Below, in pieces: positions 1 to 64,000 of a DNA stretch of 64,000 nucleotides; the stretch's first letter is position 1, and each line of letters opens with the position of its first letter. The stretch spans positions 1 to 64,000 of the forward strand of contig JACATA010000003.1 in the NCBI GenBank assembly GCA_013390375.1. Reading direction: 5' to 3'. A model generated the notes under the pieces. It was not told where the DNA came from and did no database searches. It saw only the letters and a list, made by a program, of their open reading frames with translations. Both the position numbers and the translations under genes were made by a program. Source of the DNA: Marine Group I thaumarchaeote. GTDB lineage: Archaea > Thermoproteota > Nitrososphaeria > Nitrososphaerales > Nitrosopumilaceae.

Positions 1-80
1 TTGGCTTTTTGTTGTTTTTTTTTCTGTTATTTTTTTGATGTAGCCGCTTCTTTTTTTGCGTGGCTTAGGATTGAATTCAT
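1..80 (-). other. Start of a downstream gene or short ORF, cut by window edge
   Basis: An ATG at 80..78 overlaps the thpR stop. Its frame reads MNSILSHAKKEAATSKK and ends at TAA (29..27), so it gives only 17 codons. Another frame on the same strand stays open to the window edge and is lysine-rich. The region holds A runs of 7-9 bases, so the early stop could be a real short ORF, a homopolymer length error or a slippery site. In related genomes I would expect a CCA-adding enzyme near thpR, but nothing here proves that. Confidence 0.3.
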
Positions 81-616
81 TTCTTTCCTTTCACAACCAA
101 CAGATCTGTATAAATTGGACCCTCAGGGGCAAGTTCGCTTTTCTTAAATTTAATCTCAGAGATCATCTGCTTTCCAAAAGAATATGCTGAAAATTTTTCC
201 AATTTATTCGAGATGCCTTCAATTTTGTTTTTTATTCTGAATATGGTAACATGTGGCTTGAATTTTTTATCAGGATGAAGTCCAAGCTGCGATAATTTTG
301 CATGTATCATTTCTGCTAATTTTTCAAGTTCGTTGGCACCATCATCCGTTCCAATCCAAATCACTCGTGGAAAGCTAGGCTTAGGAAAAACCCCAACGCC
401 TACAAAACTTATTGGAAATGGAGAAAATTCTAAGCTGCTAAGTGCATCAGAAATTTTTCTTGCCATCTCCTCCGAGACTTCTCCTAAAAACTGTACAGTA
501 AAATGCATATTATGAAGTTCTACTGGTTTAGCTTTGATGTTTAATTCAGTATGAATTTTATGAATGGAGTTTAAAACATCTTTGTTATTTACTTCAATCG
601 CAACAAACGTCCGCAT
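77..616 (-). CDS. thpR: RNA 2',3'-cyclic phosphodiesterase (2H family)
   Basis: 179 aa, full length for the archaeal ThpR/LigT family, which opens 2',3'-cyclic phosphate ends of RNA and can reverse 2'-5' ligation. Both signature HxTx motifs are visible: HFTV at residues 38-41 and HVTI at 122-125, with the usual spacing for the two-lobed 2H fold. The N-terminus MRTFVAIEV is typical of the family. The stop (TGA, 77-79) overlaps an ATG at 78-80 on the same strand, which suggests a translationally coupled downstream gene running off the window edge. Soluble. Function is certain at family level; the physiological RNA substrate is unknown. Confidence 0.93.
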   Translation of the reverse strand: MRTFVAIEVNNKDVLNSIHKIHTELNIKAKPVELHNMHFTVQFLGEVSEEMARKISDALSSLEFSPFPISFVGVGVFPKPSFPRVIWIGTDDGANELEKLAEMIHAKLSQLGLHPDKKFKPHVTIFRIKNKIEGISNKLEKFSAYSFGKQMISEIKFKKSELAPEGPIYTDLLVVKGKK

Positions 617-689
617 TATATTTTTTTGATGTTATGATTTTAATGAATTCCGGTAGCTTCATAGGCTGGAATCAGTAAACAATTTCATC

Positions 690-1241
690 TTGGCAAAGCT
701 GATAGTTTGTCTCACTGGCATGCCGGGTTCTGGTAAATCAACCATCGTATCTGCATTAAAGGCTAGAGGTCTTGAGGCTTTGAATTTAGGCGATGGTGTT
801 CGTGCTGAGGCAAAAAGACGCAATATAGAACCAACTGGAGACAATCTAGGTAAGCTGATGTTAGAACTACGTGAGAAAAATGGACCAGGTGCTATTGCTG
901 AACTACTTATTGAACCAATAAAAAATTCTCAATCTAAAGTAATTATTATTGACGGTGTAAGATCTACTACAGAGATTGAAGTTTTAAAAAATGCTGGATC
1001 TGTCAAACTATTATCAATAGAAGCCACAGCTGATACCCGCTACAAGTTTTTGAGCTCCCGTGGACGTTCAGACGACCCTGCAACAAGAGAAAAATTTGAA
1101 GAGCGTGATAACAGAGAGCTTGGTGTCGGAATTGGTGAATCCATAGCAATAGCAGACGAAACCATTGTTAATAGTGACATTACATTAGACGAACTTACTG
1201 AACGAGCATACAAAGTAATTGAAAAATGGATTGACACTTGA
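690..1241 (+). CDS. UPF0200 P-loop kinase, dephospho-CoA kinase-like
   Basis: 183 aa with a TTG start at 690. Walker A motif GMPGSGKS lies at residues 10-17, followed by the LNLGDGVR segment and an RGRSDDP lid-like motif typical of UPF0200 (MJ1399-like) proteins, which resemble dephospho-CoA and nucleoside monophosphate kinases. The actual phosphate acceptor is not established. Its stop overlaps the TTG start of the next gene (TTGA), so the two are probably translated together. In Archaeoglobus the same two domains are, to my knowledge, fused (UPF0200/UPF0201), which supports a joint role. Confidence 0.85.
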   Translation: MAKLIVCLTGMPGSGKSTIVSALKARGLEALNLGDGVRAEAKRRNIEPTGDNLGKLMLELREKNGPGAIAELLIEPIKNSQSKVIIIDGVRSTTEIEVLKNAGSVKLLSIEATADTRYKFLSSRGRSDDPATREKFEERDNRELGVGIGESIAIADETIVNSDITLDELTERAYKVIEKWIDT

Positions 1242-1639
1242 GATCCTTAGATGTTGATTGCAAAATATCCGCTTATTGTACTATAAACGCATCAGAGGAT
1301 ATTAACAAAGTTCGAACGGCGGTATCAAATGTTCTAACTGATATGGATGAAAAGATAACTGGCGATTCTTTGGTTGCAAATTCAAACAACTATGAATCGT
1401 TAACAAAGATCTATGAAACTATGAGAACAAGAAAGACCAAAAGCGCATATCGTAGGCATCTAATGCGTAACATGACAGAAGACTCTACCTGGTTTTATCT
1501 TAACAAGCAAGCTGCCTTTGCTAACGTTATAGCTCTCTGCGATGAGGCAGACGAATCGCCCTTGGGTCCGATAAAAATAATATTACATTCTGAAAATATT
1601 GAAGATGTAATAGATTGGCTTGTATCTGATATGGAATGA
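1238..1639 (+). CDS. UPF0201 family protein (RNA-binding-like)
   Basis: 133 aa, TTG start at 1238 overlapping the upstream UPF0200 stop by 4 nt. It matches COG1325, a small archaeal family with a predicted RNA-binding fold; the conserved block is around residues 52-75 (KIYETMRTRKTKSAYRR). No catalytic motif is seen. The tight coupling to the P-loop kinase suggests a shared complex or pathway. Function unknown. Confidence 0.8.
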   Translation: MRSLDVDCKISAYCTINASEDINKVRTAVSNVLTDMDEKITGDSLVANSNNYESLTKIYETMRTRKTKSAYRRHLMRNMTEDSTWFYLNKQAAFANVIALCDEADESPLGPIKIILHSENIEDVIDWLVSDME

Positions 1640-1644
1640 TTTGA

Positions 1645-2544
1645 TCACACGATATCAATTTTTAATTGATCATTAGCGGCTATTACAGAATTATGAATAG
1701 TCTTTGCTTCATCCAACAAAACTTTCTCGTCCTTATACCTAGCAGAAAAATGAGTTAAAATCAAATTTGAAACATTTGCGTTTTTTGCAAAAACAGCAGC
1801 CTCTTTTGCGGTAGAATGTAATGTTTGAATTGCCTTTTCTTTCAGCTCATCCAAAAAAGTTGAATCAAAAACTAGATAATCACAGTTTTTAAAAAACACT
1901 TCTAGTTTTTTTGTCGGCCTAGTGTCACCAGACACACCAATCTTTTTTCCAGGCACGTTTGGTCCCATCACTTCGGAAGGCTTTATTGATTTATTTTCAA
2001 TTACAACTTCTTCTCCCTGCTGTAACTTATGCCATAATTCTCCCTTTGGAATGCCAAGTGAATTAGCCTTTTCAGGATAAAATGTTCCTGGCTTTTCTTT
2101 TTCTTCAAAAAGAAAAGAAAATGTTGGCACAGAATGTTCGGCTTCACAAGCACGAACTTCATATTTTTCTTCACTTACAATCACCCCTTCATTTATCGGT
2201 GTTATCAGAACAGGAAATGATAATCCAAAACTCATAATTTTCGTATTTGCAGCAATAAGTTCATCAATACCTTCTGGACCGTAAATCTCAATGGGCTCTG
2301 TTCTATTTTGCAAAGTCATTGTTTGCAGGAATCCTAAAATTCCAATACAGTGATCGCCGTGTAAATGTGTGACAAAAATTTTCATTTTTTTGTTCCAGCC
2401 TAGGTTTGATTTTAGGTAAGAAATTTGCGCACCCTCTCCCGCATCAAACATCAAGATTTCTCCATCTCTTACCAAACAAATGCATGTAGTGGAGCGTTCT
2501 AGTGTAGGCTGTGCACCTGCGGTTCCTAAAAAGATAAGCTCCAT
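1645..2544 (-). CDS. rnz: Ribonuclease Z (tRNA 3' endonuclease)
   Basis: 299 aa metallo-beta-lactamase-fold nuclease that removes the 3' trailer of tRNA precursors. The zinc-binding motif HLHGDH is at residues 60-65, with FDAGEGAQ at 33-40 and a later SGDTRP block that supplies further ligands. Length and motif order match the short (ElaC) form. The start is 4 nt after the prs stop, so it is probably co-transcribed with prs. The tRNA genes in this window carry no encoded CCA where the 3' end is visible, so 3' processing is needed. Confidence 0.95.
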   Translation of the reverse strand: MELIFLGTAGAQPTLERSTTCICLVRDGEILMFDAGEGAQISYLKSNLGWNKKMKIFVTHLHGDHCIGILGFLQTMTLQNRTEPIEIYGPEGIDELIAANTKIMSFGLSFPVLITPINEGVIVSEEKYEVRACEAEHSVPTFSFLFEEKEKPGTFYPEKANSLGIPKGELWHKLQQGEEVVIENKSIKPSEVMGPNVPGKKIGVSGDTRPTKKLEVFFKNCDYLVFDSTFLDELKEKAIQTLHSTAKEAAVFAKNANVSNLILTHFSARYKDEKVLLDEAKTIHNSVIAANDQLKIDIV

Positions 2545-2548
2545 TATT

Positions 2549-3424
2549 TTATTGAATAGATTCTGCTATTACTCCAGATACGTCAACTTTTGAAGTGCTC
2601 CTAGGAATAGTGTTGGTGCTTATGATTTGTGACACTCCAGCTTTTTTGATTTTCCTTTCTGCATCTCCTATAAACAATCCATGCGTACATGCAACAAAAA
2701 CTCGTTTACATTTTTGCCTCTTTAAAAACTGAGTAGCCCTGATAACACTACCACCAGTACTTATTATATCATCAACCACAATCAAATCCCTTTCATGAAC
2801 GTCTACTTTGGAAGACTGGATCCATACTTTTCCAGTCTTTCTATTCCTAGATTTTTTTAATGTAACAAAATCAGTGTTTAATAGACTAGCAAATTTTTTT
2901 GCCCTTAAAGATCCGCCCATATCAGGAGATACAACTAACGGATTTTTCAGTTTCAGTTTTTTGAAATATTTGGCAAGTTCTGGAATGGCAGAAACACTTT
3001 CTGTAGGAATTTTAAAGTGATTTAGTGCGGTCTTGCTGTGTATGTCAACAACAATTACTTTTTTTGCACCAGCTGCCTGGAGCATCTTTGCAACTATTGA
3101 CATGGTAACTGCTTCCCCACTTAGAAATTGCTTGTCCTGTCTCGCATAACCCATGTAGGGTATTATCGCATAGATCTTTGAGGACACTTTTCTAGCCTGC
3201 GAAATTATTGTTAGTGCCTGCAATAGGTTTGTATCAACTGGCGGATACGTGGACTGGACAACTAATATGATGCTTTTTTTTGGTATGCGCCTGAATGTAA
3301 TCTTACTTTCACCGTCTGGGAAAACCTTTGTTTGCGTTTCCATATATGGAGACTTGAGTCTTCTGGCAATTCGTTTTGCTAAATCTTTAGACGCATTTCC
3401 TCCTATAACAGCAAATTTAGCCAA
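2549..3424 (-). CDS. prs: Ribose-phosphate pyrophosphokinase
   Basis: 291 aa. Makes PRPP from ribose 5-phosphate and ATP for purine, pyrimidine, histidine and NAD synthesis. Visible family motifs are the ATP-loop segment with FPDGES (35-40), the metal/substrate segment VVDIHS (125-130) and the PRPP loop VVDDIISTGGS (216-226). The length fits archaeal class enzymes without a long C-terminal extension. First gene of a likely two-gene unit with rnz. Confidence 0.95.
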   Translation of the reverse strand: MAKFAVIGGNASKDLAKRIARRLKSPYMETQTKVFPDGESKITFRRIPKKSIILVVQSTYPPVDTNLLQALTIISQARKVSSKIYAIIPYMGYARQDKQFLSGEAVTMSIVAKMLQAAGAKKVIVVDIHSKTALNHFKIPTESVSAIPELAKYFKKLKLKNPLVVSPDMGGSLRAKKFASLLNTDFVTLKKSRNRKTGKVWIQSSKVDVHERDLIVVDDIISTGGSVIRATQFLKRQKCKRVFVACTHGLFIGDAERKIKKAGVSQIISTNTIPRSTSKVDVSGVIAESIQ

Positions 3425-3467
3425 TGTTTCAACGAAATAAAACAGATTCTTAAGTCTTCAGAAGATA

Positions 3468-5204
3468 CTAATCTTCTTCTGCCATTCCCTCAGTCTCTTT
3501 AGGACCATGCTCCTTAATCACTTGGTTACGCTCTTTATCGAATTTCCCAATTTCCTCTGCTTCTCTTTTCTCATCTCCTTGGTATATCGTTCGGATAGGC
3601 CACGGTATCCTAATGTCATAATTTTTGAATTCTTGGTACATGATTGTTCTCATTTCACTTTTCATTCTAAACTGAGAACCATAATCCCGCACAAACACTC
3701 TAAGTGCAAAATCAAGTGCTGAATCGTTAAAATTGTTAAACCTTACAACGGGACCTCCCACATCTACAAGTAATTCTTTATCACATCCACAACTTGGTTT
3801 GTGTTCATCAAGGTACGGGCATCTTTTCTGTCTGGCGAGGTGGATGCCATTATCATCCATAACTTCTTTCATGGCACGTCTACCTATCTTAATTAGAATT
3901 GCTTCTACTTGCTTAGGATCATTTAGATATGAAACTCCAACCTCAATAGTGGCAGGAACAAGCTTGAAAGCCTTAGTAAAGTTGATTATTTCTTGTGAGA
4001 CGATTAGTTTTGTGGGAACAATAGCCAAAGACTCATTGAGACCATGTCTGATATAGGTAACTCTGGGTGTAATTTTGTATACTAAACCATTGTATCCACT
4101 CGGTAGTGTTATCCTATCACCTTCTTTGATAACCTTGTCTTTTTTTATCATGATGTATGCAAAGTAATTTTCCATTGTTTCTTTTAGTGCAAGTCCTACG
4201 CCCAATGCCATGCCACCAGTTGCCGTAGCCAAAACCACCAAGTCTACCCCCCACCATGTAACTATACCTAGCACTGTAGCAAAAAAAATCCCTATTGTGA
4301 GAATTTGTTTTGCAGGTTTTGGAGCTCCCTCTTTCTGCTTTTTTGCAAATCCTGGTGGCTTCGTGCTTGGAATGAGTGGCTCATAATTACTTTGTCTCTT
4401 TTGTTCTCGCCATATATCGATAGGGTAAATTTCTTGTGGCACAACCCCCGGTCTTAGTTTTTGCCCAGACTGGTTTTGTCCAGTTATACAATTTTTATAA
4501 TATTTCTCAAACTTTGCTCTCTCTGATTTTTTCCATTCTTCAGTTGGATCATCTACCAGTTTATCATAACTGCCGATAGTTAACCCCTTGGCAGTACGAT
4601 ATTTTTCAAGAAATTTAAGACCGTCATTTGTTTTAATATATTTTTGAAATTCATCATCTTTCATGTCATAAGGAGTTGTTTGGGGTGGAATCCACTTGAA
4701 GCATCTGTGGAATAAATCATCATCGTCTGAAAATCCTCGCATGCCATACCAGTTTTGGTAATCTTGTCTTTCCAGAATCGTTTTATCACGTTTTGTTAAA
4801 GCAATTGGAATTAGGTGTGCTATTGTCCAACCAATTACTAATATGTTAATGGAATTAAGAATTTTTGCGAATTTTTCAGCAGGATCTAATTCATCTGTGC
4901 TCTCAATTAAATTCTCTGCCTCAAATAGCTCAGTAGTTTGTATGTATACATTAATGGATGATACTAAAGCTAATGCAAAAAATGGTAGCACTGCCTTACG
5001 AACAAATCGAGAAAAATGTGGTCGCGTATAGTTGAATTTTTGAGATGAAATCCAATGAGAAAATTTACGGTAAATTATTCCGATAACTACCATACCAACG
5101 ATTAAAAAAACAAATGCTAGTTGAAGAGACTCTGAAGAAGCTAGAATCTGAGGAATTGTTTCAAATTCTCCTACAGAAATCTCCGTAACTCCTTCCTCAA
5201 CCAT
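3468..5204 (-). CDS. MscS-family mechanosensitive channel with large cytoplasmic insert
   Basis: 578 aa. Predicted membrane segments at about residues 29-46, 70-88, 118-137 and 301-319, then the glycine/alanine-rich pore helix at about 322-352 (GGMALGVGLALKE). The MscS beta domain follows (IKEGDRITLPSGYNG). A charged soluble insert of about 160 residues separates TM3 from TM4, and Cys462, Cys472 and Cys474 form a small Cys cluster in the C-terminal cytoplasmic part. The C-terminus is acidic. Likely opens on membrane tension during hypo-osmotic shock. The insert and Cys cluster are not standard MscS features. Confidence 0.88.
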   Translation of the reverse strand: MVEEGVTEISVGEFETIPQILASSESLQLAFVFLIVGMVVIGIIYRKFSHWISSQKFNYTRPHFSRFVRKAVLPFFALALVSSINVYIQTTELFEAENLIESTDELDPAEKFAKILNSINILVIGWTIAHLIPIALTKRDKTILERQDYQNWYGMRGFSDDDDLFHRCFKWIPPQTTPYDMKDDEFQKYIKTNDGLKFLEKYRTAKGLTIGSYDKLVDDPTEEWKKSERAKFEKYYKNCITGQNQSGQKLRPGVVPQEIYPIDIWREQKRQSNYEPLIPSTKPPGFAKKQKEGAPKPAKQILTIGIFFATVLGIVTWWGVDLVVLATATGGMALGVGLALKETMENYFAYIMIKKDKVIKEGDRITLPSGYNGLVYKITPRVTYIRHGLNESLAIVPTKLIVSQEIINFTKAFKLVPATIEVGVSYLNDPKQVEAILIKIGRRAMKEVMDDNGIHLARQKRCPYLDEHKPSCGCDKELLVDVGGPVVRFNNFNDSALDFALRVFVRDYGSQFRMKSEMRTIMYQEFKNYDIRIPWPIRTIYQGDEKREAEEIGKFDKERNQVIKEHGPKETEGMAEED

Positions 5205-5380
5205 TTTCCCTGTTCACTAGTGAAAAATTAGGCTAAATCTCAGAGTTATACCAATCAGTCAGTAGTTATTTAAACAACAATCAAAATTTTTTATAAATTT
5301 ACATGCCTAGAAAATAAAAACTTACACCTATTTTGCCATTTTTTACCAAGCTTTAACAATGTTATGTGATAAAATAAGTA
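5205..5380. promoter_or_regulatory. Divergent intergenic region between mscS-like and kamA-like genes
   Basis: 176 bp, very AT-rich, with several TATA-like stretches, the clearest being TTTTTATAAATTTA near 5288-5301. It must hold the promoters for both flanking genes. No strong inverted repeat or ORF is seen. Confidence 0.5.
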
Positions 5381-6724
5381 ATGACAGAACAGCAAGCACT
5401 TTGGTCAGTAAACGAAACTACCTCGATCAAGACTTATACTTTGATAAATTTTCGTAAAATTCCACAAATTCAGCAAATGTCAGAGGAGGCCCAATTTGAG
5501 ATGGAAGTTGTTGGCAACGTACTTCCTTTTAAGACGAACAATTATGTTGTTGAGCAACTTATTGACTGGGATAACATTCCAAATGATCCTATGTATGTTC
5601 TAACATTTCCTCAGAAAGGCATGTTGATTCCTGAGCATTATGATAAGATGGCAAGCACTTTGAGAAGTGGAGCAGATAAAAAAGAAATTGCACGTGTTGC
5701 AAACGACATTCGTTTGCAATTAAATCCTCACCCAGCTGGTCAGATGGAACTGAACGTTCCACAATTAAAGGATGGAACAAAACTTTATGGAATGCAGCAT
5801 AAATATGATGAAACTTGCCTCTTCTTCCCAAGCCAGAGTCAAACATGCCATGCCTACTGCACCTTCTGTTTTCGATGGCCACAGTTTGTTGGTATGGATG
5901 AGATGAAATTTGCAATGAGAGAGGGAGAGCAATTAGTACAATATCTAAAGGAGCATCCAGAAATAACAGATGTTTTGTTTACTGGTGGCGATCCTATGAT
6001 TATGAAAGCTAGCATGTTTTCTGCTTATACAGATACTTTACTTGACGCCAAATTACCTAACCTTAAGACAATTAGAATTGGGACTAAGGCCATCTCTTAC
6101 TGGCCTTACAAATTTTTAACCGATTCTGACGCTGATGAAACTCTGAAAAATTTTGAAAAAATAGTAAAAAGCGGAACACACCTAGCGATAATGGCTCACT
6201 TTAATCACCTTGTTGAGCTTTCAACGGATCCAATAAAGGAAGCAATCAAACGAGTAAGAAAAACTGGTGCACAAATCAGAACTCAATCTCCACTTTTGGC
6301 TCACATAAACGATGATGCAAACATGTGGGCGAAGATGTGGCAAAAACAGGTTTCTTTGGGTTGTATACCATACTACATGTTTGTTGTTAGAGATACAGGA
6401 GCTCAACATTACTTTGGAGTACCTCTAGTAAAGGCAGAAAAGATCTTTCGGTCTGCATTTAGACAAGTTAGTGGTCTGGCAAGAACCGTTAGAGGACCAA
6501 GCATGTCAGCTACTCCAGGTAAGGTGCACGTTCTTGGCGTGTCGGAGATTAATGGACAGAAAGTAATTGTGTTACAATTGTTACAAGGAAGAGAATCAGA
6601 ATGGGTAGGCATTCCATTCTTTGCAAAATATGATGAAAATGCAATATGGCTTGATGATTTAGAGCCTGCCTTTGGAGAAAAGTTCTTCTTTGACGATGAG
6701 TTTAAAGCAAAATACAAACACTAG
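5381..6724 (+). CDS. Lysine 2,3-aminomutase-family radical SAM protein
   Basis: 447 aa. The radical SAM cluster motif is C156-x3-C160-x2-C163 (CHAYCTFC), followed by FTGGDPM, the KamA-type SAM-binding segment. The family moves an amino group on lysine or glutamate with PLP and SAM; in archaea KamA (AblA) makes beta-lysine for the osmolyte N-epsilon-acetyl-beta-lysine. No acetyltransferase partner (ablB) lies next to it, so the substrate is unproven. It stands alone, downstream of a divergent promoter shared with an osmotic channel gene. Confidence 0.85.
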   Translation: MTEQQALWSVNETTSIKTYTLINFRKIPQIQQMSEEAQFEMEVVGNVLPFKTNNYVVEQLIDWDNIPNDPMYVLTFPQKGMLIPEHYDKMASTLRSGADKKEIARVANDIRLQLNPHPAGQMELNVPQLKDGTKLYGMQHKYDETCLFFPSQSQTCHAYCTFCFRWPQFVGMDEMKFAMREGEQLVQYLKEHPEITDVLFTGGDPMIMKASMFSAYTDTLLDAKLPNLKTIRIGTKAISYWPYKFLTDSDADETLKNFEKIVKSGTHLAIMAHFNHLVELSTDPIKEAIKRVRKTGAQIRTQSPLLAHINDDANMWAKMWQKQVSLGCIPYYMFVVRDTGAQHYFGVPLVKAEKIFRSAFRQVSGLARTVRGPSMSATPGKVHVLGVSEINGQKVIVLQLLQGRESEWVGIPFFAKYDENAIWLDDLEPAFGEKFFFDDEFKAKYKH

Positions 6725-6774
6725 TTTCAGCCAATCTCTCTTTGTAAATACTGACCGAAGCTTTTAGTACATGG

Positions 6775-6782
6775 TTTATAAA
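6775..6782 (+). promoter_or_regulatory. TATA box of the TFB gene
   Basis: TTTATAAA at 6775-6782 lies 34-41 nt upstream of the ATG at 6816, placing transcription start just before that ATG. This supports 6816 as the ancestral start of the downstream TFB gene. Confidence 0.5.
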
Positions 6783-6815
6783 GACTAACAAATTTAGATC
6801 TTAGAAAGTGATAAA

Positions 6816-7749
6816 ATGGTAAAAACCAAAAAGCAAAACAGTAAAAACCAAAAAGACAGATTTAAAAGAAAAATGTCCTAGATGTGTTAAAGGTATCCTA
6901 GTAACTGATCACGAATCAGGAGAAATGTTCTGCTCAATATGTGGTTTTGTAATATCTGAAAAGCTGCAGGAAGCAGGGCCTGAATGGAGATCCTTTACTC
7001 AGGATGAACATGGTGATAGAGCTAGAGCTGGAGCTCCTACATCGCTTACAATGCATGACATGGGACTTGCAACAATTATTAATCCTACTAACAAAGATGC
7101 ATCTGGAAAGCCTCTAACTTCCGCAATGAAAAGTACAATTGAGAGACTTCGAACTTGGGATAGTAGAAGCCAAGTTCATGAACCAGTAGATCGAAACTTT
7201 AGGCAGGCATTCAGTGAACTAAACAGATTGAAAGATAAACTTTCTATATCAGACGCAGTGATAGAAAAAGCAGCCTACATTTACAGAAAGGCACTGGACA
7301 AAGGATTAGTTAGAGGAAGATCAATCTCTGCCTTAATGGCATCAGCATTATATGCTGCTTGCAGAGCCACTGAAACCCCAAGAAATCTTAAAGATGTAGA
7401 ACAGGCTGCAAATATAAAACGAAAAGACATTGCAAGATGTTACAGGCTTCTTATAAAAGAATTAGATCTACACCTACCAGTTACAGACTCTGTTCAATGT
7501 GTGGCACGCATAGCAAGCCAAATTGGAATACAGGAAAAAACAAAGAGACATGCAATTAAGGTCTTAAAACTTGCACAAAAAAATGAAATATCTGCAGGAA
7601 AGGATCCTATGGGACTTGCAGCGGCTGCGTTATACCTAGCATGTGTCAAAAACGGTGAAGATAAAACACAAAGAGACATTGCAGAAGCAGCCAATGTTAC
7701 AGAAGTAACTATCAGAAACCGCTACAAGGGATTAAAGGATTCTGAATAA
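6816..7749 (+). CDS. tfb: Transcription factor B (TFB) with N-terminal frameshift
   Basis: From Cys 6874 onward the frame encodes a complete TFB: zinc ribbon (CPRC ... CSIC), the B-reader segment with GPEWRSF, then two cyclin repeats to 7749. It recruits RNA polymerase to TATA-TBP complexes. No ATG, GTG or TTG lies in this frame between an in-frame TAA (6820-6822) and the zinc ribbon. The ATG at 6816 is in another frame and stops at 6879-6881. GTAAAAACCAAAAAG occurs at 6819-6833 and again at 6841-6855; removing the 22-nt unit fuses the ATG cleanly to the ribbon. So the gene is frameshifted by a 22-bp duplication, recoded, or carries an assembly error. The first in-frame ATG (6925) would cut the ribbon in half. 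Confidence 0.9.
6819..6855 (+). repeat. 22-bp imperfect tandem duplication at the TFB 5' end
   Basis: The 15-nt word GTAAAAACCAAAAAG is present twice, 22 nt apart, separated by CAAAACA. The unit length is not a multiple of three, so it puts the ATG and the TFB body in different frames. Confidence 0.85.
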
Positions 7750-7767
7750 TTTTTTTCTTTTTTATTT

Positions 7768-9219
7768 TTATTCTTTAACATAACCACCACTCTGACTTTC
7801 TGGTGGCGGAATTTTTTTTGCGCCGCCTAAACCAATTGTGGTAATAATAACAGTTGTTATGACAACAAAAAAGATAATTTGTGGATATGCATCAGCATTT
7901 GGGAGTCCCATTGATAATGGAAAAGTAGCCAATACTGCAGCCGCTAAACCACGTGGGATCATAACAGATGTTACCTTTATGTCAAGCTTGGAAAAACCTC
8001 GAACTAGAACTGTTTTTGTAATAATTATTCTACCGATATAAATTGCGATTGCAGCTATAACACCAAAAATAACATATTCTATTTGAGCAAAGCTTGCCAA
8101 CAAGCCTACAAAAACAAAGAAAAATGCCCTTACCAAAAATGTTACTTGGTTATGTAAAGAATCATCTATGAGATCTTCTGGGAACTTAATTTTAAGAACC
8201 CGTGTAAAGTAATTCTTTTTTCCAAGCATCAATCCAAAAACTAGTGCTGTTAACGCTCCTGACTCGCCAAAAGAAGTAGCTAAGAAAAATAGCATAAATA
8301 ACATTCCAATTGTTAGCATGTAGCTGTGCTGAGCATTTTTGAGCTTTGATATAATAAACATCCAGGGAATACCAACACCAAAACCTAACACAAGGCCAAC
8401 CATCACCGCTTTTCCAATTGTTACACCTAACAGATCAAGGCTAAATTCTCCAGACAATATTGCCTCAAACAAAACAAATGCAACAATTACAGCAAAAATG
8501 TCAGTTAATGCAGATTCGAAGTTAAGCATAGACTTTGCTTCTTCGGATATGTGGAGCTTTTTGACTAGACCAAAAACAATGATAGAACTACTACCCCCAA
8601 CGATAGAACCAAGCAAAATACTATCTATCCACTCCCATCCCAAACCATAGTGTGCAAACGAACCAACAATACCAACTGAAACTGCAAAACCCACAATTAC
8701 AAGAATTATAGAAAAATGTGCCGTCTTTACAACTTTACCAAGATGAAGATTCAGTCCACCGTCAAACATGATAATAATTAATGCGACAGCTGCAAAGTAA
8801 GGAACAATTTCCAGCACAGCTTCAGGTTGGATTATTCCCAAAACTGGTCCAATAATAACTCCTAACACCATTAAAAACAAAACGTCTGGAATTCCCGTTT
8901 TTTTGAAAAATGCTTCTCCTAGGACGCCCATTATTATTACCACACTGGCGGCAAGAAGCAAAATTGGCGCTGAAGCTATTAGAGAATCACCAAATGATAG
9001 ATTAGCTAAAGTATTTTGTAAATTTGCGATTCCTTCTGGAAGAAAATTATAACCAGATCCCCCAGGATCTGGTTTAGAAATAGGATTTTCTTCGAAATAT
9101 GATTTCAGTATATCTCTTACATTTCTACCTGCAAGTTCACTAGTATCAATATTAGAGAAAACCTCATCCCTGAAAAAAGAAACAAAATTATCTAACAAGG
9201 CCAAGAATACTAAATTCAT
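7768..9219 (-). CDS. Cation:proton antiporter (CPA family)
   Basis: 483 aa, strongly hydrophobic with about 12-13 predicted membrane helices from residue 75 to the C-terminus. It matches the Na+/H+ (or K+/H+) exchanger domain: IIIMFDGGLNL around residues 147-157 corresponds to the conserved CPA1-type FDGGL segment, and ESALTDIFAV carries the acidic ion-binding region. The N-terminal 75 residues are soluble or weakly hydrophobic. Probably exchanges cations for protons for pH and salt balance; ion specificity cannot be read from sequence. Confidence 0.88.
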   Translation of the reverse strand: MNLVFLALLDNFVSFFRDEVFSNIDTSELAGRNVRDILKSYFEENPISKPDPGGSGYNFLPEGIANLQNTLANLSFGDSLIASAPILLLAASVVIIMGVLGEAFFKKTGIPDVLFLMVLGVIIGPVLGIIQPEAVLEIVPYFAAVALIIIMFDGGLNLHLGKVVKTAHFSIILVIVGFAVSVGIVGSFAHYGLGWEWIDSILLGSIVGGSSSIIVFGLVKKLHISEEAKSMLNFESALTDIFAVIVAFVLFEAILSGEFSLDLLGVTIGKAVMVGLVLGFGVGIPWMFIISKLKNAQHSYMLTIGMLFMLFFLATSFGESGALTALVFGLMLGKKNYFTRVLKIKFPEDLIDDSLHNQVTFLVRAFFFVFVGLLASFAQIEYVIFGVIAAIAIYIGRIIITKTVLVRGFSKLDIKVTSVMIPRGLAAAVLATFPLSMGLPNADAYPQIIFFVVITTVIITTIGLGGAKKIPPPESQSGGYVKE

Positions 9220-9300
9220 TATAACTAGGTCAATTACTTGTCTATAAAATAACGATTAGGTCATATACAAATTATAAGTCAGCTTGCAAATTTTGAATAG

Positions 9301-9846
9301 TTGAGCGCTACAAATACTCTTAGAAATGATCATAAACAAATCAAAAGACTAGACAAGATTATCTCAAAATGCTCTTCTGACATCAATGCTGGAAAAACTA
9401 TTCCATTCTCTGATTTAGAGAAGATTACACTCATTATTTCAGAATTTTTGGATTCAATCCATTATTCTAGGGAAGAAGATTCATACTTTCCCTGCGTTGC
9501 CAGTTACGATCATCTAAAAAAAGAGATCCGAGCATTGTTGATAGAACATGAGTTTAGCAGAAGAATAGCTTCTAAAATCACACTACATTTAAAACGCTGG
9601 AAAAACGGCGAGGATTCTAGCGAGCCAGTAACGCGGTTCTTAAGAACTTATTCGATTTATCTGAACGATCATATATCAAAGGAAGAGGATTTTTTAGAGC
9701 GGGCAGAAAAAGAGATTCTTTCCAAAGAGGAGGAAAAAGAAATGTTTGAACAATTTCAATCAGATATGGCAATTACCCAAAAATTGGAATCTATTGTAAA
9801 AGAGCTCGATTATTTGGAAAATCAGCCTTGGTTCAAAACTAGTTAG
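9301..9846 (+). CDS. Hemerythrin (HHE) domain protein
   Basis: 181 aa with a TTG start. The HHE pattern is clear: HK at 11-12, H54 with E58/E59 (HYSREED), H83-E84, H96 and H124 with E128 (HISKEED). These would hold a di-iron site in a four-helix bundle that binds oxygen or NO, or senses iron or redox state. A TATA-like AAATTATAAG lies just upstream, suggesting a nearly leaderless transcript. The C-terminal 40 residues are acidic and helical. Exact role unknown. Confidence 0.88.
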   Translation: MSATNTLRNDHKQIKRLDKIISKCSSDINAGKTIPFSDLEKITLIISEFLDSIHYSREEDSYFPCVASYDHLKKEIRALLIEHEFSRRIASKITLHLKRWKNGEDSSEPVTRFLRTYSIYLNDHISKEEDFLERAEKEILSKEEEKEMFEQFQSDMAITQKLESIVKELDYLENQPWFKTS

Positions 9847-10052
9847 GTTGTTAACTCTGGCTTCAAAGTCCATGCAATACCAAGTGCTACAAAAGGTATT
9901 GAGATCAAACCAATAATAGGCAGAATAATGACTAATTGATCCTGACCTACATCACCGGTAATTAGCCAAGGTAAAGGGAGCGTAACTACAAACCAGATTA
10001 ATGCCATAAGAATAATCGTATTGCGTATTTTCTTTTTCTTGTTATTTGCCAA
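9843..10052 (-). CDS. Small two-helix membrane protein
   Basis: 69 aa. A basic N-terminus (MANNKKKKIRN) is followed by two hydrophobic segments at about residues 11-31 and 42-62, so it is a hairpin membrane protein. It overlaps the hemerythrin gene end to end by a few bases (convergent). No family recognised. Confidence 0.6.
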   Translation of the reverse strand: MANNKKKKIRNTIILMALIWFVVTLPLPWLITGDVGQDQLVIILPIIGLISIPFVALGIAWTLKPELTT

Positions 10053-10090
10053 TTATCTCACTTTTCACTATTCGAAAGACTATTTTTGTT

Positions 10091-10570
10091 TTATCGCGAT
10101 AATGATATGGTTACTGAGCCTTTCAAATTTCCAGTTCTTTTAATTGTAATTTCATAATTTGCCTCTCCTTCTACTTCTGGAATGTAAACATATTTCTGTC
10201 CAACATACTCCCACGTATAGTATTTTGAGATACCAGTGTCTACCTGTGTTCCTTTCAAAATAAATTCCTCAGAGAACACCGGTCTCCAACTAGGATCCAT
10301 GTAATATCTCTCAGTCCATTTTCCCTTAATATCAATTCTAATTTTAGTAGGAGAATCACCCATCGGAACAAATCCAAGCTTGTAAGTTCCTTCTTCTAGA
10401 TTGGGTAAAGAAGCCCTAACAGTCTGACGCTCATGCCACTCAGGCGAAGCCATACGAATACTCCAAACCTCCTCATTTTCAGGATTATCTGGGTTTATCT
10501 GGGCTCCAACAAATACCACTCCTACGATGGCTGCTAGGATAATACCTCCAATTATTGGCTTTTTACTCAC
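10091..10570 (-). CDS. Exported or membrane-anchored beta-rich protein
   Basis: 159 aa. Residues 5-26 form a signal anchor; the rest is predicted beta-rich with aromatic residues and no cysteines or catalytic motif. It lies upstream of, and on the same strand as, the 69-aa membrane protein, 38 nt away, so the two may form one transcript. Likely faces the outside of the cell. Family not recognised. Confidence 0.65.
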   Translation of the reverse strand: MSKKPIIGGIILAAIVGVVFVGAQINPDNPENEEVWSIRMASPEWHERQTVRASLPNLEEGTYKLGFVPMGDSPTKIRIDIKGKWTERYYMDPSWRPVFSEEFILKGTQVDTGISKYYTWEYVGQKYVYIPEVEGEANYEITIKRTGNLKGSVTISLSR

Positions 10571-10672
10571 AGAATTCGTGACGTTTACTAGTAAATCTAG
10601 TCATCGAAATTTCATTTACTGTTAATCATTTTTCACACAGGAAATTAATAATTAAATTCTAAACCATGCTAC

Positions 10673-11317
10673 ATGGGTTCGCTTTCAAGTAGATGGTCAA
10701 AACCACAAAAACCAGGAATATCTGAAAGATTAAACAGCGTACTTAAACCAAAAAGCGCTTTGAAACCACAAATAGAAACTGCCATTAAAAAATTACAAAC
10801 GCAAATTTCAAAATTAGACAATATGCTTTCATCATTAAATAGTAGAGATGAGAAAATTTTTCAAAGAATCATAGCAGCCACACAACAACACGATACTCAT
10901 ACTGCTAACACCTTATCAAAGGAGCTAGCTGAAGTTCGTAAGGTACGCCGTGTTCTTGGCAATGCACGAATGGCTATAGAACAAATAGAATTACGATTAA
11001 CAACATTCCATGATTTGGGAGATACAGTAGTAACTGTAATGCCAACCATTGGACTTATGAAAAACATGAAATCATCACTTGCCAAGTTTATGCCAGGTGC
11101 AGACCAAGAGCTTAACAACATGGCAGAGATGTTAGGAGGCTTGATGACTGAAACTTTCCATAGTACCGATGCTTCAATCGGCGCTGATGCTGTTATGGAT
11201 GCAGAATCAGAAAAAATCATGCAAGAAGCTTCTGCTGTTGCAGAGCAACAATCTGTGGATAAGTTTCCTACTATACCAGAACAGGCCTCAGAACCCTCAC
11301 CATCACGTTTTATGTAA
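10673..11317 (+). CDS. cdvB: CdvB paralogue (ESCRT-III/Snf7-like)
   Basis: 214 aa. Residues 29-175 are helical, with the ESCRT-III pattern: a basic first hairpin (LKPQIETAIKKLQTQISKL), then SRDEKIFQRII and the conserved VRKVRRVLGNARMAIEQIELRL helix region. The C-terminus carries FPTIP (198-202) followed by prolines, which resembles a MIM2 motif for binding the MIT domain of the CdvC ATPase. CdvB proteins polymerise on membranes in division or remodelling. It is clearly homologous to the protein at 35103-35780. Which CdvB type it is cannot be told here. Confidence 0.88.
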   Translation: MGSLSSRWSKPQKPGISERLNSVLKPKSALKPQIETAIKKLQTQISKLDNMLSSLNSRDEKIFQRIIAATQQHDTHTANTLSKELAEVRKVRRVLGNARMAIEQIELRLTTFHDLGDTVVTVMPTIGLMKNMKSSLAKFMPGADQELNNMAEMLGGLMTETFHSTDASIGADAVMDAESEKIMQEASAVAEQQSVDKFPTIPEQASEPSPSRFM

Positions 11318-11327
11318 GTGATTTTTC

Positions 11328-11942
11328 TTAACTTTTAGAACCTTTAAAACTCTTAATTCTGCTAGCCTCATCGGCTACTATTTTATCAATTTCTGAAATT
11401 TTATCACGTAGACTGTAAACTATGTTGCCAACATCATCTGCATCTTTTTCCACTTCAGATCGTTTTCTAGTCAGTTCTTGTAATCCTTCATTTTCCTCTT
11501 GTATGAATTGATTTATTTTCGTAAGCTTTTCTTTCAAATTCTTAATATCAACCGATTCTTCTTCAATACTTTTTACCAAACCTGTTCGTTTGTCTCTCAA
11601 TTCTTTAATCATGGATCCAACATAGTCAATAGCCTCTCCAAGCTTGAATCGTTTATCCATCAATCCCTCTATTCCAAGCTGACTTTGCATTGCAGTTCCA
11701 GCTTGTGAATATGATGTTGTTTCTTCAGCTGGTTCCGTGGAAGGAGTTTCTTCAGCTGGCTGTGAATATGATGTTGTTTCTTCAGCTGGTTCCGTGGAAG
11801 GAGTTTCTTCAGGTTTAGGCTCTGATTCAAAACTAGGAGTTTCTTCAGGTTTAGGCTCTGATTCAAAACTAGGAGTTTCTTCAGCCATTCCGCCAGAACC
11901 TTCATCCTCATCTTTATCCTTGAAAATATCAAACAAGCCCAT
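11328..11942 (-). CDS. Coiled-coil protein with acidic Pro/Glu/Ser repeats
   Basis: 204 aa from the ATG at 11942, chosen because MGLFDIFK is a plausible soluble N-terminus; an earlier in-frame start at 12005 would add 21 less likely residues. After about 20 residues come repeats: EETPSFESEPKP twice, then a 19-residue unit ending TTSYSQPA twice. From about residue 95 the protein is a long charged coiled coil. It ends 11 nt from the convergent CdvB gene. Possibly a scaffold; function unknown. Confidence 0.7.
   Translation of the reverse strand: MGLFDIFKDKDEDEGSGGMAEETPSFESEPKPEETPSFESEPKPEETPSTEPAEETTSYSQPAEETPSTEPAEETTSYSQAGTAMQSQLGIEGLMDKRFKLGEAIDYVGSMIKELRDKRTGLVKSIEEESVDIKNLKEKLTKINQFIQEENEGLQELTRKRSEVEKDADDVGNIVYSLRDKISEIDKIVADEASRIKSFKGSKS
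11700..11880 (-). repeat. In-frame tandem repeats (36 bp and 57 bp units)
   Basis: Two 36-bp copies encode EETPSFESEPKP and two 57-bp copies encode a 19-residue acidic unit. All unit lengths are multiples of three, so copy-number change would leave the frame intact. Such repeats also open long shadow frames. Confidence 0.8.
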
Positions 11943-12005
11943 TGATTCAATAAAATGACTCAGCAAGATAAAAGTTATGGCAAACTCCAAATTCTCACGA
12001 TCCAA

Positions 12006-12154
12006 CCTATTTTTTCAGGAATCTTGGATTTTTGCCCCCGCAGAAAAAATGTCGATTTTGGGCAAATTTTAACAACAAAAAACGCGTTCCGCTGGGTGTT
12101 CCGCTGTGGTGTTTCATACTGTCCCTCATAAGCAACATAATTCCATAATATGCC
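12006..12154. other. Divergent intergenic region with hairpin and short direct repeats
   Basis: TTTGCCC (12031-12037) pairs with GGGCAAA (12060-12066), and AAAAT/ATTTT pair inside that around a GTCG loop, giving a 12-bp stem with a bulge on one side. GTTCCGCTG occurs at 12086-12094 and 12098-12106. The GC-rich patches stand out against the AT-rich surroundings. Could be a regulatory RNA or operator region for either divergent gene. Confidence 0.4.
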
Positions 12155-12442
12155 ATGTCAAAACAACAATACAGATCCGAAATGGGAATCATGGGTGATA
12201 TCCTAGATGTAACCATGGACGGAGGTCAAAGCGGGGTTATTGTATCTGCAATATCCCGAAAAGCAAACCTCTCTCACTATGCAGTACTAGACAAATGTGA
12301 GAAGCTAATCAATGCAGGTTTGATGCAATCGGAAAGAAGAGATAGAAACAGGCTATTCAGGATTACTGGAAAAGGACTTGATTTTATCCAAGAATTCCAA
12401 AAGTTTCAAAATCTGATTGAATCCATGAATCTAAGGTATTAA
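12155..12442 (+). CDS. Small winged-helix DNA-binding protein
   Basis: 95 aa. Matches the archaeal single-domain winged-helix type (HTH_45-like): helices around SGVIVSAISRKANLSHYAVLDKCEKL, then a beta wing (RLFRITGKGLDFIQEF). No effector domain. It starts a run of four same-strand genes with short gaps, the next being a membrane protein that also ends in a winged helix, so a joint regulatory unit is likely. Target unknown. Confidence 0.82.
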   Translation: MSKQQYRSEMGIMGDILDVTMDGGQSGVIVSAISRKANLSHYAVLDKCEKLINAGLMQSERRDRNRLFRITGKGLDFIQEFQKFQNLIESMNLRY

Positions 12443-12445
12443 GCT

Positions 12446-13462
12446 ATGAGTTTGCAACAAACAGTTGCACAAAAGTATCAATCCTTGGAGGGGGAAATGC
12501 TTTTTGTAAGGAACACAGATATCCTCTCAACGATGGTTAGAATACCAATAGTTGTGATAGGCTTGATGCTTATAGCCTTAAGTGTGCCAATCCAACAATC
12601 CTTTGCTTCTAGTCGAACCCTTGATTTTACCATTTATCAGGATGGCTCAACTCATGTTTTTTATGAGTTAGATGCGGATCCGCTAGAACTGGAAATTACA
12701 GTTGAACTTTTTGGAGAAATGATAGAAAATATTACGATTATTGGCGAGGATGGATTTTTACTATCAAATGAGATTAATCATAATTTAGCTGTAATAGAAA
12801 CATTTGGCGCATCCCGCATCTCTATAGATTATGATACACAGGACTTGGTTTCAAAAACTGGAAAAATATGGGCATTTTCTGTAGATGCACCAGTACAATA
12901 TTCGTTACTAACGCCAAAAGACTCGGTGATCATTGAAATGAGTAATTTTCCACTTAGTATGCAGGTAGATAACGAGCAATCATATCTAACTTTCCCTCCA
13001 GGCCAAACAAACATCAGCTATTACATTAGCACATTGGCTTCCGCTCAATCCATACAGCCAATTCCAGAAGATGCAACAGATAATTCTTTGATTTTATATG
13101 CAGGCATTATTGCAGCTATCGGAATTGCCGCTATAATAGCAATCAAAAAAAGTAGGTCATCTAAAGCCATTGAACCATCTGTAACAATTCAGAAAGAGGA
13201 ACAACCTAAACCACAAAGTCTTGATCCAGAAGCAATTTTCAAAATAAAACGGGATCTAAGAGAAGATGATAAGGAGATAATTAATTTTATCTCGGCAAAC
13301 GGAGGTCAAGCTTATGAAAGCGAACTACGAAAGAAATTCCTTCAACCACGTACTACAATGTGGAGAGCTGTTAAACGGCTTGAAAGACAGGGAATCATAG
13401 AAATTGAGAAGAAAGATTTGCAGAATATTGTAAAACTAAAAAGTAAATTGGAGGACAGCTGA
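12446..13462 (+). CDS. Membrane-anchored winged-helix regulator with external sensor domain
   Basis: 338 aa. A hydrophobic segment at about residues 31-52 ends in QQSFAS, resembling a signal sequence. A beta-rich outside domain spans about 53-205, a second membrane segment about 212-232, and the cytoplasmic tail ends in a winged helix (about 265-330, with TTMWRAVKRLERQGIIEIE). This is the architecture of a one-component membrane transcription factor. The start is uncertain: ATG 12446 or the ATG at 12497, which has GGAGGGGGAA directly before it. The stop overlaps the next ATG. Confidence 0.75.
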   Translation: MSLQQTVAQKYQSLEGEMLFVRNTDILSTMVRIPIVVIGLMLIALSVPIQQSFASSRTLDFTIYQDGSTHVFYELDADPLELEITVELFGEMIENITIIGEDGFLLSNEINHNLAVIETFGASRISIDYDTQDLVSKTGKIWAFSVDAPVQYSLLTPKDSVIIEMSNFPLSMQVDNEQSYLTFPPGQTNISYYISTLASAQSIQPIPEDATDNSLILYAGIIAAIGIAAIIAIKKSRSSKAIEPSVTIQKEEQPKPQSLDPEAIFKIKRDLREDDKEIINFISANGGQAYESELRKKFLQPRTTMWRAVKRLERQGIIEIEKKDLQNIVKLKSKLEDS

Positions 13463-14532
13463 TGAACAAATTACTTGTCTTTTTCTCATTGATTTTGGTT
13501 GCAAGCATGGTTTTTGTTACCACCCCGAATACTGTGCATGCAGATTCCCAACTTGACATACTCATAAAAATAACGCAAAACACAAAAGAACACATCAAAA
13601 ATGATATTGATAAACTGAGCGATATTTCACAAGAAGTTTATGATTTCTATGATGAGGGTGCAAGAGAAACAGTTCTGTTAACCCAAGCTGCAGAAAAAGA
13701 AGATGTTGTATCAGCAAGGCAACATTTTATTTCTGCCATGATTGCCTTCAAGCAGGCTAGTTTAGCAATTTCAGAAACCGAATCGCAGAAAACACCACAA
13801 ACAATAATTTCTGATCAAAGCCAAACAATTAAGAAATATGAAAACAATATCAAAAAATTAAAGCTAATATCAGCCAAACTAAATACAGATATTGATTTTG
13901 AACAGATAGATCAATTGCTTGCTTTAGCCAAGGCAAACTATGCTAAAGGCAGCCTAAAACAAACTGAAGAGGTTCTTAGCAAGGCTGCATCTGAAGGCAA
14001 ACAAATCCAGAAATTATTATATGAAATCAGTGAACAGAATAGAATTATTAAAGCAAAACAGTTTGTGCAAAAACACACAGAGAGGATTAACAGCCTAATA
14101 CTCCAAGCTAAGACATTTGGCTTACAAAACACCGCCGATGTCTTAAAGCAATCTCAAATCCAACTTTTGCAAGCAAACACTACCAACCAAATAAAACAAC
14201 AGTTCAAAATTATTATTATTTATAAACAAAAAGTTGAACAGGTAAAAGAAACCAGCCAGGCTGAACTTTTAAGATTACAATCATTACTTGTTCCGCTTGA
14301 AAAGAAAGCTCAAAGTCTTGCTGGTGATCTAAAGGAAAACAGCGCGGCAGATCATTTCCTCAAAAAGGCTTTTAATCTTATTGAGGAGACCAAGCAAGAC
14401 ATAAAGGACTTGGAATATGCTCCAGGCGGAATTGGTAACACCAAATATCTTGATTTAACAGTTGGAAAAAAGATCCAAACAATCAAAGACCTGCTGATGA
14501 AAGTTGAAAGATTAATTTACATTTCATCATAA
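13462..14532 (+). CDS. Exported coiled-coil protein
   Basis: 356 aa. Residues 1-26 are a signal peptide ending near VHAD. The remainder is almost entirely helical and coiled coil, rich in K, Q and E, with no cysteines. The ATG overlaps the preceding stop (TGATG) and GGAGG lies 9-13 nt upstream, so it is translationally coupled to the membrane regulator. It may be the outside partner or output of that sensor. No known family recognised. Confidence 0.72.
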   Translation: MNKLLVFFSLILVASMVFVTTPNTVHADSQLDILIKITQNTKEHIKNDIDKLSDISQEVYDFYDEGARETVLLTQAAEKEDVVSARQHFISAMIAFKQASLAISETESQKTPQTIISDQSQTIKKYENNIKKLKLISAKLNTDIDFEQIDQLLALAKANYAKGSLKQTEEVLSKAASEGKQIQKLLYEISEQNRIIKAKQFVQKHTERINSLILQAKTFGLQNTADVLKQSQIQLLQANTTNQIKQQFKIIIIYKQKVEQVKETSQAELLRLQSLLVPLEKKAQSLAGDLKENSAADHFLKKAFNLIEETKQDIKDLEYAPGGIGNTKYLDLTVGKKIQTIKDLLMKVERLIYISS

Positions 14533-14565
14533 ACTTCATATACAATTTTAGGAGCAACTGACAAC

Positions 14566-14760
14566 ATGGCATCAAAACAAATTACCATTGGAATTGGAGT
14601 TCCAATGATTGTTACGGGCTTTTTAATTGCGATTTTTTGGGCACCACTTGTTGGAGATGTCAAAGAGACGGTTGAATTTATTGGAAGTTTAATTGGTATT
14701 ATAGGCGTCATCTTATTCATAGCTGGACTGTTTTATACTAAACAGCCAGTAGCAGCATAA
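14566..14760 (+). CDS. Small two-helix membrane protein
   Basis: 64 aa with two hydrophobic segments at about residues 6-26 and 36-57 and a short polar turn (DVKETVE). It lies 33 nt downstream of the exported coiled-coil gene with a GGAG-like site before it, so it probably closes that operon. Unknown function. Confidence 0.6.
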   Translation: MASKQITIGIGVPMIVTGFLIAIFWAPLVGDVKETVEFIGSLIGIIGVILFIAGLFYTKQPVAA

Positions 14761-14821
14761 ACAATCTAACTTCATTTAATTTCCAGATTAAATAAATAAC
14801 CAATATTGTTAGGAAAAATGT

Positions 14822-15535
14822 TTGAAAACTAGAATTTTTGAAATTTTCACCTCTATTGAGGGAGAGGGAATACTTTATGGTACCAAAACCCTATTCGTGA
14901 GGCTTGCAGGATGTCCTTACTCTTGTTTTTATTGTGATACACTGGATGCGCTTCCATTAGATTCTGGCAAAGAATATTCAATTACTGAAGCATGTAATCT
15001 AATAGACACTAGTCTGCAGGACAATACTTACAAGGTTAACTTTACTGGAGGCGAACCACTTATTCAATACGAGGCTGTCTATGAACTTGCAAAACATGTT
15101 AAAGCTCGTGGTCTTCCAACGTATCTCGAATCTGCATGTTTTGATTCAAAAAAATTTCTATACGTTTTACCATCAATTGACTTTGTTAAAATTGAGTTCA
15201 AAACAATAGATTCAGAATTTATTGATAAAAAACATTATCCTAATCTTATTAGAAATACACTTGAATGCCTTCAGGCATCAATAGAGGCTAAAAAAACAAC
15301 TTACATCAAGACAGTTATCAGCTCAAAAACTGAATTAAGCTCATTTAAAGAACTTTTAGAGCAAATTTTTAAAATTGTTTCCAAAGAAAATATTTCTGGA
15401 TTTATAATTCAACCCACAACTAGTATTTCTGAACCACCTTTAGAACAATTATTGGAGTTTTATGATAGTGTCTATCCATACTATGATGAAGTCAGAGTAG
15501 TACCACAGCTACACAAAATAATCTCAGCTCCATAA
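14822..15535 (+). CDS. queE: 7-carboxy-7-deazaguanine synthase (radical SAM)
   Basis: 237 aa with a TTG start; a nearby ATG is out of frame. The radical SAM motif is C31-x3-C35-x2-C38 (CPYSCFYC), preceded by the QueE signature EIFTSIEGEG and followed by FTGGEPL. It converts 6-carboxy-tetrahydropterin to CDG on the way to preQ0, used in archaea for archaeosine in tRNA. folE follows, and queC lies nearby on the other strand. queD is not seen in this window. Confidence 0.93.
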   Translation: MKTRIFEIFTSIEGEGILYGTKTLFVRLAGCPYSCFYCDTLDALPLDSGKEYSITEACNLIDTSLQDNTYKVNFTGGEPLIQYEAVYELAKHVKARGLPTYLESACFDSKKFLYVLPSIDFVKIEFKTIDSEFIDKKHYPNLIRNTLECLQASIEAKKTTYIKTVISSKTELSSFKELLEQIFKIVSKENISGFIIQPTTSISEPPLEQLLEFYDSVYPYYDEVRVVPQLHKIISAP

Positions 15536-15577
15536 ATCTCTGGATGATTCAGTACTAGTATAGATTATGCCATGTGG

Positions 15578-15585
15578 TATAAATA
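15578..15585 (+). promoter_or_regulatory. TATA box of folE
   Basis: TATAAATA at 15578-15585 lies 29-36 nt before the folE ATG, fitting a short-leader archaeal transcript. folE therefore has its own promoter despite following queE. Confidence 0.5.
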
Positions 15586-15613
15586 GCACTTTACTTTCTG
15601 AATTTGTATTATC

Positions 15614-16180
15614 ATGGATGAGGAAAGGATAAAGAAACTTGTTAGAGAATTGATCATAGAAATAGGTGAGGATCCTACTAGAGAAGGATTAATTAAAACA
15701 CCCGAACGCATAGCAAATGCTTACAAAGAAATTTTTGGTGGCTACGATTCTAATTCTGATCTGTCCGTACAATTTTCGGAAGACTCAGAGGTCGTAGTAG
15801 TAAGAGATATTCAATTTTACTCCATGTGTGAGCATCACATGTTACCATTTTTTGGAAAAATTCAGCTTGCATATTCTCCAAACGGAAGAATTTTTGGAAT
15901 TTCCAAGCTGGTCCGCTTGGTTGAAAAATATTCTAGAAGATTACAAATTCAAGAAAGAATGACAAAAAACATAGCAGATGAGTTGTATTCTCATGGAGTA
16001 AAGGGAGTTGCTGTAATAACAGAAGCTGAGCACCTTTGTATGAAGATGAGGGGCGTGAAAAATAATGCATCTGTGTCTTCTGCCGCATTTAGAGGAATTT
16101 ATGAGAGAAAAGAAGAAAAAGAAAACATCATAAATATTATTAAAAATCCCTCAAAAACATTTTTTACACAAAATTCCTGA
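15614..16180 (+). CDS. folE: GTP cyclohydrolase I (type IA)
   Basis: 188 aa. Converts GTP to 7,8-dihydroneopterin triphosphate, the first step to preQ0 (and pterins). Zinc ligands are visible as C72 and H75 (MCEHHMLPFFG) and C142 (HLCMKMRGV), and the substrate pocket motif is complete. The position between queE and queC points to 7-deazaguanine synthesis as the main job. The last 20 residues are a variable tail. Confidence 0.94.
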   Translation: MDEERIKKLVRELIIEIGEDPTREGLIKTPERIANAYKEIFGGYDSNSDLSVQFSEDSEVVVVRDIQFYSMCEHHMLPFFGKIQLAYSPNGRIFGISKLVRLVEKYSRRLQIQERMTKNIADELYSHGVKGVAVITEAEHLCMKMRGVKNNASVSSAAFRGIYERKEEKENIINIIKNPSKTFFTQNS

Positions 16181-16212
16181 AAAGATAAATAATCATTAAT
16201 TAGATCCGGTTT

Positions 16213-16539
16213 GTGGTAGGACGCGATAATGTTCATATTCCAAAGGAATCTTGGCCAAGTTTTACTTGGTATCTTATTGAATTTGCGATAGTGTTTGCAG
16301 TTGCAAATCTAATTGCATTTCAAACAATACCAGTATTTGATGAAATGATTGGTGAAAAGAATCTTTTGCTTTGTGAACAGGTATCATGGCTGTCTAAATG
16401 TGCCCCATCAGAGGAAAAAATGTCTGATACGGGATTACTAAATTGGATATACTGGAGCATGGTAGGCGGTGTGTTTATTGGATGGTATTTGCTTATTCGA
16501 GGAATTGTTCTTAAAAAACCAATTCTAGGAAACCGATAA
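16213..16539 (+). CDS. Small membrane protein
   Basis: 108 aa, GTG start. Two membrane segments, at about residues 18-38 and 76-97, flank a loop with two cysteines (C54 and C63) that could form a disulfide if outside. Convergent with queC, 6 nt apart. No recognised family. Confidence 0.65.
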   Translation: MVGRDNVHIPKESWPSFTWYLIEFAIVFAVANLIAFQTIPVFDEMIGEKNLLLCEQVSWLSKCAPSEEKMSDTGLLNWIYWSMVGGVFIGWYLLIRGIVLKKPILGNR

Positions 16540-16545
16540 CCACAA

Positions 16546-17220
16546 TTACACAAGATAGGGCGTTTTATCTTCAATACCCGCTTCCAAAAATGCAGCTTTT
16601 CGGTTATTACATGACTCACATTTACCGCACTGCACTTTTCCATTTTTGTAACAACTCCAAGTGTTGAAAATTTTATCTCCCAAAGTATCATAGCCTTTTT
16701 TTAATAACTGTTTTTTTGATAATTTTGCTTTGTACGGTGACCAAATTTGTATCCTTTTTCGAATTCCTGATTTAATACCATCAATTTCTCCCTGGTTAAA
16801 CGCAAATTCAATTTTTTTTGAGAAGGCTGGTCTACAATCTGGATAATTTTTGTCGCCCATGTGTGCACCATATGCAACTAAAGAAGCATTTATTGAAAAA
16901 GCCCAGGCAGTTGCTATTGATAAGAAAATTCCGTTTCTGATAGGCACAACGACTGAATAATTAAATTTACTAGGAATTTTTTTCTTTGAGCTTGTAAGTG
17001 CGTTTGTATCCCCATACAATTTCTTCATGAAATTGATATCTACAACTTTATGTTCTTTCAATCCAAGTATTTTTGCGAATGACTTTGCCTTTTTTATTTC
17101 CTGATTTGCTTTTTGGCCGTACAGAAAAGAAATTCCATACAACTCATATTTTTGTTTCAAATATGTGCATGTACTGACAGAGTCAATCCCGCCGCTAAAA
17201 ACCACTACTGCTTTTTTCAT
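16546..17220 (-). CDS. queC: 7-cyano-7-deazaguanine (preQ0) synthase
   Basis: 224 aa from the ATG at 17220; an upstream in-frame start would overlap thrB. It has the PP-loop motif FSGGIDS at residues 8-14 and a C-terminal zinc site CYKNGKVQCGKCESC. QueC turns CDG into preQ0 with ATP and ammonia. It begins 1 nt after the thrB stop, so it is co-transcribed with thrB, while queE and folE are convergent. Confidence 0.94.
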   Translation of the reverse strand: MKKAVVVFSGGIDSVSTCTYLKQKYELYGISFLYGQKANQEIKKAKSFAKILGLKEHKVVDINFMKKLYGDTNALTSSKKKIPSKFNYSVVVPIRNGIFLSIATAWAFSINASLVAYGAHMGDKNYPDCRPAFSKKIEFAFNQGEIDGIKSGIRKRIQIWSPYKAKLSKKQLLKKGYDTLGDKIFNTWSCYKNGKVQCGKCESCNNRKAAFLEAGIEDKTPYLV

Positions 17221-17221
17221 T

Positions 17222-18169
17222 TCAAGCTCTAATCTTGGGACCAGCACTAGGTTTACAAATTATTATATCACAGCCCACTTTCACAGAACTAAATCCTTTT
17301 TCCATAGACTTTCCAATCTTCTTTAGATTTTGAGATTTTTTACAGAAAGCGATTACAGATGGTCCTGCACCGCTTATAGTAACACCTAAAGCTCCTGCAT
17401 TAAGTGCATTATTCTTTACTTTTGAAAAACCTGGAATCAAATGTTTTCTAGCTGGTTCAACAATTACATCCTGAATAGATCTTCCAATAAGATCTGAATC
17501 TTTAAGCAAAAACCCTGAAACAATATTAGCAGCATTTGAGAGATTCACTGTCAAATCTGATAATTTAACGGTCTTTGGAATTACAGCTCTTGAAATCTTT
17601 GTCTTTTTCTTTGGCACCTTTAATTGCGGAACCGCTAAACATAAGACTAAGTTTTTTGGCGGTTCTAATCTAACAACTTCAAACGGTTTTGTTTTTACTA
17701 CTACAAACCCACCCAGTAACGATGCTGCAACATTATCATAATGGATAGTTCCTGCACTTGCTTTTTCTCCTATTCCGGCACATTTGATTAGCGTATTGCT
17801 ATCTAATTTTAGATTAAATAATTTGTTGAATGCTAATGCAGCTGCTGCAGCCGAAGCAGCACTGCTCCCCATTCCAAACCCAGCTGGAACACCTTTCTTA
17901 ATTCTAATCTCAATCCCAGATTTTATTTTGAATTTTTGTTTCATTGCTTTTACTACCAATCCAGCAGTGTTTTGTTGCGGATCTTTTGGTACATCATCTG
18001 TAGTTAGTATTCTAACTCCATGCCATGGTCTGTTTGTAGTGATAGATTTGTTAGTTTTACTTAGTGTTATTTCGTCATAGAATGCATCTAATGCCAAACC
18101 AAACACATCAAAACCTGGACCCAAGTTTGCAGTTGATGATGGTGCGCGTACCTTAACATTTGTAACCAT
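17222..18169 (-). CDS. thrB: Homoserine kinase (GHMP family)
   Basis: 315 aa. Phosphorylates homoserine for threonine synthesis. GHMP motif 1 is at the N-terminus (SSTANLGPGFDVFG), the ATP-binding PAGFGMGSSAAS follows near residues 92-103, and motif 3 (GVTISGAGPSVIAF) is near the C-terminus. All three are intact. First gene of a unit with queC. Confidence 0.93.
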   Translation of the reverse strand: MVTNVKVRAPSSTANLGPGFDVFGLALDAFYDEITLSKTNKSITTNRPWHGVRILTTDDVPKDPQQNTAGLVVKAMKQKFKIKSGIEIRIKKGVPAGFGMGSSAASAAAAALAFNKLFNLKLDSNTLIKCAGIGEKASAGTIHYDNVAASLLGGFVVVKTKPFEVVRLEPPKNLVLCLAVPQLKVPKKKTKISRAVIPKTVKLSDLTVNLSNAANIVSGFLLKDSDLIGRSIQDVIVEPARKHLIPGFSKVKNNALNAGALGVTISGAGPSVIAFCKKSQNLKKIGKSMEKGFSSVKVGCDIIICKPSAGPKIRA

Positions 18170-18241
18170 TAACCTTCAGCCTCGCTCGTCAGAATCTCTT
18201 TTTTGATTGGCTTATATTTGAATGCATGAAAAATTCTTCGA

Positions 18242-19339
18242 ATGGACTGGCGAATTGCAGTTATTCCTGCAACTATGATTCCCATTATCATAATCATTAT
18301 TCAATTTGATATAAAATTAGAAGACGTTCTTGCCATAGGTGCACTGCCTTTCATTGCAGCAGCATTAGTCATGATGGCAAAACTAGGATTACAGGGATTA
18401 AAACTAAGTTACATTGCAAGAACATTCCTCGGCCCTTTTGATTCCATTAAGAATTTAGTAGCAATGAGGGTTGGAAGTGAATTTATTAAATTTACAACGC
18501 CAATGTTTGTTGGAGCAGAATTTGCTGTAATTTATTACTTGACTAAAAAGCGAGTTTCGCCAGCAAAAGCAGCGTGGGTAGCAATTGTTGATATTGTCAC
18601 AGAAGTTCTTGCTGGAGGCGTACTGTCAATCCTTGCTGGTGTTATTGCATTACTAAGTGGTGCTTATGTGGTTGCTACCATAGTTTTAGCAACTAGTATT
18701 ATAGTAACTACGATTTGGACTGTATTATTTTTCGTTTCATCAAAACATACATTTCAAGTGCCAAAAGGCATCGCTACATTAATGAGAACAGTTGGAAAGG
18801 AGCGCGGTAAGAAATCTCTAAAACAAACCAATATTTGGTTGGAAGAAGTATGTACATTAAGTAGGGAAAATTTAGGTTCACCCAAAACAAAAAAAGTTTT
18901 TGTTGTTGGTTTCTTAACGGCTTTAATTGCTTGGATTTTATACGGAATTTCATTTTTGATCATAGCAAACAGTGTTGGATTTACCATAGAATTTTTCGAG
19001 TCTATAATGGCTGTGATGGCTGCAAACGCAATAGGAAACTTGCCTATTACTGTAGGTGGTTCCGGATTGGCAGAATTTGGGATTGTTGCGTATATTAATA
19101 ATCTTGATCCTTTTAATTTAGTAATTCCAGAAAAAGGGCTTGAATGGAATGCTGTGATAGGCTGGAGGATTGCAACATATTATGTACCAATTGTCGTAAC
19201 TTGGGTTCTACTAGTCAAGTTTGCTTTAGGCAAATATACAAGACCAGAAACTGCTCAGAGTAAATGCCCGGTCTGTGGGAAGTTAATCAGTGATAGTGAA
19301 TTTGCAGGACATATGGAAAGTACACACCAAACTGAATAG
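18242..19339 (+). CDS. Flippase-like membrane protein (YbhN/LPG-synthase TM domain) with C-terminal zinc finger
   Basis: 365 aa. About eight membrane helices cover residues 5-335 and match the COG0392 lysylphosphatidylglycerol-synthase membrane domain, with the MRVGSEFIKFTTP and NLPITVGGSGLAEFGIV segments. Family members are thought to move lipids or glycolipid carriers across membranes. The C-terminal 25 residues add a C2H2 finger (CPVCGK ... HMESTH) on the cytoplasmic side. Cargo unknown. Confidence 0.82.
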   Translation: MDWRIAVIPATMIPIIIIIIQFDIKLEDVLAIGALPFIAAALVMMAKLGLQGLKLSYIARTFLGPFDSIKNLVAMRVGSEFIKFTTPMFVGAEFAVIYYLTKKRVSPAKAAWVAIVDIVTEVLAGGVLSILAGVIALLSGAYVVATIVLATSIIVTTIWTVLFFVSSKHTFQVPKGIATLMRTVGKERGKKSLKQTNIWLEEVCTLSRENLGSPKTKKVFVVGFLTALIAWILYGISFLIIANSVGFTIEFFESIMAVMAANAIGNLPITVGGSGLAEFGIVAYINNLDPFNLVIPEKGLEWNAVIGWRIATYYVPIVVTWVLLVKFALGKYTRPETAQSKCPVCGKLISDSEFAGHMESTHQTE

Positions 19340-19372
19340 AAAGTACTTATTTTTCTTCGACATTTCTAAATT

Positions 19373-20179
19373 ATGAATTTTAAGAATAAAGTGGTTGTAA
19401 TTACTGGCGCCTCTAGTGGAATTGGTGAGGCATCAGCTATCAAATTTGCTAAAAAAAACGCTAAGGTGGTTTTGGTAGCTAGAAGAAAAGAAAAACTACT
19501 TCAAGTGCAAAAAGAAATTTCACAATATACAGATTCTACTCTAGTTCACCAATGTGATGTTTCTAACAAATCACAAGTTAAGGAGATGGCTGATACAGTG
19601 CTAGATACATTTGGTCGAATTGATGTTTTAGTAAATAATGCAGGATTCGTTATTTATGGTAAGGTTTCTGAGCTTACCATTGAAGAAATAGAATCACAGA
19701 TGGAAACAAACTACTTTGGAATGATATACTGCACGAAGAATTTTCTTTCACATATGATTGAACAAGACCAAGGACACATCGTAAATGTTGCATCTGTAGG
19801 AGCTAGTTTCGGAGTTCCTGGTGTTGCTTCATACTGTGCAACTAAATTTGCTATGCTGGGCTTTTCAGAGGGGTTAAAACATGAGCTTTCTGGAACAGGA
19901 GTAGATGTAACCGTTGTTAGTCCAATAATGGTAGACACTCCTTTGTTTGATCATCCATCTTTTGAAAATTTTTCAAAGCGTTCTACAATAGCTATCTTGA
20001 GTCCGGAAAAAGTAGCAAACGCAATTCTCAAAGCTGCAAATTCGTCAAAACTGGAGATTGTTGTTCCCTCAGTTGCTAGAGCTGGAATATGGGCAAAACA
20101 CAATTTCCCATTTTTGATAAATCCAATAATTGGTAATGCTTTTAGAAAACAGTTAACAAAAAGAACTTCTAAAAAATAA
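19373..20179 (+). CDS. Short-chain dehydrogenase/reductase
   Basis: 268 aa classical SDR. The cofactor motif TGASSGIG is at residues 11-18, NNAG at 88-91, and the catalytic Ser141 (SVGAS), Tyr154 and Lys158 (YCATK) are present. Arginines after the first beta strand (VARRKEK) favour NADP(H). The substrate is unknown; the C-terminus is hydrophobic and may touch the membrane. It follows the flippase-like gene by 33 nt. Confidence 0.88.
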   Translation: MNFKNKVVVITGASSGIGEASAIKFAKKNAKVVLVARRKEKLLQVQKEISQYTDSTLVHQCDVSNKSQVKEMADTVLDTFGRIDVLVNNAGFVIYGKVSELTIEEIESQMETNYFGMIYCTKNFLSHMIEQDQGHIVNVASVGASFGVPGVASYCATKFAMLGFSEGLKHELSGTGVDVTVVSPIMVDTPLFDHPSFENFSKRSTIAILSPEKVANAILKAANSSKLEIVVPSVARAGIWAKHNFPFLINPIIGNAFRKQLTKRTSKK

Positions 20180-20180
20180 T

Positions 20181-20561
20181 TTAAGCCTGTTTTTCTTTCT
20201 TACTTTTCTGCCACCATTCTAAATAATCATATTGTTTATCTTCTTTTGTAAATTCTCTTTGGTTAAGCCTATCACGTATGTCAGATATTTGTTCCCTGGT
20301 GGCATACAATCCACATCTCTTGCAGACGAAATGTTTTGTGGAAGGATCTAATTTCATAGGGATTTCAATATCAGATCCTATATCTCTATCACTAGGAATG
20401 AAATAATCTTTATCTTCCTCTTCTGCCTTTGCAGCCTCCATCTCATACTGTTTTTTAAGAGCCTTTTTTTCTCGTGCAACGCATTCAGGGCAATTAGGCA
20501 ACGTTGACAAGACTAAATTTTTTCCATAAAAGCGTTCGCAAAGCCAGAATGATCGCATCAC
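20181..20561 (-). CDS. Zinc-ribbon-like protein of unknown function
   Basis: 126 aa. Two Cys pairs, CPEC (24-27) and CKRC (80-83), could form one split zinc ribbon around an acidic helical insert. The C-terminus is charged and helical. Convergent with the SDR, 1 nt apart. A stem-forming element lies just upstream. No named family recognised. Confidence 0.65.
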   Translation of the reverse strand: MMRSFWLCERFYGKNLVLSTLPNCPECVAREKKALKKQYEMEAAKAEEEDKDYFIPSDRDIGSDIEIPMKLDPSTKHFVCKRCGLYATREQISDIRDRLNQREFTKEDKQYDYLEWWQKSKKEKQA

Positions 20562-20582
20562 AACTTCTAAAAAATATGCCCA

Positions 20583-20642
20583 GTACGTGGATTACATCTT
20601 CATCCCGTTAAGGTCAGTTCGCCCATCGAACATACCACGTAC
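20583..20642 (-). other. Stem-loop element in a same-strand intergenic gap
   Basis: An 8-bp perfect inverted repeat (GTACGTGG at 20583-20590 and CCACGTAC at 20635-20642) encloses a second 5-bp hairpin (GTTCG/CGAAC) with a 5-nt loop. It lies in the 109-bp gap upstream of the zinc-ribbon gene, so it could be its 5' leader, a terminator of the gene before, or a small RNA. Confidence 0.4.
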
Positions 20643-20670
20643 CAGACTACCAAAAACTGTCATGTTGAAT

Positions 20671-21906
20671 CTATTTCTTTCTTTCTAGAATCTCTGAGAC
20701 AATTTTAGCGGTATTTTCAGCCCCGTTTCCATCAAAATTTTTAGAGAACTCTTCTAATCTTTCTTGATATTTGTTATAATTTTGCCTTATCATTTGAATT
20801 GCCTTAATTACTTGTTTTTTGCTTTCCGCTAAAACTCCTAACTGCTTTTCTTCTGCCCATTTTATTTGATTTGTATGCTCATCATAAATTGGCATTCCAA
20901 TTATGGGTTTTGAGCTCACACCCATTATTTCTCCCATTATTGTATGTGAGCCGTTGATTACTGCGTATTTGCATTCCTTTAACACTGTCTGCCTTTCATG
21001 TTCTGTCAAAAAACCAATGTCAATTTGAATCCAATCAACTTTTTTTTCACATGCCTCTAAAACTGAATATTTTTTTCCGTCTTTTCCAACAACTTTATCA
21101 ATAGATTTGTCATTTTTGGCATGAGAAATAATTCGTCGTTCGTCCTTCATCTCAGTTTCATGGAAAACTTCTTCATATCTTTGACCGGTACCATCATTGG
21201 TCGGTTCATTTCCCGTTCTCATCCAATATCCAAAATCTGTTCCATCAACAAGCCGTTCCAAATCTGTTATTGGTGCAGAATTTACTGATTTTCTGTTTGA
21301 GAAATGACCAACATACGTAACTTTGTCCTTAATGGTATCAGGAAAATTCAAGTTATATTCACAAATTGTATGTGGTGGAGCCGAGTCTGCCACTAATATT
21401 CTAGTAGCCTTTGCAATTTGTTTTGATACAAAATACAATCCTGGTTTCAAATAGCTTCGAGATTTCCACAACTTAGGCATGTATTGATTTGTGACAAATA
21501 GACTAGGAATTCCTCTCTTCTTAGCTAGTACATTGGAGCCCATATCTCCGTCATTTATCACAAGATCAAATTTTTCCTTGTTATAGAATTCCCTTTCTTT
21601 TTTCATGTAGTTTTTAACTTGATTTACCAACGAATGATTATCTGCTACTGGGAAAAATATGTTAAGTAAGGATAACGAAATACTTGGACCGACCTTCCCA
21701 TCTATTGGGGTTGGCATTAAAACTTCATGAATATTCTTTTGTTTATCTGGAAACTTTTTAAGCAATTTTTTGTAAATTTCTCCCTTGCTAAAATAATGCA
21801 TATCAAACTCCTCACTGAGATATTTTGGCAGTGCATCATCAAGTCTCATCATACGTGTGTAATGCCCGTTCCCCCAAGGATAGATAAACTGGCCTATTTT
21901 TTTCAT
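20671..21906 (-). CDS. Glycosyltransferase (MurG/MJ1255-like fold)
   Basis: 411 aa. The N-terminus (GQFIYPWGNGHYTRMMRL) has the glycine/histidine loop of GT-B sugar transferases. The C-terminal half ends with NGSHTIMGEIMGVSSKP and IGMPIYDEHTNQ, matching the nucleotide-sugar pocket of MurG-like enzymes and the archaeal MJ1255 family. Probably cytoplasmic, acting on a lipid or protein glycan. It starts 6 nt after the ThiI-like gene, so it shares its transcript. Confidence 0.8.
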   Translation of the reverse strand: MKKIGQFIYPWGNGHYTRMMRLDDALPKYLSEEFDMHYFSKGEIYKKLLKKFPDKQKNIHEVLMPTPIDGKVGPSISLSLLNIFFPVADNHSLVNQVKNYMKKEREFYNKEKFDLVINDGDMGSNVLAKKRGIPSLFVTNQYMPKLWKSRSYLKPGLYFVSKQIAKATRILVADSAPPHTICEYNLNFPDTIKDKVTYVGHFSNRKSVNSAPITDLERLVDGTDFGYWMRTGNEPTNDGTGQRYEEVFHETEMKDERRIISHAKNDKSIDKVVGKDGKKYSVLEACEKKVDWIQIDIGFLTEHERQTVLKECKYAVINGSHTIMGEIMGVSSKPIIGMPIYDEHTNQIKWAEEKQLGVLAESKKQVIKAIQMIRQNYNKYQERLEEFSKNFDGNGAENTAKIVSEILERKK

Positions 21907-21912
21907 AAACCT

Positions 21913-23082
21913 TCAATGATCCGATCTTACTTCATCTAAAATCTCATGAACGTTATTTGGTCCTACGCTAACTGAGACAGTTTTTTTACTCATTATAGAT
22001 TCTTCAACAATTTTTTCAATTTTTTTTGGGGATTGTTTAAAATTATAAAACTTTGAACTTCCTAGTTTTTTAATCCTGCTTAGATATTTTTCTAACCCGA
22101 TCTCTTTTGCAGTTTCAAACACATTATCATCCAATCCAGATAAAGGAAAATATGGTATCAAATCTTTGTTGTATACTTGTTTGATCAAGCTCTCAACAAA
22201 ATCAACTGGAAAAATTAGCGGAGACATACCTAAAGAAATTCTTTTGATGCTATTTGTAGCTGCTATTCGTACGAGCATTTTGGCTGTGATTTCTGTTAGC
22301 AATAATGATGTTAGTTTTTTATTAACACGTATTTTATAAAACTCCAAATTTATTTTTGGTTTAACTGTTCTATGTATTATCTGATTAACCATTTTAACCA
22401 AATGTAACAACTCTGAATCTTTGTTATAGCAAACTATGATCTTTACATCAAATCCTTGCTTTATCGTTTCAAGACATGAGACTGCTGACAACTCATCAAA
22501 AATACAGCAGACTATTTCCTTATTTTGTGAATTGTTTGGAATTCCTCCAAGACCAGTATCATAATAAATACAAATGTACGCATTTAGTTTTGTCAAACAA
22601 ACGTGAAGCTTTCTGTCATGTTTCTTACTAGTGCCAGGTTTGATTCCCATTCCAGCAGTTTTTTCAATTAGGGAAGAGGTAGCTGCAATTTCAATGTCCT
22701 TTGTCACAAATCCCTTGGCGTGTCCCTCCACTTGCAAAAGAAATCTTTCACCCTCAAGAAAAATATCAACGCCAACTTTTGAGATACCGTTTACAATTGA
22801 TTCAAAATCATTAGCAACTTGTTTTGCAATTGCAACGCCCTTGATTCCGAACAACGTGTTGATAGCTGATGATGCAAAAACTGGATCATCCGCTTCAACT
22901 ATTATTATATCACCTTCTCTTCTTATTTTATGAAATTTTTGATTTTGTATTTTTAGAACTTTTTTAATGTTTGTTACAAGAGATGTAACCTTATTTTTAG
23001 AAAATATAGACGGAAATACTACAACGAAAATCTCATCTTTCAATATAATACCCTGGCATGTTTGTAATTTTAGAATTGTCAT
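21913..23082 (-). CDS. THUMP/ThiI-like protein without a PP-loop
   Basis: 389 aa. Residues 50-170 resemble a THUMP RNA-binding domain followed by the ThiI linker (VEGHAKGFVTKDIEIAATSSLIEK, GMGIKPGTSKKHDRKLHV). Where ThiI has its ATP pyrophosphatase SGGxDS loop, this protein reads CCIFDELSAVSCLE, so the catalytic loop is gone, and no rhodanese domain is seen. It may bind tRNA without thiolating it, or act with another subunit. Divergent from cysH, with starts within about 50 nt. Confidence 0.75.
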   Translation of the reverse strand: MTILKLQTCQGIILKDEIFVVVFPSIFSKNKVTSLVTNIKKVLKIQNQKFHKIRREGDIIIVEADDPVFASSAINTLFGIKGVAIAKQVANDFESIVNGISKVGVDIFLEGERFLLQVEGHAKGFVTKDIEIAATSSLIEKTAGMGIKPGTSKKHDRKLHVCLTKLNAYICIYYDTGLGGIPNNSQNKEIVCCIFDELSAVSCLETIKQGFDVKIIVCYNKDSELLHLVKMVNQIIHRTVKPKINLEFYKIRVNKKLTSLLLTEITAKMLVRIAATNSIKRISLGMSPLIFPVDFVESLIKQVYNKDLIPYFPLSGLDDNVFETAKEIGLEKYLSRIKKLGSSKFYNFKQSPKKIEKIVEESIMSKKTVSVSVGPNNVHEILDEVRSDH

Positions 23083-23129
23083 TGAATCATATCAGTAATG
23101 ATTATAAAACAAACCAAAAAATGATTGCT

Positions 23130-23849
23130 ATGTCAAAATTTACCCCAGAGCAAGTATCCGAATTAAATGATAAATTAAAAACCCCTGAAGAGGTACTGCA
23201 ATGGGGTTTAGAAAACATTCATCCTAAACTTGCGTTGGCATCAAGTTTTGGCGCTGAAGATGTATGCGTAATTCACATGTTATCAAAAATTAATCCAGAA
23301 GCCAGAGTTTTTTCATTAGATACAGGAAGATTAAATCAGGAAACATACGACGTTATGGATGAAATAAGAAAAAAGTACAATTCTAAAATTGAAATTACTT
23401 TTCCTGACGCAAGCGAGGTAATTGAGATGGTGCAAACTCATGGATTAAATCTGTTCTACGAGAGTGCTGAAAATAGAAAATTGTGTTGTGGTGTTAGAAA
23501 AGTACATCCCTTGAATAAGATGTTATCTACTTTGGATGGTTGGATTACTGGTCTTAGAAGTGATCAAACTCAAAATAGGCAAGCATCTAAAAAAATTGAA
23601 ATTGATGAACAACACGACAGTATGGTAAAGCTTAACCCAATTCTTGATTGGAGTTGGGACCAAACAATGGGTTATATCAAAGAAAATGACATTCCTTACA
23701 ATAAATTAATTGATCAAGGCTTTCCTAGTATTGGTTGTGAGCCATGTACAAGAGCAATAAAACCTGGTGAAGATTTACGAGCAGGCCGTTGGTGGTGGGA
23801 AAATCAATCCGATAAGGAATGCGGCCTACATATGGAACACAACAAGTAA
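23130..23849 (+). CDS. cysH: APS/PAPS reductase
   Basis: 239 aa from ATG 23130; ATG 23121 is equally possible, and the longest frame (23058) would overlap the divergent gene. It has the PP-loop-like SSFGAEDV and two Cys pairs: CCGVRK and CEPC followed by [18 protein letters not shown]. The four cysteines fit an iron-sulfur cluster and adenylyl sulfate (APS) as substrate, making sulfite for cysteine synthesis. sat follows at once. Confidence 0.9.
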
Positions 23850-23854
23850 AAATC

Positions 23855-25000
23855 TTGTCCGAAGGCACTGCAGTATCTAAACCACACGGCGGAAATTTAG
23901 TAAACAGATTTTCAAATATTGATCCTTCTGGTCTTTCATCAATATCAATTAGTGCTGATCTCGCAAACGATGTAGAAAATATTGCTGATGGCATATTCAG
24001 TCCATTGGAAGGTTTCTTGTCTCAACAGGATTTTGAAAATGTAGTAGAGAAGGGAAGGCTTTCCAATGACATACCATGGACAATCCCAATTGTATTGGAT
24101 GTTGACGAGTCAACTGCCTCAAAAATAAAAGACTCTGGTAATGTTTTATTAAAAAATCCTGACGGATTAGGAGTTGCGGTATTAAATGTGGAAGAAGTTT
24201 TCACTTTTGATAAAGAGAAAACAGTAAAAGGTGTTTACGGCACAACTGACAATTCACATCCCGGTGTGGCAAAAACAATGGCAATGAATGATTTTCTTGT
24301 GAGCGGAAAAATAGATTATGTTAAGAGACCAGAAAATACAGAGATTAGAAAATTCAGAATGACCCCTCTAGAGACAAGAGAGGCTTTCTCTAAGGCTGGG
24401 TGGAAAAAAATTGTTGCCTTTCAGACAAGAAATCCACCGCATGTTGCTCATGAAATTCTCCAAAAGACAGCTATAACTACGCGGGACGGAGTTTTTGTTA
24501 ATCCACTTATTGGAAAGAAAAAATCTGGCGACTTCAAAGACGAAGTGATTATAAAATCATATGAGGCTATGATTGAGAATTATTACCCTGAGAATAGGTG
24601 CAAGTTAGGAACTCTTCATACAGAAATGAGATTTGCAGGACCCAAAGAAGCAATTCATCATGCTATAATGAGGCAGAACTATGGCTGTACACATATCATC
24701 ATTGGACGTGACCATGCAGGTGTTGGAAATTTTTACGACCCATTTGCAGCTCAAAAGATATTTGATGATTACCCTGATCTTGAGATTGCACCGATATTCT
24801 TTCCCGCATTCTTTTACTGCAGGAAGTGTCTTACATTTACCAACCCCAAAGTATGTCCTCACGGTGAGGAGTCAAGAGAACAAGTTAGCGGCACTAAGCT
24901 ACGTTCACTTATTCAAGAAGGAAAAGCGCCATCAGAATATAGCCTGCGACCAGAAGTTGCAAAAATCATTTTGAGCTATGACAAGCCGTTTGTAGACTAG
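23855..25000 (+). CDS. sat: Sulfate adenylyltransferase (ATP sulfurylase)
   Basis: 381 aa from TTG 23855, chosen because it leaves the conserved SKPHGG near residue 8 and clears the cysH stop by 5 nt; an ATG at 23819 would overlap cysH by 31 nt. Motifs [11 protein letters not shown] and [11 protein letters not shown] bind ATP and sulfate, and CRKC ... CPHG is a zinc site. It activates sulfate to APS, the substrate of the upstream reductase. The two genes form a compact assimilation unit. Confidence 0.93.
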
Positions 25001-25031
25001 ATTTTTATCTCCGCCAAAAATTTCCTAAAAT

Positions 25032-25718
25032 ATGAAATACTTGCTTGTTATTTTTCTAGCCTTAACAACAACTTCTGTATTTGCTCAAGAACCTAAGATT
25101 GGAGATTACCTTGATCAGATCAACCCATCGTTAATCATCCAACAAACAGAAATTCCCTATTTTGAATTCAACAAAGTCATGAGTGATGCGGTAATAGTGG
25201 AGTTTGAAAATATACATGCAAGTAGCTGGCAGATAGAGTTTCATAATGATTTGTTATATGGAAACCCAGATGGAGATGCGGCAATACGCATTTATGATTC
25301 AGAGATCGCCAACAAATTTTTTGAGATTGGAATGGGAAGCCATCCGAGATACTCATACTGGATAGCTGCAGAAGTTCCAGAAACAGGATATGTTCTTCTT
25401 TATTCAGCTTACGAAAATGGCTGGGCTCCAGGAAAACCTACAAAGATTACATATTCTGAACAAGGCGGGCTAACTGTTGATAACGGCTTGCGAACAGTAC
25501 TATCAAATCTTGACATCTCACCGTTTGCAATAAAATCATATTCTGTTCACGGAATGAAGGGTTCTACTGATCCGCCAGCAGTAACAGATGGTGTCTTCAC
25601 TGTAAAAATCATATCAGCCGACTATGGCGAAAACCCACTTTCAATATTTCCGTTTGTTGTGACAGGCATTATTGGAGCCGGAGTTATTGCATTGATTATT
25701 TCTAAGAAGCGTTCTTAG
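25032..25718 (+). CDS. Exported protein with C-terminal membrane anchor
   Basis: 228 aa. Signal peptide at residues 1-18 (ending SVFA), a beta-rich outside domain, and a C-terminal membrane helix at about 203-223 followed by KKRS. This is a cell-surface anchored layout. No catalytic motif or known domain recognised. The 3' end overlaps the convergent nth gene by 17 nt. Confidence 0.7.
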   Translation: MKYLLVIFLALTTTSVFAQEPKIGDYLDQINPSLIIQQTEIPYFEFNKVMSDAVIVEFENIHASSWQIEFHNDLLYGNPDGDAAIRIYDSEIANKFFEIGMGSHPRYSYWIAAEVPETGYVLLYSAYENGWAPGKPTKITYSEQGGLTVDNGLRTVLSNLDISPFAIKSYSVHGMKGSTDPPAVTDGVFTVKIISADYGENPLSIFPFVVTGIIGAGVIALIISKKRS

Positions 25719-26355
25719 TTTTAAAATAATTACAACTGTTTCTAATTTTACATACGCTACACATTGGTGAAATTGGCTTGCAGATGTTCTGACCATACAT
25801 AACAAAAGTATTGTTTATGGGCAGCCAATATTTTTTTGGAACCTTTTTTCTTAATTCCATCTCTGTCTCCTCAGGTGTTTTTGTGTCTACCAAACCAAGC
25901 CTGTTGGAGATTCGATGAACGTGAGTGTCAACTGGTATTGCCGGTTTCTCAAACGCATATACAAGAACACAGTTTGCGGTCTTTCTGCCAACTCCGGGAA
26001 TCTCAACTAACTTGTCTATGTCTGCAGGAACCTTTCCATGATACTTGGTGAGAATGATATTTGCAACCTCGATTATACGTCTTGATTTTACATGGTAGAA
26101 TCCAACCGACTTTATTATCTTCTCAACATCTTTTGCCTTGGCATTTGCCAGTTTCTGTGGGGTGTTATACACCTTGAAGAGGCCTTTTACCGCCTTGGTA
26201 GTATTCTCATCCCTTGTTCTTGCGGAAAGCACTGTTCCAATCAGTATTTTGAAAGGACTGGCAGTTTCAGCTTGGTGTAACCCTTCTAATGCTGTATATC
26301 TGGGTGGCTTGACAGCCATCATCGTCTTTTGCATGCCATCAAGAATCCTCTTCAT
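25702..26355 (-). CDS. nth: Endonuclease III (DNA glycosylase/AP lyase)
   Basis: 217 aa. Helix-hairpin-helix VEIPGVGRKTANCV holds catalytic Lys125, and Asp143 lies in PVDTHVHR. The C-terminus has the [4Fe-4S] pattern C-x6-C-x2-C-x5-C. It removes oxidised pyrimidines in base excision repair. Full length for archaeal Nth. Confidence 0.94.
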   Translation of the reverse strand: MKRILDGMQKTMMAVKPPRYTALEGLHQAETASPFKILIGTVLSARTRDENTTKAVKGLFKVYNTPQKLANAKAKDVEKIIKSVGFYHVKSRRIIEVANIILTKYHGKVPADIDKLVEIPGVGRKTANCVLVYAFEKPAIPVDTHVHRISNRLGLVDTKTPEETEMELRKKVPKKYWLPINNTFVMYGQNICKPISPMCSVCKIRNSCNYFKTKNAS

Positions 26356-26382
26356 TTACATAGAATTTCGTATGATTTTTTG

Positions 26383-26390
26383 TTATAAGT
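26383..26390 (+). promoter_or_regulatory. TATA-like box of the zinc-ribbon gene
   Basis: TTATAAGT at 26383-26390 lies 30-37 nt before the TTG at 26420, supporting that codon as a leaderless start and arguing against the longer frame that runs antisense through nth. Confidence 0.4.
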
Positions 26391-26419
26391 TTAATTTTCA
26401 GCTAATAAAACGAAAACCA

Positions 26420-27379
26420 TTGCTATCTAAGATTGAACAAGTAGAGATGCTAATTGCACTTGGCAAGGGAGACAAATATCGGCTGATGAACATAAGACAA
26501 AGTCTTGAGAGCGGCAAGGAACTTTTCATATCTGACAAGGACTTTCTGCAAGATTTGATCAAGACTCACCTGGGAGACAAAATCTATCAAGCAAGAGTCG
26601 TGTCTATATCAGAGAAACCTAATCTGTTTTGTGAAGAATGTGGCTCGGAAATTTCTGCTGATGAAAAGTTTTGTACCAACTGTGGAACGGAAAAGCTGGA
26701 ACCTGAAACAAAGCAAGAGGCTGGATCAGGAGAGCAACAGGCATCTGGTGGCTTTGCCTTTACTGCTGATGGTGATGTAGGTGAAAGCTCAACCAGGGAA
26801 ACTGCGCGGGAAGGTCTTACCAAAAAAATTTCAGAATTGGAAACAAAACTTGATGAGCAAACAAAGGCAACTAGGGAAACTGCACGGATAGAGCTAAAAC
26901 TAGAGCCTAAGAAGAAATCGAGACAGCAGGAACTGGAAGAATATGAAAAAAAGTATCTGAATGAATCAGCAACTAAAGTTACTTGGAAAGCCTACGACGT
27001 TAAGGCAAAAAGGAAGGTAGAGATTCAAAACCCGAAGGCTGTAAAGATGAAAAACGGCAAGTGGGCTGTCAAGGGCACATCCCCAATCACGGGCATCAAG
27101 GTTTTCAGGATTGTTGGAAACGAAAAGCCAGCCGTCTCAGCTGAAAAAACTGCAGACAGTCCGAAAGTGAAGAAGGAGCAGACCGCCCCAGCAGAAAAAC
27201 CCAAAGGCAGTCAGAAAACAGAGCCAGAAGTATTTTCACGATATTACAGGTCTCCCGAAGACGAGAGTCCGAAAGTAAAGAAATCTAAATCAAAAAAACC
27301 TAATCCATTTTGTGAAGAATGCGGATCCAAGATTCCCGCAAAGGATATGTTTTGTACTAACTGTGGGGCGAAGCGATAG
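26420..27379 (+). CDS. Double zinc-ribbon protein with a Cys-less DUF5679-like domain
   Basis: 319 aa from TTG 26420; upstream sequence in frame is nth antisense. Order: a helical N-terminus, zinc ribbon CEECGS ... CTNCGT, an acidic linker, a coiled segment (about 130-152) almost identical to one in the RqcH protein, an ELEEYEKKY stretch, then a segment like DUF5679 (NPKAVKMKNGKWAVKGTSP) in which the expected cysteines are replaced, a charged linker and a second ribbon CEECGS ... CTNCGA. No enzyme motif. The ELEEYE stretch recurs in the next gene. Confidence 0.72.
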   Translation: MLSKIEQVEMLIALGKGDKYRLMNIRQSLESGKELFISDKDFLQDLIKTHLGDKIYQARVVSISEKPNLFCEECGSEISADEKFCTNCGTEKLEPETKQEAGSGEQQASGGFAFTADGDVGESSTRETAREGLTKKISELETKLDEQTKATRETARIELKLEPKKKSRQQELEEYEKKYLNESATKVTWKAYDVKAKRKVEIQNPKAVKMKNGKWAVKGTSPITGIKVFRIVGNEKPAVSAEKTADSPKVKKEQTAPAEKPKGSQKTEPEVFSRYYRSPEDESPKVKKSKSKKPNPFCEECGSKIPAKDMFCTNCGAKR

Positions 27380-27388
27380 CTAAAGTAT

Positions 27389-27859
27389 GTGACAAGTATG
27401 CAAAAAACAATGATTCTCCCCGCTTGTTTAGGAATTCTCCTAGTTGGAATTGTAATGATTCCAGGTGTGTTTGCAGCTGGAGGATGTGGCGAAGGAACAG
27501 TTCTAGTAGACGGAGTATGTCAGCTTGCGCCTGTAGAATCTAGTGGATGTGGCGAAGGAACAGTGTTAGTTAATGGTGTTTGTCAGCTTTCAGGCTCATC
27601 CGGAACTTCAATTCCACCGCTCTATATTGCAGGTGGAGCTGCTGCAATAGGCGCCGCAATTATTGGAATTGTCTTTGCTGTAAAGAGAGGATCAGGAACG
27701 CCAAAACCTGCCAGAGAAGAGCTTGAAGAATATGAGAGCAAGTACGTAGCAAGAAAGCCAGCAGAGAAAAAAGAAACATCTTCGTCTTGTAACAATTGTG
27801 GAACCAGACTAAAGCCAACTGCAAAGTTTTGTGGCAAGTGTGGCACCCCACGTTCGTAA
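27389..27859 (+). CDS. Membrane protein with Cys repeats outside and zinc ribbon inside
   Basis: 156 aa, GTG start (ATG 27398 also possible). Signal-like helix at about residues 8-28, two copies of GCGEGTVLVxGVCQL outside, a membrane helix at about 74-94, then an ELEEYESKY stretch and a C-terminal zinc ribbon (CNNCGT ... CGKCGT). It lies 9 nt after the previous zinc-ribbon gene, and the shared stretch suggests common ancestry and a joint role. Function unknown. Confidence 0.72.
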   Translation: MTSMQKTMILPACLGILLVGIVMIPGVFAAGGCGEGTVLVDGVCQLAPVESSGCGEGTVLVNGVCQLSGSSGTSIPPLYIAGGAAAIGAAIIGIVFAVKRGSGTPKPAREELEEYESKYVARKPAEKKETSSSCNNCGTRLKPTAKFCGKCGTPRS

Positions 27860-27892
27860 TCACTATTATAGAGAAAAGCTAAATCACAATTA

Positions 27893-29047
27893 TTGGAATT
27901 AACAGAGGACGAAGAGAAATCTCTAAACGGAGAACATGGTGAAGCGCTGCAAATAGCATACAGGATTTTGTCAGCTACCGGTGAGGCAACCGACGCTGAA
28001 AAACTTGTGCCGATTCATTGGGCGCATGTCTCCGGCGTAAACTATAACACGATTGGCGATGCAGGCGAGGAGTTTCTGGCAACTCTAAGCAAGAGTGCAA
28101 AGTTCAAGGTAAGGACTACGGTAAACCCGATGGGCTATGACAAGGACAGCGTAGAAAAGTTTGGTCTTGATGAAAATTTTATACAAAAGCAGGAAAGCAT
28201 TAAAAAATCATACAAAAAGATGGGAGTCACTCCATCGTTCTCCTGCATTCCTTATGAGGTCTATGATATGCCACAGGAAGGCACACAAGTAGCCTTTGCG
28301 GAAACCAACGCGGCAATATATGCAAACTCGATTGGAAAGCTAAAGACAAACAAGGAAAGTGCGTTTTCTGCTCTGGCAAGCGCAATTACTGGCAAAAGCC
28401 CATACTCTGATCTCCGAAAGGACGATTCCCCAACCATGTCAATCGCCATGAAGGTTTCCGAGCCAAACGAGCTGACATTTGGACTGTTGGGATATTTTGC
28501 TGGAAAGGTGGCGGACAAGTCTGTTGCAATTTCTGGCGTAAAGAATTTGGATAAAAGATGTAGCAAGTCATTGTGTGCCAGCATGGGAACGTCTGGAACC
28601 TGTGGCAAGTTTGTTTTGGATGACAATTCAGACGTATCCGAAAAGGTAGATTTTGACGAAAAGGAGATGCAGAAAGTTTACGACGAGCTAAACACCGCAG
28701 AGTCGGGCGACCTGATTACGCTTGGCAGCCCACAGCTTGGACTGGAGGAGATGAATGACCTGGCTTCAATGCTAAAGGGAAGGGCATTCAAGAAAAGATG
28801 TCTGATATTCTGCCCAAGGGCTATCCAGGAACAGGCAAGGCACCTGGGATATGCGGGCCAACTTGAAAGTGCTGGGTGTGAGTTGATGTCAGATTGTTGC
28901 ACATGCCTTACCCCACTGGTTACCAAAAAGGATGTAGACAGTGTTACCACAAACAGCATCAAGGGTGCATACTATCTGAAAAACTCAAACGGCTTGGATG
29001 TAAACCTAAAACCACTGTCAGAAATAGTGAGGGATGAGACAAGTTGA
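27893..29047 (+). CDS. Aconitase X catalytic subunit (likely phosphomevalonate dehydratase large subunit)
   Basis: 384 aa, TTG start. Matches DUF521/AcnX: cysteines in SLCASMGTSGTCGKFV, FCPRAIQEQARHLG and DCCTCLTPL fit an iron-sulfur active site. In archaea the two-subunit AcnX has been shown to dehydrate phosphomevalonate in a modified mevalonate route to isoprenoid lipids; that role is inferred here. The gene is notably richer in G+C than its neighbours (37 of 60 bases at 28681-28740). The small subunit overlaps its stop. Confidence 0.88.
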   Translation: MELTEDEEKSLNGEHGEALQIAYRILSATGEATDAEKLVPIHWAHVSGVNYNTIGDAGEEFLATLSKSAKFKVRTTVNPMGYDKDSVEKFGLDENFIQKQESIKKSYKKMGVTPSFSCIPYEVYDMPQEGTQVAFAETNAAIYANSIGKLKTNKESAFSALASAITGKSPYSDLRKDDSPTMSIAMKVSEPNELTFGLLGYFAGKVADKSVAISGVKNLDKRCSKSLCASMGTSGTCGKFVLDDNSDVSEKVDFDEKEMQKVYDELNTAESGDLITLGSPQLGLEEMNDLASMLKGRAFKKRCLIFCPRAIQEQARHLGYAGQLESAGCELMSDCCTCLTPLVTKKDVDSVTTNSIKGAYYLKNSNGLDVNLKPLSEIVRDETS

Positions 29048-29406
29048 CTCTGAAAACTATTGTAAGAGGAAAGGTTACTGGAAAGGTTGTCAAGTCCAAC
29101 CAGCCAATTAACTTTCTGGGTTCTGTTGACAAAAAAACGGGAGCAATTACTGACCAAAAACATGATCTGTTTGGGAAAAAGATTGCAGGTTCGATTCTAG
29201 TTTTTCCAAATGGAATAGGCAGTAGTGTTGGTGCATACACCATCTATTCGCTAAAATCAAACAATTCTGCTCCTGCTGCAATGGCTTGCCAAAAAGTGGA
29301 TCTTACTGTTGCATCTGGCTGTGCACTCGCAAACATTCCTTTGTTTATTTTGTCACCTGATGAATATGCCAGTATGAAAGACGGAGATGATGTATCGCTT
29401 GGTTAA
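29044..29406 (+). CDS. Aconitase X swivel subunit (DUF126)
   Basis: 120 aa, TTG start overlapping the large-subunit stop (TTGA), so the two are coupled. It matches the AcnX small swivelling domain: FPNGIGSSVGAYTIY and the C-terminal IPLFIL block. It partners the catalytic subunit to complete the active site. Confidence 0.88.
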   Translation: MTLKTIVRGKVTGKVVKSNQPINFLGSVDKKTGAITDQKHDLFGKKIAGSILVFPNGIGSSVGAYTIYSLKSNNSAPAAMACQKVDLTVASGCALANIPLFILSPDEYASMKDGDDVSLG

Positions 29407-29464
29407 GAGCGTCAGGAAGAAAAAAAGATACAAGGATCCTTACAAGAAAAGATACCGAGAAAAT

Positions 29465-31363
29465 TTAGGTTCCTGATCCAGATTCTATTATTTTACATGC
29501 ACCCGCAGGCAAGACTCGCACATAATCATCAATACTAAATGGCTTTGCAATCTCCTCATTGCTTGACAAAAATTCATAACGAATTCTTTTTGCAACATCA
29601 GCCATATCCTGTCCTGTGGGTTCTATCATTGCATAGCAAACTGCTGTATCTTTCAGGCTTGGCGGACCGCAGGTAAGCAAATAGCTTTCCTCATGTTTGA
29701 TTATGGCAACACACATCTTCAAGGTTGATATTTTTACAAAGTTGCGCTGTCCCTCTATCATAAAAGATCCCTTGGCCATAGATTGTCCGCTGGGAGCGCC
29801 TTTTTTGACTTGGTCTGGGTTAACCCAGTAAGCGCTTGAACCATAGAATGCTTCCTTCCATACTTTGCTAAAGCAGACTGTGGCATGGGCAACTTGAGTA
29901 AGGCTTGCGGGCGTAGATGTGGCATTATCCTTTAGTAAGAAAAATGGCGAGCCAGATATTTCAGCATGGAAAACCTTGTCGTTTTTATCAAGGTGCTTCC
30001 GGATAATGGCAGAGTTTGATGAAGAGTCACGTCCTCCCACCGCCAAGACGCCATCTGTTGTGTAAAACCATCTATACCGTTCAAACCAGTTTTTCTTTCT
30101 AACCTGTGTAAAGCTAACTGACTTTGCACTCTCACCTTTCTCAATCACTTTTTCAAGCTCGTTTTCAGTTTTTATCAGTAATTTTTCAATGGAGCCTATG
30201 GCAGCTTTTTGCTTTTTTGATTCGTTGAATAATGTGGAAGCGGTTGTGGGAAGAGACGAGTTCAAATCTATTTTGATTTTTTCATCCTCAACTTTGAGAT
30301 ATGTTATTCCTTTTTCTTTTACAATCTCCGAGTTGTTCTTTTTCAGCAGGGCAGTAATTTTGGAATCATCCATTGATGAAATTCCCTGAGAAAGTCCTTC
30401 AAAAAGTGAGTTTGCTACTGCAGCAATTTTTTCCGATTTTTCGGTTACTACCTTAATTGCCTTTGTTTGCTCATCAAGTCTTGTTTCCAATTCTGAAATT
30501 TTTTTGGTAAACGAGGAGCTCTGAATTGTTTTTCCTTTGGTAAGAATGCTTTCAGTGAAAACTGTATCAAGGCCATCCATAAAGCTGGCAATTTTTTCAT
30601 GGTTTTCTCCCTCTAAGGAAATTGGATTAACATACGTCTCATCATTTCGAACAATTTCAGGATCATGTTGGCCATTTACAACATTGTTAACAATTTGTGT
30701 GGCGGAGTCAAATAATCGCTTTACCTCCTCATTCGACGTTTCTTCTCCTTTCTTTTTTGATTCTACTTTTGCCAATCTTGTTATCTCTTCGATATACTTT
30801 CTGGGTAATCCCAATGTTTTTCCTATCCATTTTGCCACGGGGGTGGAAACGGAATGAATAGCCTCAAAATCTTTCTCGGTCATATTCAAAATATCCAAGT
30901 TGTCTAGTGGAGGTTGAACATATTGTGAGCCTACACGTAGTTGTCTGTGTCTGACGTTAATGGAATGTGACAACGCTAGGATTTTCATTTCATTGTTACA
31001 AATGATGATGTTTCCATCACTAAACAACTCTACAACAATGACAAATTCCTTTTCAAAATAAGAAAGCGTCAAGTATACAATTCTTTCAGTGCCTATCTGC
31101 TTTACCTCCTTGAGTTTGAATCTGAGTAGGTTACTTCTAAGGTGCTTTAACAACTTGTTTGGCTCAATCTGTTCTATCTTCACATTTGTTATCCAAATTC
31201 CAAAAGTGGACAACATAAGTAAAATGTCAGGTTTTTCTGGGTGATGAAATTTGAAAAGTAGGCCGTCTTTTGTAATCCCATAGATGTTACTAAGATAGTA
31301 ACCATCAATTCTTTTGTTGATGTCATTAACAAGATATCTTAATTCAATTCCAGCTAGTGTCAT
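29465..31363 (-). CDS. rqcH: RqcH/NFACT ribosome quality-control protein
   Basis: 632 aa from ATG 31363, chosen because TLAGIELRYLVNDI is the usual family start; ATG 31384 would add 7 residues. Order: NFACT-N (1-170), a helix-hairpin-helix-like middle, a coiled-coil pair (about 270-430) and NFACT-R (about 435-520, RWFYTTDGVLAVGGRDSSSN), then a C-terminal NFACT-C-like part. RqcH binds split 60S/50S subunits with stuck peptides and adds C-terminal tails. A 54-bp part of the coiled coil (30457-30510) is shared with the zinc-ribbon gene. Confidence 0.9.
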   Translation of the reverse strand: MTLAGIELRYLVNDINKRIDGYYLSNIYGITKDGLLFKFHHPEKPDILLMLSTFGIWITNVKIEQIEPNKLLKHLRSNLLRFKLKEVKQIGTERIVYLTLSYFEKEFVIVVELFSDGNIIICNNEMKILALSHSINVRHRQLRVGSQYVQPPLDNLDILNMTEKDFEAIHSVSTPVAKWIGKTLGLPRKYIEEITRLAKVESKKKGEETSNEEVKRLFDSATQIVNNVVNGQHDPEIVRNDETYVNPISLEGENHEKIASFMDGLDTVFTESILTKGKTIQSSSFTKKISELETRLDEQTKAIKVVTEKSEKIAAVANSLFEGLSQGISSMDDSKITALLKKNNSEIVKEKGITYLKVEDEKIKIDLNSSLPTTASTLFNESKKQKAAIGSIEKLLIKTENELEKVIEKGESAKSVSFTQVRKKNWFERYRWFYTTDGVLAVGGRDSSSNSAIIRKHLDKNDKVFHAEISGSPFFLLKDNATSTPASLTQVAHATVCFSKVWKEAFYGSSAYWVNPDQVKKGAPSGQSMAKGSFMIEGQRNFVKISTLKMCVAIIKHEESYLLTCGPPSLKDTAVCYAMIEPTGQDMADVAKRIRYEFLSSNEEIAKPFSIDDYVRVLPAGACKIIESGSGT

Positions 31364-31464
31364 AATATGAGTAAAAAGAGCCACCGATTATACTCTTATC
31401 GATTATTTGTATACACAGACAAAGGTATTAAAAATGGCACTGCGGAATCAATCTAGAAATTTAA

Positions 31465-32142
31465 TTGGTTGGACACGGTAAAAAAAGAATAAGGTTTGGA
31501 TCAAAGGGTAAAAAAATTGAGGATTTTGTAGACCCTGACAAAGACCCTCGTAGCTATCTCAAGCGATATCTTTTAGAAGAAAAATACAAGGATTGGTTTG
31601 ACCGAAATTATCCTGATCAAACAATTTACGAGGCAGTTGGACTAAATGAATGGGATTATAATGAAATGAAAAAGAAACTTTCTCCTGATCAAACTGTAGA
31701 AGAGAAATCAAAAACTGAACCGGAACCGGAACTTGAATCGGAATCAAAGATAGAAACAAAATCCACTGACACATCAAAGATACCACCAACTCAACCAGCA
31801 GTCTCTGAGGAACAACAAAACATCACCAAAAAACGTACTAACATGCTTTTCTGGCTGCGCATTGGCTTTGCACTTATTGGAGGAGCGAGTGCAACATTTC
31901 TCTTTGAGGGAATAGAAGACACCGAAGAGCACAGATGGTCATCAATTATTTTTATGATTGTTCTTTTCATTATCACTTGCTTCATAGCAAAGGGAATGAA
32001 GATAAACTTCCCAAAGTCGGATAGAAAGAAACTTGTAACAACAGGAATTGGCAGTTTTATATTCTTGTACTTGTTTGCATGGATCATGACCTATACGCTT
32101 TTGAATCTTCCAAGAGATGACCTTTCACTGCCATTTACTTAG
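31465..32142 (+). CDS. Membrane protein with charged N-terminal domain
   Basis: 225 aa, TTG start. Residues 1-75 are basic and aromatic (DPRSYLKRYLLEEKYKDWFDRNYPD), 76-125 are a Pro/Glu/Ser/Thr linker, and three membrane helices follow at about 128-146, 160-177 and 192-214. Adjacent to cbiT (14 nt) but with no cobalamin-related motif. Unknown function. Confidence 0.68.
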   Translation: MVGHGKKRIRFGSKGKKIEDFVDPDKDPRSYLKRYLLEEKYKDWFDRNYPDQTIYEAVGLNEWDYNEMKKKLSPDQTVEEKSKTEPEPELESESKIETKSTDTSKIPPTQPAVSEEQQNITKKRTNMLFWLRIGFALIGGASATFLFEGIEDTEEHRWSSIIFMIVLFIITCFIAKGMKINFPKSDRKKLVTTGIGSFIFLYLFAWIMTYTLLNLPRDDLSLPFT

Positions 32143-32156
32143 ACTGGTTGTATCAT

Positions 32157-32747
32157 ATGTGGAAGACAAAAACTCCCGGTATTCCTGACGAACTTTTTGA
32201 ACGAGATGAAAATGTTCCAATTACAAAGGAAGAAGTGCGAGTGGTTCAGATTTCAAAGGGCAGACTAAAACCCGGAATGATTGTTTATGATATTGGTTGC
32301 GGCTCTGGCTCCATGTCAGTAGAGGCAGCATTACAGGTAGAAGATTCTGGTCATGTCCATGCAGTAGATTATGATCCAAAAGCAGTAGAATTAACAAAAA
32401 AAAATCTTGCAAAGTTTGGTATATCAAACGTTTCTGTAATAGACAAGAATGCCATTGAAGCTATCTCTGAGTTACCTGATGCGGATGCAATCTTTGTGGG
32501 TGGAACAGGTAAAGATACGACAGAAATTGTGAAGATGTGTCTAGACAAGCTTAAGCTAGAAGGAAGAATAGTAATAGGAATGATACAGATAGAGACAATA
32601 TTTTCTGTTCTGTCTTTTGTACAGGAGCAAGGTCTCAAGTCAGTTGACATAACTCAGGTTACCATTTCAAAGAGTCGAAAGACGTCTACAGGAACTATGA
32701 TGCTTGCACGAAATCCAGTCACAATATTGTCTGCCACAAAAAATTAA
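32157..32747 (+). CDS. cbiT: Cobalt-precorrin C15-methyltransferase/decarboxylase
   Basis: 196 aa from ATG 32157 (MWKTKTPGIPDELF, the family start); TTG 32148 would add three residues. The SAM motif YDIGCGSGSMSVEA is clear, with Asp in VDYD. CbiT methylates C15 and removes the acetate carboxyl at C12 in corrin synthesis. cbiL and cbiF follow on the same strand. The CbiE half that often pairs with it is not in this window. Confidence 0.93.
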   Translation: MWKTKTPGIPDELFERDENVPITKEEVRVVQISKGRLKPGMIVYDIGCGSGSMSVEAALQVEDSGHVHAVDYDPKAVELTKKNLAKFGISNVSVIDKNAIEAISELPDADAIFVGGTGKDTTEIVKMCLDKLKLEGRIVIGMIQIETIFSVLSFVQEQGLKSVDITQVTISKSRKTSTGTMMLARNPVTILSATKN

Positions 32748-32761
32748 AAAGATGATTTTTT

Positions 32762-33484
32762 ATGGCTGAATTAGTTTGTGTTGGTTGCGGACCCGGAGAT
32801 CCAGAATTATTAACAGTCAAAGCTGTAAACGCCATTAATGCAGCGGATACAATCATGTGCCCTGCTTCAAATGAGGATAGACCAAGTATTGTGTTATCCA
32901 TTGTTTCTGATATAATTGATAAATCGAAAAACCAAGAAATTGTGCGACTGATATTTCCAATGACAAAGGACAAAGATGTACTTGAGGCAACCTGGAAAAA
33001 AAACGCAAAGATAATGGCCGAAAAAGTATTGTCTGGAAAAAATGTTGTTTACATTACAATAGGAGATCCATACCTGTATAGTACATGGATATACATGCAC
33101 AGAGAGATTAAAGCCAATTACCCGGAAATGAAAATTAGCGTAGTTCCTGGCATAGTTTCCATATTCAGTTTTGCATCAAAAATTGGAGTTAGCGTAGCTG
33201 AAGGTGCAGAAAAAGTTTCAGTAATTCCATCTTGTTATGATTTGACCACTGTAAAGGAAATTGCAAGAAACTCAGAAAGCATGATCTTTCTTAAAGATGG
33301 AAGATATTTTGATCAAGTCATACAGATTTTAAAGGATGCGGGGTTCCCTGACAGTTCTATTTTTGCAATTGGGCAAGATCTTGGAACAGATCATGAAATA
33401 ATTAGAAAAATGACCTTGGGTGAAGTTAATGATGATACCCTTACTACCAAATATTTTTCTATTCTGGTGGTAAAGCGTGCCTAA
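32762..33484 (+). CDS. cbiL: Precorrin-2 C20-methyltransferase
   Basis: 240 aa. A class III methyltransferase with the N-terminal GCGPGDPELLTVKA loop and ITIGDPYLYSTW, the segment typical of the C20 enzyme. It sits between cbiT and cbiF; cbiF starts before its stop, so the three are one operon. Confidence 0.9.
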   Translation: MAELVCVGCGPGDPELLTVKAVNAINAADTIMCPASNEDRPSIVLSIVSDIIDKSKNQEIVRLIFPMTKDKDVLEATWKKNAKIMAEKVLSGKNVVYITIGDPYLYSTWIYMHREIKANYPEMKISVVPGIVSIFSFASKIGVSVAEGAEKVSVIPSCYDLTTVKEIARNSESMIFLKDGRYFDQVIQILKDAGFPDSSIFAIGQDLGTDHEIIRKMTLGEVNDDTLTTKYFSILVVKRA

Positions 33485-34250
33485 GGTTTACTTTGTGGGA
33501 TGTGGGCCTGGTGATCCAGATCTAATTACTGTCAAGGCAAAAAAACTAATTCAGAAGGCAGATGTTGTTGTATATTCTGGCTCTTTGATTCCGCCAGAGA
33601 TTCTTAAACTGTGCAAAAAAGCCAGAATATATGATGCAGCAAAACTTGTACGCGAAGAAATTTTTGATCTGTTAAAAAAAAATGCCAAAAAAGGCAAAAA
33701 GGTTGTACGACTTCATGATGGTGATCCATCCATTTACGGTGCAATACGTGAACAGATGGACAACCTGTATAAAGAAAAAATTGATTCTGTAATAATACCG
33801 GGAGTTACATCATTTCTAGCATCTGCAGCTGCACTTGGAGCTCAGCTAACACTTCCTGGCGTAACACAAACAATGATAATATCAAGAGCAGAAAAACGCA
33901 CAAAAGTTCCAAAGCGTGAGAAAATATCAGAGCTTGCAAAACATCGAGCAACAATGATCTTCTATCTTAGTGTACATCTTTTATCAAATATAGTAAAAGA
34001 AGCACTGGCAGGTGGATATCCAAAATCAACACCCGTTGGAGTTGTTTATCGTGCAAGTTGGGATGATGAAAAAATTATTACAGGAACGCTGGATACAATA
34101 GCAAAGAAGGTTAGAGATCAAAAGATTACGCGAACCGCTATAATCATAATCGGTGATGTTATAAAACCAAAGTCATACGAATATTCTCGCCTATACGATA
34201 AAACATATAGCCATATGTTTAGAAAGGCAAAGACTAAACCAAGAGGCTAA
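33477..34250 (+). CDS. cbiF: Precorrin-4 C11-methyltransferase
   Basis: 257 aa with GTG start 8 nt inside cbiL. The GCGPGDPDLITVKA loop and the C11-type RLHDGDPSIYGAIREQ motif are intact. It methylates C11 before ring contraction by CbiG. The 3' end overlaps the convergent racemase-like gene by 17 nt. Confidence 0.92.
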   Translation: MPKVYFVGCGPGDPDLITVKAKKLIQKADVVVYSGSLIPPEILKLCKKARIYDAAKLVREEIFDLLKKNAKKGKKVVRLHDGDPSIYGAIREQMDNLYKEKIDSVIIPGVTSFLASAAALGAQLTLPGVTQTMIISRAEKRTKVPKREKISELAKHRATMIFYLSVHLLSNIVKEALAGGYPKSTPVGVVYRASWDDEKIITGTLDTIAKKVRDQKITRTAIIIIGDVIKPKSYEYSRLYDKTYSHMFRKAKTKPRG

Positions 34251-34995
34251 CATTTTTTTTAATTCCAATTTGCCAAAGATACCTTTGAAATTTTTTTGGA
34301 TCAGATGATGTAAAAATTTTCATTGTGTTTGTTTTTGATGGTTTTTTTGCCACAATTTTTCTAACTTTCTGAGCTATCTCCTTTGCAGGATCTACAAATG
34401 TAATATTTGGAAATTGTTTTTTCAAAAATGGTAGTAAAAATGGTAAATGAGTACTAGATAATATTGCTACATCAACATTCGATTTCGAAAATGGTTTTGA
34501 AAGTACTTTTCTAACAGTTTTTTCACACAATTTCTGATTGTCAAGAAATTTTCCTTCTTCCACCAAACGCACTAACTGAGTTGCATCAATCCTCTTTAGA
34601 TTGACATGTTTGGGCAACCTGCTCTTTCTTACATATTCGGATAATTTTTTACTTCGGATTAGGGCAAGGGTGGCAAGTATTGCAACATTTCCTGTCATGG
34701 AAATTTTGGCTGCCTTTTTGATTGGTGGTAATACTTTTACTATATTTTTTTTATTTATCTCAACTAATAGAGATGGAGTATTAGAGCCAATTACTATCAA
34801 ATCCGGCTCAAATTTTTCTTCTAACATGTTTACTGTTTTGGTTATGATTTTGGTTAATTGAGACTTTGATTTTTTACCATATGGGAAATTTTTCTGGTCA
34901 GCAAAATAGACGATGTCAGATTTTATTGCTTGTTGTATTGGCTTTATTATTGAAAGAGACCCAAATCCAGAGTCAAACACTGCGATTTTTGCCAT
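34234..34995 (-). CDS. Glutamate/aspartate racemase-fold protein lacking both catalytic cysteines
   Basis: 253 aa. It follows the MurI pattern: VFDSGFGSLSI near residues 6-16, YFADQKNFPYGKKS at 30-43, then SNTPS at 71-75 and STHLPFL at 181-187. Active racemases have cysteine where this protein has Ser71 and Ser181. Archaea make no murein, so a changed role (binding, or a serine-based reaction) is likely. Divergent from the cdvB paralogue. Confidence 0.82.
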   Translation of the reverse strand: MAKIAVFDSGFGSLSIIKPIQQAIKSDIVYFADQKNFPYGKKSKSQLTKIITKTVNMLEEKFEPDLIVIGSNTPSLLVEINKKNIVKVLPPIKKAAKISMTGNVAILATLALIRSKKLSEYVRKSRLPKHVNLKRIDATQLVRLVEEGKFLDNQKLCEKTVRKVLSKPFSKSNVDVAILSSTHLPFLLPFLKKQFPNITFVDPAKEIAQKVRKIVAKKPSKTNTMKIFTSSDPKKFQRYLWQIGIKKNVSLLV

Positions 34996-35033
34996 AAATC
35001 CAAGTGATTTGTTCCAGTTTTTACTGTTTGTTA

Positions 35034-35045
35034 GCTAAATTTAGC
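35034..35045. promoter_or_regulatory. 12-bp palindrome in a divergent promoter region
   Basis: GCTAAATTTAGC is a perfect palindrome between the racemase-like start (34995) and the cdvB paralogue start (35103). It could be a dimeric operator; in AT-rich DNA a chance palindrome is also possible. Confidence 0.3.
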
Positions 35046-35102
35046 CTAGTGTTGATCTAATTACACACCCAGTATTATGAATAAAATTGTAAACGATGCT
35101 CT

Positions 35103-35780
35103 ATGACATCTTTTGAAAAGTCATGGGCACATAGAGAAGTAAAAAGTATGACTGAAAAAATTCGTGATACTGTAAAGCCACAGGGCGCACTAAAGCCACG
35201 AATTCAAACAGCAGTTAACAAACTTCAAGCGCAAACTTCAAAGATGGACGTCATGTTGACAAACTTACATCGAAGGGACCAACAACTTTTTGATAGAATT
35301 GTAACTGCAATGCAGAGTCATGATACACAAGCTAGTAGGGTTTTATCTTCTGAACTAGCAGAAGTTCGTAAAGTTTCAAGGGTACTTGGTAATACCAGAA
35401 ACTCCATTGAACAAGTACAATTACGACTAACGACTATTCATGATCTCGGTGATGCGATGGTTGCAATTGGACCAGCAATGGCAACTATGAAAAGTTTGAA
35501 ACCAACAATGAGTAAATTCATGCCAGAAGCTGATTCTGAGTTGAACTCTATGACAGAAACACTGAACGGATTGATGACTGATTCACTTTCAGGCGATTCG
35601 TTTGAGGTGCAAGATAGTGCCATGAATGAAGAGACAAACGCAATTCTTCAGGAGGCAGAAGCTGTTGCTGAGCAACAAACGGGTGAAAATTTCCCATCAA
35701 TACCAACAACAACTCCATCAACAACCCCAACAGAACTTCCGTCCAAAACTCCATCTAATCCAATGGATTTCCTTGAATAG
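35103..35780 (+). CDS. cdvB: CdvB paralogue (ESCRT-III/Snf7-like)
   Basis: 225 aa. Same layout as the protein at 10673: LKPRIQTAVNKLQAQTSKM, RRDQQLFDRIVTAM and VRKVSRVLGNTRNSIEQVQLRL. The C-terminus carries FPSIP (197-201) followed by a Pro/Thr-rich tail, a likely MIM2-like CdvC-binding motif. Thaumarchaea have several CdvB paralogues; this and the 10.7-kb gene are two of them. No cdvA or cdvC lies nearby. Confidence 0.88.
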   Translation: MTSFEKSWAHREVKSMTEKIRDTVKPQGALKPRIQTAVNKLQAQTSKMDVMLTNLHRRDQQLFDRIVTAMQSHDTQASRVLSSELAEVRKVSRVLGNTRNSIEQVQLRLTTIHDLGDAMVAIGPAMATMKSLKPTMSKFMPEADSELNSMTETLNGLMTDSLSGDSFEVQDSAMNEETNAILQEAEAVAEQQTGENFPSIPTTTPSTTPTELPSKTPSNPMDFLE

Positions 35781-35832
35781 ATGCTGAGACAAAGTCCAAT
35801 TTTTTCTATTTTTATTTTTGAAACCTTAAAGA

Positions 35833-37290
35833 TTAAGGGAAAGCTGTTTTCTTAGAAAGTATCTCATCCAATTCAGAAACTTTTATTCTATTTTGTTCCA
35901 TCGAGTCACGCATTCTAAGAGTAACCGTATCATCTTGTAACGTTTGGTGGTCAATTGTAATGGCATAGGGCGCACCAACTTCGTCTAGTCTTCTGTATCT
36001 TCTTCCTATCGCACCAGAATGATCCAAAAACACATCATACTTTCGTTTAATTTTTAGATAAATTTCGTCTGTTTTTTCTGCAAGACCATCTTTTTTTACA
36101 AGTGATAATACCCCAACATGAATTGGAGATAAATACGGCTTGAGTGATAGCACGGTCCTATCATTTTCTTTGTCTTCCCGTAAACTATGTTCTAATATGG
36201 TGTACAAACTACGGTCTATTCCCATAGAAAGTTCAAAAACATGCGGAAGTACTTTTTCGTCATTGTCCATTACCTCAAACTTTTCTTTACTCTTAGTAGC
36301 GTGTCCACTCAAGTCATAATCCGCTCTATAGTTGCATGCTACAAGCTCAAGCCATCCCGTAGTTGTTTCAACTTCAAAATCAAAAGCAACTTCCGCGTAG
36401 AACGCTTTTTCCTTTTCTTCTAATTTCCGAAATCTGCTTTTTTGTATATCTATGCCAGCTTTTTCATAAAACTCGATTAATATTCCCAAGTAGTAGGCAA
36501 CAAACTTGTTTGGAATTATTTTTGAATCTACAGCCTCTTTACAAGTCATAATTTTCACTTCATTATCAACTTGAATTGGGATCTTTGTGTTCTCTATCTC
36601 TGAAAACTTGTCCAGATCATTTAGTCTAGCAGGGTTGCAAAATACCTCAATTTCTGCCTGATAAAACTCTCTTAGCCTTAGTAGACTTTGCCTTGGGGCA
36701 ATCTCATTTCTAAAGCTCTTACCTATTTGTGCAATTCCTAGTGGAAGCTTTCCCCTCATAGTCTTGAAAAGTCGTGGAAAATCAACAAAGATGGACTGAC
36801 ATGTTTCAGGTCTTAGGTAAGCTTCTTCACCCTCCGGTCCTATTCCAACCTGAAACATCATATTGAATTTTTTAGTACTTCCAAAATCACCATTACACTT
36901 TGGGCATTTTACATTTTTTTCAGTGATAACTTTGTCAAATTCATCAAGACCAGCACTTTCGGGAATGACAGTTTTGGTGGCGTCAACTATTATTTTGTCT
37001 GCTCGGTATGTTGATTTGCATTTTGTACATCTTACAATGGGGTCAGCAAAACTAGCTAAATGACCAGATGCCTCAAACACAGACTTGGACATTATTTGCG
37101 AACCATCAACCTCAATCATTTTGTCACGTCTAATCAGTTCCCTTCTCCAAAGTTCTATGAACTTGTTCTTCAGACCTACACCAGCCGGTCCATATTCCCA
37201 AAAGCCTGCCTGTGCATCAGAATAAACCTCACAACTTGGAAAGTAAAATCCTCGTTCCAGTGCAAGCTTCATAACATCATCGTATTTCAT
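35833..37290 (-). CDS. glyS: Glycyl-tRNA synthetase (class II)
   Basis: 485 aa, alpha2-type archaeal/eukaryotic enzyme. Class II motifs: SVFEASGHLASFADP, FRNEIAPRQ (motif 2) and the C-terminal anticodon domain starting PIHVGVL. A zinc-like CTKC ... CPKC pair lies near residues 88-140. It charges tRNA-Gly, one gene for which (CCC anticodon) lies at 44.05 kb. Confidence 0.94.
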   Translation of the reverse strand: MKYDDVMKLALERGFYFPSCEVYSDAQAGFWEYGPAGVGLKNKFIELWRRELIRRDKMIEVDGSQIMSKSVFEASGHLASFADPIVRCTKCKSTYRADKIIVDATKTVIPESAGLDEFDKVITEKNVKCPKCNGDFGSTKKFNMMFQVGIGPEGEEAYLRPETCQSIFVDFPRLFKTMRGKLPLGIAQIGKSFRNEIAPRQSLLRLREFYQAEIEVFCNPARLNDLDKFSEIENTKIPIQVDNEVKIMTCKEAVDSKIIPNKFVAYYLGILIEFYEKAGIDIQKSRFRKLEEKEKAFYAEVAFDFEVETTTGWLELVACNYRADYDLSGHATKSKEKFEVMDNDEKVLPHVFELSMGIDRSLYTILEHSLREDKENDRTVLSLKPYLSPIHVGVLSLVKKDGLAEKTDEIYLKIKRKYDVFLDHSGAIGRRYRRLDEVGAPYAITIDHQTLQDDTVTLRMRDSMEQNRIKVSELDEILSKKTAFP

Positions 37291-37323
37291 AATTGCAAGC
37301 CACCTAGGTGAAATAAATTAGTT

Positions 37324-38163
37324 TTATGCAAGTTCTTTAGCGGTTCCAATATCTTCAAACTCGTCTCGCCTATCATCAATTGGGGTCTCTAATATTATTG
37401 GAATTTTATTTTTATTCATTAATTTGATTACTTTGCTTAATCCAGCGTTTCCTATCTGACCTAAACCGATATGGTCATGTCTATCAAGATGAGATCCTAG
37501 CTCACCCTTAGAATCGTTCAAATGGAGAATTTTCAAATGTTTCAATCCAATCTCTTTATCAAATTTTTCAAATGTGTCTTTTACATTTTTTTGATTTTTT
37601 AGATCATATCCTGCCGCAAATGCATGACATGTATCAATGCAGATTCCAAATCGATCTGCAGGTTCTAAGCTGAAGAAGATCTCTGCTAGCTGCGTAAAAT
37701 CAGAGCCTACTGAATTTTTTTGCCCAGCAGTATTTTCAAGAAGGATGGTGACATCCTTTGTTGTTTTGGCAACTTCCATTAGCGCGCTTGTTAATCTCTG
37801 GATTCCCTTTTCTTCTCCAGATCCTTTGTGGCTTCCCAGATGTGTTACAAGATATGGTATTCCTATTTTGGCACACCGTTCAACCTCCCTTATCATAGCC
37901 TTGATAGATTTTTCATAGCTGAGAATGTCTGGAGTAGAAAGATTTGGAAGATACGGCATATGCGCTACTGTTGCAAACCTATCAATATCACACTCACTAA
38001 GATTTTTCTTATAATTTCTAACATCTTCATTTGCAAGATCTTTGGTATACCACCCTCTAGGATTTCCTGTAAAGATTTGAAATGCAGAACATTCACGTTC
38101 TACGGCATTAGTAACTGCATTAGCAATAGAACCTGAAATCGAAACGTGAAGCCCAATTTGCAC
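37324..38163 (-). CDS. nfo: Endonuclease IV (AP endonuclease)
   Basis: 279 aa TIM-barrel, three-zinc enzyme that cuts 5' of abasic sites. Motifs: HMPYLPNLSTP, LVTHLGSHKGSG, LLENTAGQ, CIDTCHAFAAGYD, LHLNDSKGELGSHLDRHDHIG and LETP. All metal ligands of the family appear present. Confidence 0.94.
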   Translation of the reverse strand: MQIGLHVSISGSIANAVTNAVERECSAFQIFTGNPRGWYTKDLANEDVRNYKKNLSECDIDRFATVAHMPYLPNLSTPDILSYEKSIKAMIREVERCAKIGIPYLVTHLGSHKGSGEEKGIQRLTSALMEVAKTTKDVTILLENTAGQKNSVGSDFTQLAEIFFSLEPADRFGICIDTCHAFAAGYDLKNQKNVKDTFEKFDKEIGLKHLKILHLNDSKGELGSHLDRHDHIGLGQIGNAGLSKVIKLMNKNKIPIILETPIDDRRDEFEDIGTAKELA

Positions 38164-38259
38164 GCCTGAAAACCTTCATAACATAATTTAAACAGTATTG
38201 TTTTTTTGTTTTGAAAGCTTTTAAATCAAATTTTTTAGAAAGGTTTGGGTAGTCTGTAT

Positions 38260-39282
38260 ATGATTAGTTTAGGACAAGACGAGATTGCAAAATATCCTTT
38301 TTTAGCGGAAGCAGGACAGTATCTAAAGGATAAAGGATTCACACTAGAACAATTTGCCACTGATCCGGATCTTAAGATTATTGTGGATAAAGCATATGAA
38401 CGGATTGAGTCTGCAGCAGAGGGAAAAATTTACAATCCTAAAGCAGATAATTCGAGCGAAAAAGACACCGTACTTCCACTAAATGTATTTTCATTTTTGA
38501 TAGCAATTGTACTACTAAAACTAAGCGGACTTAACACACTGATCAACAGATTTTCTCTCGCCGAGGCTCGTCGGGCTGAAAAATTTCTGGAAAGAGATCT
38601 AGTTAGTAATTCAAATAAAACAAGCGAGGAATTTGCAATCAAAATTTTCCGAGATGTTTTTTCTGTAACTATCAAAAAGGCTGGAGACTACTTTGTTATT
38701 CCAATTTCTGACTACTTGCAGCACGCTGTAAATTTTCATGAGCTTGAATGGAAGTTAGTTAATAGACATGTTGAGAACGGCATGGTTTTTTTAAGTACAC
38801 ATGAATCTGCAAGATTGATTCGAAAGGAACTTGGTGGTTATATCAGTTCTAGGATTAGAGCTGCCAACACACCATCTATGTCTAAAGGGTTTGAGGATAA
38901 AGTTAACAAATTATCTGAACTAGCCAAAAAATTTGTAGTTAATACAATTGTATCAACAGAATATCCGCCGTGCATTAAACATGCAATAGAAGAGCTCAAC
39001 AGTGGGGAAAACTTGCCTCATTTTGGCAGATTTATGTTAGCAACATTTCTTCTTGGAAGAGGACAGACTATAGAAGAGATTGTACCATTATTCAAAAATG
39101 CTCCTGATTGGAATGAAAAAGTTACACGGTACCAAATTAAACAAATTTCAGGTGAAACAGGCAGTAACACAAAATATTCTTGTCCGTCATGTGATAAGAT
39201 AGAAAGCCATGACATGTGCTTTGCTACACCAGATTGTGATAATATTATAAATCCAATGCAGTTTGGAAAGAAAAGATTGTAA
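38260..39282 (+). CDS. priL: DNA primase large subunit
   Basis: 340 aa from ATG 38260; TTG 38245 would add five residues. The C-terminal iron-sulfur domain has PPCIKHAI and CPSC ... MCF ... DC cysteines. PriL positions and regulates PriS, whose ATG starts right after the stop, so they form an operon. Confidence 0.92.
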   Translation: MISLGQDEIAKYPFLAEAGQYLKDKGFTLEQFATDPDLKIIVDKAYERIESAAEGKIYNPKADNSSEKDTVLPLNVFSFLIAIVLLKLSGLNTLINRFSLAEARRAEKFLERDLVSNSNKTSEEFAIKIFRDVFSVTIKKAGDYFVIPISDYLQHAVNFHELEWKLVNRHVENGMVFLSTHESARLIRKELGGYISSRIRAANTPSMSKGFEDKVNKLSELAKKFVVNTIVSTEYPPCIKHAIEELNSGENLPHFGRFMLATFLLGRGQTIEEIVPLFKNAPDWNEKVTRYQIKQISGETGSNTKYSCPSCDKIESHDMCFATPDCDNIINPMQFGKKRL

Positions 39283-40407
39283 ATGCTTGAAAATGATTTA
39301 AAGTTTTTAGAAGAAACTTTCAAGCAGTATTATTTTGATCATTTCGATTTTATTCACATTCCAGATAGATCACTAGAAAGGGAGTATGGTTATAAAAAAT
39401 TTAATTCTGGAATGGTCAGACATATTTCGTTAAAAACTGACAAAGATTTACATTTGATGTTAATGACAAATGTACCTTCTGATGTTTTTTGCTCAAATGC
39501 ATATTACACTTTTCCAAATTTACCAATGGCAGAAAAAGACTGGAAGGAAGCGGATCTTATTTTTGACATAGATGCAAAGGATCTAAACCTATCTTGCAGG
39601 AAAGATCACACATGCGTAAAGTGTCTTTCTTGTGGTGAGGTATCTTTGCTACACGATACGTGCCCTAAATGCAAATCAAACAAACTGGATCTTTTATCAT
39701 TGACTTGCGATAATTGTATTTCTGGTGTAAAAAAAGAAGTTTTGAATTTGATTAAAATTTTAACAAATGATTTACAAATAGATGATAAGAATGTCAGAAC
39801 ATCTTTTTCAGGTAATGAAGGATTTCATCTTTATGTAGCAAACTCATCCTATAACCAACTCGGTTCTAAAGAAAGAGGTGATTTGATTGACTACATCATG
39901 TTTCGGAGAGTTATGCCTGAAAGGTTTGGTTTTAAAAAAGAAAATCCTTCGAGACATACATTTCCTGAGCTTGATGAAGCAGGATGGCGTGGACGTGTGG
40001 CAAAAGAACTTTTTGGCTCTAAATCGAAAAGATCAAAGGCTATAACTAAAATCATCTCTGATGGAAAACTTGCTTATCAGCAAATACTTGAAGAAATTGG
40101 GAAAAACTCGATTGGGATTAAGATAGATCCAAATGTGACAGTTGATATTCATAGGATCTTTCGACTTGAAGGTTCACTCAACAGTAAAAGTGGTCTTGCA
40201 AAACTAGCCTGCGAAAACATTGAAAGATTTGATCCATACACAGAGACATGCCTAATTGATGATAGTTCAGTTGAAGTTTCGGCAAACTTTCCAATTGAAT
40301 TTAGATTAAAAAACACAAAATTTGGTCCATATACGAATGAAAAAGTTTCCGTTCCAAAATACGCCGCTGCTTATATGCTTTGTAAGGGTATTGCTAGTTT
40401 GGCTTAA
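39283..40407 (+). CDS. priS: DNA primase small (catalytic) subunit
   Basis: 374 aa. The catalytic aspartates are D95 and D97 (IFDIDAKD), with a later Asp near VTVDIHRIFRLEGSLN. A zinc-binding stretch holds CVKCLSCG and CPKC. It makes RNA primers for replication. It directly follows priL with no gap. Confidence 0.94.
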   Translation: MLENDLKFLEETFKQYYFDHFDFIHIPDRSLEREYGYKKFNSGMVRHISLKTDKDLHLMLMTNVPSDVFCSNAYYTFPNLPMAEKDWKEADLIFDIDAKDLNLSCRKDHTCVKCLSCGEVSLLHDTCPKCKSNKLDLLSLTCDNCISGVKKEVLNLIKILTNDLQIDDKNVRTSFSGNEGFHLYVANSSYNQLGSKERGDLIDYIMFRRVMPERFGFKKENPSRHTFPELDEAGWRGRVAKELFGSKSKRSKAITKIISDGKLAYQQILEEIGKNSIGIKIDPNVTVDIHRIFRLEGSLNSKSGLAKLACENIERFDPYTETCLIDDSSVEVSANFPIEFRLKNTKFGPYTNEKVSVPKYAAAYMLCKGIASLA

Positions 40408-40470
40408 CTCTCTCAAAATTATACATTTACTGCTAAGGAATTAATAGATGGTAGGTAGAGTTTTGTAAGT

Positions 40471-43326
40471 TTGTATAGCACATCAAGTGAAACCAGCACA
40501 CCACCACCGGATGCTGGGAAGTATATCAGAATAGGAATAGTAGCTCTGATAGGAATTGCTGCCTTTGTTCTCGTAAGCAGCCAGGCTGTGACATTATTTA
40601 TGAATGTGGAGGAATTTGCAGATCTCTTTATAACGCCACTTTACTTTGCATTAATTTCTGCCTTAATTCTATCAGTAATAGCGCTAGTACGTGTAAACAT
40701 AGTAAAACGCCATTCGATTTTTTGGTATTCTCTGTCTACTGCAATTGGTTTTTTTAATCGTAACCAAACTTCGGCTGTATCAGAAAACATTACAAGTTTC
40801 CACGATCACAAGGTATCCGTTCCACATTTTGTAATCTGGCAGATTACCAAGGTTGTCCTCTTTGGAGCATTCTTTGCAAACCTTATGTTCGGCTTTGCCA
40901 TCACGTATGCAATAGACGGAAATGATCTTGGTATAGAGAACATACCTACAATATTCTCACTTCCTTTTGTAACACCACCAACTGACCATTCCTACGCAAC
41001 TGAAAAAGTGATTCCAATGGTTCCGGCACTATTAGTTCTGGTTCCTCCCATATTGGCTGTCATTGGACTACGGCTCTTGTTGTTTGTTGGCGTACACCAT
41101 ATTTACAAGGTTGTTACGTCCTATATTCACGATGCTGCTGGAGGAAAACCCAAGTGGCTTAATTATACTTCAACACTTGAGGCAATTGTAGGTATTGGAA
41201 TAATCTGGACTGCCTTTAACATGTTCTTTGTTGATAACATTGATTACAATACAAAATATGCCATAGGAGGAACGCTTGTTATTGGTCTTGCGTTAATTGC
41301 GTTTTCAATATTTGATAAGATAAGATCTAGGATACTAACACATATGTTAAAAAGAGATGTCTATATCAGAATTTTTACTATCATCGCAATTGCAGTGGTT
41401 GTTGGCATTGCAATATCTGTTAACACCAGCATCGCTGATGCTAAAAAGATAGAATATCTTGGACCATATACTGCACAACAAATTGGCGTTAACAAATACC
41501 TTGCCGAATTAGATCAAATTGAGGAACACATTCATGATCCAACACTAAAATCAATTTCTCCAAACCAAATTGATCAATACATTAAAGATAATGCTGATGT
41601 TCTAGACGTCATCCGTGTATGGGACTGGGAAGCAGCATTTGCAAAATTAAAGCCAGAAATTGGTCTTATACCATATGTAAATTTTGTAGATAATGATATT
41701 TTGAGGTTTGATAACAAACTATACTGGACTGCATCCATGGCGCCAATCCTGCCTTCTTCTGTAAGCTTGGAAAACCAGTGGTATAACGAGCACCTAGTTT
41801 ATACTCATGTGCCAAACGGATTTCTAACTTTAGAGGCGACTGATGGCAAGATAGTTGACAGCTCTGAGATATTTGAGCAGAGAAAAATCTACTATGGTGA
41901 GGGCGGCTTGCTTGATCAAACTTGGTCGGGATATCCCGTAGACCGAGGATCAACTACAGCAGAATTAAATAATGAATTTTATGACGGAATGGGCGGCTTG
42001 GAAATTGCCCCGCCTATTAGCTGGCTGTTTGAGCCAAACTTTATGATCTCATTTCCTGGAACACCAATTCATGTTATGAGATACAAAGATGTTAACGAGA
42101 GAATGGAGATTCTTTATCCATACTTTTTGTATAACTTGTTTGGAAAGGAGCTTGATTCACTTCCAGTAACAGATGGTAAGAACACCTATTGGCTCGTTCC
42201 ACTCATAATTGGATTTGATTCAAAAGATGTGCCTTGGTCAGCGGGAAATCCATATCTTAGACTGGTGGGTTACGGGTTAGTCGACTCCTATGACGGTAGT
42301 ATTAAGCTGATTAAACACGGAGACGACTTTTTTACTAATATGTTCATGGACCAGTATAAGGACAATGTAATTGAGATGCCTGAATGGCTTGAAGAACAAA
42401 TTAGGTATCCCCAAGAACTTTTCAACTGGAGGACTGAGATGTACAACATCTATCACGTTACTGACGTTGATATATTCATACAAGCAAATGAATTCTATGA
42501 AATACCTCGTGGTCTAGACACTTACTACATAGAGGCAAAGCCACCTGGATTTGAAGAACCAGAATTTGTAGGTTTGCTATCTCTTGAACTTCGGGGCTCA
42601 CAGGGAAGAAACTTGGCTGGATATATGGTTGTACAAAACGATACGCCAGACTTGGGTCACATGCATTTTTATGAAGTTCCAATAGAGTCAGAAACTAAAC
42701 TGTTAGGACCTACCTCTGTTCTTGAAGCATTGGATAGGGATCCGGACTTTGCTCAATTAAAGACACTTTTACGAAATCCTCGAATTGGTGATAACATATT
42801 ATATCAAGTGGGTGAGCACGATACTTACTTTATTCCAGTTTATACTGCCGGTGCAGGAGGTGTTGTAGCGCAACTGGGTACGATTGCAGCAGTTGGAGCT
42901 GCATTTACCGGTGAATATTATGTAGGGTTAGGCGATACTCAAGAATCAGCATTTGAGGCATATTTACAAAAACTATCTGGCATTACACCAACTGCTTCTG
43001 CCACCAGTGATGGCATAATGGGCATTGTACTAGACAAAGATGCAAGGATAGATGTGGTGATGTCAATTTTTGAAGAAAGGGGGATTACCATTACTACTCC
43101 AACTTCAATCCAAATTCCACTGTCATTTAGTATGGGTGATATTGCATTCTATTCCAAGTCTGACCTAAAGGATACAACCGAATTGATTACAAAATTCATA
43201 AATGAAGCTGGAACTGGTAAGCGTATTCTAATGTGGGAAGAAGAAAATACATTTAACTTTGGATACCTCAAAATTGTTGACAACATAACTGAGCTACATT
43301 ATATCTCGATTGAGGTAGGCAAGTAG
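40471..43326 (+). CDS. UPF0182-family large membrane protein
   Basis: 951 aa, TTG start. Seven or so membrane helices fill residues 18-330, then a long outside domain with the COG1615 blocks (SVSLENQWYNEHLVYTHVPNG, YFGEG-like YYGEGGLL, and PVYTAGAGG). The family is widespread but uncharacterised. The amidotransferase gene starts immediately after its stop. Confidence 0.85.
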   Translation: MYSTSSETSTPPPDAGKYIRIGIVALIGIAAFVLVSSQAVTLFMNVEEFADLFITPLYFALISALILSVIALVRVNIVKRHSIFWYSLSTAIGFFNRNQTSAVSENITSFHDHKVSVPHFVIWQITKVVLFGAFFANLMFGFAITYAIDGNDLGIENIPTIFSLPFVTPPTDHSYATEKVIPMVPALLVLVPPILAVIGLRLLLFVGVHHIYKVVTSYIHDAAGGKPKWLNYTSTLEAIVGIGIIWTAFNMFFVDNIDYNTKYAIGGTLVIGLALIAFSIFDKIRSRILTHMLKRDVYIRIFTIIAIAVVVGIAISVNTSIADAKKIEYLGPYTAQQIGVNKYLAELDQIEEHIHDPTLKSISPNQIDQYIKDNADVLDVIRVWDWEAAFAKLKPEIGLIPYVNFVDNDILRFDNKLYWTASMAPILPSSVSLENQWYNEHLVYTHVPNGFLTLEATDGKIVDSSEIFEQRKIYYGEGGLLDQTWSGYPVDRGSTTAELNNEFYDGMGGLEIAPPISWLFEPNFMISFPGTPIHVMRYKDVNERMEILYPYFLYNLFGKELDSLPVTDGKNTYWLVPLIIGFDSKDVPWSAGNPYLRLVGYGLVDSYDGSIKLIKHGDDFFTNMFMDQYKDNVIEMPEWLEEQIRYPQELFNWRTEMYNIYHVTDVDIFIQANEFYEIPRGLDTYYIEAKPPGFEEPEFVGLLSLELRGSQGRNLAGYMVVQNDTPDLGHMHFYEVPIESETKLLGPTSVLEALDRDPDFAQLKTLLRNPRIGDNILYQVGEHDTYFIPVYTAGAGGVVAQLGTIAAVGAAFTGEYYVGLGDTQESAFEAYLQKLSGITPTASATSDGIMGIVLDKDARIDVVMSIFEERGITITTPTSIQIPLSFSMGDIAFYSKSDLKDTTELITKFINEAGTGKRILMWEEENTFNFGYLKIVDNITELHYISIEVGK

Positions 43327-43869
43327 TTGTTACTTGTTGTGGACAACAGTTCTATCTATACAAAAAATCTGGTAAACTTTCTTTCTGAAAAGAAAATCAA
43401 ATTTGTCAGCCAAAAATTTGATGAAGTAAACCTATCTGACATGCAGCAATTTAATTCGTTTATTCTTTCTGGAAGAAAAAAAAATGATAGAAAAATTAAC
43501 ACTGTAAATTCTAAAATCGTAAAACATGCCATCTCTGAGAAAAAACATCTATTTGGAATATGTTATGGCGCTGAAATTCTAACGCAGACTCTAGGTGGCA
43601 CAATTAAAAAATCTAGCAAACAAGTTAAAGGCGACGAAACAGTCATTGTTGAAAAGAAAAATAAAATTTGCCAAAATAAAATTGACGTATTTGAAAGCCA
43701 TAGGTATGAAATATCAAAATTAGGTAGTCAGCTTCATAGTTTAGCCAGATCCAAATCATGCAAGCATGAAATTATAAAACATAATGATTTGAACATTTTT
43801 GGCACACAGTTTCATCCTGAAATGAGTAGCGATGGCCAGTCTATGATTCAGGCTTTTTTATCTCTCTAA
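43327..43869 (+). CDS. Class I glutamine amidotransferase (GuaA/TrpG-like subunit)
   Basis: 180 aa, TTG start directly after the UPF0182 stop. Catalytic Cys79 is in GICYG, and His163 and Glu165 in FHPE. It would release ammonia from glutamine for a partner synthase; GMP synthase is the best guess, though no synthase gene is adjacent. Codons are AT-rich like the surroundings. Confidence 0.82.
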   Translation: MLLVVDNSSIYTKNLVNFLSEKKIKFVSQKFDEVNLSDMQQFNSFILSGRKKNDRKINTVNSKIVKHAISEKKHLFGICYGAEILTQTLGGTIKKSSKQVKGDETVIVEKKNKICQNKIDVFESHRYEISKLGSQLHSLARSKSCKHEIIKHNDLNIFGTQFHPEMSSDGQSMIQAFLSL

Positions 43870-43904
43870 TAGATTGAAATATAGTAAAATAACTATAAAA
43901 TATA

Positions 43905-44042
43905 ATGGTAAAAAAGTTAGAAATTGATTACAATGAGAAGAAGGAGATCGTTTCACCTTCATATGTTGATATCGTTTCTAAAATCAATGAAATAATTGAT
44001 ATTATTTCAATTAAAAAAACAGATGACAGAGAGTTAATCTGA
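43905..44042 (+). CDS. Small protein, 45 aa
   Basis: ATG 43905 to TGA 44040-44042. Sequence starts MVKKLEIDYNEKKEIVSPSY and ends in a helix-like, isoleucine-rich segment. It fills the gap between the amidotransferase and the tRNA gene. Charged N-terminus, no cysteines, no family recognised; coding potential looks reasonable, but evidence is weak. Confidence 0.5.
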   Translation: MVKKLEIDYNEKKEIVSPSYVDIVSKINEIIDIISIKKTDDRELI

Positions 44043-44050
44043 ATCTAAAA

Positions 44051-44124
44051 TGCGGAGTGCGGGATTTGAACACGCGACCTCCAGCTTGGGAAGCTGACGT
44101 CCTGCCAGTCTGGACTAACTCCGC
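44051..44124 (-). tRNA. tRNA-Gly (CCC)
   Basis: The minus strand folds as a tRNA: acceptor GCGGAGT/ACTCCGC, D arm GTCC/GGAC, anticodon stem TCAGC/GCTGG around loop TTCCCAA, T loop TTCAAAT. Anticodon CCC reads glycine codon GGG. Discriminator A at 44051; CCA is not encoded. The T stem GCGTG/CCCGC has one mismatch (T52 against C62). Confidence 0.85.
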
Positions 44125-44176
44125 TCAATTCGAGTTTTGAAATTAATATTATATAGTTTGATTGATAATTTTTACC

Positions 44177-44350
44177 ATGGATGCAAGATGCCCAGAATGT
44201 GAAAAGGTTGCAGTTCTTGACGATGAGATTACAAAAGTAAAATGTCCTCACTGCAGCTTTGAGGCAGATTACGAAACTTACTTAGAGATTATGAAAGAGA
44301 AGGCACTGAACATGTCGGCGGATTATATTCCAGACAGACCAGGTTTCTAG
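44177..44350 (+). CDS. Small zinc-ribbon protein
   Basis: 57 aa from ATG 44177. CPEC (4-7) and CPHC (26-29) form a complete zinc ribbon, followed by a helical tail. In size it resembles the LysW/alpha-aminoadipate carrier family, but the C-terminal glutamate end is absent (it ends RPGF), so it is probably something else. Lies just upstream of eS6. Confidence 0.65.
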   Translation: MDARCPECEKVAVLDDEITKVKCPHCSFEADYETYLEIMKEKALNMSADYIPDRPGF

Positions 44351-44399
44351 CTAACAAACTCCAAAGGTTAATTAGTAGTTTGGTGATTTTTTCGAATGC

Positions 44400-44882
44400 T
44401 TGGCTAACTTCAAGATGACAATTTCTGATACAAAAGGAAAATCAATAGTTAAGGAACTAAAAGATAATGACGCTAATCCTTTACTTGGATTACTAATTGG
44501 TCAAGAAACAGATGCCTCTCTTGTAGGATTAGAGGGAAAGATCAAGATTACAGGTGGCAGTGATAAATCAGGTGTTCCAATGAGAGCAGATCTTCTTGGA
44601 GCTGCAAGAAAACGTATTTTAATACCAAATGGAGTTGGTTTACAAAACACCGAAAAAGGTCTGCGAAAACGGAAGCTGCTAAGAGGAAATACAATCTCTG
44701 AAGAAATTTATCAGATTAACAGCAAATATGATGGTGAAATTAAGGTAGAGGAACCAAAGAAAGAAGAGAAAGCAGAAGCTCCTAAAGAAAAACCAAAGGC
44801 AGAAGCTCCTAAAGAAAAACCAAAGGCAGAAGCTCCTAAAGAAAAACCAAAGGCAGAAGCTCCTAAAGAAAAAAAGGAATAG
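44400..44882 (+). CDS. rps6e: 30S ribosomal protein eS6
   Basis: 160 aa, TTG start. The ribosomal core covers residues 1-115 (DTKGKSIVKELKD, GLEGKIKITGGSDKSGVPM, GLRKRKLLRGNTIS). The C-terminus is an added basic tail of repeated PKEKPKAEA units encoded by four 27-bp tandem repeats. aIF2 gamma follows 28 nt later, so the two likely share a transcript. Confidence 0.93.
   Translation: MANFKMTISDTKGKSIVKELKDNDANPLLGLLIGQETDASLVGLEGKIKITGGSDKSGVPMRADLLGAARKRILIPNGVGLQNTEKGLRKRKLLRGNTISEEIYQINSKYDGEIKVEEPKKEEKAEAPKEKPKAEAPKEKPKAEAPKEKPKAEAPKEKKE
44772..44879 (+). repeat. 27-bp tandem repeat in the eS6 tail
   Basis: Four 27-bp units starting GCAGAAGCTCCTAAAGAAAA at 44772, 44799, 44826 and 44853, the first three nearly identical and the last diverged at its end. 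In frame, encoding nine-residue Lys/Glu/Ala/Pro units. Confidence 0.9.
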
Positions 44883-44910
44883 GTTAACATAACAGAATTT
44901 TTAATTCTTA

Positions 44911-46176
44911 ATGATGCACTGGAAAGATACACTTCCTGATTGGTACGTAAAAAAATATGGAAAACAACCGTGTATCAATATTGGTACTGCAGGTCATGTA
45001 GACCACGGAAAAACAACTCTAATTCAGGCTCTAACTGGAACTTGGACAGGCAGACATAGTCAAGAGCTAAAAAGGGGTATTACCATACGTGTTGGATATT
45101 CAGATGCAGCATTTTACAAATGTAAAGACTGTGAATCACCATTGGGGTATTCAACTGAGCCTAAATGCCATAACTGTGGAAAGGAAAGTGAATTATCAAG
45201 AGTGATAAGTTTCGTTGATAGTCCAGGTCATGAAAGTTTGATGGCAAATATGCTTTCAGGTTCGGCATTAATGGATGGTGCTTTGCTGTTAGTTGCTGTA
45301 AATTCTAAAGTCCCGCAGCCTCAAACAAAAGAACATCTTCAGGCTTTACAAATATTGGGAATTAAACAAATTGTAATTGTTCAAAACAAAGTTGATCTAA
45401 CATCATACCAAGATGCTTTATCAAATTATTCTGAAATTACAAAATTTGTAAAGGGAACAAAAGCAGCTAATTCCCCAATTATACCAATTAGTGCACAGTC
45501 ATCTCTTAACATGGATGCTTTGATAGGTGCTATTGAAGAAACGATTGAAACACCAGTTAGGGATGAATCTAGTGACACTGTGATGCATGTTTTACGATCT
45601 TTTGATGTAAACAAACCTGGAACTAAAATAAAAAACCTCAAAGGTGGAGTAATTGGTGGTAGCATAACTCAGGGAAAGTTATCAGTGGGTGATGAAATTG
45701 AGATCAAACCTGGAATAATTAATCCGAAGAAGAAATCTTATCAATCTATACAGACAGAAATAGTTTCTTTGGGAACAGGTGCAGGTATTGTAGATGAAGT
45801 AAAATCAGGAGGTCTGGTGGCAATTGGAACAAAACTTGATCCCTCTCTTTCAACAAGTGATTCGTTAATAGGCTCTGTCGTTGGCAAGCCTGGCACACTA
45901 CCTGAAAATTCTACAGAGGCAAAACTAAAAATCAGTTTATTTGATACTGCTGTTGGTTCTGCTGGAGAAACTAAAGTTGTACCTGTAACAGTTGGTGAAT
46001 TGCTTAGAATTAGTGTCGGAACTGCTCCTGTACCTGCAAAGGTAAACAAGGTAAAATCTGATAATATAGAAGTAGAATTTAGAAGGCCTGTATGTCTTTT
46101 TACTAAAGGAAATGTTGCACTTAGCAGGAGAATTGCAGAAAGGTGGAGACTTATTGGTGCAGGAATAATTGGTTGA
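44911..46176 (+). CDS. eif2g: Translation initiation factor aIF2 gamma
   Basis: 421 aa. GTPase motifs: GHVDHGKT (28-35), DSPGHES and VQNKVD. A zinc loop CKDC ... CHNC sits after switch I. The gamma subunit binds GTP and initiator tRNA. The alpha subunit is encoded at 47.2 kb. ATG 44914 is an alternative start. Confidence 0.95.
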   Translation: MMHWKDTLPDWYVKKYGKQPCINIGTAGHVDHGKTTLIQALTGTWTGRHSQELKRGITIRVGYSDAAFYKCKDCESPLGYSTEPKCHNCGKESELSRVISFVDSPGHESLMANMLSGSALMDGALLLVAVNSKVPQPQTKEHLQALQILGIKQIVIVQNKVDLTSYQDALSNYSEITKFVKGTKAANSPIIPISAQSSLNMDALIGAIEETIETPVRDESSDTVMHVLRSFDVNKPGTKIKNLKGGVIGGSITQGKLSVGDEIEIKPGIINPKKKSYQSIQTEIVSLGTGAGIVDEVKSGGLVAIGTKLDPSLSTSDSLIGSVVGKPGTLPENSTEAKLKISLFDTAVGSAGETKVVPVTVGELLRISVGTAPVPAKVNKVKSDNIEVEFRRPVCLFTKGNVALSRRIAERWRLIGAGIIG

Positions 46177-46537
46177 AGTTATCTGTGATACAAGCTTTCT
46201 GATTCATCTATCTACTCGCAAGATCAAGAACATTGATTCCGTAAACACTGAGATTGGTCAAATACAATTTGTCGTTCCTTCTGCAGTACTAAATGAGCTG
46301 AGAAAACTTTCTAAAACACAAAAGAAAAAACAGGATGCTATAACAACTCTTGAGTTTGCACGAAATTTGAAAACTACCCAGATGTCTGGCAAATTTGCAG
46401 ATCAAGCGATAATTGAACATGTAAGAAAGCGTGGAGGTATAATTGCCACGATTGACAACGAATTAAAAAATAAAATCAAAAAGTTAGGCGGCTCAGTCAT
46501 GTCATTTTCAAACGACAAAATTGTTCTGGAATCCTAG
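46169..46537 (+). CDS. PIN-domain protein (Fcf1-like)
   Basis: 122 aa, TTG start 8 nt inside the aIF2 gamma stop region. PIN acidic residues D7 (CDTSFL), E43, D78 and D96 (ATIDNEL) are visible, so it may be an active ribonuclease. The archaeal Fcf1/Utp23-like family is linked to rRNA processing; this fits its coupling to a translation gene. No antitoxin partner is present. Confidence 0.84.
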   Translation: MVEVICDTSFLIHLSTRKIKNIDSVNTEIGQIQFVVPSAVLNELRKLSKTQKKKQDAITTLEFARNLKTTQMSGKFADQAIIEHVRKRGGIIATIDNELKNKIKKLGGSVMSFSNDKIVLES

Positions 46538-46572
46538 CAAAATTTAACTGTAATAGAGATAAAATTAATGAA

Positions 46573-47019
46573 ATGCGACTCACAAGTGATGCTTTCTCAG
46601 ATGGCGGTGAGATACCACGAGAATGTGGATATAAGAATGGAAATAAAGAGCCAGCCTTAGCAATTAGCGGAATTCCCAATGAAACAGAATCTCTAGCCCT
46701 AATTATGGATGACCCAGATGCGATGGGGGCTGTCGGAAAAGTTTGGGTGCATTGGGTTGCATGGAATATTATTGCCAGTCATGCTGACATGGACGATATT
46801 TTCTCCAACAGCCGCTGTAATTTGGGAATGACAGACTTTGGCGAAGTAGGATATGGTGGACCAGCACCACCTGACAAAAGACATACGTATGTTTTCAAAC
46901 TTTATGCACTTGATAGCGAACTGGATCTTCCTGACAAGTCTACAAAGGCTGAAGTTGAAAAGGCAATGGAAGGTCACATCTTAGAACAGGCAACACTTAC
47001 AGGTACATACGCACCTTGA
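46573..47019 (+). CDS. PEBP family protein (YbhB/YbcL)
   Basis: 148 aa. Phosphatidylethanolamine-binding-protein fold with MDDPDA, VHWVAWNI and GYGGPAPPDKRHTYVFKLYAL blocks. Ligand and role in archaea are unknown. Convergent with nop10. Confidence 0.9.
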   Translation: MRLTSDAFSDGGEIPRECGYKNGNKEPALAISGIPNETESLALIMDDPDAMGAVGKVWVHWVAWNIIASHADMDDIFSNSRCNLGMTDFGEVGYGGPAPPDKRHTYVFKLYALDSELDLPDKSTKAEVEKAMEGHILEQATLTGTYAP

Positions 47020-47023
47020 AAAT

Positions 47024-47179
47024 TTAATTTGGTTTTTCTGCTATACGTAATCTCATGTACTTGTCATCAGGAGAAAATTTTGCTGGATGTACTAACACAG
47101 TTTTTTTATTACATTTTTTGCATTCATCCTTTAATGTATATTGTCCACACGCAGAACACTTTCTTAACTGGAACCGCAT
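47024..47179 (-). CDS. nop10: H/ACA RNP protein Nop10
   Basis: 51 aa, below usual ORF cut-offs. Zinc motif CSAC ... CKKC (residues 8-23) and the C-terminal HPAKFSPDDKYMRLR are diagnostic of Nop10, which completes the pseudouridine synthase complex with Cbf5. Its ATG overlaps the aIF2 alpha stop (TAATG), the arrangement often seen in archaea. Confidence 0.93.
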   Translation of the reverse strand: MRFQLRKCSACGQYTLKDECKKCNKKTVLVHPAKFSPDDKYMRLRIAEKPN

Positions 47180-47979
47180 TAACCCTCACCGGTTTTTCTA
47201 GATTCTTCTCTTGTAAATTTAAAAACACCTTTGTTTTTTCCAATATTTTTTTCAATGTCTTCTAAAATGGGCTTGAGTGTTTTTTCTGCAGATTTAAAAT
47301 CTGAAGCAGTTACACTTATTCTATATTTTGGGGCTCCTACGTACAAAATTTTTACGCCATTTTGATCTGCATTTTCAAAACCTTGTAAACTATTCCTAAT
47401 GTTTTCAACTCCATTTGAGCTATTATCTGTTAATTCTAAAATACCTCTAATTTCGACTGAAGGCAGTCTAATTTTGGTACTTGCTTCTTTAATTAAATCC
47501 AAAGTTTTTTTAGATAATTTCAAATCGTTAAAAACTTTAATTCCGTGTCTAGCAATGTCAACAACTCCACCATAAACAGAATCATATTTTGAAAGAATTT
47601 CGTCTTCTAGTTTTTCAACATCACTATTTGATAATTTTGCTTTCTCTTGTATATTTTTAATAATGTTTTTTCCTTTTTCGAATCGTTTTACATCAAGAAG
47701 TTTCCTTTTTTGTTGCTCCCTTGAAATCTGTTTAAGCGATAAATCAATTTCTGCTCTACCTTCTCTAATTTTCTTTACAAGCAGAACTTTTTTTTCTCCC
47801 TCTTTCACAAATTTGCTAATATTTCGTACCCATCCATGTGCTATTTCTGAAACATGCAAAAATCCTTGGACATTGTTATACTCATCTAGAGTAGCATAAG
47901 CACCATGATCACCTATCTTATCAATGGTAGCAATAACAATTTCTCCTTCTTCTGGTAATTCATGTACCTCAGTTGTCAT
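47179..47979 (-). CDS. eif2a: Translation initiation factor aIF2 alpha
   Basis: 266 aa. An N-terminal S1 domain (GEIVIATIDKIGDHGAYATLDEY) contains GFLHVSEIAHGWVRNI, followed by a helical domain and the C-terminal alpha-beta domain. It binds the gamma subunit in initiation. Followed at once by nop10. Confidence 0.94.
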   Translation of the reverse strand: MTTEVHELPEEGEIVIATIDKIGDHGAYATLDEYNNVQGFLHVSEIAHGWVRNISKFVKEGEKKVLLVKKIREGRAEIDLSLKQISREQQKRKLLDVKRFEKGKNIIKNIQEKAKLSNSDVEKLEDEILSKYDSVYGGVVDIARHGIKVFNDLKLSKKTLDLIKEASTKIRLPSVEIRGILELTDNSSNGVENIRNSLQGFENADQNGVKILYVGAPKYRISVTASDFKSAEKTLKPILEDIEKNIGKNKGVFKFTREESRKTGEG

Positions 47980-48018
47980 TTGTTGTAATTTTTTAACAAG
48001 GTAATTTATTGTTGCTGA

Positions 48019-48552
48019 TTAGAAATCTATTCCTTTTTTTGCTTTTATACCAGACTTGAAGGGATGTTTGATTTCTTTCATCTCTGTCACAAGATCGGCT
48101 AGATCAATAACTTCCTTTGATGCATGGTTGCCCGTAAGCACCAGATCAAGCTCAGGTGGCTTTGACTTTATGGCATCTATGACGTCACTCAGTTTCAATA
48201 ATTCCAGCTGGACTGCGTAATTAATCTCGTCCAGAATTACAACATTATATTTACCGGACACAATCTTCTCCTTGCCAATCGCCAGCGCCTCGTTTGCCGC
48301 CTTGACATGGTCCTCGCGGGGGCTTTTGTCGTCCAGTATACCAACAAATCCCTTGCCTGCGGTAATAAGTTCAAATTCAGGCGCCAGCCTTTTTGCAGAA
48401 TCGAGCTCACCGTAATGCCAGGAGCCTTTTACAAACTGCACCATGCAGACTTTGTGGTTGTATCCTACCGCTCTTAGGACAAGTCCTAACGCAGCAGAGG
48501 TTTTTCCCTTGCCGCCCCCAGTATACACTATAATGAGTCCTTTTTGGCCCAC
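48019..48552 (-). CDS. cobO: Cob(I)yrinate a,c-diamide adenosyltransferase (CobO/BtuR type)
   Basis: 177 aa, GTG start. Nucleotide loop GGGKGKTSAA (12-21), VILDEINYA, and VLTGNHAS. It adds the adenosyl group to the cobalt of corrinoids. It is divergent from cbiA. The gene is rich in G+C (33 of 60 at 48301-48360) compared with neighbouring genes (15 of 60 at 47461-47520). Confidence 0.93.
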   Translation of the reverse strand: MGQKGLIIVYTGGGKGKTSAALGLVLRAVGYNHKVCMVQFVKGSWHYGELDSAKRLAPEFELITAGKGFVGILDDKSPREDHVKAANEALAIGKEKIVSGKYNVVILDEINYAVQLELLKLSDVIDAIKSKPPELDLVLTGNHASKEVIDLADLVTEMKEIKHPFKSGIKAKKGIDF

Positions 48553-48594
48553 ACCTACTTTGAATTTTCTCTAAACTAAAAAGATTGATAGTGG

Positions 48595-49950
48595 ATGAAA
48601 TTCCTAAACAAAGAATTGAAGGTCCCAAGGTTAGTTGTTGCCGGAGCAACCAGCGGAGTTGGCAAGACATCGATCACATCTGCAATTATCTACGGGATCA
48701 AAAAACGCGGCTACACCGTGCAGCCATTCAAGGTTGGACCCGATTACATTGACCCCAGCTACCTTTCTGCAATCTCAGGAAACGATACAAAAAATTTGGA
48801 CGTCTGGCTGATGGGCGAGAATGATCTTGTGCAAAGTTTTGTAAAAAATTCTGCATCTGACGTTTCTGTAATTGAGGGCGTGATGGGTTATTATGACGGG
48901 TTTGGCGGCAAGACAAACTATGCAAGCACGCACCATGTTGCGTCGCTGTTAAAATCTCCAACAGTTTTAGTACTGGATGCAAGCAAGGTGGCCCGCTCCA
49001 TCGCTGCAACTGCTCTAGGGTTTGCAAAGTTTCATCGTAACTCTAGAATAGTTGGGATAATTTTGAATAAGATTGGCAGTAAGAAGCATGAGCGGATGTG
49101 CAGACAAGCGCTTGCAAACCTGAAAATTCCAATACTTGGTTCCATACTAAAAAACTCTGAGAGTATGGAGTCACGACACCTTGGGCTGATTCCAGTAAAG
49201 GAGCAAAAGTCGCTGCAAAATAAGATTAGGAAAATTTCGCGTGAGATTTCTGATAATCTTGACATTGACAAGATAATTCAGATTTGCAAAAATGTGCCAC
49301 AACTACCAAAGGTTCAATCAAAAAAATTCAAAAAGCCCACTGTTACAGTAGCAGTCGCACTTGACAGTTCGTTTAATTTCTACTATCATGACAACCTTGA
49401 GGCGCTACGCAGGGAAGGAGCAGGACTGAAATTTTTCAGCCCAGTAGCCGACAAAAAAATTCCAAGCTGCGATTTAATCTACATTGGTGGGGGATTTCCG
49501 GAAGTTTTAGGGCAATCACTTGAACGTAACTCAACCATGAGGAAGCTTATAAAAAAACATGCTGAAGAGGGAATGCCAATCTATGCCGAGTGTGGAGGGC
49601 TGATGTATCTCACCAAATCTATAAGCTTCAGTCAAAAGAAATACAAGATGGTTGGTTTGTTTGACGCAGAAACTCAGATGACAAAAAAAATGACGCTGAA
49701 CTATACAGAAGGCAGGATTACATCAAACTGTTTAATTTCTTCGCCATCAAAGTTTAGAGCCCATGAATTTCATTACTCGAAGATTCGAAACCTAGCAAGA
49801 GATGCTAAACTTGTCTATGATCTGAAGATTGGTGAGGGAATAGCCAGAAAAAAGGATGCACTTACGGAATACAATACACTTGCGTCATACTGCCACCTAT
49901 ACTTTGACAGTGCAAAATATGCTGCAAAGTTAGTTCAAAACTCTACCTAG
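48595..49950 (+). CDS. cbiA: Cobyrinate a,c-diamide synthase
   Basis: 451 aa. N-terminal ATPase half with GATSGVGKTS (17-26) and KVGPDYIDPSYL, and a C-terminal glutaminase half with AECGGLMYL (nucleophilic Cys) and FHYS. It amidates side chains a and c. Divergent from cobO, with which it shares a raised G+C content in its 5' part. Confidence 0.94.
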   Translation: MKFLNKELKVPRLVVAGATSGVGKTSITSAIIYGIKKRGYTVQPFKVGPDYIDPSYLSAISGNDTKNLDVWLMGENDLVQSFVKNSASDVSVIEGVMGYYDGFGGKTNYASTHHVASLLKSPTVLVLDASKVARSIAATALGFAKFHRNSRIVGIILNKIGSKKHERMCRQALANLKIPILGSILKNSESMESRHLGLIPVKEQKSLQNKIRKISREISDNLDIDKIIQICKNVPQLPKVQSKKFKKPTVTVAVALDSSFNFYYHDNLEALRREGAGLKFFSPVADKKIPSCDLIYIGGGFPEVLGQSLERNSTMRKLIKKHAEEGMPIYAECGGLMYLTKSISFSQKKYKMVGLFDAETQMTKKMTLNYTEGRITSNCLISSPSKFRAHEFHYSKIRNLARDAKLVYDLKIGEGIARKKDALTEYNTLASYCHLYFDSAKYAAKLVQNST

Positions 49951-49993
49951 ATGTCATCATATGTTAGCGCGTATTAGCAGATATAGAGACTAT

Positions 49994-50998
49994 TCATCGG
50001 TATTCACTTCCACAATCTCCAATTTTATCAAACAAATCGTTTGCTTTTGAGACAACCGACTTTATCTTTGCGATGTCTTCATCGTCAAGATTAAGGCCAA
50101 ACACATTTGCGTTATCATCTCTGTGTTCGGAGATTCCAAGCCTTACGCCAATTATTACACCTACAACTGCAGGTTTGTCCAAAATGAACTTGGTTGCAAC
50201 GTTGGCTACCATTGTATTATGTTTTTTTGCAATATCATCTAGTATCACAAGGAGTTCTTGGAAAAGATTCCATCCTCCCCAAGCATCTATCATATTTTTG
50301 TATTTTTGGAGACTAAGAGTATCAAGATCTGATCTTACAGGTTCTGGTCTTCCAATGTATTTTTCAGAAAGAAATCCCCCAAGGAGAGTTCCATAAGTTA
50401 GCAGTTTGATGTTGTTTTTTTGGCAAAATGGAACCATCTTAACTTCTGGCCTTTGATCTAAAATAGAATACTGTACTTGGGTTGAAACAAGTTTGAACCC
50501 TTGTCCTACTATTATTTCAATTCTTTCTGTATCGAAATTCGTCAGACCAAGATGTTTTATCTTTCCTTCATCTTGCAGTTTTGAAAGATGATGTAAGGCT
50601 TCAATGTAATTTGGATCATTGTAATCCCACCAATGAAACTGTAGGACATCAATTGATTTTACATTCATTCTTTTAATAGACACGTCTATGTAATGTTCTA
50701 CAATTGATCTAGTCATAGGTCCTGGATTGGGAACAAACTTTGTTAGTGCTTGACTTTTAGAAAGTTCTGTTTCTTTACCAAGCCTTTTTCTAAATTCGCC
50801 AAGAAATTCTTCTGCCGGACCGTAAATATCTGCCATATCCCATGTTGTAAATCCATCATGGTGGTATTGTAGCATCTCAGAAATTGCAGATTCTCGGTCA
50901 ATTTGACCATGCCCTCCTGCTACCTGCCACATTCCGTTTAGAATTCTACAGATCTGTAAATCAGAATCTAATTTGAAAATTTTTTCTGACTGGCTCAA
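49994..50998 (-). CDS. Aldo/keto reductase
   Basis: 334 aa TIM-barrel oxidoreductase. TWDMADIYGPAEEFLGE holds the catalytic Asp and Tyr, with the Lys in SQALTKF, and IDVLQFHWWDY the histidine. Substrate unknown. TTG start. It sits between the cobalamin genes but shows no tie to that pathway. Confidence 0.86.
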   Translation of the reverse strand: MSQSEKIFKLDSDLQICRILNGMWQVAGGHGQIDRESAISEMLQYHHDGFTTWDMADIYGPAEEFLGEFRKRLGKETELSKSQALTKFVPNPGPMTRSIVEHYIDVSIKRMNVKSIDVLQFHWWDYNDPNYIEALHHLSKLQDEGKIKHLGLTNFDTERIEIIVGQGFKLVSTQVQYSILDQRPEVKMVPFCQKNNIKLLTYGTLLGGFLSEKYIGRPEPVRSDLDTLSLQKYKNMIDAWGGWNLFQELLVILDDIAKKHNTMVANVATKFILDKPAVVGVIIGVRLGISEHRDDNANVFGLNLDDEDIAKIKSVVSKANDLFDKIGDCGSEYR

Positions 50999-51125
50999 TA
51001 ATGGTTATAAAAACACCGATATTATGAGACTATCTGTATCATTATGCAAAATTAGGTATTCCACGAAACAATTGCCCATAAGGATCAATTTTCTGCCACT
51101 ATGTAATGACACTTTGATGACGTTC
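50999..51125. other. Short gap upstream of the aldo/keto reductase
   Basis: 127 bp, AT-rich, with TTTTTATAACC on the minus strand near 51004-51014, close to the reductase start. Otherwise no feature is seen. Confidence 0.3.
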
Positions 51126-51305
51126 TCAGCTGCCTAGAATTTTGTTTGTTAATAAATAAACACCGGAAACAATCATAACAATTCCAACAATTGCCCAAAC
51201 TGCATCGACTTCAAAACCACCTATTCCATATATGTAATTGAACGGTATAGTAACAAGCATTCCAATAATTATGATACAGAAGGATGCAACTTTTTTGCCA
51301 ACCAT
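51126..51305 (-). CDS. Small two-helix membrane protein, 59 aa
   Basis: ATG at 51305, TGA at 51126-51128. Two hydrophobic segments, about residues 8-21 and 36-52, are separated by a short loop. It lies 3 nt after the cbiC stop on the same strand, so it is probably the tail of the cobalamin operon. Unknown family. Confidence 0.6.
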   Translation of the reverse strand: MVGKKVASFCIIIIGMLVTIPFNYIYGIGGFEVDAVWAIVGIVMIVSGVYLLTNKILGS

Positions 51306-51308
51306 CTA

Positions 51309-51938
51309 CTAATTTTCCCTTAACAGTTTGAATAATGCATTAACAATTGACGCAGCACAGGAACTTCCACCCTTCCTGCCAGTATTGGTGATAAACGGAA
51401 CATCAACAGTTTGCAGCTCTTCTTTAGATTCTGCTGCGGACACGAATCCTACGGGAATTCCTATAACTAACGCAGGCTTTGTAACTCCCTCTCGAATCAT
51501 CTTGATTACTTCCAATAATGCAGTTGGAGCATTCCCTATTACCAAGATTCCCCCATTCATCTCAGAAGCTGCAATTCGCATGGACATCTGTGCCCTAGTT
51601 TTATTTTCTTGCTTTGCCCTTTCGGCTAGATCTGGATCCGAAATGTTGCAGATTAGATTATTTCCAAAATCTTTTGGGTTTTGCTTGTTCAGTCCGCCTA
51701 TCACTCCATTCACATCTGCAATTATGCTACAGCCGTTTTTCAGCGCATTAATCCCACTTGTGATTGCATCCTTATGGAAAACTATCTTGTTTTCTCCAGC
51801 AAAATCAAAATCTGCTGTAGCATGAATAATTCTTCTGACTATTGGCCATTCCATCTTGTTATATGGATGAGATCCAACCTCACGCTCAATGATCTCCATG
51901 CTTTCATCCTCTATTGATTGTCCTTTTCTAGTTTGCAA
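51309..51938 (-). CDS. cbiC: Precorrin-8X methylmutase
   Basis: 209 aa from TTG 51938, which overlaps the cbiX stop by 11 nt; ATG 51974 would give a longer overlap. The family motifs RRIIHATADFDFA, the SEMNGGILVIGNAPTALLEV block and NTGRKGGSS are present. It moves the C11 methyl to C12. Confidence 0.92.
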   Translation of the reverse strand: MQTRKGQSIEDESMEIIEREVGSHPYNKMEWPIVRRIIHATADFDFAGENKIVFHKDAITSGINALKNGCSIIADVNGVIGGLNKQNPKDFGNNLICNISDPDLAERAKQENKTRAQMSMRIAASEMNGGILVIGNAPTALLEVIKMIREGVTKPALVIGIPVGFVSAAESKEELQTVDVPFITNTGRKGGSSCAASIVNALFKLLREN

Positions 51939-52680
51939 CTTCCACTTCCTTGGTTCTTTCAATGATGAGATCAATCATCTTGTCATCAATTCCAATATGT
52001 TTTGTAATTAGCACTTTCTGCAAATTTGCTTCTTCCAATGCAGGATTCAGGTCTTCGTAAATATCTCGTTTTACATGCGCACCTTCATGCAAAAAATAAA
52101 AGACAACCACCAATACCTCCGGATTGTCATTTTTGCATTTCATAATTCCCTGTTTAATGTTAGGCTCCTCTATTTCCAAAAAGCAGAAACTTACGTTTCT
52201 GTATGTAGGTTTTATCCCATCAATTACATATTCCATGGAGCGTCTGGCGTTCGGATCCTTACTTCCATGCCCAATGACAAGCACATCCACGCTATTTTTC
52301 GGCAGGTTAACAGAGTTTTCACTTAATGCTGATGTAATTCTGTTATTGACGAGTTCAATCATAGTTTTGTGCATGCTCATGGGCTTGGTTATTCGAAGTT
52401 TTACGTCTGTTTTTTCCTGAAATCCGATTGATTCGTTTACGGCAGCCTTGATCTTTTTTCCAGGATAAAGAAAGTACGGAACAATCGTCAATTCATCAAT
52501 GTCGTGAGTAAGGCTTTGGTTAATACCTTCCTCAATAAATGGTGGTATAACTTCTAAAAAGCAATAGTTAGAAAATTCATAATTTCCCTTTTCCTTTATC
52601 TTCTTGCAGATAACTTCCAACTCTTCCTTTACTTCCTTTTCTCGGCTTCCTCTGTCAATTAATAACAATCCTCTCTTCAA
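51928..52680 (-). CDS. cbiX: Sirohydrochlorin cobaltochelatase (CbiX, two-domain)
   Basis: 250 aa, two CbiX-like halves. The C-terminal half keeps VIGHGSKDP and the FLHEGAH metal motif. The N-terminal half has LIDRGSR where the metal-binding His is expected, so it lacks that ligand. It inserts cobalt into sirohydrochlorin for the early (anaerobic) route. The 5' end overlaps the cbiG stop by 4 nt. Confidence 0.88.
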   Translation of the reverse strand: MKRGLLLIDRGSREKEVKEELEVICKKIKEKGNYEFSNYCFLEVIPPFIEEGINQSLTHDIDELTIVPYFLYPGKKIKAAVNESIGFQEKTDVKLRITKPMSMHKTMIELVNNRITSALSENSVNLPKNSVDVLVIGHGSKDPNARRSMEYVIDGIKPTYRNVSFCFLEIEEPNIKQGIMKCKNDNPEVLVVVFYFLHEGAHVKRDIYEDLNPALEEANLQKVLITKHIGIDDKMIDLIIERTKEVEVAN

Positions 52681-53735
52681 TTTGGAATCCTCGCAATTGC
52701 TATTGTCAAGTTTGGAGGAAATTTTTGTTTTTCAACTACTAGTTTTCCTTCAGAGCTCTTGATTGCCGCAGCCTCTGACACACTCGGTGTACCTTCAAAT
52801 GTTTGAACTGTCTTTGATGGGTTTGGGGTAGAAATAGAAGCAAGCTCTTCCTTTTCAAAATGTTGTATAGGTTTTGACATTTCCTTTGCAAGTTCAACAA
52901 GACCAGCTACGTCATTTTCTTTCTTAATTGAGACAAACCTTGCAATTGATTTTTCACTAAGTTTGAATTTATTCATGCAGCTCATCAAGCCGTCTTTGAT
53001 AGTACCCTTTGCAGTATCCCAGTGTAATCCAACTCCCACTACTAGACTTGGCGGTCTATATACTACAGCATTTTGTAACAGACTATTATCATCAACAATC
53101 TCATCTGTTATGATCAAGTATCCCTTAGAATCTGAATTTTTTAATTCATTGATTGTAGGATATATGGTAACGTTAGCTGGTAGCTTATCTGCCCACCAAT
53201 CTTTTTTTCCACAGTTTTGGTATACACCAATTTTTTCTTCGTTTACCATAAACGCGCTTACCTTAGTTACATTAGAGTCATCGTCAATCTTCCATCCAAA
53301 ATCTTTTCCAACAAGATCCACCGGAATGGTTTTGTTTACATCAGCCGCTGTTGTTATTACAGGTGTTGCACCAAGCTTTGCTGCAATGTCATTTGTCAGC
53401 TGGTTTGCTCCACCTAGATGTCCAGAAAGTGAACTGATAACAAACTGAGCCTTGTCGTCAATTACAATAACTGCAGGATCGGTTTTCTTGTCTTTCAAAT
53501 GAGGCGAGATTAATCTTATAACAGCACCTAAGGAGAACAAGCAAACTAGCGCATCATTTGATTTGAACAATTCCATAATTTTTGTCGTTGTGCTGTCAGT
53601 ATACCAGTTAATGTTGACATTACCATCAGAGAATTTGTCTGGCGCAAACACATTCCAAGAAGAGAATTTTTCTTTCAGTTCTTTTGCGATCTTAATGCCA
53701 TTTTTTGTTATGGCTAAAATTGCTATTCTTTCCAT
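52677..53735 (-). CDS. cbiG: Cobalt-precorrin 5A hydrolase
   Basis: 352 aa. N-terminal LAITKNGIKIAKEL and central SLSGHLGGANQLTNDIA and VVGVGLHWDTAKGTI blocks are the CbiG signature. It opens the lactone and releases acetaldehyde. Probably co-transcribed with cbiX and cbiC downstream and with cbiD 32 nt upstream. Confidence 0.92.
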   Translation of the reverse strand: MERIAILAITKNGIKIAKELKEKFSSWNVFAPDKFSDGNVNINWYTDSTTTKIMELFKSNDALVCLFSLGAVIRLISPHLKDKKTDPAVIVIDDKAQFVISSLSGHLGGANQLTNDIAAKLGATPVITTAADVNKTIPVDLVGKDFGWKIDDDSNVTKVSAFMVNEEKIGVYQNCGKKDWWADKLPANVTIYPTINELKNSDSKGYLIITDEIVDDNSLLQNAVVYRPPSLVVGVGLHWDTAKGTIKDGLMSCMNKFKLSEKSIARFVSIKKENDVAGLVELAKEMSKPIQHFEKEELASISTPNPSKTVQTFEGTPSVSEAAAIKSSEGKLVVEKQKFPPNLTIAIARIPN

Positions 53736-53767
53736 GTGTTAGTTGTCTGCTAGTTTAATAAAATTCC

Positions 53768-54865
53768 TTACTGTTTGGGATAACGCGCCAAAACATTTCC
53801 ATCAAAATTAAACAGAATAATTTCAATGGGGATCTTATTTTCTGAATGGCCCCTCATTTGTTTGTAAACTTCTAAACAAATCAGATCAAAGAAACCCTCT
53901 ATATTATTTTCAAGAATAATCTCTTGAACATTTCTAGCGGTATTTGCATTTTTTATTTTCTGTATGACATTTTCTTCAGCCTTGCATTTTTTTGCCAATT
54001 CCGAGAGAAAATTCATGTTAACTTTTGAACCTTTTACATGCGTCTGTTTTACACCCGTTGCCATCTTGGCAAACTTTCCAATAAACCCCCCAACATACGC
54101 TTTCCCTATCCCCTTTTTTGCACATTGTGAAATCGTATATCCAGAAAAATCTCCAAACTGTACGAAAGAGTGATCAGGAAGATCAAAAACTTTTCTTGCA
54201 AAATCCTCGCTTCTTCCACCAGTTGTTAAGACAACAGTATCATCTCCCATTGAAAGTACAACATCCAGTTGTTGCCTAATGGAAGCTGCAAACGATGCAG
54301 TTGAGTAAGGTATTACAATTCCACTCGTTCCTAAAATTGATATTCCATTCACAATTCCAATTCGTGGATTATCAGTCTTTGGTCCAAGCTCCTTACCTTT
54401 TGGAACTGATATTATCACCTTGATTCCATTCTTTTCTAAAATTTCCTTACCAACTTCAGTCAAATTTTCCATGATCATTTTTCGTGGAGTTGGGTTAATG
54501 GCAGCTTGACCAATCTCTAATCCTATTCCAGGCTTTGTTACTCTGCCCACGCCTTCACCACCATCTATTTCAATAGAGTTTGGTTTTGATGTTAGTTCCA
54601 AGTCGACAACAATTTCAGCACCATGCGTTACATCTGGATCATCACCTGCGTCTTTAATTACTGAGCAATGTGCCTTGTTTTTTTCAAATTCACAACTATT
54701 GATATTAATTTTTATTCTAGATTTTTTTGGAAGTAAAACATCAACAGACTCAGTTTTTTTCTGATTAATAATTGATAAAACAGCTGCAACTGAGGCAGCT
54801 GTAGCACATGTACCAGTAGTGAATCCTGTGCGTAACTTACCTGCAGGTTTTTCTGGTGGATCCAC
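53768..54865 (-). CDS. cbiD: Cobalt-precorrin-5B C1-methyltransferase
   Basis: 365 aa. The N-terminal LRTGFTTGTCATAASVAA motif is diagnostic of CbiD, with GEGVGRVTKPGIGLEIGQAAINP and ILGTSGIVIPYS later. It methylates C1. First gene of the cbiD-cbiG-cbiX-cbiC run. Confidence 0.94.
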   Translation of the reverse strand: MDPPEKPAGKLRTGFTTGTCATAASVAAVLSIINQKKTESVDVLLPKKSRIKININSCEFEKNKAHCSVIKDAGDDPDVTHGAEIVVDLELTSKPNSIEIDGGEGVGRVTKPGIGLEIGQAAINPTPRKMIMENLTEVGKEILEKNGIKVIISVPKGKELGPKTDNPRIGIVNGISILGTSGIVIPYSTASFAASIRQQLDVVLSMGDDTVVLTTGGRSEDFARKVFDLPDHSFVQFGDFSGYTISQCAKKGIGKAYVGGFIGKFAKMATGVKQTHVKGSKVNMNFLSELAKKCKAEENVIQKIKNANTARNVQEIILENNIEGFFDLICLEVYKQMRGHSENKIPIEIILFNFDGNVLARYPKQ

Positions 54866-54915
54866 GATGAGTAACTAATTATATCCTTAAAATCAATTGT
54901 TGTGTGATTTTTTTC

Positions 54916-55788
54916 ATGTCAAACATATCTACAAGAGTGGCAGTTACTGGCGCTAATGGTTTTGTAGGTAAAAATCTAAGAAATTTTCTCTACAAAAATA
55001 AAATCAATGTTTTAGGAGTTTCCAGAAAAAATTTTCGTAAACATGCCTCTGAAGTAAAGATAATATCTACAAATCTCTTAGAACCAAAACTTCAAACCAA
55101 ACTAAAAAATTATGATGCTTTGGTACATCTAATTGGTATAGGAAGACAATCACCAAAATCTACGTTTGAAGAAATCAATCTCAATCTGACAAAAAATGTA
55201 ATTAAAGCGTGTAAAAACGCAGGCATTAAAAAAATTATCTTTATCAGTGGTCTTGGTGTTTCCAAAAATAATCAGTCAGATTATTTTGTTTCAAAATACA
55301 GGGCTGAACGCGAAATAATGAATTCTGGATTAGATTACACTATATTTCGTGCCTCTTACATTATAGGAAAAACAGACTATCTAACCAAAGCTCTTTCCAA
55401 GCAGATGAAAAAAGGCATCATAGTTATCCCGGGTTCGGGCAAATATAGATTACAGCCAATATTTGTGTTAGATGTTGCAAAAATTATTCTAGAGGCGGTT
55501 CTTGAGAAAAAATTTTCTAAAAAGATTTTAGACCTAGCAGGACCTCAGAAGATAAGATTTGAAGATTTTGTGAAGCTTTTTGCTAAAAATACTAGTGTAA
55601 AAATTCAAAAAATCAGTTTAGAGAGTGCATATGATGAAGCAAAACGTAATCCAAGAAGTGTTTACGGTTTAGAATCTCTTAACATTCTAGTTGGAGATTA
55701 CACAAGTGATGGAAAACAACTTAAAAAATTATCTAATGTTAAATTAACAACAGTTGCAGAATTTTTACAGTCCAGCCGCCTTTCTTAG
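54916..55788 (+). CDS. Atypical SDR (NAD-dependent epimerase, NDUFA9-like)
   Basis: 290 aa from ATG 54916; GTG 54904 is possible. Cofactor motif [17 protein letters not shown] and FRASYIIG are the pattern of the NDUFA9-like sub-branch of extended SDRs, which are often non-catalytic or quinone-linked. Its 3' end overlaps metK by 24 nt (convergent). Confidence 0.82.
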
Positions 55789-56922
55789 TTCTTCAGCTTT
55801 GTCTGTCTTTTCCCAAGTAAATTCTGGTTCGCTTCTACCAAAATGGCCATACGATGCAGTCTTTTTGTAAATAGGTCTCTTCAGATCTAAATGGGAAATT
55901 ATGGATGCAGGCTTCATGTAAAAGTGGGAATTTAGAATTTTTTCGATATCATCTTCAGGTATTTTGTGTGTTCCGAATGTATTAACCGAGAATGATAGCG
56001 GTTGACAAACTCCTATGGCATAAGCAATCTGTACTTCACATCTGTCTGCAAGACCAGCTGCAACGAGATTTTTTGCAACATATCTACACATGTAACTGGC
56101 GGACCTATCAACCTTTGATGGATCCTTTCCAGAAAATGCTCCACCGCCATGTCTTCCCATTCCACCATAAGAGTCAACAATAATTTTTCTGCCAGTAAGA
56201 CCAGCATCACCATGCGGCCCACCTATTTCAAACTTGCCAGTTGGATTTACATGAATTACAATGTCATCATGCCACCAATTTTCACAAACAGGTTTTACCA
56301 CTTTATCAATAATCTGTTTTCTAATCTCTTCATTTGATATTTCAGGGTCATGTTGTGTTGAAATTACAATGGTTTCAACTCTTTGAGGCTTATTATCAAC
56401 ATATGTAACAGAAACTTGAGATTTGCCGTCAGGTCTTAACCATGCTAATTCTTTTGATTTTCTAATCTCAGCAAGTTTTTTTGTCAGCTTGTGAGCCAAT
56501 GATATTGGTAATGGCATTAGCTCGTCAGTTTCGTTTGTAGCATACCCAAACATCAATCCTTGGTCTCCTGCTCCCTGTTCCTTTTGTTCTGATGCCGTTA
56601 CGCCCTGTGAAATGTTTGGGCTTTGTGGGTCTATTTTTACCACAACCTGACATGTTTTTGCGTCAAACTTCAATGCTGGATTGTCATAACCAATTTCTGT
56701 TATCGTATCTCTGACAATTTTCTCAATGTCCAACTTAGCTTTTGACGTAACCTCTCCTGCAACTGTAACAAAATCTGTTGTTACAAGCGTCTCAACTGCC
56801 ACCCTTGAATCTGGATCCTGTTTGAGAAATTCGTCCAATATGGCATCTGAAATTTGATCACATACCTTATCTGGATGACCTTCGGTTACGGATTCTGATG
56901 TGAAAATATAGGGTTTTGACAT
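55765..56922 (-). CDS. metK: S-adenosylmethionine synthase, bacterial type
   Basis: 385 aa. [32 protein letters not shown] and [16 protein letters not shown] are the bacterial MetK motifs, rather than the divergent archaeal MAT type. Supplies SAM to the cobalamin methyltransferases and radical SAM enzymes above. The bacterial form suggests an ancient transfer. Confidence 0.94.
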
Positions 56923-56934
56923 TTGGATTACAGT

Positions 56935-57177
56935 TTAAAGTTCATCTTCTAATTTGATAAAGAGTACGTTATTTCCTCGCAAAATTACTCTTCCATACTT
57001 TTCAACGGTTTTTCCATCTTTTACTTCTTCAGCATCAGACATTATCAAATTCATATAAGAATCAACATTAACTATCTTACCTTTGTATTCAACATCATTT
57101 TTCAATCTAACAGTAACGCTTTTTTTTGTGTTTTTTTGTAAGGTTGTTAACGGTCTTTTTGCAGTTGTCTGTTCCAC
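56935..57177 (-). CDS. lsm: LSm (Sm-like) RNA-binding protein
   Basis: 80 aa, GTG start. Sm1 is KSVTVRLKNDVEYKGKIVNVDSYMNL and Sm2 is GRVILRGNNVLFI. It forms a ring that binds U-rich RNA. It starts the metK transcript, 12 nt upstream. Confidence 0.92.
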   Translation of the reverse strand: MEQTTAKRPLTTLQKNTKKSVTVRLKNDVEYKGKIVNVDSYMNLIMSDAEEVKDGKTVEKYGRVILRGNNVLFIKLEDEL

Positions 57178-57279
57178 TTGTTATACACTTATTGCAATTT
57201 TCTTTGGTTACTATAATTAAAGCCTTGCCTATTGAATTATTTAGGAAAATCTCTTTAGTTTTTTAGTGTAAACAAAGAC

Positions 57280-57930
57280 ATGATTAAAACAGGATTAAAG
57301 GAACTAGATCAGTTTCTTGGTGGCGGGATTAAGGAGGGATTAGTTACTAGTATTTCTGGACAAAGTGCTACTGGAAAAACACAGCTGACCTTTCAAATTT
57401 GTCTTAATGCTTTGCATAGTGGAAAAGATATTCTTTTCCAAGATACAATTGGCGAGTTTAGACCTGAAAGACTAGTTGAAATGATGCAATTACAGAAAAT
57501 CAATCCATCATTACTTGATAAAATAAAGGTAAACCGTATCACTAATACTGCACAACAGATTCAGTGTTTTTCAAAAACATCACCCAAGAACTATTCTTTG
57601 ATTATAGTTGATGGCATAACAGATCTTTTCTCATTTGAGTATTCAAAAAAAGAGCAGTCTCTTGAAAAACATATTTCCTTTATGAAATACATGCATAATT
57701 TATCAAGTATTGCCATTGACGGCAAAATTCCTATAATTGTAACAAACATTGTTAGAACTATTAACAAACATGAAAAGGAAAACTTGGAAGAATCAATCAG
57801 TATGTATACACATACTAAAATTAAACTTTCAAAAAATGATAATGGATATCTGTGCCAAGTTATTTCTCCTTTTGTTAATAAAAAATTTCGATATACTATA
57901 ACTTCTAGTGGTCTTACCAGTGTATCTTAA
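57280..57930 (+). CDS. RecA-like ATPase (RadB/KaiC-like)
   Basis: 216 aa. Walker A GQSATGKT (27-34) and Walker B SLIIVDGITDLF are intact, in the RadA/RadB order, but the RadA N-terminal DNA-binding domain is absent. Probably a recombinase paralogue that aids RadA. Separate promoter from the LSm gene. Confidence 0.84.
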   Translation: MIKTGLKELDQFLGGGIKEGLVTSISGQSATGKTQLTFQICLNALHSGKDILFQDTIGEFRPERLVEMMQLQKINPSLLDKIKVNRITNTAQQIQCFSKTSPKNYSLIIVDGITDLFSFEYSKKEQSLEKHISFMKYMHNLSSIAIDGKIPIIVTNIVRTINKHEKENLEESISMYTHTKIKLSKNDNGYLCQVISPFVNKKFRYTITSSGLTSVS

Positions 57931-57962
57931 TCTATTTAATACACTAAGAGTGTGTCTATTCA

Positions 57963-58082
57963 ATGGCGGGATTTTTTGATTATATTCCCATTATTGCAAT
58001 TATTTTATTTGCTGCGGGAATTGTAGGTGTAATGGTTTATGAGCGAGTTAGAACAAAAAATATTGAAGAATCCTCCTCCTAA
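57963..58082 (+). CDS. Small one-helix membrane protein, 39 aa
   Basis: ATG 57963, TAA 58080-58082. Starts MAGFFDYIPIIAIILFAAG with one membrane helix (residues 7-27), then a short basic tail. It overlaps the start of the Lhr-like helicase in another frame by 44 nt. Coding character looks real; role unknown. Confidence 0.55.
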   Translation: MAGFFDYIPIIAIILFAAGIVGVMVYERVRTKNIEESSS

Positions 58083-60789
58083 AAATTTTCTTGAAGAAAA
58101 ATTTCACTCACTAGGATTTGAACAGTTAACGGATATACAGAAAAGAGCACTACCAATAATTTGTCAAAAAATTGATTCATTGATTATAGCGCCAACCGGT
58201 TCTGGTAAAACAGAATGCATCGTAATTCCTATTTTTTCACAGATAAAAGAAACAAAAAAGCAGGGAAAGATCAAGGCACTTTATGTTACACCATTAAGAT
58301 CACTTAACCGAGATATTTTTCGAAGAATAATCAAATATGCTGAACAAGAAGATCTAACAATTCAAGTTAGACATGGTGATACACCTCAATCACTTAGAAA
58401 AAAAATTTCAGACTCACCACCTGATGTATTAATTACAACACCAGAAACGCTTGTTATTCTTCTTACTCAACAGAAAATGTTAACGGCACTTTCTGAACTG
58501 GAGCGAGTCATAATTGATGAGGTGCATGAGCTTTTGTCAAGTGAAAGAGGTTCTCAACTATCAATAAGCCTAGAAAGACTACAACTTAACTCAAATCAGA
58601 AAATCATACGAACTGGCTTATCAGCCACTGTTGGAAATATTGAGGATGCTGCACACTTTCTTGTTGGAACAAAGAAACCATGTAAGATAATTCAAGATAA
58701 ATCAATTAGGAAATATGATGTTGAAGTAAAATTTGTGAAAGGCTCAATTTCTGAAGTGGCAGATTCAATTATTGAATATATTGAAAAATCAGACATAAAT
58801 TCTCCAGTTCTTTTGTTTACTAACACTAGAGGCGAATCTGAATTTTTAGCTTCAATCCTAAGGGAAAAGACTTTGATGAATATAGAGTTACACCACGGCT
58901 CATTATCAAAACAAGTTAGAGAAGAAACAGAGAGCATACTTCGAAGTGGGACAAGTGGTATAGTTGTATGCACATCATCTCTTGAATTAGGATTAGATAT
59001 TGGTTCGATAGAACTTGTAATTCATTATGGTTCACCACGCCAAGTAACAAAATTAATGCAACGAATAGGCAGGAGCAAACATTTTAGAAATACTTCTGCA
59101 AAGGGGCTAATCATCACAAATAGTCCTGATGATGAATTTGAAACAAAAGCAATTCTTGATAGAATAAAAAATAGTTCTATTGAAGAACAAAAAATTCATA
59201 ACAAATCTCTAGATGTTTTGGCTCACCACCTAGTAGGCCTATCGCTACAGATGGGAGAAATATCTATTGATTTTGCGTATAAAATAATCAAACAGGCATA
59301 TCCGTTTAGAAATATAACATTAGATGAATTTTGTAATGTTCTAGAAATTTTAGACCAGATCTATATTTTGTATTTTGACAAGAAAAAAATGAAATTTTGG
59401 AAAAAAAGAAAAGCATTTAGATATTATTTTGAGAACCTTTCAACAATTCCAGACATTTTAAAATTTAAGGTGTTTGATTCAGTTGGAAAGAAAATCATAG
59501 GATCCTTAGATCAAAGGTTTGTAGGCGATCATGGTGAAGCAGGGAACATCTTTGTTCTTCGTGGAATGCAGTGGAGAATACTAAACATTGATGAAAAATC
59601 TTTGCAAATAAATGTTGAACCAATTAGTGGTCAAAAAAACAAGGTGCCATACTGGGAGGGCGAAAATATTCCTGTTGATTATGATACTGCACAAAAAGTT
59701 GGACTATTCAGAAATAAAGTAAAGCGTGGTTCGTTATCAATGATTAATAAAATTATTTTGGAACTAGATTTTAACATTATACCTGATGAGAAAACTATTG
59801 TAATTGAATCTGTAAGAACAGATCGTAATGTTGTTATCCATGCATGTTTTGGTACAAAAATTAATTCAACTTTGGCAACTATACTTTCTTCACTACTAGA
59901 ATCTACTCTTGGATATGTTATTCAATCAAGATCAGATGCCTACAGAATTGTTTTGGAGTCCAACGCAAGAATTAGCAAGAAGATCTTTGTTGAAACTTTA
60001 ATGGAGAAATTTGATCTGGCAAGTGTTGTATCTGCATCTTTGATTGGAACGCATAATGTTAATTGGAGAACATGGTGCGTTGCCAAAAAATTTGGAATGG
60101 TAGGCCGCGGAGCTATTTATGATAGAAAATCTGGTCATTTTATTTATGAACGGTATCAAAACACACCAGTTGTTGGAGAAGCGCTAAGAGAGTTATTTCA
60201 TGACAAGTTTGATCTAAAAGGCACTGAAATCATTTTAAACAGAGTTAGAAATAAAGAAATCCAGATTGAATGGGTTGATGTTAACAAGTTTTCAAAATTA
60301 GCAGAACCACTCTTAGATCACACTACAAAATATTATGCATCTCCAGCAAATGTTGATAAGGCAATTCTCGATTTAGTAAAAAAGCGATTGTTGAAAGCGA
60401 AACATCGTCTAATTTGTGCTCGTTGTGGCAAATGGCAACTAGCTGTTATTACAAAAGAAGTAAAGAAAAACCTTCATTGTAAATACTGTAAAAGCAGGCA
60501 AATTACAACCACATTTTATTCAGATTATGATTTGATTAAAATCATTCAGAAAAAATACAGTGGCAAAAAACTTTCTGCCGAAGAAAATCACAGATTTAAA
60601 CGAGCCTGGAAAGTTGCCTCATTGATTGAAACTTTTGGCAAGAATGCTATAATTGTCTTATCAGGTTATGGTGTTGGTGCTGACACTGGCGCAAGGATTT
60701 TACGAAATATGACTGATCAAGAGCTTATGTATAAACAAATTTACGAAGCTGAAAGACAGTATGTAATGACAAGAGGTTTTTGGGACTAG
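58039..60789 (+). CDS. Lhr-like superfamily 2 helicase
   Basis: 916 aa. Motifs: Q-like TDIQKRALPII, Walker A APTGSGKT (51-58), DEVHEL, SATVGN and QRIGRSKH. The C-terminal region has the Lhr core extension and a CARC ... CKYC zinc site. Lhr helicases unwind DNA and RNA:DNA hybrids in repair. The 5' end overlaps the 39-aa membrane gene. Confidence 0.9.
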   Translation: MSELEQKILKNPPPKNFLEEKFHSLGFEQLTDIQKRALPIICQKIDSLIIAPTGSGKTECIVIPIFSQIKETKKQGKIKALYVTPLRSLNRDIFRRIIKYAEQEDLTIQVRHGDTPQSLRKKISDSPPDVLITTPETLVILLTQQKMLTALSELERVIIDEVHELLSSERGSQLSISLERLQLNSNQKIIRTGLSATVGNIEDAAHFLVGTKKPCKIIQDKSIRKYDVEVKFVKGSISEVADSIIEYIEKSDINSPVLLFTNTRGESEFLASILREKTLMNIELHHGSLSKQVREETESILRSGTSGIVVCTSSLELGLDIGSIELVIHYGSPRQVTKLMQRIGRSKHFRNTSAKGLIITNSPDDEFETKAILDRIKNSSIEEQKIHNKSLDVLAHHLVGLSLQMGEISIDFAYKIIKQAYPFRNITLDEFCNVLEILDQIYILYFDKKKMKFWKKRKAFRYYFENLSTIPDILKFKVFDSVGKKIIGSLDQRFVGDHGEAGNIFVLRGMQWRILNIDEKSLQINVEPISGQKNKVPYWEGENIPVDYDTAQKVGLFRNKVKRGSLSMINKIILELDFNIIPDEKTIVIESVRTDRNVVIHACFGTKINSTLATILSSLLESTLGYVIQSRSDAYRIVLESNARISKKIFVETLMEKFDLASVVSASLIGTHNVNWRTWCVAKKFGMVGRGAIYDRKSGHFIYERYQNTPVVGEALRELFHDKFDLKGTEIILNRVRNKEIQIEWVDVNKFSKLAEPLLDHTTKYYASPANVDKAILDLVKKRLLKAKHRLICARCGKWQLAVITKEVKKNLHCKYCKSRQITTTFYSDYDLIKIIQKKYSGKKLSAEENHRFKRAWKVASLIETFGKNAIIVLSGYGVGADTGARILRNMTDQELMYKQIYEAERQYVMTRGFWD

Positions 60790-62180
60790 TTCTTTTTTAC
60801 AATAGCTGAAAATGGAGTTAAAAACAATTCTGTTCTTCCTTCAAGTCCAGCTTTTGCGTTAACTGCAGTCACAGAAATTATCTCGCCCACAGAAAGCCCA
60901 TCTAAAAGAACAGCTTGGTTTCTCCACCCCTTAATCCAAATCTGACCACTGTCATCTTCAACAAACATTTCAGATAACAAAATTGTTTCTCCAGTTTTTG
61001 TTTGAACTTCTCGCCTTTCTGGCTCTTTCAAAATTATGGCCTCAACACAGTAATCATTTCCAGATTTAACCTCGGAAATTTTTGTTCTCAGACTGGATAA
61101 TGGTGGTATGCTTTTATCATCATCAATTTTTCTTAGAAACGAATCATGGTTTATTGTTATAGAACTACCAAAAACTTTTGAAGGCATACATTCTATAACA
61201 TCTCCTGTACTAACCGAATCTAGCATCTTTGAAGAATCTGACACGTATACCATGTTTTTCTTAATGTCTATACATATTGCAACAGTTTTACCTCCATCAT
61301 TTCTTTTTGTCCCAATGCGTACAATAACAGGTTCTAACTCTTTTCCCCCTTCAATTTCAATCAGTGTTGCCTCATTTCCATGAATCTCAAGACCTTGGTT
61401 TCCTACCTTTGTTCTAACACCCAAGAGCCTAACTTTTGCATTCTGGGAAATAACTTTCGGTAAGAACGATTCATCTTTTCCCCATATCACCACTCCTTTC
61501 GTAGTACCATCATTCCCTTTCAATCTCATTCTAAGTCCCTTTCCTGGTTCGCCACGCCGGTTCGTAAATTCTAGTGTAGTTATACCGCCATCTATTTTAC
61601 CTGAAACAACCAGATTACTTTGATTTTCCTTAATCTCACTGGCGTCAATAGTTAGATCATCAATTGGGCAAATCTCACTTTCTTTATTGGTTGACTCAAT
61701 ATTAGATCCCGAACCAACATTTATCGTTGGACTGCCATTAAGATCCGATTTAACATAAGCCTTGATTATTTTTATCAAATCACCGGGTTTCAGCTCTTCA
61801 ATCCCTGGCAGGTTAGCTTTTTCATCCCAAAGCTTAACACTTACAGCAGAATCATTATCATAAACCGTCATGGTTCTAAGTAGGAAAGGAGAGCCATCTT
61901 TTCTAGAAAACTGCTTTGCAGGTGAAATGTTCAGCACCCTACTTTCAATTGATACATCCTTAGCGCCTACGTAAAGATCCTTTAGGTTCATTTCAACTTT
62001 CAAAGTCTGCTTTAATGATATTCCTAGATCTGACGCAATAAGAAAAAGAGCTCCCTGATCTGTCAAATAACCTGTGCCTATCTTTTCCTTTTTTTGTTTA
62101 ATCCTATCTTCAATATCTTGCTTAGTTAATTCAGGTTTTTGTTCCTGAATTTTTTCTAATAATTCTTCAAACTCTGACAA
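60786..62180 (-). CDS. rpa: Replication protein A (OB-fold ssDNA-binding)
   Basis: 464 aa with three or four OB-fold-like units (e.g. DVSIESRVLNISPAKQF, GKIDGGITTLEF and YCVEAIILKEPE). It coats single-stranded DNA in replication and repair. No C-terminal zinc finger of the longer RPA forms is seen. Convergent with the helicase, 4-nt overlap. Confidence 0.88.
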   Translation of the reverse strand: MSEFEELLEKIQEQKPELTKQDIEDRIKQKKEKIGTGYLTDQGALFLIASDLGISLKQTLKVEMNLKDLYVGAKDVSIESRVLNISPAKQFSRKDGSPFLLRTMTVYDNDSAVSVKLWDEKANLPGIEELKPGDLIKIIKAYVKSDLNGSPTINVGSGSNIESTNKESEICPIDDLTIDASEIKENQSNLVVSGKIDGGITTLEFTNRRGEPGKGLRMRLKGNDGTTKGVVIWGKDESFLPKVISQNAKVRLLGVRTKVGNQGLEIHGNEATLIEIEGGKELEPVIVRIGTKRNDGGKTVAICIDIKKNMVYVSDSSKMLDSVSTGDVIECMPSKVFGSSITINHDSFLRKIDDDKSIPPLSSLRTKISEVKSGNDYCVEAIILKEPERREVQTKTGETILLSEMFVEDDSGQIWIKGWRNQAVLLDGLSVGEIISVTAVNAKAGLEGRTELFLTPFSAIVKKN

Positions 62181-62247
62181 GTTGCTCCCCTCAATTTCTT
62201 CTTTTTAGCTCTTATTAACATTTAAGGAGTCTAGGATTTCAAGAAAC

Positions 62248-63201
62248 ATGAAATCTGTTTTTGCCAGATCGCTTTTCAAATCGTATGATGGAATAAACGC
62301 AGTAGATGGTATAGATCTTGATGTCGATGAGGGACAAATTTTTGGTTTTCTAGGACCAAATGGAGCAGGAAAATCAACCGTGATTAAACTGTTAACCACA
62401 TTGATCCAACCAACTAGTGGCAAAATTTCAGTTCTAGAAATTGATTCTGCAAAGGAACCATTGCGAATAAGAAAAAAAATTGGCGTAGTTTTACAGCAAC
62501 CAAGTTACGAACCCACACTCTCAGTAGAAAAATCACTTGAAAAATATGGGATGATGTGGAACCTTGACAAAAAAACTAGAATGGATAAAACAGAAGAACT
62601 TCTTATCGCCTTTAATCTAGTTGAAATTAGAAAGAAAAAAAATGAGGATCTTTCTATCGGTCAGAGAAGACGAGTTCAGGTTGCCCGTGAGTTCATGCAC
62701 GATATGGATTTGTTGTTCTTAGATGAACCTACTGTCGGACTGGATCCAACTGCTAGAAGGCAATTATTAGATTTTTTAAAAAATAAAGTAAAGGAAAAAA
62801 ACCTAACAATATTTTACACCACACATGTGCTGACCGAGGCAGAATATTTCTGTGATAATATTGCGATTATTAACAAAGGCAAAATAATTACTGTTGACTC
62901 ACCAAATGAACTTAAAAAAAGATTTGGGCGTGAAAAAACAATCAAAATTCATGTTTCATCTAACACTGAAACATTAGGAAGTCTTTTAGAAAATATTCAG
63001 GACTGTAAAATTGAATTTAATACAGGAGCTACAATCACAATACATTCTGCTGATTCTGAACTTGTTTTAATGAACATTCTAAAAATTTTAAATCAAAACA
63101 ATATAGCTATAGATGATTTGTCTGCAATACCAACAAATCTTGAAGAAATATTTCTTAAAGTTGTAAGTGATTCTAATGCATCCGATAATCAGATTAGTTA
63201 A
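62248..63201 (+). CDS. ABC transporter ATP-binding protein
   Basis: 317 aa. Walker A GPNGAGKST (36-44), signature LSIGQRRR, Walker B LLFLDEP and the switch His in TTHVL are all present. It follows the ABC-2/drug-export type (DrrA-like) and pairs with the permease that overlaps its 3' end. Confidence 0.93.
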   Translation: MKSVFARSLFKSYDGINAVDGIDLDVDEGQIFGFLGPNGAGKSTVIKLLTTLIQPTSGKISVLEIDSAKEPLRIRKKIGVVLQQPSYEPTLSVEKSLEKYGMMWNLDKKTRMDKTEELLIAFNLVEIRKKKNEDLSIGQRRRVQVAREFMHDMDLLFLDEPTVGLDPTARRQLLDFLKNKVKEKNLTIFYTTHVLTEAEYFCDNIAIINKGKIITVDSPNELKKRFGREKTIKIHVSSNTETLGSLLENIQDCKIEFNTGATITIHSADSELVLMNILKILNQNNIAIDDLSAIPTNLEEIFLKVVSDSNASDNQIS

Positions 63202-63937
63202 TAGAAATATTACCATCTCAGTAAATCCAGGTTTTTTAATCTGGCAGGTGATTTTTCCCTTGATTTGGATTTTTGTAGCTGGTTTTGCGTACACCTCACT
63301 GATCGATGAAGTATCTTTTGGAACCAAGAATCTAAGCTACCCAGCATTCTTAGCTTCTGGGATGATCGGTTTTAACATTATGAACAGCACTCTCATTTCT
63401 GGAATTATAATTTGGAATGATAGACGACATGGAATGTTTGAACAAATAATGTCAGGTCCATTTACAAGATCAAACTACATTCTTAGCAATATTACCACTA
63501 TTGCAATAGTCGGTCTAGTCAGTGCGGCGTTAATTGCGGCAGTTGGCTATCCAGTATTTTTTCAATCAGCAGAATTTAGCCTAGTCACAATTCCACTCAT
63601 AGTTTTCAGCTCAATAGTTGGCGCAATATTATTTGGTTCCATTGCTTCAATCATCTCCGCGAAACTGCGTTCAAGTGAGGGATTTAACGTAATTATTAAT
63701 ACAGTTTTTATTTTCTTTGCGTTTGTAAGTACAGCATTTTATCCTGCTGCTGGTTCTCCACAACCTCTTGCGACTATATTTTATCTTAATCCATTAACAT
63801 ACCTTGTTGACATAATTAGGGCTGGAATTTTTGGTACAATTACAGAGTTTGTTATTTTAGAAATGGTAGTTTTGATAGTATTGGCATCTATTCTTTTTGT
63901 TATCGCAACAAAATTGTTAACTAAAATGGATTTTTAA
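63176..63937 (+). CDS. ABC-2 type permease
   Basis: 253 aa from ATG 63176; GTG 63167 is possible. Six predicted membrane helices and the ABC-2 blocks (WNDRRHGMFEQIMSGP and FYLNPLTYLVDIIRAGIFG). Exports an unknown lipid or small molecule with the ATPase it overlaps. Confidence 0.92.
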   Translation: MHPIIRLVNRNITISVNPGFLIWQVIFPLIWIFVAGFAYTSLIDEVSFGTKNLSYPAFLASGMIGFNIMNSTLISGIIIWNDRRHGMFEQIMSGPFTRSNYILSNITTIAIVGLVSAALIAAVGYPVFFQSAEFSLVTIPLIVFSSIVGAILFGSIASIISAKLRSSEGFNVIINTVFIFFAFVSTAFYPAAGSPQPLATIFYLNPLTYLVDIIRAGIFGTITEFVILEMVVLIVLASILFVIATKLLTKMDF

Positions 63938-63945
63938 AAAAATAA

Positions 63946-64000
63946 TAGCCCGGCCCGGACTCGAACCGAGGTCAAAGGCTCCAAGGGCCCCTATGCTTGC
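63946..64000 (-). tRNA. tRNA, truncated by window edge (probably Gln, TTG)
   Basis: The minus strand has the 3' part of a tRNA: acceptor end CCGGGCT, discriminator A at 63946, T loop TTCGAGT with stem CTCGG/CCGGG, variable loop TGAC, anticodon stem GGGGC/GCCTT. The loop is CCTTGGA, giving anticodon TTG with C instead of U at position 33. A shifted reading would give Pro (TGG) but breaks the stem. The 5' end is beyond the window. Confidence 0.7.

Follow-up and report, generated by a model that had tools for sequence, protein, structure and literature searches.

A diverged 22-nt duplication and a missing in-frame start codon in a TFB gene of a Marine Group I thaumarchaeote

The zinc ribbon of the archaeal transcription factor TFB recruits the polymerase. 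It is followed in the TFB architecture by a linker and the cyclin folds (PMC7289017), and ammonia-oxidising archaea carry several TFBs, the dominance of which can shift with growth state, as from Nmar_0517 to Nmar_0013 in Nitrosopumilus maritimus (PMC12448741). For the joining of two reading frames, a proven archaeal case is fucA1 of Saccharolobus solfataricus, in which −1 frameshifting takes place at A-AAA-AAT (PMC8211752). Here we analyzed a TFB gene located in a 64,000-nt stretch of DNA (hereafter the window) from a Marine Group I thaumarchaeote, the genome assembly of which comprises 1.05 Mb in 37 contigs and is 94.7% complete. A first-pass annotation of the window had proposed that a 22-bp out-of-frame duplication disconnects the start codon of this gene from its zinc ribbon, and had offered a recent mutation, a phase-variable switch, a recoding site and an assembly error as explanations.

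All features of the gene lie on the forward strand. The promoter and leader (6775–6812), comprising a TATA-like TTTATAAA and a GTGAT Shine-Dalgarno-like element directly 5′ of the start codon, are largely invariant when compared with six relatives. The following ATG (6816–6818) occupies the position at which all close orthologues have their start ATG in the alignment, and it represents the ancestral TFB start, which no longer shares the frame of the body. Its frame reads MVKTKKQNSKNQKDRFKRKMS and yields merely a 21-codon ORF that ends at TAG 6879–6881, and the TFB body frame (6823–7749), which encodes the zinc ribbon CPRC...CSIC from 6874 and then two TFIIB cyclin repeats, is shut upstream by TAA 6820–6822. 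Translation and frame reading therefore bore out two claims of the first-pass annotation, namely that ATG 6816 stops at 6879 and that the body frame is closed at TAA 6820 with no ATG, GTG or TTG before the ribbon; none of these three codons was found in the body frame between TAA 6820 and CPRC at 6874, and no near-cognate start codon was seen in this frame before CPRC either. The earliest in-frame ATG of the body is positioned at 6925–6927, within the ribbon, and a product initiated there begins MFCSICGF... and has lost the first zinc knuckle.

The body frame itself encodes an archaeal TFB. Its N-terminal zinc ribbon matches Pfam Zn_Ribbon_TF (PF08271; 3.2e-09, 36.6 bits) and retains the CPRC/CSIC cysteines, its two cyclin repeats match TFIIB (PF00382; 1.8e-41, 140.5 bits), and it is 94–97% identical to the intact orthologues. 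Using a codon branch model on the TFB body, we obtained an omega of 0.09 on the tip of the window genome against a background of 0.012, and omega = 1 was rejected for this tip (LRT 15.7). Pseudogene decay, for which the branch test was at first positive (LRT 9.8), was rejected since the intact-start sister tips behaved similarly in the same test, with omega values of 0.07 (G006) and 0.15 (G005). The test thus gave no indication of relaxed selection on the TFB body, as the tip omega of 0.09 falls within the range of the intact sisters and the elevation goes with short tips in general, not with the broken allele. As 0.09 is far below 1, any loss would be recent; judged from the body sequence, which bears no sign of long decay, the break would be recent, bypassed, or not real. 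Three unusual residues were observed at nearly invariant positions of the body (K22I, A124S and D165A), among which K22I in the second zinc knuckle (6937–6939) and D165A (7366–7368) are unique to this genome; three or four such unusual residues are also present in other, intact TFB sequences.

We then compared the start region with those of other TFB loci. An in-frame start was found in every other locus read, namely in some 65 distinct bodies of the genus and of named genomes and in a further 21 taken from family members with nearly complete genomes. The distance from the start to the first ribbon cysteine in these loci is 24–39 nt and differs by whole codons only, and it is 58 nt (36+22) in the window. 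The alignment to related TFBs that had been suggested as a check showed that in all relatives, but not in the window gene, the ribbon is read in the same frame as a start codon, and that none of them has the window layout. When searched with three mismatches allowed, the two-copy pattern appeared in 1 of 250 family genomes, which was the window genome, and was absent from the other 249. In the alignment with six relatives, the promoter, leader and ATG are conserved between the window and its nearest relatives, and the linker is hypervariable among relatives in both sequence and length. Consistent with the earlier statement that thaumarchaea carry several TFBs, the window genome contains three further TFB genes, all with usable starts (on contigs C27, C8 and C23), and hence four TFBs in total. 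Given that several TFBs are carried and that dominance can shift between them, the loss of one TFB might be tolerated.

A full-length TFB could in principle still be made from this layout through +1 slippage of the ribosome, or of the RNA polymerase on the transcript, in the A-rich overlap at 6823–6878. Compatible with such recoding, the ATG 6816 frame and the body frame overlap stop-free for about 55 nt in A-rich sequence, the start, promoter and body are all conserved, and a precedent exists in archaea in the −1 frameshifting of Saccharolobus fucA1 at A-AAA-AAT (PMC8211752). However, the shift needed here is +1 (or −2) instead of −1, the A-runs reach just 4–5 nt, and the predicted RNA structure of 6806–6935 has a z of −1.5, with 18 of 200 shuffles folding as well. 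A +1 shift at the stop TCC_TAG, the only stop-associated site, was rejected because it would skip and thereby delete the first ribbon cysteine. Further, neither the layout nor a slip site is conserved in relatives, although such conservation would be expected of a programmed frameshift, and no recoding signal was recognized at the window TFB start. We therefore consider the recoding site proposed by the first-pass annotation to be very unlikely.

An IMG/VR scan identified one metagenome contig, IMGVR_UViG_3300006340_001073 (L178/L180), as the nearest sequence found, with a TFB of 97% protein identity. The contig is identical to the window over the promoter, the leader and the initial 20 nt of the TFB gene; it reads ATGGTAAAAACCAAAAAGCAGGATTTAAAAG and encodes an intact 303-aa TFB beginning MVKTKKQDLKEKCPRC. 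Relative to the window, this single-copy allele lacks exactly 22 nt, and no duplicated allele was found in IMG/VR. The proposal that removing 22 nt gives a normal TFB start thus held in that an intact, 22-nt-shorter allele exists, although the ancestor put forward, MVKTKKTDLKEKCPRC, was close to the real allele but not the same as it. The contig is probably an assembly chimera, in which thaumarchaeal chromosomal DNA (channel-kamA-TFB-antiporter) is joined to phage-like sequence, and it was therefore used for the local allele only; its TFB part lies ~2 kb from the chimeric joint and keeps the kamA-TFB-antiporter order. The first ~2.8 kb of the contig have no match to the window, and at ~1349–3277 of L180 the beginning of the neighbouring channel gene is fused, within one 642-aa ORF, to an unrelated sequence that by eye looks phage-like. 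We also observed that 300 nt of the window (6350–6650) are identical to this contig, whereas the region around them differs from it by several percent, a pattern that suggests a recent recombination between strains.

Comparison with the intact allele allowed the inserted unit to be placed. The 15-mer GTAAAAACCAAAAAG, reported earlier at 6819–6833 and 6841–6855, is indeed exact at both places, and a repeat search extended it to 21 nt with 2 mismatches (6813–6833 and 6835–6855). Of 5000 Markov simulations of the A-rich stretch, 21 contained an exact repeat of 15 nt or longer; this estimate is conservative, given that the model was trained on the stretch including the repeat itself. As the intact allele has a C after AAAAAG, the unit was placed as AAAATGGTAAAAACCAAAAAGC; its first copy (6813–6834) is identical to the single-copy allele (1501–1522 of L178) and is directly followed by a second, diverged copy, AAAACAGTAAAAACCAAAAAGA (6835–6856), so that a unit that is single in the nearest intact allele has an adjacent second copy in the window. 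Duplicating the AAAATGGTAAAAACCAAAAAGC block in the intact allele reproduced the window with 5 mismatches over the 90 nt compared, and 2000 random 22-nt inserts gave 6 mismatches at best and a median of 12. All 5 mismatches are confined to a pair of codons within the second copy: its start codon, changed from ATG to ACA (TG>CA), and its end codon, changed from CAG to ACA. The former ATG of the second copy (6838–6840) would share the frame of the body. Had the duplication been clean, the gene would still be usable from this second ATG, and it is the ACA that disconnects it. An in-frame 21-nt duplication with one extra base was also considered, owing to the 21-nt copies being separated by C6834, and was weakened by the finding that the intact allele has the same C. 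No match was obtained for the insert as a copy from elsewhere in the genome. The diverged second copy is present at a single place in the genome and is absent from relatives, so that there was no other site from which the assembler could have taken it. Other repeats observed in the window include tandem 27-nt repeats (9 codons, frame-preserving) at 44772–44882, near the end of gene 44400–44882, the C-terminus of which differs in length from relatives, and direct repeats of 36 and 57 nt at 11704–11850, inside the minus-strand gene 11328–12005.

A gain or loss of the 22-nt unit that toggles the TFB on and off, as in the phase-variable switch suggested previously, would fit the observation that dropping one unit between the 15-nt direct repeats restores a normal start. 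Phase-variable loci carry several near-identical units with copy-number variants, whereas only two copies, already diverged, are present here, and no copy-number variant and no allele series was seen among the 250 family genomes. No positive support was thus found for either phase variation or recoding; both are unlikely, and a switch in particular appears highly improbable.

The main rival to the duplication reading is a consensus chimera of co-occurring strains. The draft may have merged linker alleles of such strains, or may hold a one-base error in a longer in-frame linker, in which case living cells would carry an intact TFB. This possibility is a serious one, even if we hold it to be the less probable. 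The assembly is a draft in 37 contigs, the linker is hypervariable, any single-base deletion at 6820–6873 (54 positions) rejoins ATG 6816 to CPRC, the strong constraint on the body speaks against a fixed null, and in the flank, stretches that match the IMG/VR contig exactly alternate with others that have diverged from it, a mosaic that suggests strain mixing or recombination. On the other hand, since the insert is absent elsewhere in the genome and in relatives, its source must be the reads or an unsampled strain. Moreover, we compared 168 other genes of the window genome, taking 64 from the window, 40 from contig C8 and 64 from contig C27, with their homologues in G005 or G007, and found no lost start or clear internal frame break in any of them; a few flagged length differences at gene ends or stretch borders were judged by inspection not to be frame breaks. 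A generally indel-prone assembly was therefore rejected as unlikely. The assembly error named by the first-pass annotation is hence disfavoured as a general property of the genome, whereas a local chimera is compatible with the hypervariable linker and the mosaic flank.

Taken together, we lean towards a recent, lineage-specific and non-programmed out-of-frame duplication of 22 nt that disconnects the TFB start, which agrees with the recent mutation among the options first listed. This reading is supported by a near-identical allele that is exactly 22 nt shorter, by the absence of the layout from 249 family genomes, and by the lack of body decay beyond that of the sister tips. According to it, a 22-nt tandem duplication would have arisen across the start codon and first codons of the TFB gene, probably by replication slippage in the A-rich stretch, and the second copy would then have lost the sole ATG able to keep the frame (ATG>ACA). 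Promoter and leader would be retained together with the old start, but would drive a 21-residue peptide, and ordinary initiation is predicted to produce no full-length TFB, and at best a protein from ATG 6925 lacking half its zinc ribbon. The loss of function may be partly buffered by the three other TFBs, and the allele would be present in living cells. Two findings run against this duplication reading: under the very strong constraint on the body (background omega 0.012), fixation of a null in a large marine population is unexpected, and the second copy has about five changes, with its one useful ATG among the losses, that are unexplained by a single clean duplication.

Since closely related sequences have an intact gene, the most likely interpretation is an isolated break of an ordinary kind, as opposed to a novel switch or recoding signal, and no new mechanism is needed whether the allele is real or a consensus error. 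If real in cells, the allele would be a naturally occurring case of a general transcription factor gene without a start, in a streamlined archaeon whose TFBs number only four, and would reveal the extent to which TFB paralogues substitute for each other; if a consensus error, it is a warning on reading start-site defects from draft genomes. Were recoding true, production of a basal transcription factor would depend on a frameshift.

Compared with known systems, the locus resembles S. solfataricus fucA1 (PMC8211752) in having two overlapping frames that jointly span the full protein, with an A-rich overlap, and differs from it in requiring a +1 instead of a −1 shift, in having no recognized slippery heptamer or strong stem-loop, and in being unconserved in relatives. 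It is like archaeal TFB, the TFIIB homologue and one of several paralogues in ammonia-oxidising archaea, in its zinc ribbon and two cyclin repeats, and unlike the intact orthologues in that no start codon is joined to the ribbon. With frameshifting short tandem duplications that arise through replication slippage it shares the head-to-tail 22-nt unit, the A-rich stretch and a single-copy allele in the nearest relative; unlike a plain slippage duplication, the second copy in the window has about five additional changes, and a start that would otherwise be in frame is lost through two of them.
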